A DNA stretch of 40,359 nt, taken from positions 1 through 40,359 of the forward strand of contig JAJRXF010000104.1 in assembly GCA_024276425.1 (NCBI GenBank), written 5' to 3'. Numbering within the stretch: position 1 is the first letter of the stretch; every line of letters begins with the position of its first letter. Both the position numbers and the translations under genes were made by a program. The notes below the pieces were generated by a model. The model was not told the DNA's origin and searched no databases. It worked only from the letters and a program-made list of their open reading frames with translations. This DNA comes from Actinomycetes bacterium. Its GTDB lineage: Bacteria > Actinomycetota > Acidimicrobiia > Acidimicrobiales > SZUA-35. Shown here piece by piece: positions 1 through 40,359 of this stretch.

Positions 1-300
1 CAGGAAACCGATTCCGGTGGCGTAGTGCCCGGCCGATGGCAGATCGGTCATGACTTCTTGGAAAAAGCGGTCGGGAATTTGGATCAAGATGCCCGCACCG
101 TCGCCGGTGTTGGGTTCGGCATTGGTCGCGCCGCGGTGCTGCATTCGACGCAGAGCATCAAGGCCAAGACGTACCATGGAATGAGTGGCCCGACCATGCA
201 GATCAGCCACAAAGCCGACACCGCAAGAGTCGTGCTCAAAAGCTGGATTGTAGAGGCCTTGGGCCGCGGGAAAGCCGGTAGGAATAGACAGAGAGCTCAC
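1..300 (-). CDS. gltB: Glutamate synthase large subunit, N-terminal fragment (class II glutaminase domain)
   Basis: The frame read leftwards from a GTG at 300 is open to the window edge, giving the first 100 residues. After a 25-residue propeptide it shows [20 protein letters not shown], with Cys26 the expected N-terminal nucleophile of the glutamine amidotransferase domain after propeptide removal. [19 protein letters not shown] and IQIPDRFF follow, both typical of GltB. The enzyme makes two glutamates from glutamine and 2-oxoglutarate in ammonium assimilation. The start is supported by an AGGAG-like ribosome site about seven bases upstream. It diverges from the aminopeptidase gene over about 120 bases. 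The 3' part, with the FMN and iron-sulfur domains, lies outside the window, so intactness cannot be judged. Confidence 0.9.
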
Positions 301-421
301 GCAATTCTCCTGGTCTGGCTGCGGGGTTCCAGGCAGGGACAACACTGGCCCGGCCAAGGAGAAGGAAGCCCAACCCTAGCGGGAAATGATGGGCCAGTGC
401 TAACCCGCTACGGTTCTCTAG

Positions 422-1717
422 GTGACTGATACCCCCGATCTCCCCCCCGTCGCTACCTCCATCCTTGGTGATCTGGAGGCCTCTCCTACCCCATTTCACG
501 CGGTCCAGCACGCGGCGATGCTACTTAGCGCTGCTGGCTTCGATCATGTTGCCTTGGCTGCGCCGCTCCCACGAGAACGGGGACGATACTTCACTGTTTC
601 GGGAGGTGCAATGGTGGCCTGGGTCCTTCCGGAGAGCCCGGCTCCTTTCACCGTTGTCGGGACGCACACAGACTCGCCTAATCTTCGAGTTCGGGCCAAT
701 CCAGACGTTGTTTGCGCCGGATGGTCCCAACTCGGGGTCGAAACCTATGGCGGCCTTCTCTTGAACTCCTGGCTGGACCGTGATTTGGGCCTAGCGGGAC
801 GGGTATTCCTACGTGGCGAGGATTCGACCGAGATCAGCGAAGAGCTCATTCGAATTGATCAGCCAGTTCTTCGAATACCCCAACTTGCAATCCATCTCGA
901 TCGGGAGATCCGCGACAAGGGACTCAACCTCAATCCTCAGACCCACCTGACACCATTGTGGGCCCTGGACAACCTGGAGATGAACGCCTCCTTTGGCCAA
1001 TACCTTGCCAGCCAACTCGGAGCCCAATCCGAGCAGATCTTGTCCTGGGACATCATGGCCTTTGACACCCAAGGACCCGCGATCGTTGGCCGTGACGGTG
1101 ATTTGATCGCGTCGGCCAGGATAGACAACCTTTTCTCGACCTTCTGTGCGGTCCACGCGCTCGCAGAGGTGGCCAAGGAATCGTTGCCCTCCACGCCCGT
1201 GCTCGTGCTCTACGATCACGAAGAGATTGGCTCGGAATCCTCGACGGGGGCGTCAGGTTCGTTCCTGTCAGGTTTGCTGGAGCGGATTAGTGCCACCCTG
1301 GGCCGCGACCGAAACCAACACTTGCAGACTATGGCAGATTCCTTTGTGCTTTCAGTCGATGGGGCTCATGCCACTCATCCGAACTATGTCGACAAGCATG
1401 AGCCAAACCATCACATCAAGATGAACGGCGGCGTTGTTATCAAGCGGAACGCAAATCTTCGCTACGCCACCGACGGATTGGGTGAGGCCCGCTTTCGTGG
1501 AATCTGCGATCGAGCTGGCATCCCCGTGCAGGTCTACGTACACCGCAACGATCTGCCATGTGGCTCAACCATTGGTCCAGCGACCTCGGCAGAGTTGGCC
1601 GTGCCAACCGTTGACATTGGAGCACCACAGTTGGCGATGCACAGTATCCGAGAACTGGCTGGAGTGGCCGATGCTGACTATCTACACCAGGCGATTCGAG
1701 CAACCTGGCTGTCCTGA
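422..1717 (+). CDS. apeB: M18 family aminopeptidase (aspartyl aminopeptidase type)
   Basis: The 431-residue product is full length for family M18, cytosolic di-zinc exopeptidases that release N-terminal residues, often acidic, from peptides. The zinc ligands are recognisable: GTHTDSPNLRV (His82, Asp84), the bridging Asp in SARIDNLFS (Asp235), LYDHEEIGSESSTGA (Glu267/Glu268 region) and a late His in APQLAMHSIREL. The dodecamer-forming insert seen in M18 enzymes appears to be present between the two metal-site blocks. The GTG start has no convincing Shine-Dalgarno; CTCTAG directly precedes it, so a leaderless transcript is possible. It is divergent from gltB and followed, 143 bases later, by hppA in the same direction. 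Confidence 0.92.
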   Translation: MTDTPDLPPVATSILGDLEASPTPFHAVQHAAMLLSAAGFDHVALAAPLPRERGRYFTVSGGAMVAWVLPESPAPFTVVGTHTDSPNLRVRANPDVVCAGWSQLGVETYGGLLLNSWLDRDLGLAGRVFLRGEDSTEISEELIRIDQPVLRIPQLAIHLDREIRDKGLNLNPQTHLTPLWALDNLEMNASFGQYLASQLGAQSEQILSWDIMAFDTQGPAIVGRDGDLIASARIDNLFSTFCAVHALAEVAKESLPSTPVLVLYDHEEIGSESSTGASGSFLSGLLERISATLGRDRNQHLQTMADSFVLSVDGAHATHPNYVDKHEPNHHIKMNGGVVIKRNANLRYATDGLGEARFRGICDRAGIPVQVYVHRNDLPCGSTIGPATSAELAVPTVDIGAPQLAMHSIRELAGVADADYLHQAIRATWLS

Positions 1718-1860
1718 GTTAGGCAATTTGGACCTAGAGTTAGGGAATCATCAATGCTGGTGTTGTTCCGCCTAACCCAGAGCACTACGGTTGCCCGGGC
1801 GCTCGTGCACCTTTGTGTGTTTACGAGGCTGTTCGAATCCCGCCCCCAGAGGAGTAACGC

Positions 1861-3939
1861 GTGAGCGCTATCCCATACCTGGCCTTCCTATCGGCACTTG
1901 TTGCCCTGGGAGTCGCCTTCTTCTTCTACACCGACGTTAAAAGAGCCAGCCCCGGCAACGAACGCATGGTGTTTCTGATGACCGAAATCCAAAAAGGCGC
2001 CCGAGCCTTTTTGAAACAGGAGTACACCTGGGTATCAGGGTTTGTTGTCGTGATGATGGTGCTTGTCGCCGTGATGATCACCCCCCTGGCGGCCATTGCC
2101 TACCTTCTCGGTGCCCTTCTGTCCGGTGGTGCTGGCTATGTCGGCATGACCGTGGCAACCATGGCCAACGCTCGTACCACTGAGGCAGCCAAGAGCGGAC
2201 CGGGTAGGGCCCTCCCTATCGCTTTCCGAGGCGGAGCCGTCATGGGCTTCACCGTTGCTGGTTTTGCCCTCGGCGGACTGATGCTGACCTATATCGTCTT
2301 TGTTGACATCTTCGAGGTCGACAAGGCGTTCGAGATTCTGACTGCGTACGGCCTCGGCGGCTCGACCATTGCCCTGTTCTCCCGTGTTGGGGGTGGTATC
2401 TTCACCAAAGCCGCCGACGTCGGCGCCGACCTGGTCGGCAAGGTGGAGGCGGGGATCCCCGAAGACGACCCCCGCAACCCGGCCACTATTGCCGACAATG
2501 TTGGAGACAATGTCGGTGACGTTGCTGGCATGGGTGCGGACCTGTTCGAAAGTTACGCCGGATCAATCATCGCCCCAATCTCCTTGGTCGCCTTCTCCGC
2601 TGGTCTTCAGGCCGATGCCATTGGAGACAACTTCATGCGTCTTCTGGTCTTCCCGATGGCTATTGCTTTTGTGGGCATGGTTGCTTCGATCATCGGCTCG
2701 TTCCTGGTCCAGGGGGGCGAATCCACCGACTCCAAGGCCCTTTCCCGGGCACTTCACATGGGCACCAACGTGGCCATGGGCCTGACCACCGTGGCCACCA
2801 TTGCTGTGGCCTACGTGCTCTTCAGCGGCGACAATTTCGACAAACCCTATGGCCTAGGAATCTCCGTCGTCGGAGGTCTGATCGCGGGCTGGGCTCTGGG
2901 CAAAACCGCCGAGTACTATACCTCGGACCATTTCAGTCCGGTTAAGAAGATCGCCGAACAAACCCAAACCGGTCCGGCCACTACCGTGCTGAAGGGAATC
3001 TCGGTTGGCATGCTTTCTGTTGGCACCTCCGTTGCCATCCTTGTCATTGGCATCGCCGTAGCCTTCTGGGGTGGCGAGCAGACCCTTAGTGGCGATCTCG
3101 GTGGCATCTATGGCATCGCCGTAGCCGCCATTGGCATGTTGGCCACCACCGGCGTTGTGGTCTCCGTTGACGCCTATGGCCCCATTGCTGACAATGCGGG
3201 CGGCATCGCCGAAATGGCCGAACTCGATCCCTCGGTGCGTGAAGTGACCGATGCCCTTGACTCTCTCGGTAACACAACTGCCGCGGTAGCCAAGGGATTC
3301 GCAGTTGGCTCCGCCGCCTTGACTGCCCTGGCCCTGTTTAAGAGTTTCCAGTTCGCCATCGACCAGGCCGATGGCACAGTCAGTTTGGATGTTGGCCGGG
3401 TTGATGTCTTTATCGGCCTGTTCATCGGCTCCATGCTCCCCTTCGTCTTCGCCGCCCTGACCATCGACGCTGTGGGCCGTGCCGCGCATGAGATGATCGA
3501 AGAAGTTCGTCGTCAGTTCCGAGAGATTCCCGGGCTGCGTGAGGGCAAACCTGGCGTCATCCCCGACTCTGCTCGCTGTGTCGCAATTTCCACCACTGCC
3601 TCACTCAAGGAAATGATTATCCCTGGTGCTCTTGCCGTCGTCGTTCCCCTGGTGGTTGGTTTTATCGACGTCGACACCCTTGGAGGCTTGCTGGCGGGCT
3701 CCCTGGTAACGGGCTTTGCCTTGGCCATCTTCATGGCAAATGCTGGCGGAGCCTGGGACAACGCCAAGAAGTACATTGAGGCTGGTGCCGAGGGCGGCCA
3801 GGGTTCTGACAGTCACAAGGCCGCCGTTGTTGGCGACACTGTTGGAGACCCGTTCAAAGACACCTCAGGACCAGCCATGAACATCCTGCTCAAGGTGATG
3901 ACCATCGTGAGCCTGGTTTTCGCCAGCGCCTTCGTATAG
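1861..3939 (+). CDS. hppA: Membrane-bound ion-pumping pyrophosphatase, K+-dependent type
   Basis: This 692-residue, strongly hydrophobic protein (about 16 membrane segments) hydrolyses cytosolic pyrophosphate and couples it to H+ or Na+ export. The Asp-rich substrate site is intact: EDDPRNPATIADNVGDNVGDVAGMGADLFE in two pieces, and later GDTVGDPFKDTSGPAMNILL. The segment GNTTAAVAKGF has Ala where K+-independent enzymes carry Lys (GNTTKA...), so by the established family rule it should need K+. Whether it pumps H+ or Na+ was not resolved. A GAGGAG ribosome site sits about seven bases before the GTG start. It may form an operon with the GDH-like gene 31 bases downstream. K+ dependence fits a genome that also carries TrkAH. 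Confidence 0.95.
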   Translation: MSAIPYLAFLSALVALGVAFFFYTDVKRASPGNERMVFLMTEIQKGARAFLKQEYTWVSGFVVVMMVLVAVMITPLAAIAYLLGALLSGGAGYVGMTVATMANARTTEAAKSGPGRALPIAFRGGAVMGFTVAGFALGGLMLTYIVFVDIFEVDKAFEILTAYGLGGSTIALFSRVGGGIFTKAADVGADLVGKVEAGIPEDDPRNPATIADNVGDNVGDVAGMGADLFESYAGSIIAPISLVAFSAGLQADAIGDNFMRLLVFPMAIAFVGMVASIIGSFLVQGGESTDSKALSRALHMGTNVAMGLTTVATIAVAYVLFSGDNFDKPYGLGISVVGGLIAGWALGKTAEYYTSDHFSPVKKIAEQTQTGPATTVLKGISVGMLSVGTSVAILVIGIAVAFWGGEQTLSGDLGGIYGIAVAAIGMLATTGVVVSVDAYGPIADNAGGIAEMAELDPSVREVTDALDSLGNTTAAVAKGFAVGSAALTALALFKSFQFAIDQADGTVSLDVGRVDVFIGLFIGSMLPFVFAALTIDAVGRAAHEMIEEVRRQFREIPGLREGKPGVIPDSARCVAISTTASLKEMIIPGALAVVVPLVVGFIDVDTLGGLLAGSLVTGFALAIFMANAGGAWDNAKKYIEAGAEGGQGSDSHKAAVVGDTVGDPFKDTSGPAMNILLKVMTIVSLVFASAFV

Positions 3940-3970
3940 GCCTTGATGCCCGGCTCCGTGGCACAATGAC

Positions 3971-4879
3971 GTGGTGACAATTCAGAATCTCGAACTGAGC
4001 CCTTCGTTTGTGGTTGTCGATATTGATGGTCAGCCCGCTACCGGGCTGGTGCGTTTGGCCCGAAAGATCCTTCACTCCAGCGCTACCAGCATGGCCCGCA
4101 GCGCCACCTATAGCTTCGCTTCCTTTGGGATCAAGCGCAGTGGAGCCTCCGGCGGCATCAATGCCCAAGGGGACGAGATCGAATCAGCGCTGGCTTCATT
4201 CCTTTCTGAAATCGAGCCTTCGGTCAAGGCGGGAGATCTTCACCTGGACCCAGCCAAGGGCATACCCAGCGGTGCCTTCTCCAACCTGCAAGAGATGTCA
4301 GGCCGTCGGACCGAGGGCCTGCAACCCGACAACCAAGCCGAGGGCGTCGTTGCCGCCACCCGATGGGCCCTTGGCGGAGACCTAGATGGCCGGAGCGTGG
4401 CCATAGAGGGTGCCACTCACGGTGCAGTCCCCCGGGCGATCGCCACCAAACTGATACAACAGGGTGCCACCATTGTTGAGGTAGATGGGCTGGACGAGAA
4501 GCCCTGGCTCATTTGGGGGGCACAAGCCGATGCCATTGTGTGCGGATCCAAGCTTGGCGTGCTCAATCACGCTGGGACACGCTTCATCAAAGCCAAGGCA
4601 ATTGTTCCTTGGGCTACGACACCAGTAACAACCAAGGCGTTCGCCAACCTGCAACGAGCCAATGTTCGGGTTATTCCCGACTTTGTCAGCGCCGCCGGCT
4701 CTCTCGTCGGCGGCTATATCGGCCCAAAGGATCCCTCGGTGTCCGATCAGATCGTGACAATCTTGAGTGAGTCGGACGAGCATCCCGATGGTGTGCTTCT
4801 TGGTGCCTGCTACCGGGCCGAGTCATTTCTGGGTTCCTGGATAGACAAACTCCCATTTGGTAGACCCCTCGCTTCTTGA
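3971..4879 (+). CDS. Glutamate/leucine dehydrogenase-like protein without the catalytic lysines
   Basis: The 302-residue product resembles the amino-acid dehydrogenase superfamily. Residues 25-65 (GLVRLARK ... MARSATYSF ... SGASGGIN) align with the substrate block of Leu/Glu dehydrogenases, and VAIEGATHGAVPRAIATKL followed by VIPDFVSAAGSLVGGY matches the Rossmann domain and the NAD-side asparagine-type segment. The lysines normally found in MTYK and GGGKG are Ser44 and Ser60 here, and the protein is about 60-140 residues shorter than true dehydrogenases. Oxidative deamination by the usual mechanism is therefore unlikely; a regulatory, NAD-sensing or altered-substrate role is inferred, not shown. 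Two adjacent GTG codons (3971, 3974) could start it. It follows hppA closely. Confidence 0.6.
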   Translation: MVTIQNLELSPSFVVVDIDGQPATGLVRLARKILHSSATSMARSATYSFASFGIKRSGASGGINAQGDEIESALASFLSEIEPSVKAGDLHLDPAKGIPSGAFSNLQEMSGRRTEGLQPDNQAEGVVAATRWALGGDLDGRSVAIEGATHGAVPRAIATKLIQQGATIVEVDGLDEKPWLIWGAQADAIVCGSKLGVLNHAGTRFIKAKAIVPWATTPVTTKAFANLQRANVRVIPDFVSAAGSLVGGYIGPKDPSVSDQIVTILSESDEHPDGVLLGACYRAESFLGSWIDKLPFGRPLAS

Positions 4880-4923
4880 AGACTCTCGCTTCTTAAGGAC
4901 CCCCGGCTTCTTAAGGACGGGCA
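4871..4923. repeat. Three tandem 17-18 bp repeats at a convergent gene end
   Basis: GCTTCTTGAAGACTCTC, GCTTCTTAAGGACCCCCG and GCTTCTTAAGGACGGGCA follow one another without gaps. The array spans the last codons and stop of the GDH-like gene and supplies the TAA stop (minus strand, 4911-4913) of the converging secreted protein gene. It looks like a slippage expansion. No hairpin with a T-run is obvious, so it is not called a terminator. Confidence 0.7.
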
Positions 4924-7016
4924 GGAGATACCAAAACCTCGACCGCACCTACCTCCAGGGCGGCCAGGTAGTCTCCAAGACCACCATTGTCGAGCACAGA
5001 CGACCACAACTGCTGCTCGTCAGTGCTGGGGGAACGACCGAGCCAACTGTTCGAAGCCACCACCAGGCGAGGAAGCACCGACTGGGCTTGGCGATGTTCA
5101 TCAGATTCGGACACCTCCACCAGGATTCGCCCCCTCATGTCGCCACTGGCCAAGCGTTGCATCCAATATCGGTGACCGGCAGGTTCGGGGCTGCGACCAA
5201 GGATCGCCCGATAGATGAACTCGATAAAGCTTTCGTCATCGGGGAAAGGCCCAAGCTCTGATCGCGTCGTAGCTAGAAATTCGCTGGCCACCGTCTGCAG
5301 CCCAATTCCGATTTGCAACCGATCGACCCAAAAGGCGAGGCCTTCCGGGTCTGGGACTCGGTCGAGCAGCCCAAGATAGAGGCGAGCAATAGCCTCCTTC
5401 TCACGAGTTTCGGGCGAGTCGAAGACTTCCACAATGGCATCACCTAAGTCGCCGGATCGACTCAAACGAACAAAGTTATCCATCTCCTCCTGGGTTGGTT
5501 CGCGGCCCAACAGACGGCTATAGACCCCCTGAACCCGTCCTTCTCCCGCCCCAGTTTCAAGCAACAGGAGGGGCCTACTGCGCGTCAGCCCCTCACCAAT
5601 AGTGTCCTCGGTTCGGATCTCGATCTCATAAAGAACTCCGTTCTCGATCCCCTCGATCGAGACCTGCCTGCTCAAGGCGAGGAGTGGTTCGTAGGCCAAC
5701 CTTCGCCCCAGGTTTCCGAACGGATCACTCACTACCTTAAGAACACGGATCTTGAACGAGGTCGGAGGAACGCCCTCGCGAAGTTCAACGGGTTTCACCG
5801 CCAGTTGGATCCGGTTGTCGCCCGACCGAACCCAATCCAGCGTCAAGGTGATCGGGGCTTCTTCCAAAGACCAGCCAATGGCCTGCATCACCGCCGAGGT
5901 GGCCCGGTCTACCGAACGGACACGTAATTCGGCTTCGATATAGGGTGTCATCAGGGCAAATGGACTTCCGGGCGGATACCGATACTCATCGAGGTGAGAA
6001 AAGGAGCTGCCTTCGTCCCACTCGAATGGAGCTTCAAGCTCTACCAAGGGACCGAGAATCGTGTCGAACCAGAGTTTGCTCGAAAGGGTGGCCCCGAGAT
6101 CACCCACTTCAACTGGGGTCGAATCTTCCTGAGCGCAACCAACGAGCCGTTCCACAGTGCATCGTCTACTAAAGAGGTCATAGATCATTGGGGTGTCGGC
6201 ATCACTTGGCCAGGCCAGGTTTCCGTCCTCATCTAGTTCAGCTGATCCAATGAAACCGAGGCCGTGGCCAAACTCGTGCAACAAGGTTGTTTGGAGGTCA
6301 ATGGCCTCCTCAAGAAAGGGAGCATCTCCGAGAGGTTCCTCACCAATAATCCAGCCCCCCGAGTCCGATCCAGCCGTGGCATTGAGCACAAGAACAATCT
6401 CGCCAGGTTCGGAAGAATCACACTCGTTCCGAGGCGTGTGGTCCAACCCAAGGAGCTCATTCGCCAGGGCAACCGGATAGCGAGCCTCGGGTCGAGGCAA
6501 TTCCGAGTCTTGAACAAATACCGTTGGACCTGCCGCTCCCAGAATGACGGGATCTCCTAGTTCCAGCCAGTAGATGTCAATTTCAATCTGGGGACCCCTC
6601 AAATCCAGGGTCTCGTCCCAGCGGGCTGCGGCACTCAAGGCCTCCCGCCGAACTGGTTGGGGCACACTGGAATTGAAACACAATCGAATCTGACCGGAGG
6701 GAGTCTGGGAGTTGAGCCCGAGAAACGCGGGGTTCGCTTGGGAGTGAGGTTCCAAGTCGTTCTGGTCCGTATCAGCGCCTGCGGCCGTGGCCATGGCGGA
6801 TAAAACATCTTCTTGTCCAACAGCGCTGGACCCGACTCCTGTAGTCATATCGATGATGAGCCGGCCCTGGAAAGAGGCAAAATCAAACCAAGGCATTGGC
6901 TCAGACGATGTTGCGCTGGCCGCCGGTGAAAAGCCAAGAATGATGGCGCCAAGGCCAAGCCAGAGGAGCACGAGAGGGCGATTCGAACCGTCGGTTCTGC
7001 CGCCCTGTTCCTTCAT
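4911..7016 (-). CDS. Secreted HExxH metalloprotease-like protein with C-terminal DUF4214 repeats
   Basis: The 701-residue product begins with a Sec signal peptide (basic start, hydrophobic residues 14-29, ASA near 33-35). Residues 245-256 read LLHEFGHGLGFI, an HExxH zinc site (His247, Glu248, His251), but the position expected for the third metzincin histidine (257) is Gly, so the third ligand must be elsewhere or the site is degenerate. A fibronectin-III-like segment lies near residues 400-490. At least two DUF4214 units follow (VYSRLLGREPTQEEM..., LYLGLLDRVPDPEGLAFWVD, IYRAILGRSPEPAGHRYWM), a module common in surface or exported proteins. The start codon overlaps the stop of the upstream PLP enzyme (ATGA), so it is the last gene of a three-gene operon. 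A role in cell-surface proteolysis is inferred. Confidence 0.75.
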   Translation of the reverse strand: MKEQGGRTDGSNRPLVLLWLGLGAIILGFSPAASATSSEPMPWFDFASFQGRLIIDMTTGVGSSAVGQEDVLSAMATAAGADTDQNDLEPHSQANPAFLGLNSQTPSGQIRLCFNSSVPQPVRREALSAAARWDETLDLRGPQIEIDIYWLELGDPVILGAAGPTVFVQDSELPRPEARYPVALANELLGLDHTPRNECDSSEPGEIVLVLNATAGSDSGGWIIGEEPLGDAPFLEEAIDLQTTLLHEFGHGLGFIGSAELDEDGNLAWPSDADTPMIYDLFSRRCTVERLVGCAQEDSTPVEVGDLGATLSSKLWFDTILGPLVELEAPFEWDEGSSFSHLDEYRYPPGSPFALMTPYIEAELRVRSVDRATSAVMQAIGWSLEEAPITLTLDWVRSGDNRIQLAVKPVELREGVPPTSFKIRVLKVVSDPFGNLGRRLAYEPLLALSRQVSIEGIENGVLYEIEIRTEDTIGEGLTRSRPLLLLETGAGEGRVQGVYSRLLGREPTQEEMDNFVRLSRSGDLGDAIVEVFDSPETREKEAIARLYLGLLDRVPDPEGLAFWVDRLQIGIGLQTVASEFLATTRSELGPFPDDESFIEFIYRAILGRSPEPAGHRYWMQRLASGDMRGRILVEVSESDEHRQAQSVLPRLVVASNSWLGRSPSTDEQQLWSSVLDNGGLGDYLAALEVGAVEVLVSPARP

Positions 7017-8227
7017 TGCGGGGTCATCTCGCCTTCGACCAAGCTGCGATCCACTCCGGTGACCAAGACCACCGCCGTCGTCGTCCGTTGCTGCTCATCG
7101 ACCTTGTCGGCCAGAAGCCCCGCTAGTCCGGCGGCACCGGTGGCATCGGGTGGGGGGCTGATTTGTTTTCGCAGCATGTCTGTGGCCCGCACAAAATCCT
7201 CTTCACTGGCTAGAACAGGCCAGCCGCCACTCCTCAGTTGATGAAAGAGCAGAGGCTGCCAATCGTAGGTGATGTCGTCCAGAATGCCCGAGGCGACGCT
7301 GCTTGGGGGCACTGGCCAGGGCTCCATGGCATCGGCATTGGCCGAAATCAGATCTCGCAGTTGTTCTGCTGAGTCTAAACCCACGCCAGGAGTCGAGGCG
7401 ACAGAGATACCAACGCGATTGCGGATCCGTTCCCACATGGCTACATAGGGGTGTGCATTCCTCGATTGAACCGGATGTAGGCGAAGGGCGACACCGGCCG
7501 CCGTGAGGCCGTCCATGGTCGCCGCACCAAGGGCTCCCCCGCCCACCTGGATGTAAATATCTTCCGCCCGGGTTGGGCCGGACAGCAAACCTGCACGCTC
7601 CAACTGCTCGGCCAACTCAAATCCAAGGGTCCTTCCACCGTCGATCACATGAGGACTAGTTGGACCCTGAACGGTGAAGGCCTCAGCGCCGGAATCAATG
7701 GCGCGATCTAGCTCGGCCATACAAGGGTCTCCCACTTGGCCAGCCGACCGCTTGCACACCTCGATGATCGCGCCCAAACGTTCCAAATCACCCAGAACTC
7801 TGGGATCGGCGTCTACGGGAACGAAAACTCGAAGGGAACGGTTGGCTGCATTGGCCAGGGTGGCCGCACCAAGTGCTGCATTGCCACAAGAAGCGATGGC
7901 CAGCTCCCCTGGAGGCTCTCGACCCACACGCTCGTCGATCGTTAGCCGGAGTAGAAGACCAAAGAGATGGCGGGCCTTATGTGATCCAGCGACGTTGGCG
8001 GTTTCGACCTTGCCAACTATTGGTCTCGGCATCTTGCTTTGGATCCCAACCAGGGGCGTCTCTCGAAACCCAATACCCGAAGACGAAACGAGTTGGTCAT
8101 CAAGTTCCCCGACGATCTTGACATACCCAGCGTCGCTGAGTCCGACGTCGAGCGCGTGTCGATAGACATCAAGATGCTGGCGGTGTTTGACAAAGGTCAG
8201 TTGCTCATCGTGGTCCGACACCGACAC
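7013..8227 (-). CDS. Fold-type-II PLP enzyme, threonine synthase/diaminopropionate lyase-like
   Basis: The protein (about 404 residues from the proposed start) has the fold-type-II PLP signature: ETPLV entry, NVAGSHKARHLFG with the Schiff-base lysine, ASCGNAALGAATLA as the Asn-containing phosphate/substrate loop, and IQVGGGALGAATMDGL as the Gly-rich loop. This is the architecture of threonine synthase, serine/threonine dehydratase and related beta-eliminating enzymes; the substrate cannot be assigned. The frame is open upstream to 8539, but that part is antisense-like overlap with the preceding gene. GTG 8227 (or TTG 8242) starts just after or at the upstream stop, giving translational coupling. 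It overlaps the next gene by four bases. Note HHARH-type spacing is normal for a PLP lysine flanked by His. Confidence 0.8.
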   Translation of the reverse strand: MSVSDHDEQLTFVKHRQHLDVYRHALDVGLSDAGYVKIVGELDDQLVSSSGIGFRETPLVGIQSKMPRPIVGKVETANVAGSHKARHLFGLLLRLTIDERVGREPPGELAIASCGNAALGAATLANAANRSLRVFVPVDADPRVLGDLERLGAIIEVCKRSAGQVGDPCMAELDRAIDSGAEAFTVQGPTSPHVIDGGRTLGFELAEQLERAGLLSGPTRAEDIYIQVGGGALGAATMDGLTAAGVALRLHPVQSRNAHPYVAMWERIRNRVGISVASTPGVGLDSAEQLRDLISANADAMEPWPVPPSSVASGILDDITYDWQPLLFHQLRSGGWPVLASEEDFVRATDMLRKQISPPPDATGAAGLAGLLADKVDEQQRTTTAVVLVTGVDRSLVEGEMTPQ

Positions 8228-8234
8228 CTCTGCG

Positions 8235-9746
<1,512 letters not shown>

Positions 9747-9925
9747 GTCCTGTACCTCCACGAGGCTCGACAATAGCGCAGACAAGGCGCTCCACCCCCA
9801 CTCAAAAGTCAGATATTTCGACCTTCGGCTTCTCGTTTGGACCACTCGGCGCCGTCAGGTTCAATGCCAATCACACCAGACGATAGAGTGGGCCCTCAAG
9901 ACGGGCGAGCAGTGGAGAACTAACA

Positions 9926-10882
9926 ATGGTGCGCTTTGACAACAAGGCCAGGCGAGCGGGTCGCAAATACGTCCAGGATCGTCGAGGGGCGCGCCCGGTT
10001 CGCCGTCGCCGGGCCGGCGGAGGGGGTGGCCTGCCTGCCGGACTTCCCATTGGCAAGGTGGGTGGAGTTGGTGGGCTGATCCTCATGATCGTGGTAGCTC
10101 TTCTTAGCGGGGCGCTCAATGGCGGTGGCGGTGGCGGTATCAGCATCGACTCTGGAGGCCTTCAGTCCGGGCAGAGTTCAGGCAGCTCGTCACCGCTTGA
10201 CCCCACGTTGGACCCGCAAGCCGACACGGTTGCCTATATGGGGGCACTCATGGGAGACATCCAGGACGTCTGGGCCAACAAGATTCAAGACTACCAATAC
10301 ACCGAACTAGTTATCTTCACTGATTTTGTTGCCACCAACGGTTGCGGGAATGCCCAGTCGGCGTCGGGACCCTTCTACTGTCCAGCGCCCAATGACCGTT
10401 TGGTCTACATCGACCTAGATTTCTACAACGAACTGGCAACAAAGTTTGGGGCCCCAGGGGACTTCGCCCAGGCCTATGTCATCGCCCATGAGGTCGGGCA
10501 CCACATCCAAGCAATCACCGGCATTAGCGATCAGGTCCGGCGGGCTCAACAACAGGACCCATCGATAAAGAACGAAATGTCTGTTCGCCAAGAACTTCAG
10601 GCCGACTGCTTCGCTGGTATCTGGGCCAACTCGGCTGTGACTCGAACCAATTCTGATGGCACCAAGATCATCGAGCGGGGCGACATCGCCGAGGGCCTCG
10701 CCGCCGCCGCATCAGTTGGCGATGACCGGATCCAGGAAATGACGGGCCGACAGGTTCAACCTCACAATTGGACACATGGTTCGGCGGAGGCTCGCCAAAG
10801 CTGGTTCACCCAGGGACTCGACTCGGGCGACCCAAATCAATGCGACACGTATTCGGTTAGTCGCAGTCAACTCGGGCTGTAA
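9926..10882 (+). CDS. ypfJ: Neutral zinc metallopeptidase family membrane protein
   Basis: This 318-residue product matches the YpfJ/neutral zinc metallopeptidase family. A basic N-terminus (residues 1-30) and Gly-rich linker lead into one membrane segment (about 50-64), then an exported domain. VIAHEVGHHIQ gives His188, Glu189 and His192; RQELQADCFAG supplies the third ligand (Glu223) and the conserved Asp. DRLVYIDLDFYNELATKFG is another family block. A GGAGA site precedes the ATG. It is divergent from the PLP operon and convergent with the discoidin lipoprotein. Substrates of this family are poorly known; peptidase activity is inferred from the motif. Confidence 0.9.
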   Translation: MVRFDNKARRAGRKYVQDRRGARPVRRRRAGGGGGLPAGLPIGKVGGVGGLILMIVVALLSGALNGGGGGGISIDSGGLQSGQSSGSSSPLDPTLDPQADTVAYMGALMGDIQDVWANKIQDYQYTELVIFTDFVATNGCGNAQSASGPFYCPAPNDRLVYIDLDFYNELATKFGAPGDFAQAYVIAHEVGHHIQAITGISDQVRRAQQQDPSIKNEMSVRQELQADCFAGIWANSAVTRTNSDGTKIIERGDIAEGLAAAASVGDDRIQEMTGRQVQPHNWTHGSAEARQSWFTQGLDSGDPNQCDTYSVSRSQLGL

Positions 10883-10939
10883 CTTCCCACACGATCTAGT
10901 CCTCAGCGACTTTCCATCCAAAACCAGACGACGACGCCA

Positions 10940-11842
10940 TCAGGATGCGCTGTAGATTTCAATCTCGGTCGCTCCAGTATTGCCGCCGGTCGTCTGCTCG
11001 GCCTCGATTCGAAGCGTACGTCCGATGACTGGAGAATCGAAGGCCACCGGCTCGGTTCCCGTTGGGAACGGCCCATAGGTTGTTCCGCCGATGATCACGG
11101 AGAAGGTGTCGGTGATGGCGGTGCCGTCCGTCATCTGACGGGTACGAAAGGCAAGGCCGCTGATTTCTGCCTCCTGGCCAAGATCGATCTCGATCCATAG
11201 ATCATCACCGTCTCCCGCCGTTGACCATTCGGTGCCAAGGTCACCGTCGATGGCCTGACTGGCCGCGAACTGCTGGGAGAACTCAGAACTGGCACCGGTC
11301 ACCGTTCCGTTGGGTGCAATGTTGGTTCCCAACCCAGATTCGGCTGCTACTGGGGTGCGGAAGGTTCGAATGTCGCTTCGGTAAATGGTCCCGTCACTGT
11401 CTGAACCCTGGAGCACGTAGCTGTACTCGGTGTCTGGCTCCAGGCCAGTCATGAGAGGCCCATGGTTTTCGTGGGCTCCACCGTCCATGTCACTGTCAAC
11501 CGCCAGTTGGCCAAAGGAATCGTCTGTCCCATAGATGACAGCACAGGCAACCGGTACCGACGTTTCGACCGAGAGGGAGGCCACTGTGCCTGAGGGGTCG
11601 GTCAGAATCTCCACGTCGCCAACCAGGATTGGTTCGATTGGCTCGATCGTTTGCTCAGCACCACCAGAGCAGGCGGAAACGACCAGGGCCACGCCAGCGG
11701 CGATAACCAAAAGGCGACCGCCCCCCAAAGGTCGCCGCCACCCTGTAGCAGAACCAGGCCCTCGCCTGGCTATTGACTCTGGTTGGCTGCTTGGTCGGAC
11801 AACACGTGTTGGTTGGACAACGCTTGGTAGCGAGGGAGTCAT
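10940..11842 (-). CDS. Lipoprotein with a C-terminal F5/8 type C (discoidin) domain
   Basis: The 300-residue product has a hydrophobic stretch (residues 44-57) ending in the lipobox VVSAC, so Cys58 should be lipidated and the protein anchored outside the membrane. The 43 residues before the hydrophobic core are long for a lipoprotein and the real start may be further in. Residues 70-165 look like a fibronectin/purple-phosphatase N-type beta sandwich (TGLEPDTEYSYVLQG). Residues about 170-298 match a discoidin domain: NGTVTGASSEFSQQFAASQAIDGD, then EWSTAGDGDDLWIEIDLG. Such domains bind carbohydrates or surfaces; ligand unknown. It is transcribed after DUF302 but separated by 143 bases, so it may have its own promoter. 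Confidence 0.75.
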   Translation of the reverse strand: MTPSLPSVVQPTRVVRPSSQPESIARRGPGSATGWRRPLGGGRLLVIAAGVALVVSACSGGAEQTIEPIEPILVGDVEILTDPSGTVASLSVETSVPVACAVIYGTDDSFGQLAVDSDMDGGAHENHGPLMTGLEPDTEYSYVLQGSDSDGTIYRSDIRTFRTPVAAESGLGTNIAPNGTVTGASSEFSQQFAASQAIDGDLGTEWSTAGDGDDLWIEIDLGQEAEISGLAFRTRQMTDGTAITDTFSVIIGGTTYGPFPTGTEPVAFDSPVIGRTLRIEAEQTTGGNTGATEIEIYSAS

Positions 11843-11985
11843 AGGTTTTGTCTTTCAGTCACGATGCGGTATTGCAGGGGATACACGGGGCTAGTAACAG
11901 TATCTGAGCACTTGCTGGCAGCTGGGTCGGGCACGGACAAGCCTCAAACGCCTGCCCGCACCCAACCACAAGGCAAACCCTCTTG

Positions 11986-12363
11986 CTATGTCGGCAGGCT
12001 TTCGATGGCCGCTTGCAGCTTGTCGGCCGCATTGTCGGCTAGTTCGCTCAACGACGGACTCGTGATGACGTCATGGGGATCCACGGCGCTAACCTTTGTC
12101 CCCCCGTCTGTCTCTTCGAGCACGACGTTACAGGGAAGGGCCAGGGCCGCGTTCGGATCTGCGGCCAGGGCCTGATGGGCCAGGTGAGGATTGCACGCAC
12201 CGAGAATCTTTAGGGGTGATCGATCGAGATCAAGCTTGGCTTTGAAGGTTGCAGCAATGTCGATCTCGGTGAGCACCCCAAAGCCCTGTTCGGCCAACGC
12301 CTGACGAACGGCGTCCTCGGCCTCGGTGAAGCTCAGCGATGTTTGGGTAGTTATTGGATTCAT
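11986..12363 (-). CDS. DUF302 family protein of the copper operon
   Basis: The 125-residue protein fits DUF302: short N-terminal strand, TEAEDAVRQALAEQGFGVLTEIDI (as two pieces), ILGACNPHLAHQALAADP and ALPCNVVLEE. The two cysteines in GACNP and LPCNV are conserved in the family and could bind or sense a metal, although the family's function is unknown. A GGAGA ribosome site precedes the ATG. It lies 39 bases downstream of copA on the same strand, so co-transcription from the copper-regulated promoter is likely. DUF302 genes often sit beside heavy-metal ATPases and sulfur-handling genes. Confidence 0.85.
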   Translation of the reverse strand: MNPITTQTSLSFTEAEDAVRQALAEQGFGVLTEIDIAATFKAKLDLDRSPLKILGACNPHLAHQALAADPNAALALPCNVVLEETDGGTKVSAVDPHDVITSPSLSELADNAADKLQAAIESLPT

Positions 12364-12402
12364 GATGGTTTCTCCGATGGAAGGGTTCTGCCAGCGTCCG
12401 AC

Positions 12403-15400
12403 CTAGTGGTGTGCCGGAGCCGAAGAGGTGGCGATATAGGACCCCGGGTCGGCAACGAAGGTCTCGTGGCAACTGGAAGAACAAAAGTGGTAGGTCGCGC
12501 CCTCGTGATCGGCGGTGACCGCCGCCGTTGCCGGATCAATGCTCATGCCACAAACAGGGTCGGTGACCGTGTCTACTTCGGCCGAGGTCGCGGTAGTGGC
12601 CGCCCCATTGGTTGAGACTGTTTTTGCTAACCCTTCCTTGGTTGAAGTCAGGTCGGCGGCCATTTCGTCTTTTCCAACTTCCACGATGGGCTCGCTGGCA
12701 ACCGGCACCTTGCTGGTGTTGATTGGCCGGGGCTGCCAGCGCCGCAAGCGACTGGCATTGGAGACCACGGATAGGCTTGAAAGTGCCATGGCGCCAGCCG
12801 CAATCATTGGACTCAACTGCACCCCAATGAATGGGTACAGGACCCCGGCGGCGATCGGAATTCCGATTCCGTTGTAGATGAAGGCCAGTACCAGGTTCTG
12901 GCGAATATTTCGCATGGTAGACCGGCTGAGAGTAATGGCGGTGACCACGCCGTCGAGTGCTCCGGAGATCAGCGTGATGTCACTGGACTCGATGGCGACG
13001 TCGGTGCCGGTTCCAATGGCGAAGCCCACGTCGGCTTGGGCTAAAGCAGGGGCATCGTTAATGCCGTCACCGACCATGGCAACGACGCCGCCTTCGGCCT
13101 GGAGGCGTTGAACTTCCAGCGACTTGTGCTCTGGAAGGACCTCGGCCAAGACTCGCTCAACCCCGACCTGTCTGGCGATTGCGGCCGCGGTACGAGCGTT
13201 GTCTCCCGTAATCATGGCCACCTCGATCCCAAGGGACCGCAACTGGGCAATAGCTTTAGCCGAGTCTTCCTTGACCGTGTCGGCGACGGCAATGACGCCC
13301 CCGGGTTTCCCGTCAATAGCTACGAGCATCGGAGTGCGTCCAGCTTCGGCCAGTCGATCCATCTCGTCTGACAAGGCGTCGGTAGCGATTCTTGCGTCAT
13401 CCAGGAGTCGCCGATTTCCGATCAGGACTTCTCGTCCTTCCACAATTGCCCGGATTCCCTTACCGGTGATCGAGTCGAATTCTTCCGGATCGCTCAGTGA
13501 GTGACCCCGGTCTCGTGCACCATCAACAATGGATCGTGCCAGAGGGTGTTCCGAGGACTGCTCAGCGGAGGCGACAAGTCGGAGAAGATCGTCCTCATCA
13601 AAGTCGCCCGTCGTCACCACATCGGTTAGTGCAGGCTCACCACGAGTTATGGTCCCAGTCTTGTCCAGAACAATGGTGTCTATTTTGTGGGCCGTTTCCA
13701 AGGATTCGGCCGATCGAATGAGAATGCCATGCTCGGCTCCCTTTCCGGTTGCCACCATGATCGAAAGGGGTGTTGCCAAACCAAGGGCGCAGGGGCAAGC
13801 AATGATCAGCACGGACACCGAGGCCACCAGAGCGAGGGTGAAGGCTGGCTGGGGGCCAAAGACGAACCACGTGGCGAAGGTTGCGATGGCGATAAACATC
13901 ACCGCGGGCACAAAATAGGAGGAGACGAGATCGGCGAGGCGTTGAATGGGTGCTTTTGATCCCTGGGCTTGCTCCACCAGTTTGATGATCTGGGACAGCA
14001 TCGTGTCCGACCCGACCTTAGTGGCCTCAAAGCGGAAGGCACCCGTTTGGTTAATGGTCGCTCCGATGACCGTGTCACCGGTGCCCTTGGTCACAGGAAT
14101 GGATTCCCCCGTGACCATGGACTCATCAAGAGTTGATCCACCGTCGACGATAATCCCATCGACTGGAACCTTCTCGCCTGGTCTCACTAGAACAATGTCT
14201 CCAGGCAGGACCTCGTCAACCGGTACTTCAACCTCAGCACCATCGCGAATGAGTGTTGCCGTTCTCGGTTGAAGTCCAATGAGTTTCCGAATGGCTTCTC
14301 CTGTGCCCGCCTTGGCCCGAACTTCGAGCAATCGACCAAGAAGAATGAGCGTAATGATGACGCCAACGGCCTCATAGTAGACCTGGCGAACCCCCTCGGG
14401 CACCAGACCGGGAGCGACAGTAACAAGGAGGCTATAGAAAAAGGCGGCGATGGTTCCGATGGTTATAAGGCTGTTCATGTCGGCAGTACGGTGACGCAGG
14501 GTGAGCCAACCGGTGCGGTGAATGGGCCAACCGGTAAAGAACATGACTGGTGCGATCAGGGCCAACTGGAGCCAGTGGTTCAGCAGGAAGTCCGGAACCC
14601 AAGAGACGTTGAACAACTCGACTGCCATGACGCCAAAGACCACGGGCGCAGACAGAATTGCTCCGATCAGTACTCGGATCGAAAGGTCTCGGATCTCGGC
14701 CTTGCGCTCAGCCGCCTCTTCCTCATCGGCGCTGACAGACCCACCGGATGGGCGCGGAACCAAGCGGTATCCGGCATCGGCTACTGCGGCTTGAAGCTGA
14801 GAAGGAGTTATCTGCGTTGGATCAAAATCGACCGTTGCCCGTTCTGTGCCGAAGCTCACGACAACGTTGGTCACTCCATCAAGATCTCCGAGAACCGACT
14901 CGATGTTAACGACACACGATGCGCAAGACATTCCACTAACTCGAAACTCCACCTGGTCAGTTTGAGCCGTTCCGCTAGCTCCACCGCCCGCCTGAGCCAG
15001 TGCTTGACTTGCGGGTTGATTGGTGCCCTGGCTAGGTGCCGACTCGGCTCCTGCCGGCTCAACCACAAGGGTGCCGTGGATCATGTTCATTCCACAGGCG
15101 AAGTCGAACTCACCCACCTTGTCGGGGGTGAACTCTAATGTCGTGGTACTGAACGCGGGAAGGTTCTTCGATGCACCGAAGTCGGCAAAGACAACCCGCG
15201 AGGTGCAATCCCCAGTCTCTTGACGATCGAAGTTCAGGCGAAGGGGAACGCCCTGGCGAACCCGGATCACATCTGGTGAGTAACCGCCCTTAACCGTAAT
15301 GTCGACCTGTTGGACCCCACCTCGAACCGAGGCGTTACTGACCTTCTTGGGTCCGAAGAAGAACCACCATAAAAATGCGGCCAGCCCTAGGCTGACCACC

Positions 15401-15426
15401 ACCACGAATAGTTCGGTACTTCCCAT
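12403..15426 (-). CDS. copA: Cu(I)-exporting P1B ATPase with fused N-terminal cupredoxin and C-terminal YHS domains
   Basis: At 1007 residues this is about 200-250 longer than typical CopA. Order: membrane anchor 5-24; cupredoxin-like domain about 35-124 with Cys74, Cys111, Met113, Met115 and His118 region; linker; HMA domain about 158-225 with GMSCASC (Cys168, Cys171); ATPase core with TGES (439-442), the transport motif CPC (544-546) and DKTGT (phosphorylated Asp588), SEHP and [10 protein letters not shown]; Cu(I)-site signatures YN and [11 protein letters not shown] in the last helices; finally a YHS/TRASH domain with DPVCGMSI and YHFCSSSC and a His-His tail. It should export Cu(I), with the cupredoxin perhaps receiving or delivering copper outside. 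GGAGG precedes the ATG, and a CsoR-like operator lies in its promoter. Confidence 0.95.
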
Positions 15427-15447
15427 CGGTCATCCTCCAGTAGTTTT

Positions 15448-15476
15448 ATCATACCCTATAGGGGTATGGGGTACAA
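15448..15476 (-). promoter_or_regulatory. copA promoter
   Basis: Read on the minus strand, TTGTAC (15476-15471) and TATGAT (15453-15448) are separated by exactly 17 bases, about 22 bases before the copA ATG. The -10 matches the consensus at five of six positions. The spacer is almost entirely filled by the palindrome described separately, so a bound repressor or a distorting activator would control copA and DUF302 directly. Confidence 0.7.
15451..15467. promoter_or_regulatory. CsoR-like copper operator (palindrome)
   Basis: ATACCC-TATAG-GGGTAT is a perfect 6-5-6 inverted repeat. The ATACCC...GGGTAT form is that of operators for CsoR, the copper-sensing repressor released from DNA on Cu(I) binding. 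It sits between the -35 and -10 boxes of the copA promoter. No csoR gene is seen in the window, so the regulator must be encoded elsewhere. Confidence 0.7.
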
Positions 15477-15514
15477 GGCAAGAACTCCTCCGAATATTCC
15501 CGGCCGTTCACTAT

Positions 15515-15550
15515 TCTTTGGTTGCTTCCGGGTCTTTGGTTGCTTCCGGG
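15515..15550. repeat. Perfect 18 bp tandem duplication
   Basis: TCTTTGGTTGCTTCCGGG occurs twice head-to-tail with no mismatch and no spacer, in the 261-base region between copA and the divergent small membrane protein gene. It may be a slippage product or a pair of protein-binding sites on one face of the helix; no gene is seen over it. Confidence 0.85.
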
Positions 15551-15687
15551 CAACGAACCTCGGATCAACCGGTAGCCGCCACCGAAACCAGTTCGGGTTA
15601 AGCAGCAGTCCTCAAGATCGTGTCAATCCCTGCCGATGAACCTAGCAGGGGGCCGTGAGTCCCCACCCTCACTACCGGAGGCACATC

Positions 15688-16056
15688 ATGAAAGATCTTC
15701 AACTCTCCAACCGGGGCAAGGCAGCGTATGCCAGTCTGTGTGTCGCATGTTGCGGTTTCCCCATGCTTGTCGTTCTGGGATTCCTCAGCTTGGGTGCCGC
15801 CTTTGCCATTGGTGTCTCACTGACCGCGGCCATTGGCGTTGCCGCTCTGGCCTATCTCGTCGTGCGGCACAAAACGGGCCACATACCGGCAATGCTTCCC
15901 CGGGCGCTGGGTTTTGCCGGGGTGGTCTTGGTTCTGGTGGCCTTCTTCCTGGCGGGCCCTATCAACATTCCGGCATTGACTACCGGCATTGCCTTGCTCG
16001 CTTCGTCAGCCCTGCTCGTGCTGAGCAAGTCTGAGATGGCCTCTTCACCCGCCTAA
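15688..16056 (+). CDS. Small four-helix membrane protein with a CxxCC motif, MerT/MerF-like
   Basis: The ATG at 15688 is preceded by GGAGG with good spacing, so the product is 122 residues and not the longer frame from 15655. It has about four membrane segments (roughly 18-38, 40-58, 75-92, 95-113). The first opens with CVACCGFPMLVVLGF: Cys18, Cys21 and Cys22 at a membrane edge followed by Pro, reminiscent of the Cys pair of small mercury transporters, but the overall identity is too low to assign. Being divergent from copA and across its regulatory region, a role in metal movement is a reasonable guess. Its stop overlaps the convergent acyltransferase by four bases. Confidence 0.6.
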   Translation: MKDLQLSNRGKAAYASLCVACCGFPMLVVLGFLSLGAAFAIGVSLTAAIGVAALAYLVVRHKTGHIPAMLPRALGFAGVVLVLVAFFLAGPINIPALTTGIALLASSALLVLSKSEMASSPA

Positions 16057-16694
16057 AGTTGGCGGACAATTCGAGCCGGGGACCCCACAGCGACGCTATT
16101 GTCCGGCAAATCGGCCGTCACCACAGAACCAGCCCCAATGGTCACGTGTTTACCGATTGTGACCCCAGGCAGGATGACCACGTTTGCCCCCAACCACGAA
16201 CCTGACCCGATCACAACGGGTTGCTCAGCCATTACCTGTTTGCCAATCGGCAGTTCAAGGTCCTCGAAGCCGTGGTTCTGGTCAGTGACATACACATTCG
16301 GCCCAAGAAACACGTCGTCTTCAATTCGAATGGAGTAGTGGCCAACAATACTACTTTGGCGACCAATAAGACAGCGAGACCCGATCACCACGATCGCATC
16401 ACTCAGCAGGCGTTGGTTTGGACTCATACCCGCGCTAATAGAAACAAACGGGCCAATCAAGGTGTCGTTGCCGAGCTGGATGGCCGACTCCCCATACATG
16501 GCAGCGGGTGGAAAGCACCAAACGGTTCCCTCATCCCAGCGGGCAAACCTGTTGGCTCGCCGACTTGTTGGCATGATGGCGGCCCGCTTACCGAGCCACT
16601 CATAGCTTGCCAGCAGCGCATCGGCTCGCCATAGCCGAGGATTCCCCCAGGACCTTGAGGCCCGCTGCAATACTGACCTCAACGTGCCAGTCAT
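16053..16694 (-). CDS. Hexapeptide-repeat (left-handed beta-helix) acyltransferase
   Basis: The 213-residue product shows successive hexapeptide turns, for example IQLGNDTLIGPFVSI, IVVIGSRCLIG, IRIEDDVFLGPNVYVTD, and then PVVIGSGSWLGANVVILPGV with TIGKHVTIGAGSVV and the closing VGSPARIV. The NHGFED segment holds the His expected to act as catalytic base in CysE/LacA-type O-acetyltransferases, which usually move an acetyl group from acetyl-CoA to a sugar. The acceptor is unknown. Its ATG shares one base with the psuG stop (TGATG), so the two genes are translationally coupled. Confidence 0.85.
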   Translation of the reverse strand: MTGTLRSVLQRASRSWGNPRLWRADALLASYEWLGKRAAIMPTSRRANRFARWDEGTVWCFPPAAMYGESAIQLGNDTLIGPFVSISAGMSPNQRLLSDAIVVIGSRCLIGRQSSIVGHYSIRIEDDVFLGPNVYVTDQNHGFEDLELPIGKQVMAEQPVVIGSGSWLGANVVILPGVTIGKHVTIGAGSVVTADLPDNSVAVGSPARIVRQL

Positions 16695-17629
16695 CAGATC
16701 TGCTTCGTCCGAACCAGGGCTCCTGCAATTGTGGCCGCCACCCGTGCGTTATTCTCAGCTAGAGCCAGATTGGTTGGGATGGCGTCCCCCCCGGTGGCTT
16801 CAACCAGGGCGGCCAGGACGGCCGGTGTAACGGCGGAACCCGAAACCCCCTGGGTCGCCGCTGCTCCAAGCGCGGCCTCGACTGCCTTCGACAGTGGTTC
16901 AAACTCCAGAGCGTCGGCCTTGGGCACGGGGACCACAACGAGGATTCCTCCACCGCCAAGGTCCCAGTGAGCCCTAGCTATATGGGCCACCTCCTCGGCG
17001 GTCTCAACCCGATGAGGCACTGGCAGTCCGCTCGATCGTGCATGAAAGGCGGGGAATTCGTCGCATCGCCAACCAAGAACGGGAACACTGTCGGTTTCTA
17101 GCTTTTCGAGTGTCGCCTCAAGGTCTAGAAACACCTTTGCCCCGGCAGAAACGGTGACCACTGGAAAGCGGGAAAGCGCATCCAGGTCGGCGCTTACATC
17201 GAAGGTCGATTGCCACCCTCGATGAACGCCACCGATGCCACCAGTGGCGAAGACCTCGATACCGGCCTTGGCGCAAAGAGCGACAGAAGCAGAAACCGTG
17301 GATGCCCCATAGGCCCAAGATTGACTGATGGCGACCGGCAGATCACGCACGGCGGTCTTTCTTGCTGGGCCACAAATCCGCTCGGCCGCATCATGGCGAA
17401 TCCCGACGGTGGCGACCCCGTCTAGAACCCCGGTTAGTGCCGGTGTGGCTCCACCCTCAATCACAGCCCTAAAGCAGCGGTCAAGGGCTTCGCGGTTGGC
17501 AGGCGCTGGCAAACCAAACTCCGAAAAGATGGTGGATTCTAGGCCGACAATTGGCCGCTTCGAGCTCAGTGCCATGGCCACGGCTTCCTCTACCCGGAAA
17601 CGGGCTGGCTCGGTGGGTTGGGTGGTCAT
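16694..17629 (-). CDS. psuG: Pseudouridine-5'-phosphate glycosidase
   Basis: The product (311 residues from ATG 17629) matches PsuG, which splits pseudouridine 5'-phosphate to uracil and ribose 5-phosphate. Family blocks: LESTIFSEFGLPAPAN with the catalytic-site Glu, TGGIGGVHRG, STFDVSADL with the metal/phosphate Asp, and VSAGAKVFLDL with the Schiff-base lysine that opens the ribose. The C-terminal ESP-type end reads ATGGDAIPTNLALAENNARVAA. The frame continues 25 residues upstream without family likeness, so the internal ATG is preferred. No pseudouridine kinase is next to it; the coupled downstream gene is an acyltransferase. Confidence 0.92.
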   Translation of the reverse strand: MTTQPTEPARFRVEEAVAMALSSKRPIVGLESTIFSEFGLPAPANREALDRCFRAVIEGGATPALTGVLDGVATVGIRHDAAERICGPARKTAVRDLPVAISQSWAYGASTVSASVALCAKAGIEVFATGGIGGVHRGWQSTFDVSADLDALSRFPVVTVSAGAKVFLDLEATLEKLETDSVPVLGWRCDEFPAFHARSSGLPVPHRVETAEEVAHIARAHWDLGGGGILVVVPVPKADALEFEPLSKAVEAALGAAATQGVSGSAVTPAVLAALVEATGGDAIPTNLALAENNARVAATIAGALVRTKQI

Positions 17630-17661
17630 AGCCCTACACCGTAGCCATAACCTTGGATAGC

Positions 17662-18570
17662 TCAGGTGTCGTCGCGCAATGCAACCAGCACCTGGGACAG
17701 CCACTCGATGCTGTCTCGGGTAATGGGGTCGACGCAGAGTTGAATATGGTCAGCTCCCGCCGCTGAGAACGCTCGAAGTTGCTCAGCGAGCTCCTCTGGA
17801 CCACCCCGAAGGGGCTCAACTGCTCGGCCACTGCCATAGTCGCCCATCTGGCGACCTCCCCCACCCTCCAACTGAACCAACACGGCGGCGGTCGCCGCGA
17901 TCGTGCTGGGATTTCGACCGGCTACGAGAAGCAGTTGGTCGATTCGTTCTTTCTCCGTGGCGAAACCCTCAGCGGTATTGCCGTATTGACTCCACCACAT
18001 GTTCCAGGCGTCAACATGACCAAGCGTGATCGACAGCATCCGCTGACCCAAGGATCCAACCATGAGGGGTGGACCAATTGGACGGGGAGAGCGAGGGTGC
18101 AGCACACAATCCCTGACCTGGTAGAACTCACCCTCAAAGTTGATCTCTCCCTCTCGAAGCAAGGTGCGGATAATGGTGAAGGCCTCGGAGAACCGGCTGA
18201 CTCGTCGATCGAAGGCAAAACCGTAGGCCTCATATTCCCGCCGGTTCCACCCCGCACCCAAGCCAACGATCAGTCGCCCCTGGGAGATGGCGTCAACGGT
18301 GGCCGCCTGTTTGGCCAGCATGGCTGGCGCATGAAAGCTGGTTGAGGCCACCAGCGGGCCCAGCTCAATGGTCGAAGTAGCTTGAGCAATTGCGGCAAGC
18401 GTGGTCCAGGCCTCCCACGGGCCGCGGGCACCAACTGGAAGGTCATAAATGAGGTGGTCTCCATACCAAACCGAATCAAAGCCAACCTCCTAGACACTAC
18501 GAGCCATGGCGATGAGTTCAGGAAAGGGAACCTCCCACTCCACCTCCGGCAGTTGGACACCAACTTTCAT
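17662..18570 (-). pseudogene. LLM-class (F420-type) oxidoreductase gene with an in-frame TAG at codon 27
   Basis: From ATG 18570, which has a GAGG site six bases upstream, the frame reads MKVGVQLPEVEWEV...ELIAMARSV, then TAG (18492-18490), then EVGFDSVWYGDHLIYDLP and on without interruption to 17662. The whole 302-codon frame fits luciferase-like monooxygenases that use F420 or flavin: GPLVASTSFHAP, GRLIVGLGAGWNRREYEAYG, SRFSEAF. The TAG occupies the position of a commonly conserved Glu (ARxAExxGFDSVW), so one GAG-to-TAG change explains it. The only obvious restart is GTG 18351, which would lose about 73 residues of the barrel. It is either a very young pseudogene, a readthrough case or a sequence error. 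Confidence 0.8.
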
Positions 18571-18607
18571 ATTCATCCTCATTCAGACTTCACCCTAGTA
18601 GAGACAA

Positions 18608-18641
18608 TCAAATCTCAATCTCTAGTCAAATCTCAGTCTCT
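18608..18641. repeat. Two near-identical 16 bp direct repeats, 18 bp apart
   Basis: TCAAATCTCAATCTCT and TCAAATCTCAGTCTCT differ at one base and lie in the 121-base divergent region between the LLM gene and the amidase gene. Flanking them are GTAGAGA (18598) and TCTCTAC (18648), a 7 bp inverted pair. This could be a regulator-binding region for one or both genes; no matching regulator can be named. Confidence 0.6.
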
Positions 18642-18691
18642 TCCGGATCTCTACTTTTTGTCGGGGTGGGGTCATCCACTAGTTTGTGAGC

Positions 18692-20182
18692 ATGCCTGAT
18701 ATGACCCTGACGTGGTTGGATGCTCAAGCTCAGATCGCCGCCCTTGAACGAGGCGACATCTCCTCAGTCGAACTCCTCGACGGCCACCTCCAAGCCCTGG
18801 ACGAGAGGAACCCTCGCCTCAATGTGGTCGTCACTACCGATAGAGAGCGGGCCCGCTCCGAGGCTGGTGCTATTGACCAGCGGCGGGCGAGTGGCGACGA
18901 TGTTGGCGCCCTTGGAGGACTACCGGTGACCATCAAGGATTCGCTCATGACCAAGGGAATGCGAACGACCTCGGGTGCCCAAGAGCTTGCCGACTATGTT
19001 CCAGACACTGACGCCGACGTGGTTAAGCGATTTCGCCAGCAAGGGGCGGTCATCTATGGAAAGACCAACTTGCCTCGTTACGCCAACGATGTCCAGTCTT
19101 ACAACTCGGTGTTCGGCACTTCCAACAACCCCTATGACCTTGGCCGAAGCGTCGGCGGGAGTTCGGGCGGTTCGGCCGGTGCTGTCGCCGCCGGGCTGAG
19201 CTCGCTGGAGATAGGGAGCGACATTGCCGGTTCGATACGCAACCCTGCTGCCATGTGTGGGATTGTTGGCCACAAGCCGAGCTATGGCATTGTTTCAGCA
19301 CGGGGACAAATACCGGGTCCTCCTGGCACACTCACCCAAGCGGACCTGGCCGTTGTCGGGCCGATGGCCCGAACCGCCGAGGATTGCGCTTTTGCCCTCG
19401 ACATATTGGCCGGTCCGGACTCGTGGTATGCCCCTGCCTGGTCATTGACCCTGCCCGCTCCCCGAACTCCATCGCCGAAGGGACTCCGGGTGGCCGTCAT
19501 GGCGAGCGATTCCGCATGCCCCGTTGATCCGGAAATCGAAAATCGGATTCTGGAGGTGGCCGAGGCCTTGGGCGACGCGGGGTCAGTCATCAGTCACGAG
19601 GCTCGGCCGTCGGGGTTTGATTTTGCCAAGGCCGAACGCACCTTTTGGAACCTGCTCGGTGCCGCCTTGTCCGGCGGTTATACGCTCGCCGAATTGGAAG
19701 AGATTGACAAGAAGTTGCGAAGTGGCCAGGTCGTGGCCGGGGACCTTGGCATTGTTGGCGCCAGCCAACGGCATCGAGGATGGCTCAGCGAAAACGAACG
19801 GCGTCTCCAAATGCGTCGAAACTGGCTGGAGTTCTTTGAGAACTGGGATGTTCTCCTCGCTCCGGTCGCACCGACGGTTGCTATTCCTCACGATCATCAC
19901 CAACCGGCTAGTGAACGAAGGATCCAGGTTGCCGGCGAGGACCGCCCATACTCCGACCTGATGTCTTGGATGGGAGTCTTCGGCTTGGTGTACCTGCCAG
20001 CCACTTCGGTGCCGATCGGGCTCCATTCCAACGGCTTGCCCATCGGGCTCCAGGTTGTGGCCCCATTCCTGTACGACCATACGGCTCTGGCGGTGGCTGG
20101 GTGGATAGAGGAACTGCGAGACGCACCGCTTCGTCCACCGTTCGACGAGTCAACGACGGGACTCGAAGTAAGAGCGGAGTAG
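18692..20182 (+). CDS. Amidase signature family hydrolase
   Basis: The product (496 residues from ATG 18692; GTG 18686 and ATG 18701 are alternatives) carries the complete Ser-cisSer-Lys triad: Lys82 in PVTIKDS, cis-Ser158 in SVGGSSGGSAGAVAAG and Ser181 in IGSDIAGSIRNP. YGKTNLP and GIVGHKPSYG are further family marks. It should hydrolyse a carboxamide in the cytosol; it is not the GatA subunit on present evidence, as no gatB or gatC is nearby and the C-terminal part is more like fatty-acid/general amidases. No clear ribosome site separates the start candidates. Its last 33 bases overlap the convergent PaaX-like gene. Confidence 0.88.
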   Translation: MPDMTLTWLDAQAQIAALERGDISSVELLDGHLQALDERNPRLNVVVTTDRERARSEAGAIDQRRASGDDVGALGGLPVTIKDSLMTKGMRTTSGAQELADYVPDTDADVVKRFRQQGAVIYGKTNLPRYANDVQSYNSVFGTSNNPYDLGRSVGGSSGGSAGAVAAGLSSLEIGSDIAGSIRNPAAMCGIVGHKPSYGIVSARGQIPGPPGTLTQADLAVVGPMARTAEDCAFALDILAGPDSWYAPAWSLTLPAPRTPSPKGLRVAVMASDSACPVDPEIENRILEVAEALGDAGSVISHEARPSGFDFAKAERTFWNLLGAALSGGYTLAELEEIDKKLRSGQVVAGDLGIVGASQRHRGWLSENERRLQMRRNWLEFFENWDVLLAPVAPTVAIPHDHHQPASERRIQVAGEDRPYSDLMSWMGVFGLVYLPATSVPIGLHSNGLPIGLQVVAPFLYDHTALAVAGWIEELRDAPLRPPFDESTTGLEVRAE

Positions 20183-20971
20183 GTGAAGGAAAAGCATCTC
20201 GTATTGGTCGTAGAGGTCTCGCAACTGATTGGTTTGGGTCGTCAGACCGCCGAGGGCCAAGGGAAGCATCGGCTCAGAGGCCAAGTAGTGAACGACCTCA
20301 GCCGATAGAGAAAACGTCTCCGGTATTGCGTCATAGCTTCCGCCTTCAAGAAGAGGACGTGTCAGTTCCAACCGCTGCCCAAGAGATTCGGCCCGAGATG
20401 CCAGGTCCTTCAGTGGCCAAAGCCGACGAACAAAGGAGCGGGGGCCATCAGGCTCCGATGTTCCGTCTTCGAACCAATGGACGGTGCCCTTGGTTATCAC
20501 CGTCCCCGCCAGCGGGCTGAGCGGTTCCAAGTTTGCTGGCCGAAGCCAAACATCTGGTCGCAATTCGCCCATTCTCGCCCGCGCCATGGCAGCCCGGAAA
20601 GCCCGCCGCTCGGCCATCGAGCGCCGTTCAAGTACGACAACCGCACTCAGCCATTGTCCATCCCAGGGCTCACGAGGTGCAATTCGACCCTGGTTCTGGG
20701 CCAGGCGACGAGCCTCGAAACGTTGGCTCAAGTGGAAGGCATCATTGGAAAGTTCAACCTCCTTGCTGGCAACCATTCGTGACAATGCCGTTCGAATAGT
20801 GCCCGCCCGGAACCCGAACAGGCCGCACAAGTCGACGAGGGCCCGGCGTGGCAGCACTGGTGGGTCTGAACCAAGAAGAACTGAAAGCATGACCGATCGG
20901 GGACTCAACGTAGAGCCCATGTCGGTTTGTCCCGAAGGCATCAAGAATCTGTTACCAGATTTGTTCGCCAT
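20150..20971 (-). CDS. PaaX-like transcriptional regulator
   Basis: The 273-residue frame resembles PaaX, the phenylacetyl-CoA-responsive repressor family. An N-terminal winged helix (STLSPRSVMLSVLLG ... FGFRAGTIRTALSRMVASKEV) is followed by the PaaX middle and C-terminal domains (FEARRLAQNQG, PWDGQWLSAVVVLE, LRPDVWLRPANL). No phenylacetate genes are in the window, so the effector is unknown. ATG codons at 20971, 20941 and 20920 are all possible and none has a good ribosome site; the winged helix begins shortly after the last. It is divergent from the desaturase gene, and a perfect palindrome in the shared start region suggests it represses both. Confidence 0.8.
   Translation of the reverse strand: MANKSGNRFLMPSGQTDMGSTLSPRSVMLSVLLGSDPPVLPRRALVDLCGLFGFRAGTIRTALSRMVASKEVELSNDAFHLSQRFEARRLAQNQGRIAPREPWDGQWLSAVVVLERRSMAERRAFRAAMARARMGELRPDVWLRPANLEPLSPLAGTVITKGTVHWFEDGTSEPDGPRSFVRRLWPLKDLASRAESLGQRLELTRPLLEGGSYDAIPETFSLSAEVVHYLASEPMLPLALGGLTTQTNQLRDLYDQYEMLFLHLLRSYFESRR
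20946..20961. promoter_or_regulatory. Palindromic operator candidate between paaX-like and desaturase genes
   Basis: AATCTG-TTAC-CAGATT is a perfect 6-4-6 inverted repeat. It ends on the first base of the desaturase -35 box and lies either inside the first codons of the PaaX-like gene or just upstream of its later start candidates. This is the expected place for an autoregulating repressor site. Confidence 0.5.
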
Positions 20972-20989
20972 GAACCGCTATCGTATTAT
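20961..20989 (+). promoter_or_regulatory. Desaturase promoter, probably giving a leaderless mRNA
   Basis: TTGTTC (20961-20966), a 17-base spacer and TATTAT (20984-20989) form a good sigma-70-type promoter. Initiation about seven bases after the -10 box falls on the A of the ATG at 20996. There is no ribosome site in between, so a leaderless transcript, common in actinobacteria, is likely. Confidence 0.6.
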
Positions 20990-20995
20990 GACCTG

Positions 20996-22003
20996 ATGGA
21001 CACTGCAACCGCCACCCTTGTCCCGGGCCCTGAAGCGTTACCCGATGTACTACCTAATTCTCAACTGAACGAACGCGGCATGGCACGTCGCCCGTTACGG
21101 GATGATCTGCGTAGGATCCAGAACGGCCGAAACGTCCTTACGGTTCTCCTCGCCCTCGTGCAGTCCCTGGGGGTGGTTGCCGGCGCAGCCTATCTCAATG
21201 CCTGGTGGGCCTATCTAGTCGCCTTCATCGTGATGGCCAGAGGCCACGTTTGCCTTAACATCTTGGCCCACGAGGCGGCTCACCGGTTGTTGTTCACCAA
21301 CCAAAAGGCCAACGATCTTGTCGGCCGTTGGCTTCTTGGGTATCCGAGCTTCCAGGCGATGCTGGCCTACCGTCGGGCTCACTTTACCCACCACCGAGAC
21401 GAGATGGGGCCAGAGGAGCCAGATGCCGGATACTACGCTGGTTACCCCCTACCCAAGGAGTCCTGGCGCCGGAAACTCCGACGAGATCTGTTTGGTATCA
21501 GTGCCTACAAGAACTTCAGGACCCTTGTCCGGGCGGCCCGGCATCGACGGACCGAGGCGATGCAAATACTTGGTCTCCACACGGTTGGCTTGGCCCTGAC
21601 CGTCGCCGCAGGCCGCCCCATTGCCTATCTCGTGTGGATCGGTTCCTGGTCCAGTCTGTGGCGAGTATCCAATCGCCTGCGATCCGTCGCCGAACACGGT
21701 GGTCTGGTCCGTTCACAGGACCGTCGCATGACCAGCCATGTCATTAAGCAGTCCGCCCTGCCACGTTTTTGGATGGTTCCGTACAACACGGGCTGGCACC
21801 TTGCTCATCACGTCGATATGGGTGTGCCCTGGCGAAATTTACCTCGATTTCACGCAATGCTTGTCGACGCTGGATGGGTCAATGATGCACTGACCTACCC
21901 CAGTTACCGCAAGTTTTGGCGAGCGGCTACCGCTGGGACTGGCTCAGCAACCCAAATCTCACCTGTCGATGGTCGATCGAGCATGATGGACTTCGACGAC
22001 TAG
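20996..22003 (+). CDS. Membrane fatty acid desaturase family protein
   Basis: The 335-residue integral membrane protein has the three histidine boxes of di-iron desaturases: ILAHEAAHRLL (HExxH), RAHFTHHRDE (HxxHH) and GWHLAHHVDM (HxxHH). Hydrophobic segments at about 43-85 and 200-225 fit two membrane hairpins. It would insert a double bond into an acyl chain, or act as a related hydroxylase or beta-carotene-type oxygenase, at the cytosolic membrane face with an electron donor not seen here. The ATG at 20996 is preferred over an upstream in-frame start at 20927 because of the promoter position. Its TAG stop directly abuts the convergent oxidoreductase gene. Confidence 0.88.
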   Translation: MDTATATLVPGPEALPDVLPNSQLNERGMARRPLRDDLRRIQNGRNVLTVLLALVQSLGVVAGAAYLNAWWAYLVAFIVMARGHVCLNILAHEAAHRLLFTNQKANDLVGRWLLGYPSFQAMLAYRRAHFTHHRDEMGPEEPDAGYYAGYPLPKESWRRKLRRDLFGISAYKNFRTLVRAARHRRTEAMQILGLHTVGLALTVAAGRPIAYLVWIGSWSSLWRVSNRLRSVAEHGGLVRSQDRRMTSHVIKQSALPRFWMVPYNTGWHLAHHVDMGVPWRNLPRFHAMLVDAGWVNDALTYPSYRKFWRAATAGTGSATQISPVDGRSSMMDFDD

Positions 22004-25000
22004 TCACATAGTGACCAGGGCGTCCGCCAAATCGTTGCGGTATTGCGTGGCCCGCTCAAGTTTAAGACTCTCGAAACCACGAACCGAATCGGGCAAGTTG
22101 GCAATCTCAATCGCCCGCTCAAGCGAACAGTTTCCACCGTCGCATGCCTGGGCCACCAGCGCTATGGCATCAAAGTATTCATCCACCATGATCCGCTCAA
22201 TCTTTCTTAGGGCTGCGTGACCAAAGGGGTCCAACTTCGTTCCCCTCACCTTCTTTCCCCTGGCGAGAAGTTGGAAAATTCCCTGGGATCTGTATGGGAA
22301 TTTGACCTTGCTTTGAAGACCAAGAGTTCGAAGGGCGGGAGGATGAAGGAGCCAGGAAACACGGGATCGACCGAGTTGACCGGGGACGGTGTCAAGGGCA
22401 GCCAACCCATCTTCGGCCAGCAACAGCCGGGCAACCTCGTACTCATCCTTGTAGGCCATCAGCTTGTGAGCATTTCTTGCGACTGCCTCGACCAGCTCGG
22501 GCGACTGCTTATCGGACACAGAGCCAAGCAACTGGATTAGACGCCGGGCGTAGGCCTCATCCTGGTAAGCCACAAGGTCCGAGACCAGTATTTCAACGAG
22601 TGCCCTAGTGGATTGGTCCAGATCCAGACCGTCTACCGCGTGAGCCAAAGAAACCGACAGTGGTTCGACCACCATCTTGGGCGGTCTTGCCCCAACCTGG
22701 TTGGCCAACTGCTCCACTTCCTCCCGGTTAACAAACCAGCGCCGCCCCCAGGCAAAAGCCGACAGATTCTGGTCGATAGCCACTCCATTAAGCGCAATGG
22801 CTCGCTCGAATGCCTCGACCGAGACAGGGATCTCGCCTGACTGGATCGTGGCCCCAATGAGCAGGGTGTTGGCCGTCGACGCCGTCCCGGTCAGAGCATG
22901 AGCAAGATACAACCCGTCAAGGGCCACCAACCTGGAGTCATCACGATCGAACCCAAACCGACTTGCCAGCTCACTTTCGCTGGGGGTGGTCAACCACGGC
23001 TTGGTAATCTGAGTTCCGGTCGGAGTAACCGAAGTCGAGGCGAAGACCCTAGTGCGAGCCTCATCCGCCACCCCAATAGCCGCATCGGATGCCGCCACCA
23101 ACTCATCAAAGGCCACCAGAACGTCAGCTTGCCCTCGTCCGATCTGATTGGAGCGTCTTGGTCCGCTAGGAGAGCTAAGCACCAGATCGCTGATGACTGG
23201 CCCAGCCTTCTGAGACAGACCGGTCTGGTCAACCCCATCAACTTGAAGGCCATCAAGCATGGCTGCGGTTCCCAACATCTGGGCGGCCGTCACCACACCC
23301 GTTCCGCCAATGCCAGACAGTCGAATTGAGGTTGCCTCTCGATCGGTGTAGCGAGGGCTCGCAAGCTCGTTCTCCGGTAGCTGGGGTGGAAGCCCAGCCG
23401 TGAGCCCGAGAGAGTCTTCGTCCACCGCGATAGTCATGAAGGCGGGGCAATCGCCCTCAAGACACGACAGGTCAACATTGCAAGACGCCTGATCAATCTG
23501 GGTCTTACGTCCAAGGGGAGTGGCCATTGGTTGAACGGACAGACAACTACTGACATCGCCACAGTCACCGCAACCTTCGCAGATCCGATGATTGATCACC
23601 ACCCGTTCGACCGCCTTGGCCACGGTTCCCCGCCTGCGTCCTCGGCGGATTTCGGCGGCGCACTCCTGGTCGTGAATAATGACAGTGACTCCCGGGACTG
23701 TGGCCAAACGCTCTTGAATCGCAATCAGCTTGGTCCGATCCAGAACCTTGACACCGGAGGGCAGGCGAACTCCTTTGTAGTCAGTCAGGTCTTCCGCGGT
23801 GATCACAACCTCCGTGACGCCGTGGGTAAGAAGGAGCCTGGCCAGCTCCGGAACACCAACCCGATGAGCCGTCTTTTGGCCTCCGGTCATCGCCACCGTG
23901 TCGTTGTACAGAATCTTGAAGGTGACGTTCACACCCGCCCCGATCGCGGCCTGAACGGCCAGTTGACCGGAGTGGAAATAGGTTCCGTCACCAAAGTTTT
24001 GGAAGACGTGCTTCGTTTCGACGAAGGGGGCCATCCCGATCCATTGGGCTCCCTCATTGCCCATGGCGGTGATTCCAATACTCTCCCCCACCCGATCTTC
24101 GTCCATCAGCAAAGTCATGCCGTGACAACCCGTGCCCATGCCAACAACAGACCCTGGTGGAACCTTCGTCCCCCAATTGTGAGGGCATCCGGAACAAAAG
24201 AATGGTGCCCGATTCACCGACAGGGGGATTCGTTCCCGTGGCGCTGCTGGCAGCGGGGCTAGTCGAGCCTCAAGCCGCTGAGAAAGCCTGGTTCGTAACC
24301 CAGACAAGATCACATCGGCATTCAACAACCCATGCGATGGCAACAGAGTTGCCCCGTCCGGAGCCCGCTTACCCACCACAACAGGACGTTCTTTCTGGTC
24401 ATAGAGGCAATCGCGAATCAGCCTTTCTAGCGTCGGGTTTTTTTCCTCCACCACAAAGATCTCTTGGAGTCCCCCGGCGAAGACCTTGACTTGATCTGTA
24501 TCAAAGGGCACCGGCATTCGAAGGTGGAGAAGCCGGATGCCAGCGTCGGCGATCTGATCGAGGTTGCTAAGACCTAGGCGCCGAAGGGCCTCCAGTAGCT
24601 GGAAGTAGGTGTAGCCGGTGGCCACAATCCCAATCCATGCATCCCTCGGGTTGCTGGTAAGACGATTGAGACCGTTGCCTTTTCCGTAGAGTCCGGCTAG
24701 CTCCAGGCGGACTTCTTGGAACTCTTGCTCGACGTCCACCATGCGGGGACCAAGGAACTGGGCGGATGGATGAGGGGACCAGAGTGTACCGTCCGCCATC
24801 CGGTGGGTGGGCAGCACTGGGTCGGCGCTCGATACCGGCAACTCCACGGTCCCCGTACCATCGGCAATCGGAGTAACGATTTTCATCGATGACCAGAGGC
24901 CGGTGGCTCGCGACATCGCGATTCCGTGAAGTCCGAGTTCCAGGCACTCAGCAATGGTCCCTGGATAGAGAATTGGCATATGAAGATCGACCAAGGCGGC

Positions 25001-25489
25001 ATCTGAAGATGACGGCATCGTCGAGGACTTTGCTGCTGGATCATCTCCGACCAGGGCCAGGGCTCCTCCACCGGCACTTGAGCCAGCAAACACCCCATGA
25101 CGCAAGGCATCGGTGGCCCGATCCAGACCGGGGGCCTTGCCGTACCAAATGCCAACCACCCCGTCATAACGAAGGTCACCGCGGGTCGAGGCCAACTGCG
25201 AACCCATCACCGCGCTGGCCGCCAACTCCTCATTGACCGCAGGCTGATGGACAATGGGCAAATCTGGTACGAGACGAAGTGCCCGAGCAAGTTCGTGATC
25301 GAAACCTCCAAGGGGTGAACCCGGATATCCGGAAACTAATGCGGCGCTTGAGTGACCACGTTGATGATCAAGGCGCAGTTGCTCGACGGGGATGCGAGCC
25401 AACGCTCCGATTCCGGAGAGAAAGACATGGCCTGACTCAGCTCGGTATCGGTCGGCCAGTTCGTAGTGTCGCAACTCATCACGGATCAT
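22004..25489 (-). CDS. Single-chain indolepyruvate ferredoxin oxidoreductase family protein
   Basis: The 1161-residue product matches the large fused 2-oxoacid:ferredoxin oxidoreductases (IorA plus IorB-like plus a C-terminal domain). Residues about 45-110 (VSGYPGSPLGGFD, HQPAVNEELAASA) are the pyrimidine-binding domain. FFCSGCPHNWGT, GMGTGCHGM and GNEGAQWIGMAPF belong to the thiamine diphosphate domain. ICEGCGDCGDVSSC with later DLSCLEGDCPAF are the iron-sulfur cysteines. IRLSGIGGTGVVTAAQMLG opens the gamma-type domain, and the end (FPYRSQGIFQLLARGKKVRGT) fits the family's C-terminal domain. It oxidatively decarboxylates aryl- or branched 2-oxoacids to acyl-CoA, reducing ferredoxin. The nearby flavodoxin, in the same direction 37 bases upstream, is a plausible electron acceptor. 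Confidence 0.93.
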   Translation of the reverse strand: MIRDELRHYELADRYRAESGHVFLSGIGALARIPVEQLRLDHQRGHSSAALVSGYPGSPLGGFDHELARALRLVPDLPIVHQPAVNEELAASAVMGSQLASTRGDLRYDGVVGIWYGKAPGLDRATDALRHGVFAGSSAGGGALALVGDDPAAKSSTMPSSSDAALVDLHMPILYPGTIAECLELGLHGIAMSRATGLWSSMKIVTPIADGTGTVELPVSSADPVLPTHRMADGTLWSPHPSAQFLGPRMVDVEQEFQEVRLELAGLYGKGNGLNRLTSNPRDAWIGIVATGYTYFQLLEALRRLGLSNLDQIADAGIRLLHLRMPVPFDTDQVKVFAGGLQEIFVVEEKNPTLERLIRDCLYDQKERPVVVGKRAPDGATLLPSHGLLNADVILSGLRTRLSQRLEARLAPLPAAPRERIPLSVNRAPFFCSGCPHNWGTKVPPGSVVGMGTGCHGMTLLMDEDRVGESIGITAMGNEGAQWIGMAPFVETKHVFQNFGDGTYFHSGQLAVQAAIGAGVNVTFKILYNDTVAMTGGQKTAHRVGVPELARLLLTHGVTEVVITAEDLTDYKGVRLPSGVKVLDRTKLIAIQERLATVPGVTVIIHDQECAAEIRRGRRRGTVAKAVERVVINHRICEGCGDCGDVSSCLSVQPMATPLGRKTQIDQASCNVDLSCLEGDCPAFMTIAVDEDSLGLTAGLPPQLPENELASPRYTDREATSIRLSGIGGTGVVTAAQMLGTAAMLDGLQVDGVDQTGLSQKAGPVISDLVLSSPSGPRRSNQIGRGQADVLVAFDELVAASDAAIGVADEARTRVFASTSVTPTGTQITKPWLTTPSESELASRFGFDRDDSRLVALDGLYLAHALTGTASTANTLLIGATIQSGEIPVSVEAFERAIALNGVAIDQNLSAFAWGRRWFVNREEVEQLANQVGARPPKMVVEPLSVSLAHAVDGLDLDQSTRALVEILVSDLVAYQDEAYARRLIQLLGSVSDKQSPELVEAVARNAHKLMAYKDEYEVARLLLAEDGLAALDTVPGQLGRSRVSWLLHPPALRTLGLQSKVKFPYRSQGIFQLLARGKKVRGTKLDPFGHAALRKIERIMVDEYFDAIALVAQACDGGNCSLERAIEIANLPDSVRGFESLKLERATQYRNDLADALVTM

Positions 25490-25526
25490 GGGGCCAAACT
25501 AGCCAGCAATTTGTCCTACCCAAGCT

Positions 25527-25952
25527 TTAGGCCACTTCGAGTGCTCCTAATAAGCGATCAACAAACTCTACCGAGCTGGGCTTGATCCGGTCGCGACGAA
25601 TAGTGGCTCCACCAATCACCTCACCCCCGCGTCGGGCCACTACACCGCTGAGCTTTTCCAAGGTCTTGCCTGCGTTAATGGCATAGGTGCAAAAGACGGC
25701 GGTTTTCTTGCCTTCAATGGCAGGAAGTTGGGCCAACCGGCCAACGCCACCCGGCCGCTGTCCAAGGAGGATCAGTCCATCGGTCCAGGTACCAATGACC
25801 ACGATGTCGGCGTCGGACAATGCCTGGAGGTCGACGGCCTTGGTCGAACAGGCAGTGGTTTGGATGCCAGCCTTGCTCATCTCCTCGGCAATAGCAAAAC
25901 CAGCCTTGGCGGTGTTACCCGTCAAACTCTCATAGATCACGATCCCCTTCAT
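25527..25952 (-). CDS. Flavodoxin
   Basis: From ATG 25952 the product is 141 residues, the size of a short-chain flavodoxin. It starts MKGIVIYESLTGNTAKAG, the FMN-phosphate loop, and continues with DADIVVIGTWTDGL and KKTAVFCTYAINAGKT, the second and third FMN-contacting loops. It should carry electrons in the cytosol. The frame runs upstream to 26189 but that part has no flavodoxin likeness and is antisense to the selenoprotein gene. The indolepyruvate oxidoreductase gene follows on the same strand, so it may be its redox partner. Only 33 bases separate it from the divergent selenoprotein gene. Confidence 0.88.
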   Translation of the reverse strand: MKGIVIYESLTGNTAKAGFAIAEEMSKAGIQTTACSTKAVDLQALSDADIVVIGTWTDGLILLGQRPGGVGRLAQLPAIEGKKTAVFCTYAINAGKTLEKLSGVVARRGGEVIGGATIRRDRIKPSSVEFVDRLLGALEVA

Positions 25953-25985
25953 GAACAGAGAATCTACACCGCTAAGGTGGATTCC

Positions 25986-26267
25986 ATGTCGGATCGTCGT
26001 CATCAGATCTCCATCACCTACTGCGTCCCCTGAGACTATTCTCATCGTGCCGTGAGCGCGACTACAGATTTGCTCAGCAACTACCAGCACGTGATTGACG
26101 CATTGACTCTGATCACCGGCTCCAAGGGCATCTTCGACGTGCGGGTCGACGGCGAGATCCTGTATTCCAAATCTGAGACTGGTCGACACGCCGAGCCCGG
26201 GGAAGTGCTAGCCCTCTTTCAAGATCTGGTCGGGCCGAACGTATCCATCTATGGCAGCGAGGACTAG
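25986..26267 (+). CDS. SelW/Rdx-family selenoprotein with Cys-x-x-Sec (in-frame TGA)
   Basis: Reading from ATG 25986, preceded by AGGTGG six bases upstream, the frame gives MSDRRHQISITYCVP, then TGA at 26031-26033, then DYSHRAVSATTDLLSNY and continues to TAG at 26265. With TGA read as selenocysteine the product is 93 residues, exactly a SelT/SelW/SelH (Rdx) domain: beta strand, redox motif Cys13-Val-Pro-Sec16, Arg of the following helix, LTLITGSKGIFDVRVDGEILYSK and TGRHAEPGEVL. The part after TGA alone (from GTG 26052) would lack the first strand and active site, so it cannot be the whole gene. These thioredoxin-fold proteins act as thiol redox proteins. Sec machinery is not in the window. 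Confidence 0.85.
26045..26061 (+). promoter_or_regulatory. Candidate bacterial SECIS hairpin
   Basis: TCGTG-CCGTGAG-CGCGA folds into a 5 bp stem (one G-U) with a seven-base loop containing GU. The loop begins 16 bases after the TGA, at the near edge of the usual 16-37 base window for SelB-binding elements. An alternative overlapping stem, CTCAT/GTGAG at 26041-26056, puts the loop slightly too close. The assignment is by eye and weak on its own; it gains weight from the selenoprotein reading. Confidence 0.4.
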
Positions 26268-26285
26268 GGCTCGTTCCCCTACGGT

Positions 26286-26329
26286 GTTGCCCGACCAATG
26301 TTGCCCCGACCAATGTTACCCCGTCCAGT
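26286..26329. repeat. Three degenerate 14-15 bp tandem repeats
   Basis: GTTGCCCGACCAAT, GTTGCCCCGACCAAT and GTTACCCCGTCCAGT follow each other in the 104-base gap between the selenoprotein gene and the rRNA methyltransferase gene. They carry no gene or evident hairpin. Slippage or repeated protein-binding sites are both possible. Confidence 0.6.
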
Positions 26330-26371
26330 GTTTCTGTCTTCTCTCCCCTTATTCTCTCGGCTCCTTGGTTG

Positions 26372-27232
26372 ATGAGTGACGATTTCGTTCCCCAACTCGC
26401 CGACACCATCCCGGTAGTCGATCCACTTGACCCCCGGATCGAGGTTTTCCAAGGACTACGTGATCATTCCCTGCGCATGCGCCGAGAACGCTGGGGAGAC
26501 ATGAAGGGAGTGTTTGTGGCTGAGGGCGATCGTGTGGTCGAGCGAGCCCTGCGAGCAGACTACGAACTGGTGTCCATCCTGATCGATGGCAAGCGCAAGA
26601 AGGCCCTGCCCGGAGTCATTCCAGTAGATGTTCCCGTGTATGCGGCAGCCCCGCAGGTCCTCGAGCGCATAACCGGATATCACCTTCACCGAGGTGCCCT
26701 AGCCTGCTTCCACCGACGGCCTGTCCCCAACCCCCGGGAAATTCTGGTTAACCAAAGAGTTCGGACCATCATTGTGGCCGAGGCCATCAACAACCCCACT
26801 AACATGGGCGTCATCCTGCGCTGTGGCGCTGCCCTCGGCGTCGACGCCTTCCTCCTCGACCCAAGCTGTTGCGATCCGCTTTACCGTCGCTGCGCCCGCG
26901 TCAGCATGGGTGAAGCCTTCGTCCTCCCATACGCCAGGCTCGAAGCGTTCCCATCCGGGATCGACATCATCAAAGAGTTCGGTTTCCGGACCTTGGCTCT
27001 CACTCCAGGAGTTGATGCCATCGATCTCGCCGACCTGGTTCTCAATCCAGACGAGCGGGTCGCCATCTTTCTCGGAGCCGAGGGCCCAGGACTGACCGTT
27101 GGCACGCTCAAGGCTGTCGAACAGCGAGTTCGAATCCCCATGTCTGGAGCTGTCGATTCGATCAATGTCGGCTCGGCGGCCGCTGTCACCTTTTATGGGG
27201 TGCAACAGGCTCGGCGAACCGCTGGAGGCTGA
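26372..27232 (+). CDS. SpoU/TrmH-family RNA 2'-O-methyltransferase
   Basis: The 286-residue product (ATG 26372; TTG 26369 precedes it) has the SpoU knot: motif 1 INNPTNMGVILRCGAALG, motif 2 FLGAEGPGL and motif 3 IPMSGAVDSINVGSAAAV, which form the trefoil-knot S-adenosylmethionine pocket. The N-terminal half (FVAEGDRVVERAL, GYHLHRGALACFHR) is the RNA-binding domain found in rRNA-type members. It should methylate a ribose 2'-oxygen in rRNA or tRNA; the target base is unknown. Its last 534 bases are overlapped on the other strand by the open frame of the PNPox/DUF2470 gene. Confidence 0.9.
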   Translation: MSDDFVPQLADTIPVVDPLDPRIEVFQGLRDHSLRMRRERWGDMKGVFVAEGDRVVERALRADYELVSILIDGKRKKALPGVIPVDVPVYAAAPQVLERITGYHLHRGALACFHRRPVPNPREILVNQRVRTIIVAEAINNPTNMGVILRCGAALGVDAFLLDPSCCDPLYRRCARVSMGEAFVLPYARLEAFPSGIDIIKEFGFRTLALTPGVDAIDLADLVLNPDERVAIFLGAEGPGLTVGTLKAVEQRVRIPMSGAVDSINVGSAAAVTFYGVQQARRTAGG

Positions 27233-27946
27233 AGGAGCAGCCCGGGCGGAGCGAAGGAGACCACCAACGGCCAAATGAACCTCCGATGGCGCCTCGAGCT
27301 GGCTGGAGAAGGGCAGACGCGTCATGCGAGTTCCACTGGGATCGGTAGCCTCGACCAGCAGGCCGTATCGATCGATCTGCATCAGTTTGGCTGTGGTAGC
27401 GAGCCAGCGTCCTCCGAGCGTCCGGGCCATCAGGACAAGGTCCTGACCAAGGCGATCGGCCACGGATTCCACCAGTCCTTCGGCCAGCTTGGCCAAAGGA
27501 TCAGGCTTTGCTCCGGCCAGATCTTCGATTGGCAACCAATGATCCTCACCCCAATCTCCAGTGAAACAAACCCGCAGCGGCACCAAGCGAAGCCATGAGT
27601 AATCAAGGGACTCCACCTGGTTTCGCAGCTGAGGGTGATTTTCCAAAAAGCGTTCCTGCAACTCCAATTGTTGGAGCCCGGGCACCGCTACCAAATCACC
27701 CTGAATCAACAGCCGGTCGCCAATGGTCATGCCAGCCCGTCCATCCTGACGAGCTCGGATGGTGTGCCTGGACAGATTCGACAGCACCGTTATGGGGGCC
27801 CCGGTTCCGTCATCGACGATAGGAACGACTCCCACAACGGGTCGACCATCCACGTCAAGGGTTGCGAGCGCGGCCGTTGGCGACGCTGCAAGCACAGTCC
27901 TAGCCCGTTCGGGAACGGTTGGTTCGGCACAGTGAAGATCATCCAC
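26699..27946 (-). CDS. PNPox-fold/DUF2470 (HugZ-like) protein with an antisense-overlapping tail
   Basis: From GTG 27946, residues about 10-150 match the split-barrel flavin/heme fold (ARTVLAASPTAALATLDVDG, PITVLSNLSRHTIRARQDGRA, DRLLIQGDLVAVPG) and about 165-240 the DUF2470 domain (LAEGLVESVADRLGQDL, QIDRYGLLVEA, EVHLAVGGLLRSAR). Such proteins bind FMN or heme; HugZ members degrade heme. The family ends near RSARAAPS, which corresponds to about 27215, just past the end of the methyltransferase gene. No stop occurs there, and the frame runs another 500-plus bases antisense to that gene, ending at 26699. The tail is low-similarity and may be untranslated if a small indel hides the true stop. 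The start is uncertain (TTG 27970, GTG 27895). Confidence 0.65.
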   Translation of the reverse strand: MDDLHCAEPTVPERARTVLAASPTAALATLDVDGRPVVGVVPIVDDGTGAPITVLSNLSRHTIRARQDGRAGMTIGDRLLIQGDLVAVPGLQQLELQERFLENHPQLRNQVESLDYSWLRLVPLRVCFTGDWGEDHWLPIEDLAGAKPDPLAKLAEGLVESVADRLGQDLVLMARTLGGRWLATTAKLMQIDRYGLLVEATDPSGTRMTRLPFSSQLEAPSEVHLAVGGLLRSARAAPSASSGSPSLLHPIKGDSGRRADIDRIDSSRHGDSNSLFDSLERANGQSWALGSEKDGDPLVWIENQVGEIDGINSWSESQGPETELFDDVDPGWERFEPGVWEDEGFTHADAGAATVKRIATAWVEEEGVDAEGSATAQDDAHVSGVVDGLGHNDGPNSLVNQNFPGVGDRPSVEAG

Positions 27947-27986
27947 TGCTACATGATCGACCCGGATCAACCTCGGCTTGAGAATC

Positions 27987-28787
27987 TTAGCTCGCCCAAA
28001 AAAGCTTGAGCCGATCGACAAAACGGTCGGGGTCAACCAGGTGCGGGTAGTGACCGTGATCGTCCCATACCTCCACGCTGGAGTTCCGGATAAACCCCGC
28101 TAACCAATCCGCGTAAGCCTCACCAGGGTCGACGCCAAATAGTGATAGGTAGGGCGTCTGCTGCCCGGCATACCCCGAGAGGGCCCCCTCGACGACTGCG
28201 GCAATCTCCTGGGCGGACATGGTAAACATCATCTCCCATACCCCAAGAACAACGTCTTGGTTAGCCCTTCGATTACCGGCCAGCCGATCACGTTCACCCG
28301 TAGAAAGCTTGTCCCCTTCCAGCTGGGCAAAAAGCCCTTCCAGTACCAGGGGGAAGGCATCGGGGTCCTTGAGATGGTCTTCTACCTCGACCAACTGCGC
28401 CTTGAACTCTCCGAGTTGTAGCGACTGGTCCACATTGGTCACTGATCGAACCGGGAGGACGGCACCGACCGCGGACACCACCGCACCGCCCAACGAATGC
28501 CCGACCAGATGTGGCCGCTCCAACCCGGCGGCCGTCGCCACCGTCACAACGTCTCCAGCCATTGCCTCCAAGTCATAACGATCCGCATTGGCGGATTGAC
28601 CGTGACCGCGCAAGTCCATCCAAAGGACCCGATGAGAACTCTCAAGTCGATCAATGATGGGCTGCCAATTGGCCCAGCACTCGGTAATTCCATGGACTAA
28701 CAGGACCGAGGCGCCGTCTGCAGCAGCACTCTGGCCCGCTTGGTCCCAATAGATTTTCGTGCCGTCACCGGCGGTAGCTTCGCTCAT
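27987..28787 (-). CDS. Alpha/beta hydrolase fold protein
   Basis: The product is 266 residues from ATG 28787 (ATG 28805 is possible). It shows LLVHGITECWANW (oxyanion loop), MDLRGHGQSAN, the nucleophile elbow LVGHSLGGAVVS and a terminal DHGHYPHLVDP that supplies the catalytic His. The catalytic Asp is probably in LFGVDPGEAY. The cap region (about 120-200) is helical and rich in acidic residues. The substrate is unknown; esterase, lipase or haloalkane-type chemistry cannot be separated by eye. The downstream PNPox-type gene begins about 40 bases later on the same strand. Confidence 0.85.
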   Translation of the reverse strand: MSEATAGDGTKIYWDQAGQSAAADGASVLLVHGITECWANWQPIIDRLESSHRVLWMDLRGHGQSANADRYDLEAMAGDVVTVATAAGLERPHLVGHSLGGAVVSAVGAVLPVRSVTNVDQSLQLGEFKAQLVEVEDHLKDPDAFPLVLEGLFAQLEGDKLSTGERDRLAGNRRANQDVVLGVWEMMFTMSAQEIAAVVEGALSGYAGQQTPYLSLFGVDPGEAYADWLAGFIRNSSVEVWDDHGHYPHLVDPDRFVDRLKLFWAS

Positions 28788-28816
28788 CCCTCCAGGGTGA
28801 CACATTCTCCGGGCCT

Positions 28817-29160
28817 CATGGACGCACCACTGCCCTTCTCACTGTGGTTGGCAATTCCCTCGGGCTCCTTGGCCAGACTCTAGCCATCACCGTTGGTCTG
28901 GGTGCCGTCCTAAGTCGCTCAATCACCACCTACACGGTGATGCGCCTTATCGGAGCCATTTACCTCGTATACCTCGGTGCACAGACCTTCCTCGCTTCCT
29001 GGGCAGATGTGAACTGGACAGCCTTTGGGCCCTAGCGGCTGGTACGGCTCGCGGTTGGTTTGTATCATCCCCCCGACGCATGGCCCGGCTGGGCCAAGGT
29101 GGCGGTTTGATCATGGTTGGCCTCGGTCTGCGCCTAGCTTCCAGTGGACGTGACTCCTAA
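28817..29160 (+). pseudogene. Decayed LysE/RhtB-type amino acid exporter
   Basis: Two pieces of one transporter remain in different frames. The first (28817-29035) reads HGRTTALLTVVGNSLGLLGQ ... AITVGLGAVLSRS ... MRLIGAIYLVYLGAQTF, the end of helix 1 through helix 3 of LysE proteins, then degenerates and stops at TAG 29033. The second (about 29044-29160) reads ARGWFVSSPRRMARLGQGGG followed by LIMVGLGLRLASS, the family's C-terminal helix, ending at TAA. The N-terminal helix and roughly 90 central residues are gone, so this is a remnant with an internal deletion and frameshift. A short 63-residue open frame over it is not considered functional. Confidence 0.7.
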
Positions 29161-29815
29161 AGAGCCCGCGACAGCCGCTGCTACCACCCAAATCAAGACC
29201 ACCTCGAAGGACCGCTCTGTCACTCCACCACGGCATCCTGTAGCGGTGACGCCTCACGTGCCGGTTTCAACCCGGAGAATCAACGCCGGAGCAAAGCTCT
29301 TAGTTGGCGACCCCGAGGATGCCCTACGGGTGCTCAACCGGCTCGACGATGACGAACTCTCCAACATTGCCGAGGTCATCAAGCAACTGCAAACGGAGCG
29401 AGCCATGGCAAGAGGTGACCTAGACGCCATCATCGTCAATGCCTTCGAAAGCGGGTTTGGGCGTGATGGACTTGGTGTCAACCCGTGGATAGAGGGCAAC
29501 GTCATTGTTTGCCCAGGTGGCATCATCTCCAAATCACGTTCTACTCACCGCTGCCGTTTCATTAGCGTGAACGACACCTGGATCTGGGATTCTGGTGAAC
29601 TGATCCGCGAAGATAAACGTTCCCTTCCCGGCGCCGAAAGCGGCTTCCGGGCGGTGGCCCTTTTGCCAGTCTTGAACGGCATGGCACTCGATGTTGTCAA
29701 CGGCAAGGCGCGTGGCGGACAGCATTCAGTTGATCGAGTGACTTCCTATGTGGTCAAAAGGGGCCAACTCCATGAAGTATCACAACGAAGGGTGACTGAG
29801 GCGGGAATGCAATGA
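29144..29815 (+). CDS. Unrecognised protein, 223 residues
   Basis: I do not recognise this family. The longest frame starts at a GTG inside the tail of the LysE remnant, and the Thr/Pro-rich first 45 residues look non-conserved; GTG 29246 or ATG 29404 may be the true start. The middle (ALRVLNRLDDDELSNIAEVI, KQLQTERAMARGDLDAI) is helical and charged. The second half is globular with Cys (NVIVCPGGIISKSRSTHRC), Trp (DTWIWDSGELI) and a VKRGQLHEVSQRR end. There is no signal peptide or membrane segment. It sits 39 bases before the aquaporin gene. Codon use looks like its neighbours, which supports a real gene. Confidence 0.5.
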   Translation: MDVTPKEPATAAATTQIKTTSKDRSVTPPRHPVAVTPHVPVSTRRINAGAKLLVGDPEDALRVLNRLDDDELSNIAEVIKQLQTERAMARGDLDAIIVNAFESGFGRDGLGVNPWIEGNVIVCPGGIISKSRSTHRCRFISVNDTWIWDSGELIREDKRSLPGAESGFRAVALLPVLNGMALDVVNGKARGGQHSVDRVTSYVVKRGQLHEVSQRRVTEAGMQ

Positions 29816-29854
29816 CCACCCAAAGCCAACACGAACCAAGCCAGGCAGGATCCA

Positions 29855-30571
29855 GTGGTCAGAGAAGGCACAAACGTTCAGCCAGCGCTTCGCCAACGGG
29901 CACTGGCCGAGTTCCTAGGCACACACTTCTTGCTCGTTGGTGTAATCGGTTCGGGGATTATGGCCCAGCGCCTAAGCGATGACGTTGGCCTGCAACTCCT
30001 TCAGAATGCCTTTGCCACCTCTGGCATCTTGGCGGCAATCATCCTAGCCTTCGGGTGGATCTCCGGGGCTCATTTCAACCCCGCGGTTACCCTCTTGGCC
30101 AGGGCGCTCGACGAACTCGATTCCACCACCGCCGTTGCCTACCTCGGGGCCCAACTCGGCGGAGCCATTTCCGGGGCTCTCGTGGCCAACATCATGTTCG
30201 ACCTTCCTGCTGTCAACTTGTCCACCACTGAACGGGGCTCACTCAATCTGCTCCTCGGTGAGGTCGTCGCCACCCTCGGCTTACTCCTGATCATTTGGGG
30301 TGTTGTCCGTGCCGGACGGGCAGACGCCGCTCCTTATGCAGTCGCCGCCTATATCGGTGGGGCCTACTACTTCACCAGTTCGACCAGCTTCGCCAACCCG
30401 GCGGTAACAGTGGCTCGGACCTTGTCTGACACCTTCGCTGGCATCAAACCATCGTCTGCCCCAGGCTTCATCGTTGCCCAACTGCTCGGTACCACCCTTG
30501 CCTTGGTCCTCATCCCTGTGGTCTTCGCCCACGACCCTTCACCAACGCGTCAGGGTTCTAGGGACCGTTGA
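29855..30571 (+). CDS. Aquaporin/glycerol facilitator (MIP family) channel
   Basis: The 238-residue product has six membrane segments and both pore half-helices with intact NPA motifs: SGAHFNPAVTLLAR and SFANPAVTVARTLSDTFAG. The Arg after the second NPA is the selectivity-filter arginine. Family resemblance seems closest to bacterial aquaporins often found in arsenic clusters, but no arsenic genes are here, so water, glycerol or other neutral solutes are all possible. GTG 29855 has an AGGA site upstream. A different-frame ATG at 29812 overlapping the previous stop encodes a short Ser-rich peptide and may mark a lost upstream start. It overlaps the convergent signal peptidase fusion by 14 bases. 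Confidence 0.9.
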   Translation: MVREGTNVQPALRQRALAEFLGTHFLLVGVIGSGIMAQRLSDDVGLQLLQNAFATSGILAAIILAFGWISGAHFNPAVTLLARALDELDSTTAVAYLGAQLGGAISGALVANIMFDLPAVNLSTTERGSLNLLLGEVVATLGLLLIIWGVVRAGRADAAPYAVAAYIGGAYYFTSSTSFANPAVTVARTLSDTFAGIKPSSAPGFIVAQLLGTTLALVLIPVVFAHDPSPTRQGSRDR

Positions 30572-32645
30572 GCCAAACCTTGTCGGCTGCGGCATAGCTC
30601 ACCGTCATAACGTCAAGATCCCCATCTCCGTCCAGGTCGCCTAATGCGACCCGATAGGATGCACTGCCCAGAGGGCCAACAGAGGCCGTAAAGTAGCCGG
30701 CACCATTGTTAAACCACGCCTCGTTGGGACCAGGATCGACTGCGGTCACCGCGTCCAGGTCACCGTCGCCGTCAAGATCACCAAAGCTCAAACCAGTTCG
30801 GGCGGCACTGCCGAGCCCTTGACCAGAATCGGTGAAAACTCCCGAGCCGTTGTTGAACCAGACAGTGCTGGGCTGGTTGTAGTTTGTGAACATCAGGTCT
30901 CGATCACCATCGCCATCGAGGTCCCCGATGGCGACCCCCCGACTGACTGAAGCCCCCAGGGCCTGTGCGGAGCTAAACAAACCCGAGCCATTGTTGACCA
31001 AGACAACGTTGGCCTGGCCTTGATTGGCCACCACCACATCCAGATCTCCGTCGACGTCAACGTCGCCGAATTCAACCCCGCGGGAACTGGCGGTACCAAG
31101 CGCTTGGCCGGAGTCGGTGAAAACTCCCGCCCCGTTATTAAGCCAGATCCGATTCGCCTGGTTGAAGTTGGCCACAAAGGCATCCAGATCGCCATCACCA
31201 TCAACATCCCCTAAGGCCACGTGTGTACTCGAGTTCAGCCCCAGAGCCTGGCCGGAGTCGGTGAAAACTCCCGCCCCGTTATTAAGCCAGATCCGATTCG
31301 CCTGGTTGTAGTTGGCCACAAAGGCATCCAGGTCACCATCACCATCAACATCCCCCAATCTGGCACCCAGCCCCGATGAAGTCCCGAGCGATTGGCCCGT
31401 GTCGCTCAATACAGCCGCTCCATTGTTGATCCAAACCCGGTTACCTTCACCCTGGTTGACAACAAAGGCATCCAGATCGCCATCCCCATCGAGATCACCA
31501 AGGTTGGCCGATCGGCCAAGATTGGTGCCAAGCATCTGGCCGGAATCGCTGAACAAGCCGGGACTAGAAGTGGTCGGTGTGGGGTCACAGTCATCGCCGG
31601 TGCCATCGCCGTCGCTGTCGTACTGGTTCAGGTTGAACGAACCAGGACAGTTGTCGATGGCGGATACAAACGCATCGAAGTCCTCAGCCCAAGCGCTTAC
31701 CTCAATACTGTCGAGGCTCTCCCAAAGTGGGCTGTAGGACCGGACAACATAGAAGAACTGCCCGACCGCCGGGTTGTCAACATAGCTCACCGTGGTTCGG
31801 GGACTCAGTTCGGCCACGAGCGAGTACGGCCCACCCTGGGTAGTAGACCGCAATACCCGGTGCCCCTCGGCGTAGGAATCAGTGGACGCGGTCCAATCTA
31901 AGGTCACCAACTTGCCCTCACTGGCTAAAAGACCAGTCGGTGGTGCCAAGACATCGGCACCAAACGCGTTCCCGCTGTTGGTAGTCCAACCGGCGAACGC
32001 GGCCACCGATGATCCGACCAGGGCGCCGACCACCACCACGAACAGGGTGATCGAACCAGCGACGGTGGCGGCTTGGCGACCAAGCCGCTCCCTCCATTGA
32101 CCACGGGTGGGGCCTGGCCCACTTCCCCTATTCAGCCATGGATCGAATTGATCTAACAGAGCCCAACGAGAGAGCCACACCATCAATCCGGCCAGTAAAG
32201 AGAACATTGCCAGATTCAGCCATTGGCCCTGGTTCGCCCATAACAAGGGGCGTCCAACCGATGGAATGAGGATACGCCCCACCCCGCGAATAAGGGCTGG
32301 GGGGACCGGGGTGGAGTCGGCCCGACGACTAGCATCTCCCTTGGTCACGAACTCACCCTCTGGAGTGACCTCAACAATGCGATGGGTGATGCTTCCCCGT
32401 CCAGTCGGGTCATCAAAGACAATAACCATCCCCGGTCGTAGGGCCCCAAAATCGGGGCTTTCACTGAGGACGATGTCCCCAGTAGCGACCGAGGGCGACA
32501 TGGAGTCGGACAAGATGACGACCGGGGTCCAACCCAACACCAGGGGCAGCACGCTGATCCACAACAGCAGGTAGGCCACCCCGCACATTGCACTAAGACC
32601 TACGAGTCCTACCGCGAAGCGGAGCCTGATCCCTAGCGGAGACAT
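30558..32645 (-). CDS. SipW-type signal peptidase fused to FN3, thrombospondin-3 and seven FG-GAP repeats
   Basis: Residues 1-165 are a type I signal peptidase of the ER/SipW class: membrane helix about 10-38, SDSMSPS with nucleophile Ser48, ITHRIVEV with His88 in place of the usual Lys, and TKGDAS with Asp104; a second helix follows at about 145-165. After a basic loop (181-190) comes a third hydrophobic stretch (194-216) ending SSVAAFAGWTTNSGNAF, which copies the SipW-dependent signal of the adjacent TasA-like protein. Then FN3 (about 235-325), a thrombospondin-3 Ca site DNCPGSFNLNQYDSDGDGTG (331-350) and seven FG-GAP units with GDLDGDGDLD Ca loops (about 364-695). The enzyme may thus cut its own ectodomain free. 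Typical SipW is under 200 residues. Function is inferred from architecture. Confidence 0.88.
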   Translation of the reverse strand: MSPLGIRLRFAVGLVGLSAMCGVAYLLLWISVLPLVLGWTPVVILSDSMSPSVATGDIVLSESPDFGALRPGMVIVFDDPTGRGSITHRIVEVTPEGEFVTKGDASRRADSTPVPPALIRGVGRILIPSVGRPLLWANQGQWLNLAMFSLLAGLMVWLSRWALLDQFDPWLNRGSGPGPTRGQWRERLGRQAATVAGSITLFVVVVGALVGSSVAAFAGWTTNSGNAFGADVLAPPTGLLASEGKLVTLDWTASTDSYAEGHRVLRSTTQGGPYSLVAELSPRTTVSYVDNPAVGQFFYVVRSYSPLWESLDSIEVSAWAEDFDAFVSAIDNCPGSFNLNQYDSDGDGTGDDCDPTPTTSSPGLFSDSGQMLGTNLGRSANLGDLDGDGDLDAFVVNQGEGNRVWINNGAAVLSDTGQSLGTSSGLGARLGDVDGDGDLDAFVANYNQANRIWLNNGAGVFTDSGQALGLNSSTHVALGDVDGDGDLDAFVANFNQANRIWLNNGAGVFTDSGQALGTASSRGVEFGDVDVDGDLDVVVANQGQANVVLVNNGSGLFSSAQALGASVSRGVAIGDLDGDGDRDLMFTNYNQPSTVWFNNGSGVFTDSGQGLGSAARTGLSFGDLDGDGDLDAVTAVDPGPNEAWFNNGAGYFTASVGPLGSASYRVALGDLDGDGDLDVMTVSYAAADKVWLNGP
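31105..31355. repeat. Near-identical 107 bp direct repeat with 144 bp period inside the FG-GAP region
   Basis: Starting at TGGCCGGAGTCGGTGAAAAC, bases 31105-31211 recur at 31249-31355 with only a few differences. The period, 144 bases, equals 48 codons, one FG-GAP unit. The other five units are much more diverged, so this is a recent in-frame duplication of one repeat, with scope for length variation of the ectodomain. Confidence 0.85.
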
Positions 32646-32682
32646 CGGGTGTCAGCCATGACAGTCTACCGGTCCGCCGACC

Positions 32683-33306
32683 CTAGTTCTGCGTCTCCCA
32701 GTTCAGAGTAAGCCCTGTGACCGACTGACCTTGCTGGGCATTTGGGGTAGCCGGGTCGAGCTCGATCGTCACTCGGTAGGTTTTCGATGCCGGGGTTGAG
32801 GCTGGATCCCAAACTCCGATCCCGGTGACATAGTCGGTTGAGGTCGTATCAAAGGTGTTCAAGGCGACACTGGCAAGGATGGTGTTTTCCGTCACGAAAC
32901 CGGTGCAGTTCCCAAAGGATCCGCCGGTGCCCTCCTCAACCGTCAGGTTCAAGAAACTACCCAGGGTTCCACTGTCGGTGTAACCACCCGAGTAAAGCCT
33001 CACGACAGATGGATCGGCGCCGGTGCCCTGATAGGTCACGACGATGCAGTCCACGACGACTTGTCCTGGTTCCATATTCGAGACATTGAACAACGCGGAG
33101 GCGACATCATCATCGACCAGGTCGACCGAGCCAGCAACGAAGGCACTTCCGGTGTTTTGGGTGGACGCGGTGAAGGCTGCCGTCGAACTTCTGATCACGA
33201 GCACACTTACAACGCCCAGTGCAACAAGGGCGGCCAAGAGACGAAACACCAGGGCCAAACTCGTGCCATGATCGCCTGGCATTTCAGATCTCACTGTGTT
33301 TGCCAT
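32683..33306 (-). CDS. TasA/camelysin-like secreted protein with a SipW-dependent-type signal sequence
   Basis: The ATG at 33306 has GAGG five to six bases upstream and gives 207 residues; the longer frame to 33483 is not needed. The N-terminus has a hydrophobic core (18-38) followed by SSTAAFTASTQNTGSAFVAG and VDLVDDD, the hallmark of TasA/CalY-type substrates of SipW. The mature domain is a Ser/Thr/Val-rich beta protein with three cysteines (VVDCIVV, FGNCTGF and none paired locally) and ends TGLTLNWETQN. TasA proteins form extracellular fibres; fibre formation here is inference. The SipW-type peptidase fusion lies 37 bases downstream on the same strand, so the pair is an operon of substrate and processor. 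Confidence 0.8.
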   Translation of the reverse strand: MANTVRSEMPGDHGTSLALVFRLLAALVALGVVSVLVIRSSTAAFTASTQNTGSAFVAGSVDLVDDDVASALFNVSNMEPGQVVVDCIVVTYQGTGADPSVVRLYSGGYTDSGTLGSFLNLTVEEGTGGSFGNCTGFVTENTILASVALNTFDTTSTDYVTGIGVWDPASTPASKTYRVTIELDPATPNAQQGQSVTGLTLNWETQN

Positions 33307-33418
33307 TGTCGCCTCGCTCGTCCTTGCTAGTCCCTGTTTATCTTTGGGAGTTCTTGGCGGCCGGCTTGAGGGCCGGTACCCCAGGCTCGGCCGGTGACGA
33401 AGCTCCAGAATGGGCCTT

Positions 33419-33444
33419 TGTACCCATTTGGTGTACCCATTTGG
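33419..33444. repeat. Perfect 13 bp tandem repeat upstream of the TasA-like gene
   Basis: TGTACCCATTTGG is present twice in direct succession, about 115-140 bases upstream of the TasA-like ATG, in a 196-base gene-free stretch (33307-33502). The second copy extends to ACCCATTTGGGT, whose arms ACCCA/TGGGT are inverted. This is a plausible regulator-binding site for the surface-protein operon. Confidence 0.6.
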
Positions 33445-33502
33445 GTCATAGGGGTGCCAGCTACAGATGAGGCCAGAAAACATCAGGCCGATCCGGCAGC
33501 GC

Positions 33503-33718
33503 CTAGCTAGTCGGACCGCTTAGTTCCTGGATCTCCGTCATCTCCGACAATCCCAAAGGAATGGTTCGACCAGTGGTGGTTCCACGTCCGATCCCGTAGA
33601 TGAACACGGCGAAAATGAGGAGGATGGCCACGCCTGCGAGTGCCAGCCACTGCATGCCCGGGCTCAAGATGGGCTTCGACGACGATGACCGACGACTGCT
33701 ACTCCGCTTTGGACTCAT
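33503..33718 (-). CDS. Small single-pass membrane protein with a basic Ser/Arg-rich N-terminus
   Basis: From ATG 33718, preceded by an AGGTG ribosome site, the product is 71 residues. MSPKRSSSRRSSSS is strongly positive and should stay cytosolic; WLALAGVAILLIFAVFIYGI (about 24-43) is one membrane helix; the tail GRGTTTGRTIPLGLSEMTEI would be outside. No family is recognised. It is on the same strand as, and 196 bases ahead of, the TasA-like/SipW-type pair, so it may belong to the same surface locus, but it could also be independent. Confidence 0.55.
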   Translation of the reverse strand: MSPKRSSSRRSSSSKPILSPGMQWLALAGVAILLIFAVFIYGIGRGTTTGRTIPLGLSEMTEIQELSGPTS

Positions 33719-33797
33719 GATCACCTGACTTCCCCATAGCTCACAGTATTTGCCAAAGATCCCAGGACTGCCAAAGAGCCAGTCCTTTCCATGTACT

Positions 33798-33860
33798 CAA
33801 CAGTACAGCGCAGCCAACAGTACAGCGCAGCCAACAGTACAGCGCAGCCAACAGTACAGC
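33798..33860. repeat. Tandem array: three perfect 17 bp units plus a partial fourth
   Basis: The unit CAACAGTACAGCGCAGC occurs three times without mismatch (33798-33848), followed by its first 12 bases. The array fills part of the roughly 250-base divergent gap between the small membrane protein (minus) and the integral membrane gene ahead of trkA (plus). Open frames through it exist on both strands but are judged not to be genes. It could be an iterated binding site or a variable-number repeat. Confidence 0.85.
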
Positions 33861-33967
33861 AGAATTGTTCTTCGGGGGCCCCATGGCGACCCTCATTGGC
33901 GCTAGCGTATTCGGCGATGGTTGTTACCACGAAACCAACTCCGCAGATCTCTCGGGCCGATACGTTC

Positions 33968-34300
33968 ATGCTCCGACTCCTTCGTTTACCGATTGAGCAA
34001 CGGGGCACCTCCGCCGATGCTCAATCAGCATTTCAGAAATCCATCATGATCTCATCGGTGCGATGTCTTCTGACCTATGTGTTTTTCCCCTTTATCGCTC
34101 CGACAATCGGCATTTTCTCTGGCGTCGGCCCCCTGGTTGGAAGTGTCGTGAGCCTGATCGCCATGTTGTCCATCGGCTTGAGTATGCGGCGATTCTGGAG
34201 TTCACGTCACCCACATCGCTGGACCTACACCATCTTGGGAGGGACGATGTTCATTTTCCTCGTCTATCTCCTCATCGCCGACCTTGCCTCACTAATCTAG
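33968..34300 (+). CDS. Conserved-looking integral membrane protein upstream of trkA
   Basis: From ATG 33968 the product is 110 residues (ATG 34046 would give 84). After an amphipathic start (SADAQSAFQKSIMISSVRCL) come three hydrophobic segments: LLTYVFFPFIAPTIGIFSG, GPLVGSVVSLIAMLSIGLSM and YTILGGTMFIFLVYLLIADL, separated by a basic RRFWSSRHPHRW loop. I recall similar small proteins in actinobacteria but cannot name a function. It ends 14 bases before trkA and is probably co-transcribed with the K+ uptake genes. The open frame begins earlier (33791), but that part translates the tandem repeat and looks artificial. Confidence 0.65.
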   Translation: MLRLLRLPIEQRGTSADAQSAFQKSIMISSVRCLLTYVFFPFIAPTIGIFSGVGPLVGSVVSLIAMLSIGLSMRRFWSSRHPHRWTYTILGGTMFIFLVYLLIADLASLI

Positions 34301-34314
34301 GGTATTAGGCGGTT

Positions 34315-35664
34315 GTGCACATTGTCATCGTTGGTGCCGGGGAAATTGGCTGGGATCTAGCCCAGCGATTGGGGGCCGAGCAGCACGACATAGTCGTGGT
34401 CGAAACGGACGAGGCACGGGCGGCCGCGATTGCTGAGCAGTTGGACGTGCAGGTCGTAACTGGAAGCGGGTCGAGTCCCGGAGCACTTCTTTCTGCTGGG
34501 ATCGACCAGGCAGATCTGCTCGCCGCCGTTACCGATCGAGACGAGATCAACATGATCGCTTCTCTCTTAGCCAAACAGTACGGGGTCAACAAGACCATTG
34601 TTCGGCTGCAATCTGAGGAACTCAGAGCCCCGATTTCTGTCGAACTGTTGTCCTCTCTTGGTGCTGATGTGGTGATCGACCCCGACGCCGATACAGCGGA
34701 TGAAATTCTTGAACTCGTCCACCTCACCGGTGCCGATGAGGTCTATCCCATGGCCAACGGCGAACTCTTGGTGATTGGAGCCGAGATCGCTTCTGGTGCT
34801 CCCGCAGCCGGAATGCATCTCAGTGAGATGGCGGCGCGGTATGAGCCTCGTTGGGAGTTCCTGTTTGGTGCCGTGACTCGGGATGGCATCACCACAATCC
34901 CCCGAGGTGACCAAGAGCTTTTGGCTGGTGACCACGTACGAGTTCTCGTGACCAAGGCGGCGAGGCAGGAGATTCTCATCCTGCTTGGGCTACCAGGCAA
35001 GATCGCTAAACGGGTGATGGTTCTGGGCGGTGGCGCCATCGGGACTCGGGTAGCCCGGCGCCTAGAGGCCGAAGGAGTTGATGTTGTCCTGATCGAGAGG
35101 GATCCCGCCCGGGCCCAAGTGCTTTCCCAGGAACTCCACCGGGCCATGGTGGTAGTTGGTGACGTTAACGATACCGACCTGCTCGCTGAAGAGGGGGCCA
35201 GACACATGGACGCCGTCATTGCGACCACCGGGGAGGATGCCTCCAACGTCTTAGCATGCGCCTATGCCGCCTCAGTCGGTGCCGGCTTCACCGTGGCAGT
35301 TCTGCATCGCCTAGCACTGCTCCCGCTGGTTCGTCAGTTTGGTATCAACGCCGCCTTGAGTCCACGAACTGCATCGGCCAATTCGGTGCTCCGACATCTT
35401 CGGGGCGGTACATCCGCAGTCACGACGTTCCTAGAAAGTGATGCCGAAATCGACGAGTTCATAATCCAGCCAGGCAGCAGAGCCGATGGTTCAGCTGTCA
35501 AGGATCTGCATCTACCCCGCAACACCCTTCTCGGAGCAGTGACACGACGGGGCCAGGCCGCCGAGATCGTTCGAGGTGACACCGTGCTCCACGCGGACGA
35601 TCACGTTGTTGTCTTCGCCACGCCTGACGCTCTGGGTGATGCCGTTCGCTTTTTCGTCAAGTGA
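34315..35664 (+). CDS. trkA: Trk system K+ uptake regulatory protein TrkA
   Basis: The 449-residue cytosolic protein has the full two-RCK TrkA layout. The first NAD-binding fold opens HIVIVGAGEIGWDLAQRLG with the acidic VVVETDE end, followed by VVTGSGSSPGALLSAGI and the first TrkA-C domain (about 130-220). The second fold starts RVMVLGGGAIGTRVARRLE near residue 238 and a second TrkA-C domain follows (about 370-449). TrkA rings gate TrkH in response to nucleotides. The start is GTG 34315. Its TGA overlaps the trkH GTG (GTGA), so the subunits are translationally coupled. Confidence 0.95.
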   Translation: MHIVIVGAGEIGWDLAQRLGAEQHDIVVVETDEARAAAIAEQLDVQVVTGSGSSPGALLSAGIDQADLLAAVTDRDEINMIASLLAKQYGVNKTIVRLQSEELRAPISVELLSSLGADVVIDPDADTADEILELVHLTGADEVYPMANGELLVIGAEIASGAPAAGMHLSEMAARYEPRWEFLFGAVTRDGITTIPRGDQELLAGDHVRVLVTKAARQEILILLGLPGKIAKRVMVLGGGAIGTRVARRLEAEGVDVVLIERDPARAQVLSQELHRAMVVVGDVNDTDLLAEEGARHMDAVIATTGEDASNVLACAYAASVGAGFTVAVLHRLALLPLVRQFGINAALSPRTASANSVLRHLRGGTSAVTTFLESDAEIDEFIIQPGSRADGSAVKDLHLPRNTLLGAVTRRGQAAEIVRGDTVLHADDHVVVFATPDALGDAVRFFVK

Positions 35665-37160
35665 AGTCCACCTTTCCCTTTCGCCGTCGCCAAAGTTTGA
35701 CGCTTCACGTCGTCGGGATCACTCTGATTGTCTCCGGTGCCGGAATAGTTTTTTCCGCCGGAGTCGACCGTTGGAAAGGGGGTCCCGATGTTGGCGTCCT
35801 TGTCCTATGTGGAATTGCGACTCTACTGATTGGGACCCTTGGTTTTCTTTTCACCTACATACCCAAAAGCATCGATCTGATCGACGTTTTCGTCACCGTT
35901 ACGTTGTCCTGGTTTGCCCTGGCGATTGCGGGTGCCATCCCCTACGTGGCCACCGGGACACTCGACTCCTTCGACAATGCCCTGTTCGAATCAATTTCGG
36001 GCTTCACCACTACTGGGGCAACTGTTCTTCGACCAATCGAAGGGACATCACCCGGCATCTTGATGTGGCGTGCTATTACCCAGTTCATCGGTGGTATGGG
36101 TGTGATTGTGCTAGTCGTAGCGGTGCTCCCAACGGTTGGTTCGGGCGGTATGGACTTGCTTGCGGCAGAGGCCCCCGGCCCAACCGGAGAACGCCTAACA
36201 CCACGCGTTCGTCACACTGCACGTCGCCTTTGGGGAGTTTATGTCGGGTTTACCGTTGTTCTGGCCGGGGCCTACATGGCCGCAGGCATGGACCTGTATG
36301 ACGGAATGGCCCATAGCTTCACTACCGTTTCGACCGGGGGGTTTTCACCATACAACCGCTCACTTGGACACTATGACTCCGGGCTGATCGAGTGGATCGC
36401 TATCGTTGCCATGTTCATTGCTGGTGGCAGTTTCACCCTCTGGCTCAAAGTCTTACGAGGCAATGTCGCCCCTCTCTGGGCGTCAATTGAGTTGCGGCTC
36501 TATCTGATCGTTGTCGGAGGCTGCTCAACTCTTGTCTACTTGACATCGGGGATGGAAGGTCCTTCCTCTGAGCGACTTCGAGACTCTGTTTTCGCCGTAA
36601 CATCGGTGGTCTCAACTACCGGATTCGGAACGGCAGACTTTGCCTCATGGAACGAAGAGGCCCAGGGCATTCTCCTGCTCCTCATGCCGATCGGAGCCAT
36701 GGCTGGATCCACCGCTGGAGGGGTGAAACTTGTACGAGTACTCGCTGCTGCCAGCTACGCCCACCGTGAGACCCTACGTCAGTTGCACCCCCGTTTGATT
36801 CGCCCGGTACGGATCGGAAAGGTCATCCTTGAGGAAAGCGTCACAAGCCGCGTGCTCGGCTTTCTGGTTCTGGCTCTGGCTGTCTTTGGGCTCTCGGCCC
36901 TGCTGATTTCCCTGGCCGGAGTCGACCTCATCACGTCACTTTCAACCGCGGCCACAGCCTTTGGGAACGTCGGGCCAGGGCTCGGGAGGGTCGGGCCTAC
37001 CGAAGATTTCCTAAACCTTCCCCGTCAGGCACGCTGGGTTGCTTTTGTGGTCATGCTCCTGGGCCGGCTCGAAATCTATCCCCTTCTGCTTGCCCTTTTC
37101 GCCATTCCCGGTTTGCGTGAGGTTCGTCGACTGTCCCGAGCCATTCGCCACGATCAGTAG
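35661..37160 (+). CDS. trkH: Trk/Ktr K+ transporter membrane subunit TrkH
   Basis: The 499-residue protein is the pore subunit of the Trk K+ uptake system. Four pore-loop segments each keep the filter glycine: SGFTTTGATVL, FTTVSTGGFSP, SVVSTTGFGTADF and TAFGNVGPGLG. Membrane segments are spread throughout, and ITQFIGGMGVIVLVVAVLP and GAMAGSTAGGVKLVR are typical TrkH blocks. K+ import maintains turgor and supplies the cation that the K+-dependent-type pyrophosphatase at 1.9 kb should need. Start and coupling: GTG 35661 within the trkA stop. Confidence 0.95.
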   Translation: MKSTFPFRRRQSLTLHVVGITLIVSGAGIVFSAGVDRWKGGPDVGVLVLCGIATLLIGTLGFLFTYIPKSIDLIDVFVTVTLSWFALAIAGAIPYVATGTLDSFDNALFESISGFTTTGATVLRPIEGTSPGILMWRAITQFIGGMGVIVLVVAVLPTVGSGGMDLLAAEAPGPTGERLTPRVRHTARRLWGVYVGFTVVLAGAYMAAGMDLYDGMAHSFTTVSTGGFSPYNRSLGHYDSGLIEWIAIVAMFIAGGSFTLWLKVLRGNVAPLWASIELRLYLIVVGGCSTLVYLTSGMEGPSSERLRDSVFAVTSVVSTTGFGTADFASWNEEAQGILLLLMPIGAMAGSTAGGVKLVRVLAAASYAHRETLRQLHPRLIRPVRIGKVILEESVTSRVLGFLVLALAVFGLSALLISLAGVDLITSLSTAATAFGNVGPGLGRVGPTEDFLNLPRQARWVAFVVMLLGRLEIYPLLLALFAIPGLREVRRLSRAIRHDQ

Positions 37161-37208
37161 CAGTGAGCTCCACCCCTCACCTTGGCGCCCTGGGCCTAGA
37201 CTTAGGGG

Positions 37209-38183
37209 ATGTCCATCCTTCGTGAGATTCTGGCCGAGCGTTCTTTCCTCCTGATCGATGGAGCAATGGGAACGGAACTGTTTGAGCGCGGTTTGTCCTC
37301 CGGCGAGGCGCCCGAGCGATGGAACCTGGATGAGCAGGACCGGGTCGCTTCGGTCCACCGGGCCTACGTCGATGCTGGCTCCGACATTTTCCTAACCAAC
37401 TCCTTTGGTGGAACCAGCTTTCGGTTGGCTCTTCATAAGCTCGATGACCAGGTGTTTGAGATCAACAAGGCAGCAGCAGAGATTGCTCGCCGGGTTGCCG
37501 ACGCCGCCGACCGCCGGGTGCTCGTAGCCGGGTCGCTTGGTCCGACCGGCGAACTATTGGAACCAATGGGGTCCATGACCATGGAGACTGCCCAGGCGGC
37601 CTTCGCGGAACAGGCCCGCGGTCTCCACGCAGGTGGAGCCGATCTTGCCTGGATCGAGACAATGAGCTCTCTTGATGAGTTACGGGCAGCGGTAGCCGGA
37701 ATCAGGGAGACCACCAATCTTCCGATTTGTATGACAATGAGCTTCGATACTGCCGGTCGAACGATGATGGGAGTCACCGGGGCTGACTTTGCTCGCCTGG
37801 CCGCCGAACTCGGTGTCGAAGCAATCGGGGCCAATTGTGGCAATAATTTGGCCGATACCGAAGCCGCTATCGCCGAGATGCGTGCTGTTGATCCAGACCT
37901 GCTTCTAATATCAAAGGGCAACGCGGGAATGCCCGAGTGGAGGGGTGCTGAGCTCTCTTACAGCGGATCCCCCGAAGTGATGGCGGCCCAAGCTGATCGG
38001 GTGCGCAACGCTGGGGTTTCCCTGATTGGTGCCTGCTGTGGGAGTTCGCCCGCCCACATCGCGATGATGCGTGGCGTTCTTGACGGCAACATTGCGGTGC
38101 CCCACGTGGAAGTGGAAACAGCCACAACACGGTTCGTCGCGACGGGCCGCAAGCGACGCCGTCGTCCTCGCACGGAGAACTAG
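37209..38183 (+). CDS. Homocysteine S-methyltransferase family protein (betaine-homocysteine or cobalamin type)
   Basis: The 324-residue protein is a single Hcy-binding barrel. LLIDGAMGTELFERG opens it; VHRAYVDAGSDIFLTNSFGG, VAGSLGPTGELLEPMG and ADLAWIETMSSLDE are family blocks; zinc-binding cysteines are in EAIGANCGNN and LIGACCGSSPAH. It would methylate homocysteine to methionine. Lacking the cobalamin-binding and reactivation domains of MetH, it either uses betaine, S-methylmethionine or another small donor, or works with separate corrinoid proteins. The basic tail GRKRRRRPRTEN is unusual. TAGACT about seven bases before the ATG could be a -10 box for a leaderless mRNA. It overlaps the next convergent gene by four bases. 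Confidence 0.85.
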   Translation: MSILREILAERSFLLIDGAMGTELFERGLSSGEAPERWNLDEQDRVASVHRAYVDAGSDIFLTNSFGGTSFRLALHKLDDQVFEINKAAAEIARRVADAADRRVLVAGSLGPTGELLEPMGSMTMETAQAAFAEQARGLHAGGADLAWIETMSSLDELRAAVAGIRETTNLPICMTMSFDTAGRTMMGVTGADFARLAAELGVEAIGANCGNNLADTEAAIAEMRAVDPDLLLISKGNAGMPEWRGAELSYSGSPEVMAAQADRVRNAGVSLIGACCGSSPAHIAMMRGVLDGNIAVPHVEVETATTRFVATGRKRRRRPRTEN

Positions 38184-38479
38184 TCGTCTTCCTCAATAAG
38201 ACCACTAGCGGCGGCTAAAGCTCCGGCCATGACCACAGCCCGCTCATAGACAGCCTCAAAATAATGTCCAGCCGCCTGTTCTTGGCCTGTCAGGGGCGGG
38301 GGTCCGAGTGATTGCACCACCGCAGCAGGCTGAGTCGTGATTCTCACCCGCTCGGATTCCTCCGGAAGGCGTGCTGGATCTCCCCAGAAGTCCCGCATTG
38401 CTTTGGCGCTACTCTTTCGACGCCTTTTCCCCGATCGTTTCTGGCCTCGCCCACCCCCATCATTCCTGCCGTTACTCAT
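38180..38479 (-). CDS. Small basic/acidic protein coupled to the SNF2 helicase gene
   Basis: The 99-residue protein has a very basic Gly/Lys/Arg-rich start (GRNDGGGRGQKRSGKRRRKS), fit for nucleic-acid contact, then FWGDPARLPEESERVRIT, a Pro-rich spacer, and a helical end (HYFEAVYERAVVMAGALAAA) with an acidic IEEDD tail. No family is recognised. Its ATG overlaps the helicase stop by four bases (ATGA), so it is probably translated with the helicase and may work with it. It converges with the homocysteine methyltransferase gene with a four-base overlap. Confidence 0.65.
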   Translation of the reverse strand: MSNGRNDGGGRGQKRSGKRRRKSSAKAMRDFWGDPARLPEESERVRITTQPAAVVQSLGPPPLTGQEQAAGHYFEAVYERAVVMAGALAAASGLIEEDD

Positions 38480-40359
38480 TGACCAACTCCTTCTGCCAGC
38501 AACACAACCTCGGTGGTCGACGAGTCGGTACTTTCGTTCTGCTCGTCCTGAGAGGACCGAATCAGATCGGATTCGTCCTCGGTGATCATCAGATCAGGAT
38601 CGATTCCCAGTGCTGCCTGGATTTGCTCCGTGTTGAGGTCTTCAACTGAGCTCGATTTCGGCAACACCAGGTCGGCGATTTGCCTCTTGCCAGCAACCAC
38701 CTCTTCCACTCGTTCGTCGACGGTCCCTGGACAGACGAGTCGGTGGCATACCACCGTTTTTTCTTGTCCGATCCGCCAAACCCGGTCTCGTGCCTGATCC
38801 TCAACTGCGGGATTCCACCAACGGTCATAGAGCACAACATGGTTAGCGGCCGTTAGGTTCAGGCCAGTACCACCAGCCTTCAGCGACAGAACCATGCAAC
38901 CGGCGCCCTCGCTGTCTTGGAAGGAGCCAACGAGACGGTCTCGGGCTCCTCGCGACAGCCCCCCGTGATAGCAGGAGATGGCTGTGCCGGTTCGCTCCGA
39001 GAGGTAGGCGGCTAGTTTCTCACCCCAGGAGGCGAAGTGGGTAAAGATCAGAACCTTCTCACCCGCAGCAAAGACCGTGTCCACAATCTCATTTACCCGA
39101 GCCAGCTTGCCGGAGCGACCCTCCAGTCCCTTGTCGTCTTCCTGATAGTTCACTGGATGATTGCAGATCTGCTTGAGTGCGGTGATCGCGGCCAGGACCG
39201 CACCCTTTTGTCGGGGGCTCTCGTCGCCTTCGGTCGTTTGGGCGACCAAACTGTCGAGCACCGCCTGGTACATCCCGATCTGTTCTGGGGTCATGGCACA
39301 ATGGTCCAGTTCGTCGATTCGATCTGGTAGCTCAGCCGCAATTGCTGGCTAAGCCTTGGTCCGCCGGAACACTAAGATGCCGTTGAGCGCCTGTAAAGCT
39401 CCCTCTGCCGCCTCGGTCTTATTGGTGGAGGTTGCCGACAGCTGGGAGATGAACGCTGCTCGGTTCCCAACGAGCCCAGGGTTGGCCCAATCAAGAATGG
39501 CCCACAGGTCGCCGAGGCCGTTCTCGATCGGTGTTCCTGTGAGGGCCACACGAGAGTGAGCCGAGAATCGGCGAAGTTGACGTGCGGTATCACTGGTTGG
39601 ATTCTTGATGGCCTGAGCCTCGTCCAACACAACCTTTCCCCATTGGACTTTCTCGAGTGCTTCAATGTCTCGCACCGCGGTGCCATAGGTTGTTATGACC
39701 AAGTCGGAGTGCTTCACCATGTCGTCGATACCGACGTCGCTGGCCCGGTTGGGCCCGTGATGCACACGAACTCGTACCCCAGGCACAAACCGTTTCGCTT
39801 CAACGGCCCAATTGCCGACAACGGCTGGTGGAGCGATGACCAATGTCGGACCCTGCTTGGGGGTGAGGGCGATATGGGCAAGCATGGTTGGGGTTTTGCC
39901 CAGCCCCATATCGAGGGCGAGGCAACCGCCCAACCCAGCCGAGTCGAGGAACCCAAGCCACGCCAGGGCGTCGGCCTGATAACTGCGAAGTTCACCGACG
40001 AACCCAGCGGGTGCCGTTGGCAGGTCAGAGGGGATCGCCGCTGCGCTCTGCAGGAGACTATCGGCCCAGCCTCCACCAGTAATTGCGATACCACCGGCGA
40101 GCTGAGACCCTTCTAGGCCAAGGGCATGGCGTAGCATCTCCGCTCCGGTCAGCCGGTTGGCGTCCTGACGCTCCTCCAGAGCAGCAGCCGCAGCCGCCAA
40201 GTCAACCTGGTCCAGTTCTACCCACCTACCATGCGATTGAACCAGGGGTCGCGCTTGACTGGCGAGGCGGTGGATCTCCTCTGCCGTCAACTCGACGTCT
40301 CCAAAAACTGCCGACCAGCGAACATTAGCCAACTGCTGGGCCCCAACCACGCTGTCACC
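38476..40359 (-). pseudogene. SNF2-family helicase gene, 5' end outside the window, with an in-frame TAG
   Basis: The frame enters from the right edge and reads an SNF2-associated region (LTAEEIHRLASQARPLV), then the ATPase core: LRSYQADALAWLGFL, Walker A LDMGLGKT, Walker B VLDEAQAIKN, ALTGTPIEN and ILVFRRTKA. TAG at 39351-39349 comes next, followed in the same frame by PAIAAELPDRIDEL, MTPEQIGMYQAVLD, the second lobe with SLKAGGTGLNLTAANHVVLY and the arginine finger VWRIGQ, ending at 38476. Everything else is intact. The TAG replaces a residue that is usually acidic or polar in the RRTKxxP linker. ATG 39294 could restart the C-terminal lobe. It is a nonsense mutant, a readthrough gene or a sequence error; otherwise an ATP-driven DNA translocase. 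Confidence 0.8.

Follow-up and report, generated by a model that had tools for sequence, protein, structure and literature searches.

The segment at positions 25986–26267 of the window (the whole 40,359-nucleotide stretch of DNA that was analyzed) is almost certainly a real selenoprotein gene of the Rdx/SelW family, with selenocysteine (Sec) predicted at residue 16. Among bacterial selenoproteins, the SelW-like CxxU family is an established one (PMC1794560, PMC2398784, PMC13188914), and the window gene is a further member of it. Recognizing it corrects the gene model, as standard annotation would split rdx/selW or drop it.

The rdx/selW Reading Frame

25986..26267, plus strand: rdx/selW gene, 93 residues with Sec as residue 16, stop codon TAG counted in
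26022..26033, plus strand: Cys-Val-Pro-Sec redox motif, TGC GTC CCC TGA, with the TGA at 26031–26033

From ATG 25986 to TAG 26265–26267, the frame has the in-frame TGA at 26031–26033 as its sole interruption. Reading this TGA as Sec gives 93 residues that include ITYCVPU, with U as residue 16. A sequence-only reading had proposed a 93-residue Rdx/SelW protein of this kind, and the Pfam Rdx profile bears out the proposal with a match that spans the TGA (1.6e-17, residues 7–78, profile positions 1–72 of 74). The Rdx profile score of 63.9 bits is above the curated cut-off of 22.6, and the TIGR02174 score of 44.8 bits is above the cut-off of 34.2. The CVPU motif occupies residues 13–16, after strand 1 (strand 6–13, helix 19–36), as in the Rdx/SelW family. 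The TGA is the second position of the motif, and the proposed placement of CxxU where the family has its redox CxxC/CxxU therefore holds.

About 70 TGAs in the 40-kb window pass a loose filter for motif and openness (a Cys, Ser, or Thr nearby). The motif and open flanks alone are thus a weak argument, and the case was therefore built on homology, conservation, and the Sec machinery. Conservation and homology raise TGA 26031–26033 above chance.

Conventional gene finding does split the domain, as had been claimed: the product of the late start at GTG 26052 covers only Rdx profile positions 21–72. It is very improbable that this short protein is the functional product and that the upstream part is noncoding. 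The 71-residue frame still matches part of Rdx, but its product would be without strand 1 and the CxxU motif, the codons upstream of GTG 26052 are conserved as protein, and the spacing of a conserved −10 box (described below) fits ATG 25986.

Conservation of the TGA Codon

A set of 61 relative genomes gave 32 Rdx matches in 31 genomes. Exactly one TGA, in the same column, is present in 32/32 of these matches, and SelA was found in all 31 of the Rdx-bearing relatives. One relative (G026) has two different Rdx genes, at C106:1752-1961 and C174:11245-11457, each with a TGA.

Across the class, Rdx was found in 155 of 395 genomes, with one TGA in every match but one among the matches listed. The exception (genome G063) is a Cys form with CTQC (RYCTQC), and SelA was not found in the genome that carries it. 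SelA is present in 143 of the 155 Rdx genomes versus 117 of the 240 without Rdx (Fisher test, p=4e-21, kinship ignored); the sequences are related, so this value and the shuffle values given below overstate independence. There are 11 genomes in the class set with a TGA-form Rdx and no detected SelA, all of them drafts that are 63–90% complete. Within the same class, genomes of ~1 Mb in one genus (g108; G064, G070, and others) have kept both SelA and the TGA-form Rdx, small as these genomes are. In the phylum sample, a stop-free Rdx form occurs in large genomes of two families (f91 and f96).

An independent named collection gave a similar picture at the redox column: TGA in 39 of 43 records, TGC in 3, TGT in 1, and no other codon. 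The near relatives in this collection are Acidimicrobiia, including Ilumatobacter, Candidatus Microthrix, and MedAcidi-G2B records. The alignment of homologues that had been suggested as a check was informative, every homologue read having either TGA or a Cys codon in the column. In addition, dN falls well below dS both upstream and downstream of the TGA (the upstream piece being 12 codons only).

These data bear on whether the TGA is an inactivating mutation (i.e., a pseudogene) or a Cys codon misread in sequencing. The draft assembly has 203 contigs and Cys homologues are known, yet this explanation deserves next to no credence, being already refuted by a TGA conserved in independent assemblies among the relatives, the class, and the named collection, with purifying selection persisting downstream of it.

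Going by the genomes compared, selenium appears to be used in SelW across an entire actinobacterial class that is widespread and largely uncultured. This may help to identify the bacterial sources of the SelW-like selenoproteins that abound in marine metagenomes; SelW-like is the most abundant selenoprotein family in the GOS marine data, where 427 Sec forms were counted alongside 56 Cys homologues (PMC2398784). A literature search of titles and abstracts, with incomplete coverage, found no paper describing a SelW selenoprotein for Acidimicrobiia.

Selenocysteine Machinery and Other Selenoproteins

The genome containing the window is 3.95 Mb and 96% complete. It had been proposed that the rest of the genome be searched for selA, selB, selD, and selC (tRNA-Sec), and all four are there: a tRNA-Sec with a UCA anticodon, a SelA match at 6e-100, a SelB match at 6e-78 that adjoins selA, and a SelD match at 1e-113. 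Other selenoproteins of the genome were sampled through family searches, and two further genes have an in-frame TGA.

G000:C2:16019-16936 (L020 about 2380-2400), minus strand: selD, one in-frame TGA, in GAGUGCK
G000:C59:18836-19843 (L130 1429-2517), minus strand: AhpD-related selenoprotein gene (NF041238), CFYUT with U as TGA

The TGA in selD was placed in GAGUGCK by reading the reverse strand by eye. Its U stands at the catalytic Cys/Sec position, and SelD of this genome is probably itself a selenoprotein. In the stretch that was folded, a hairpin 3′ of the selD TGA was no better than shuffles. In the AhpD-related gene, the TGA falls at the U of CFYUT, a motif that is part of the name of the family model (NF041238, AhpD_rel). 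With an in-frame TGA in each of rdx, selD, and the AhpD-related gene, the genome therefore has at least three selenoprotein genes.

An in-frame UGA alone cannot name the residue, and the codon might be read as some other residue (through suppression or an altered code), or the ribosome might simply read through it. The likelihood of this is minimal given that TGA ends 14 of the 31 window frames tallied, that the genome has the full Sec machinery, and that the homologue column alternates TGA with Cys codons only.

A Hairpin Downstream of the UGA

With UGA read as Sec, SelB and Sec-tRNA(Sec) would bind a hairpin in the message and selenocysteine would be put in at UGA codon 16.

26045..26061, plus strand: bSECIS-like hairpin, stem 26045–26050/26056–26061, loop CGUGA at 26051–26055

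The stem is UCGUGC/GCGCGA (5–6 bp). A small hairpin with a GU-containing loop had been noted at this place; the hairpin and its loop stand, and the spacing from the UGA to the loop is 17 nt instead of the 16 stated earlier. The bSECIS model has a loop of 3–9 nt with G in the first two positions, 16–37 nt after the UGA (PMC13188914). The window hairpin agrees with the model in its 5-nt loop, its G at loop position 2 (with U next to it), and its spacing.

The hairpin covaries beyond synonymous codon choice. Among 56 distinct sequences, 95.7% of the cells of the 5-bp stem pair versus 91.1% (sd 0.6) in synonymous-codon shuffles; with codons shuffled within columns, 0/2000 shuffles of the 56 sequences reached the observed pairing, and in a separate synonymous-codon shuffle test of pairing the figure was 0/500. 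At a conserved Arg codon (CGT/CGC), the wobble base tracks the base it pairs with: U occurs with A in 26 cases and C with G in 13, with three U–G pairs besides (p=2e-8). When the partner is shifted along, pairing falls in every register tried. All 56 sequences have G at loop position 2, which is partly forced by a conserved Val codon. Taken alone, the window sequence has modest fold stability (z of −2.1 for 21 nt and −1.2 for 44 nt), and single-sequence folding of the window hairpin is not convincing. An Rfam scan of the hairpin region gave no match.

The Start of the Gene

25973..25978, plus strand: TAAGGT, a probable −10 (TANNNT) element 7 nt before the ATG

The sequence-only reading had seen a good ribosome site upstream of the gene, a claim that the comparison does not support: TAAGGT reads better as a −10 box. 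A TANNNT ending 6–8 nt before the ATG is present in 26 of 30 relatives versus ~1% each by chance. SD-like motifs are scattered among the relatives at the same region, and a few more distant members have AGGAGG or GGAGG ahead of the start. Leaderless actinobacterial genes have a TANNNT −10 element ~12 bp before the start codon (PMC3160421), and a TANNNT close to the start is their published mark (PMC3160421, PMC3898074). The position of the rdx element is that of a leaderless gene. With a conserved −10 box 7 nt before the ATG, the rdx mRNA is therefore probably leaderless, and transcription would most likely begin at the ATG, from this box.

On balance, we lean toward a wider reading, that Acidimicrobiia are a nearly pure Sec-form SelW lineage with mostly leaderless mRNAs, in which Sec comes at about codon 10–16, right after initiation. 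If true, Sec insertion just past a leaderless start would be an uncharacterized setting for SelB-dependent recoding, and the lineage would allow Sec recoding to be tested in close proximity to a leaderless start. Among the literature hits listed, no title or abstract described a leaderless bacterial selenoprotein mRNA.

Structure, Proposed Function, and Known Relatives

An AlphaFold model of the rdx product has a pLDDT of 88.9. Its best PDB matches are SelW-related (2fa8, 2obk, and 3dex; TM about 0.8–0.9, E about 1e-8 to 1e-7), as expected of the thioredoxin-like SelW fold, and its matches to mouse SelW and thioredoxins are weaker than these. Family and fold suggest that the product is a small thioredoxin-like thiol/selenol oxidoreductase. 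In such a redox reaction, electrons would be carried by way of a reversible selenenylsulfide between Cys13 and Sec16.

The window gene shares its family, CxxU motif, Sec position, and small size with the bacterial SelW-like (SELENOW-like) proteins of PF10262 and TIGR02174. It differs in coming from the Acidimicrobiia, a lineage with an almost purely Sec form, and in its probable leaderless mRNA. SAV_2001 from Streptomyces avermitilis (3dex) and Atu0228 from Agrobacterium (2fa8) have the same fold, with ~27–35% identity by structural alignment, but are CxxC proteins with Cys where the window protein has Sec. Similarity to NCBIfam NF041051 (SelTWH_Campy) is strong, at 71.3 bits, but lies under the curated cut-off of 88 bits, which places the window protein outside that equivalog.

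Neighboring Genes

25527..25953, minus strand: flavodoxin-like gene, divergent, with its start codon 32 bp away from rdx
26369..27232, plus strand: SpoU-family methyltransferase gene, downstream of rdx

The flavodoxin gene is kept beside rdx in most of the window organism's family, and its product is a candidate redox partner in that family only. Flavodoxin as a general SelW partner was rejected, the pairing being absent in most other class members.

The SpoU-family gene is also a conserved neighbor within the family. On the minus strand lies the neighboring frame 26699–28036. In some relatives (L038, L040, L041, and L051), its first part sits upstream of rdx rather than downstream, and the rest of the frame matches only antisense to the SpoU gene. 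As judged from these alignments, a gene has been relocated locally, and the annotated frame is probably too long.
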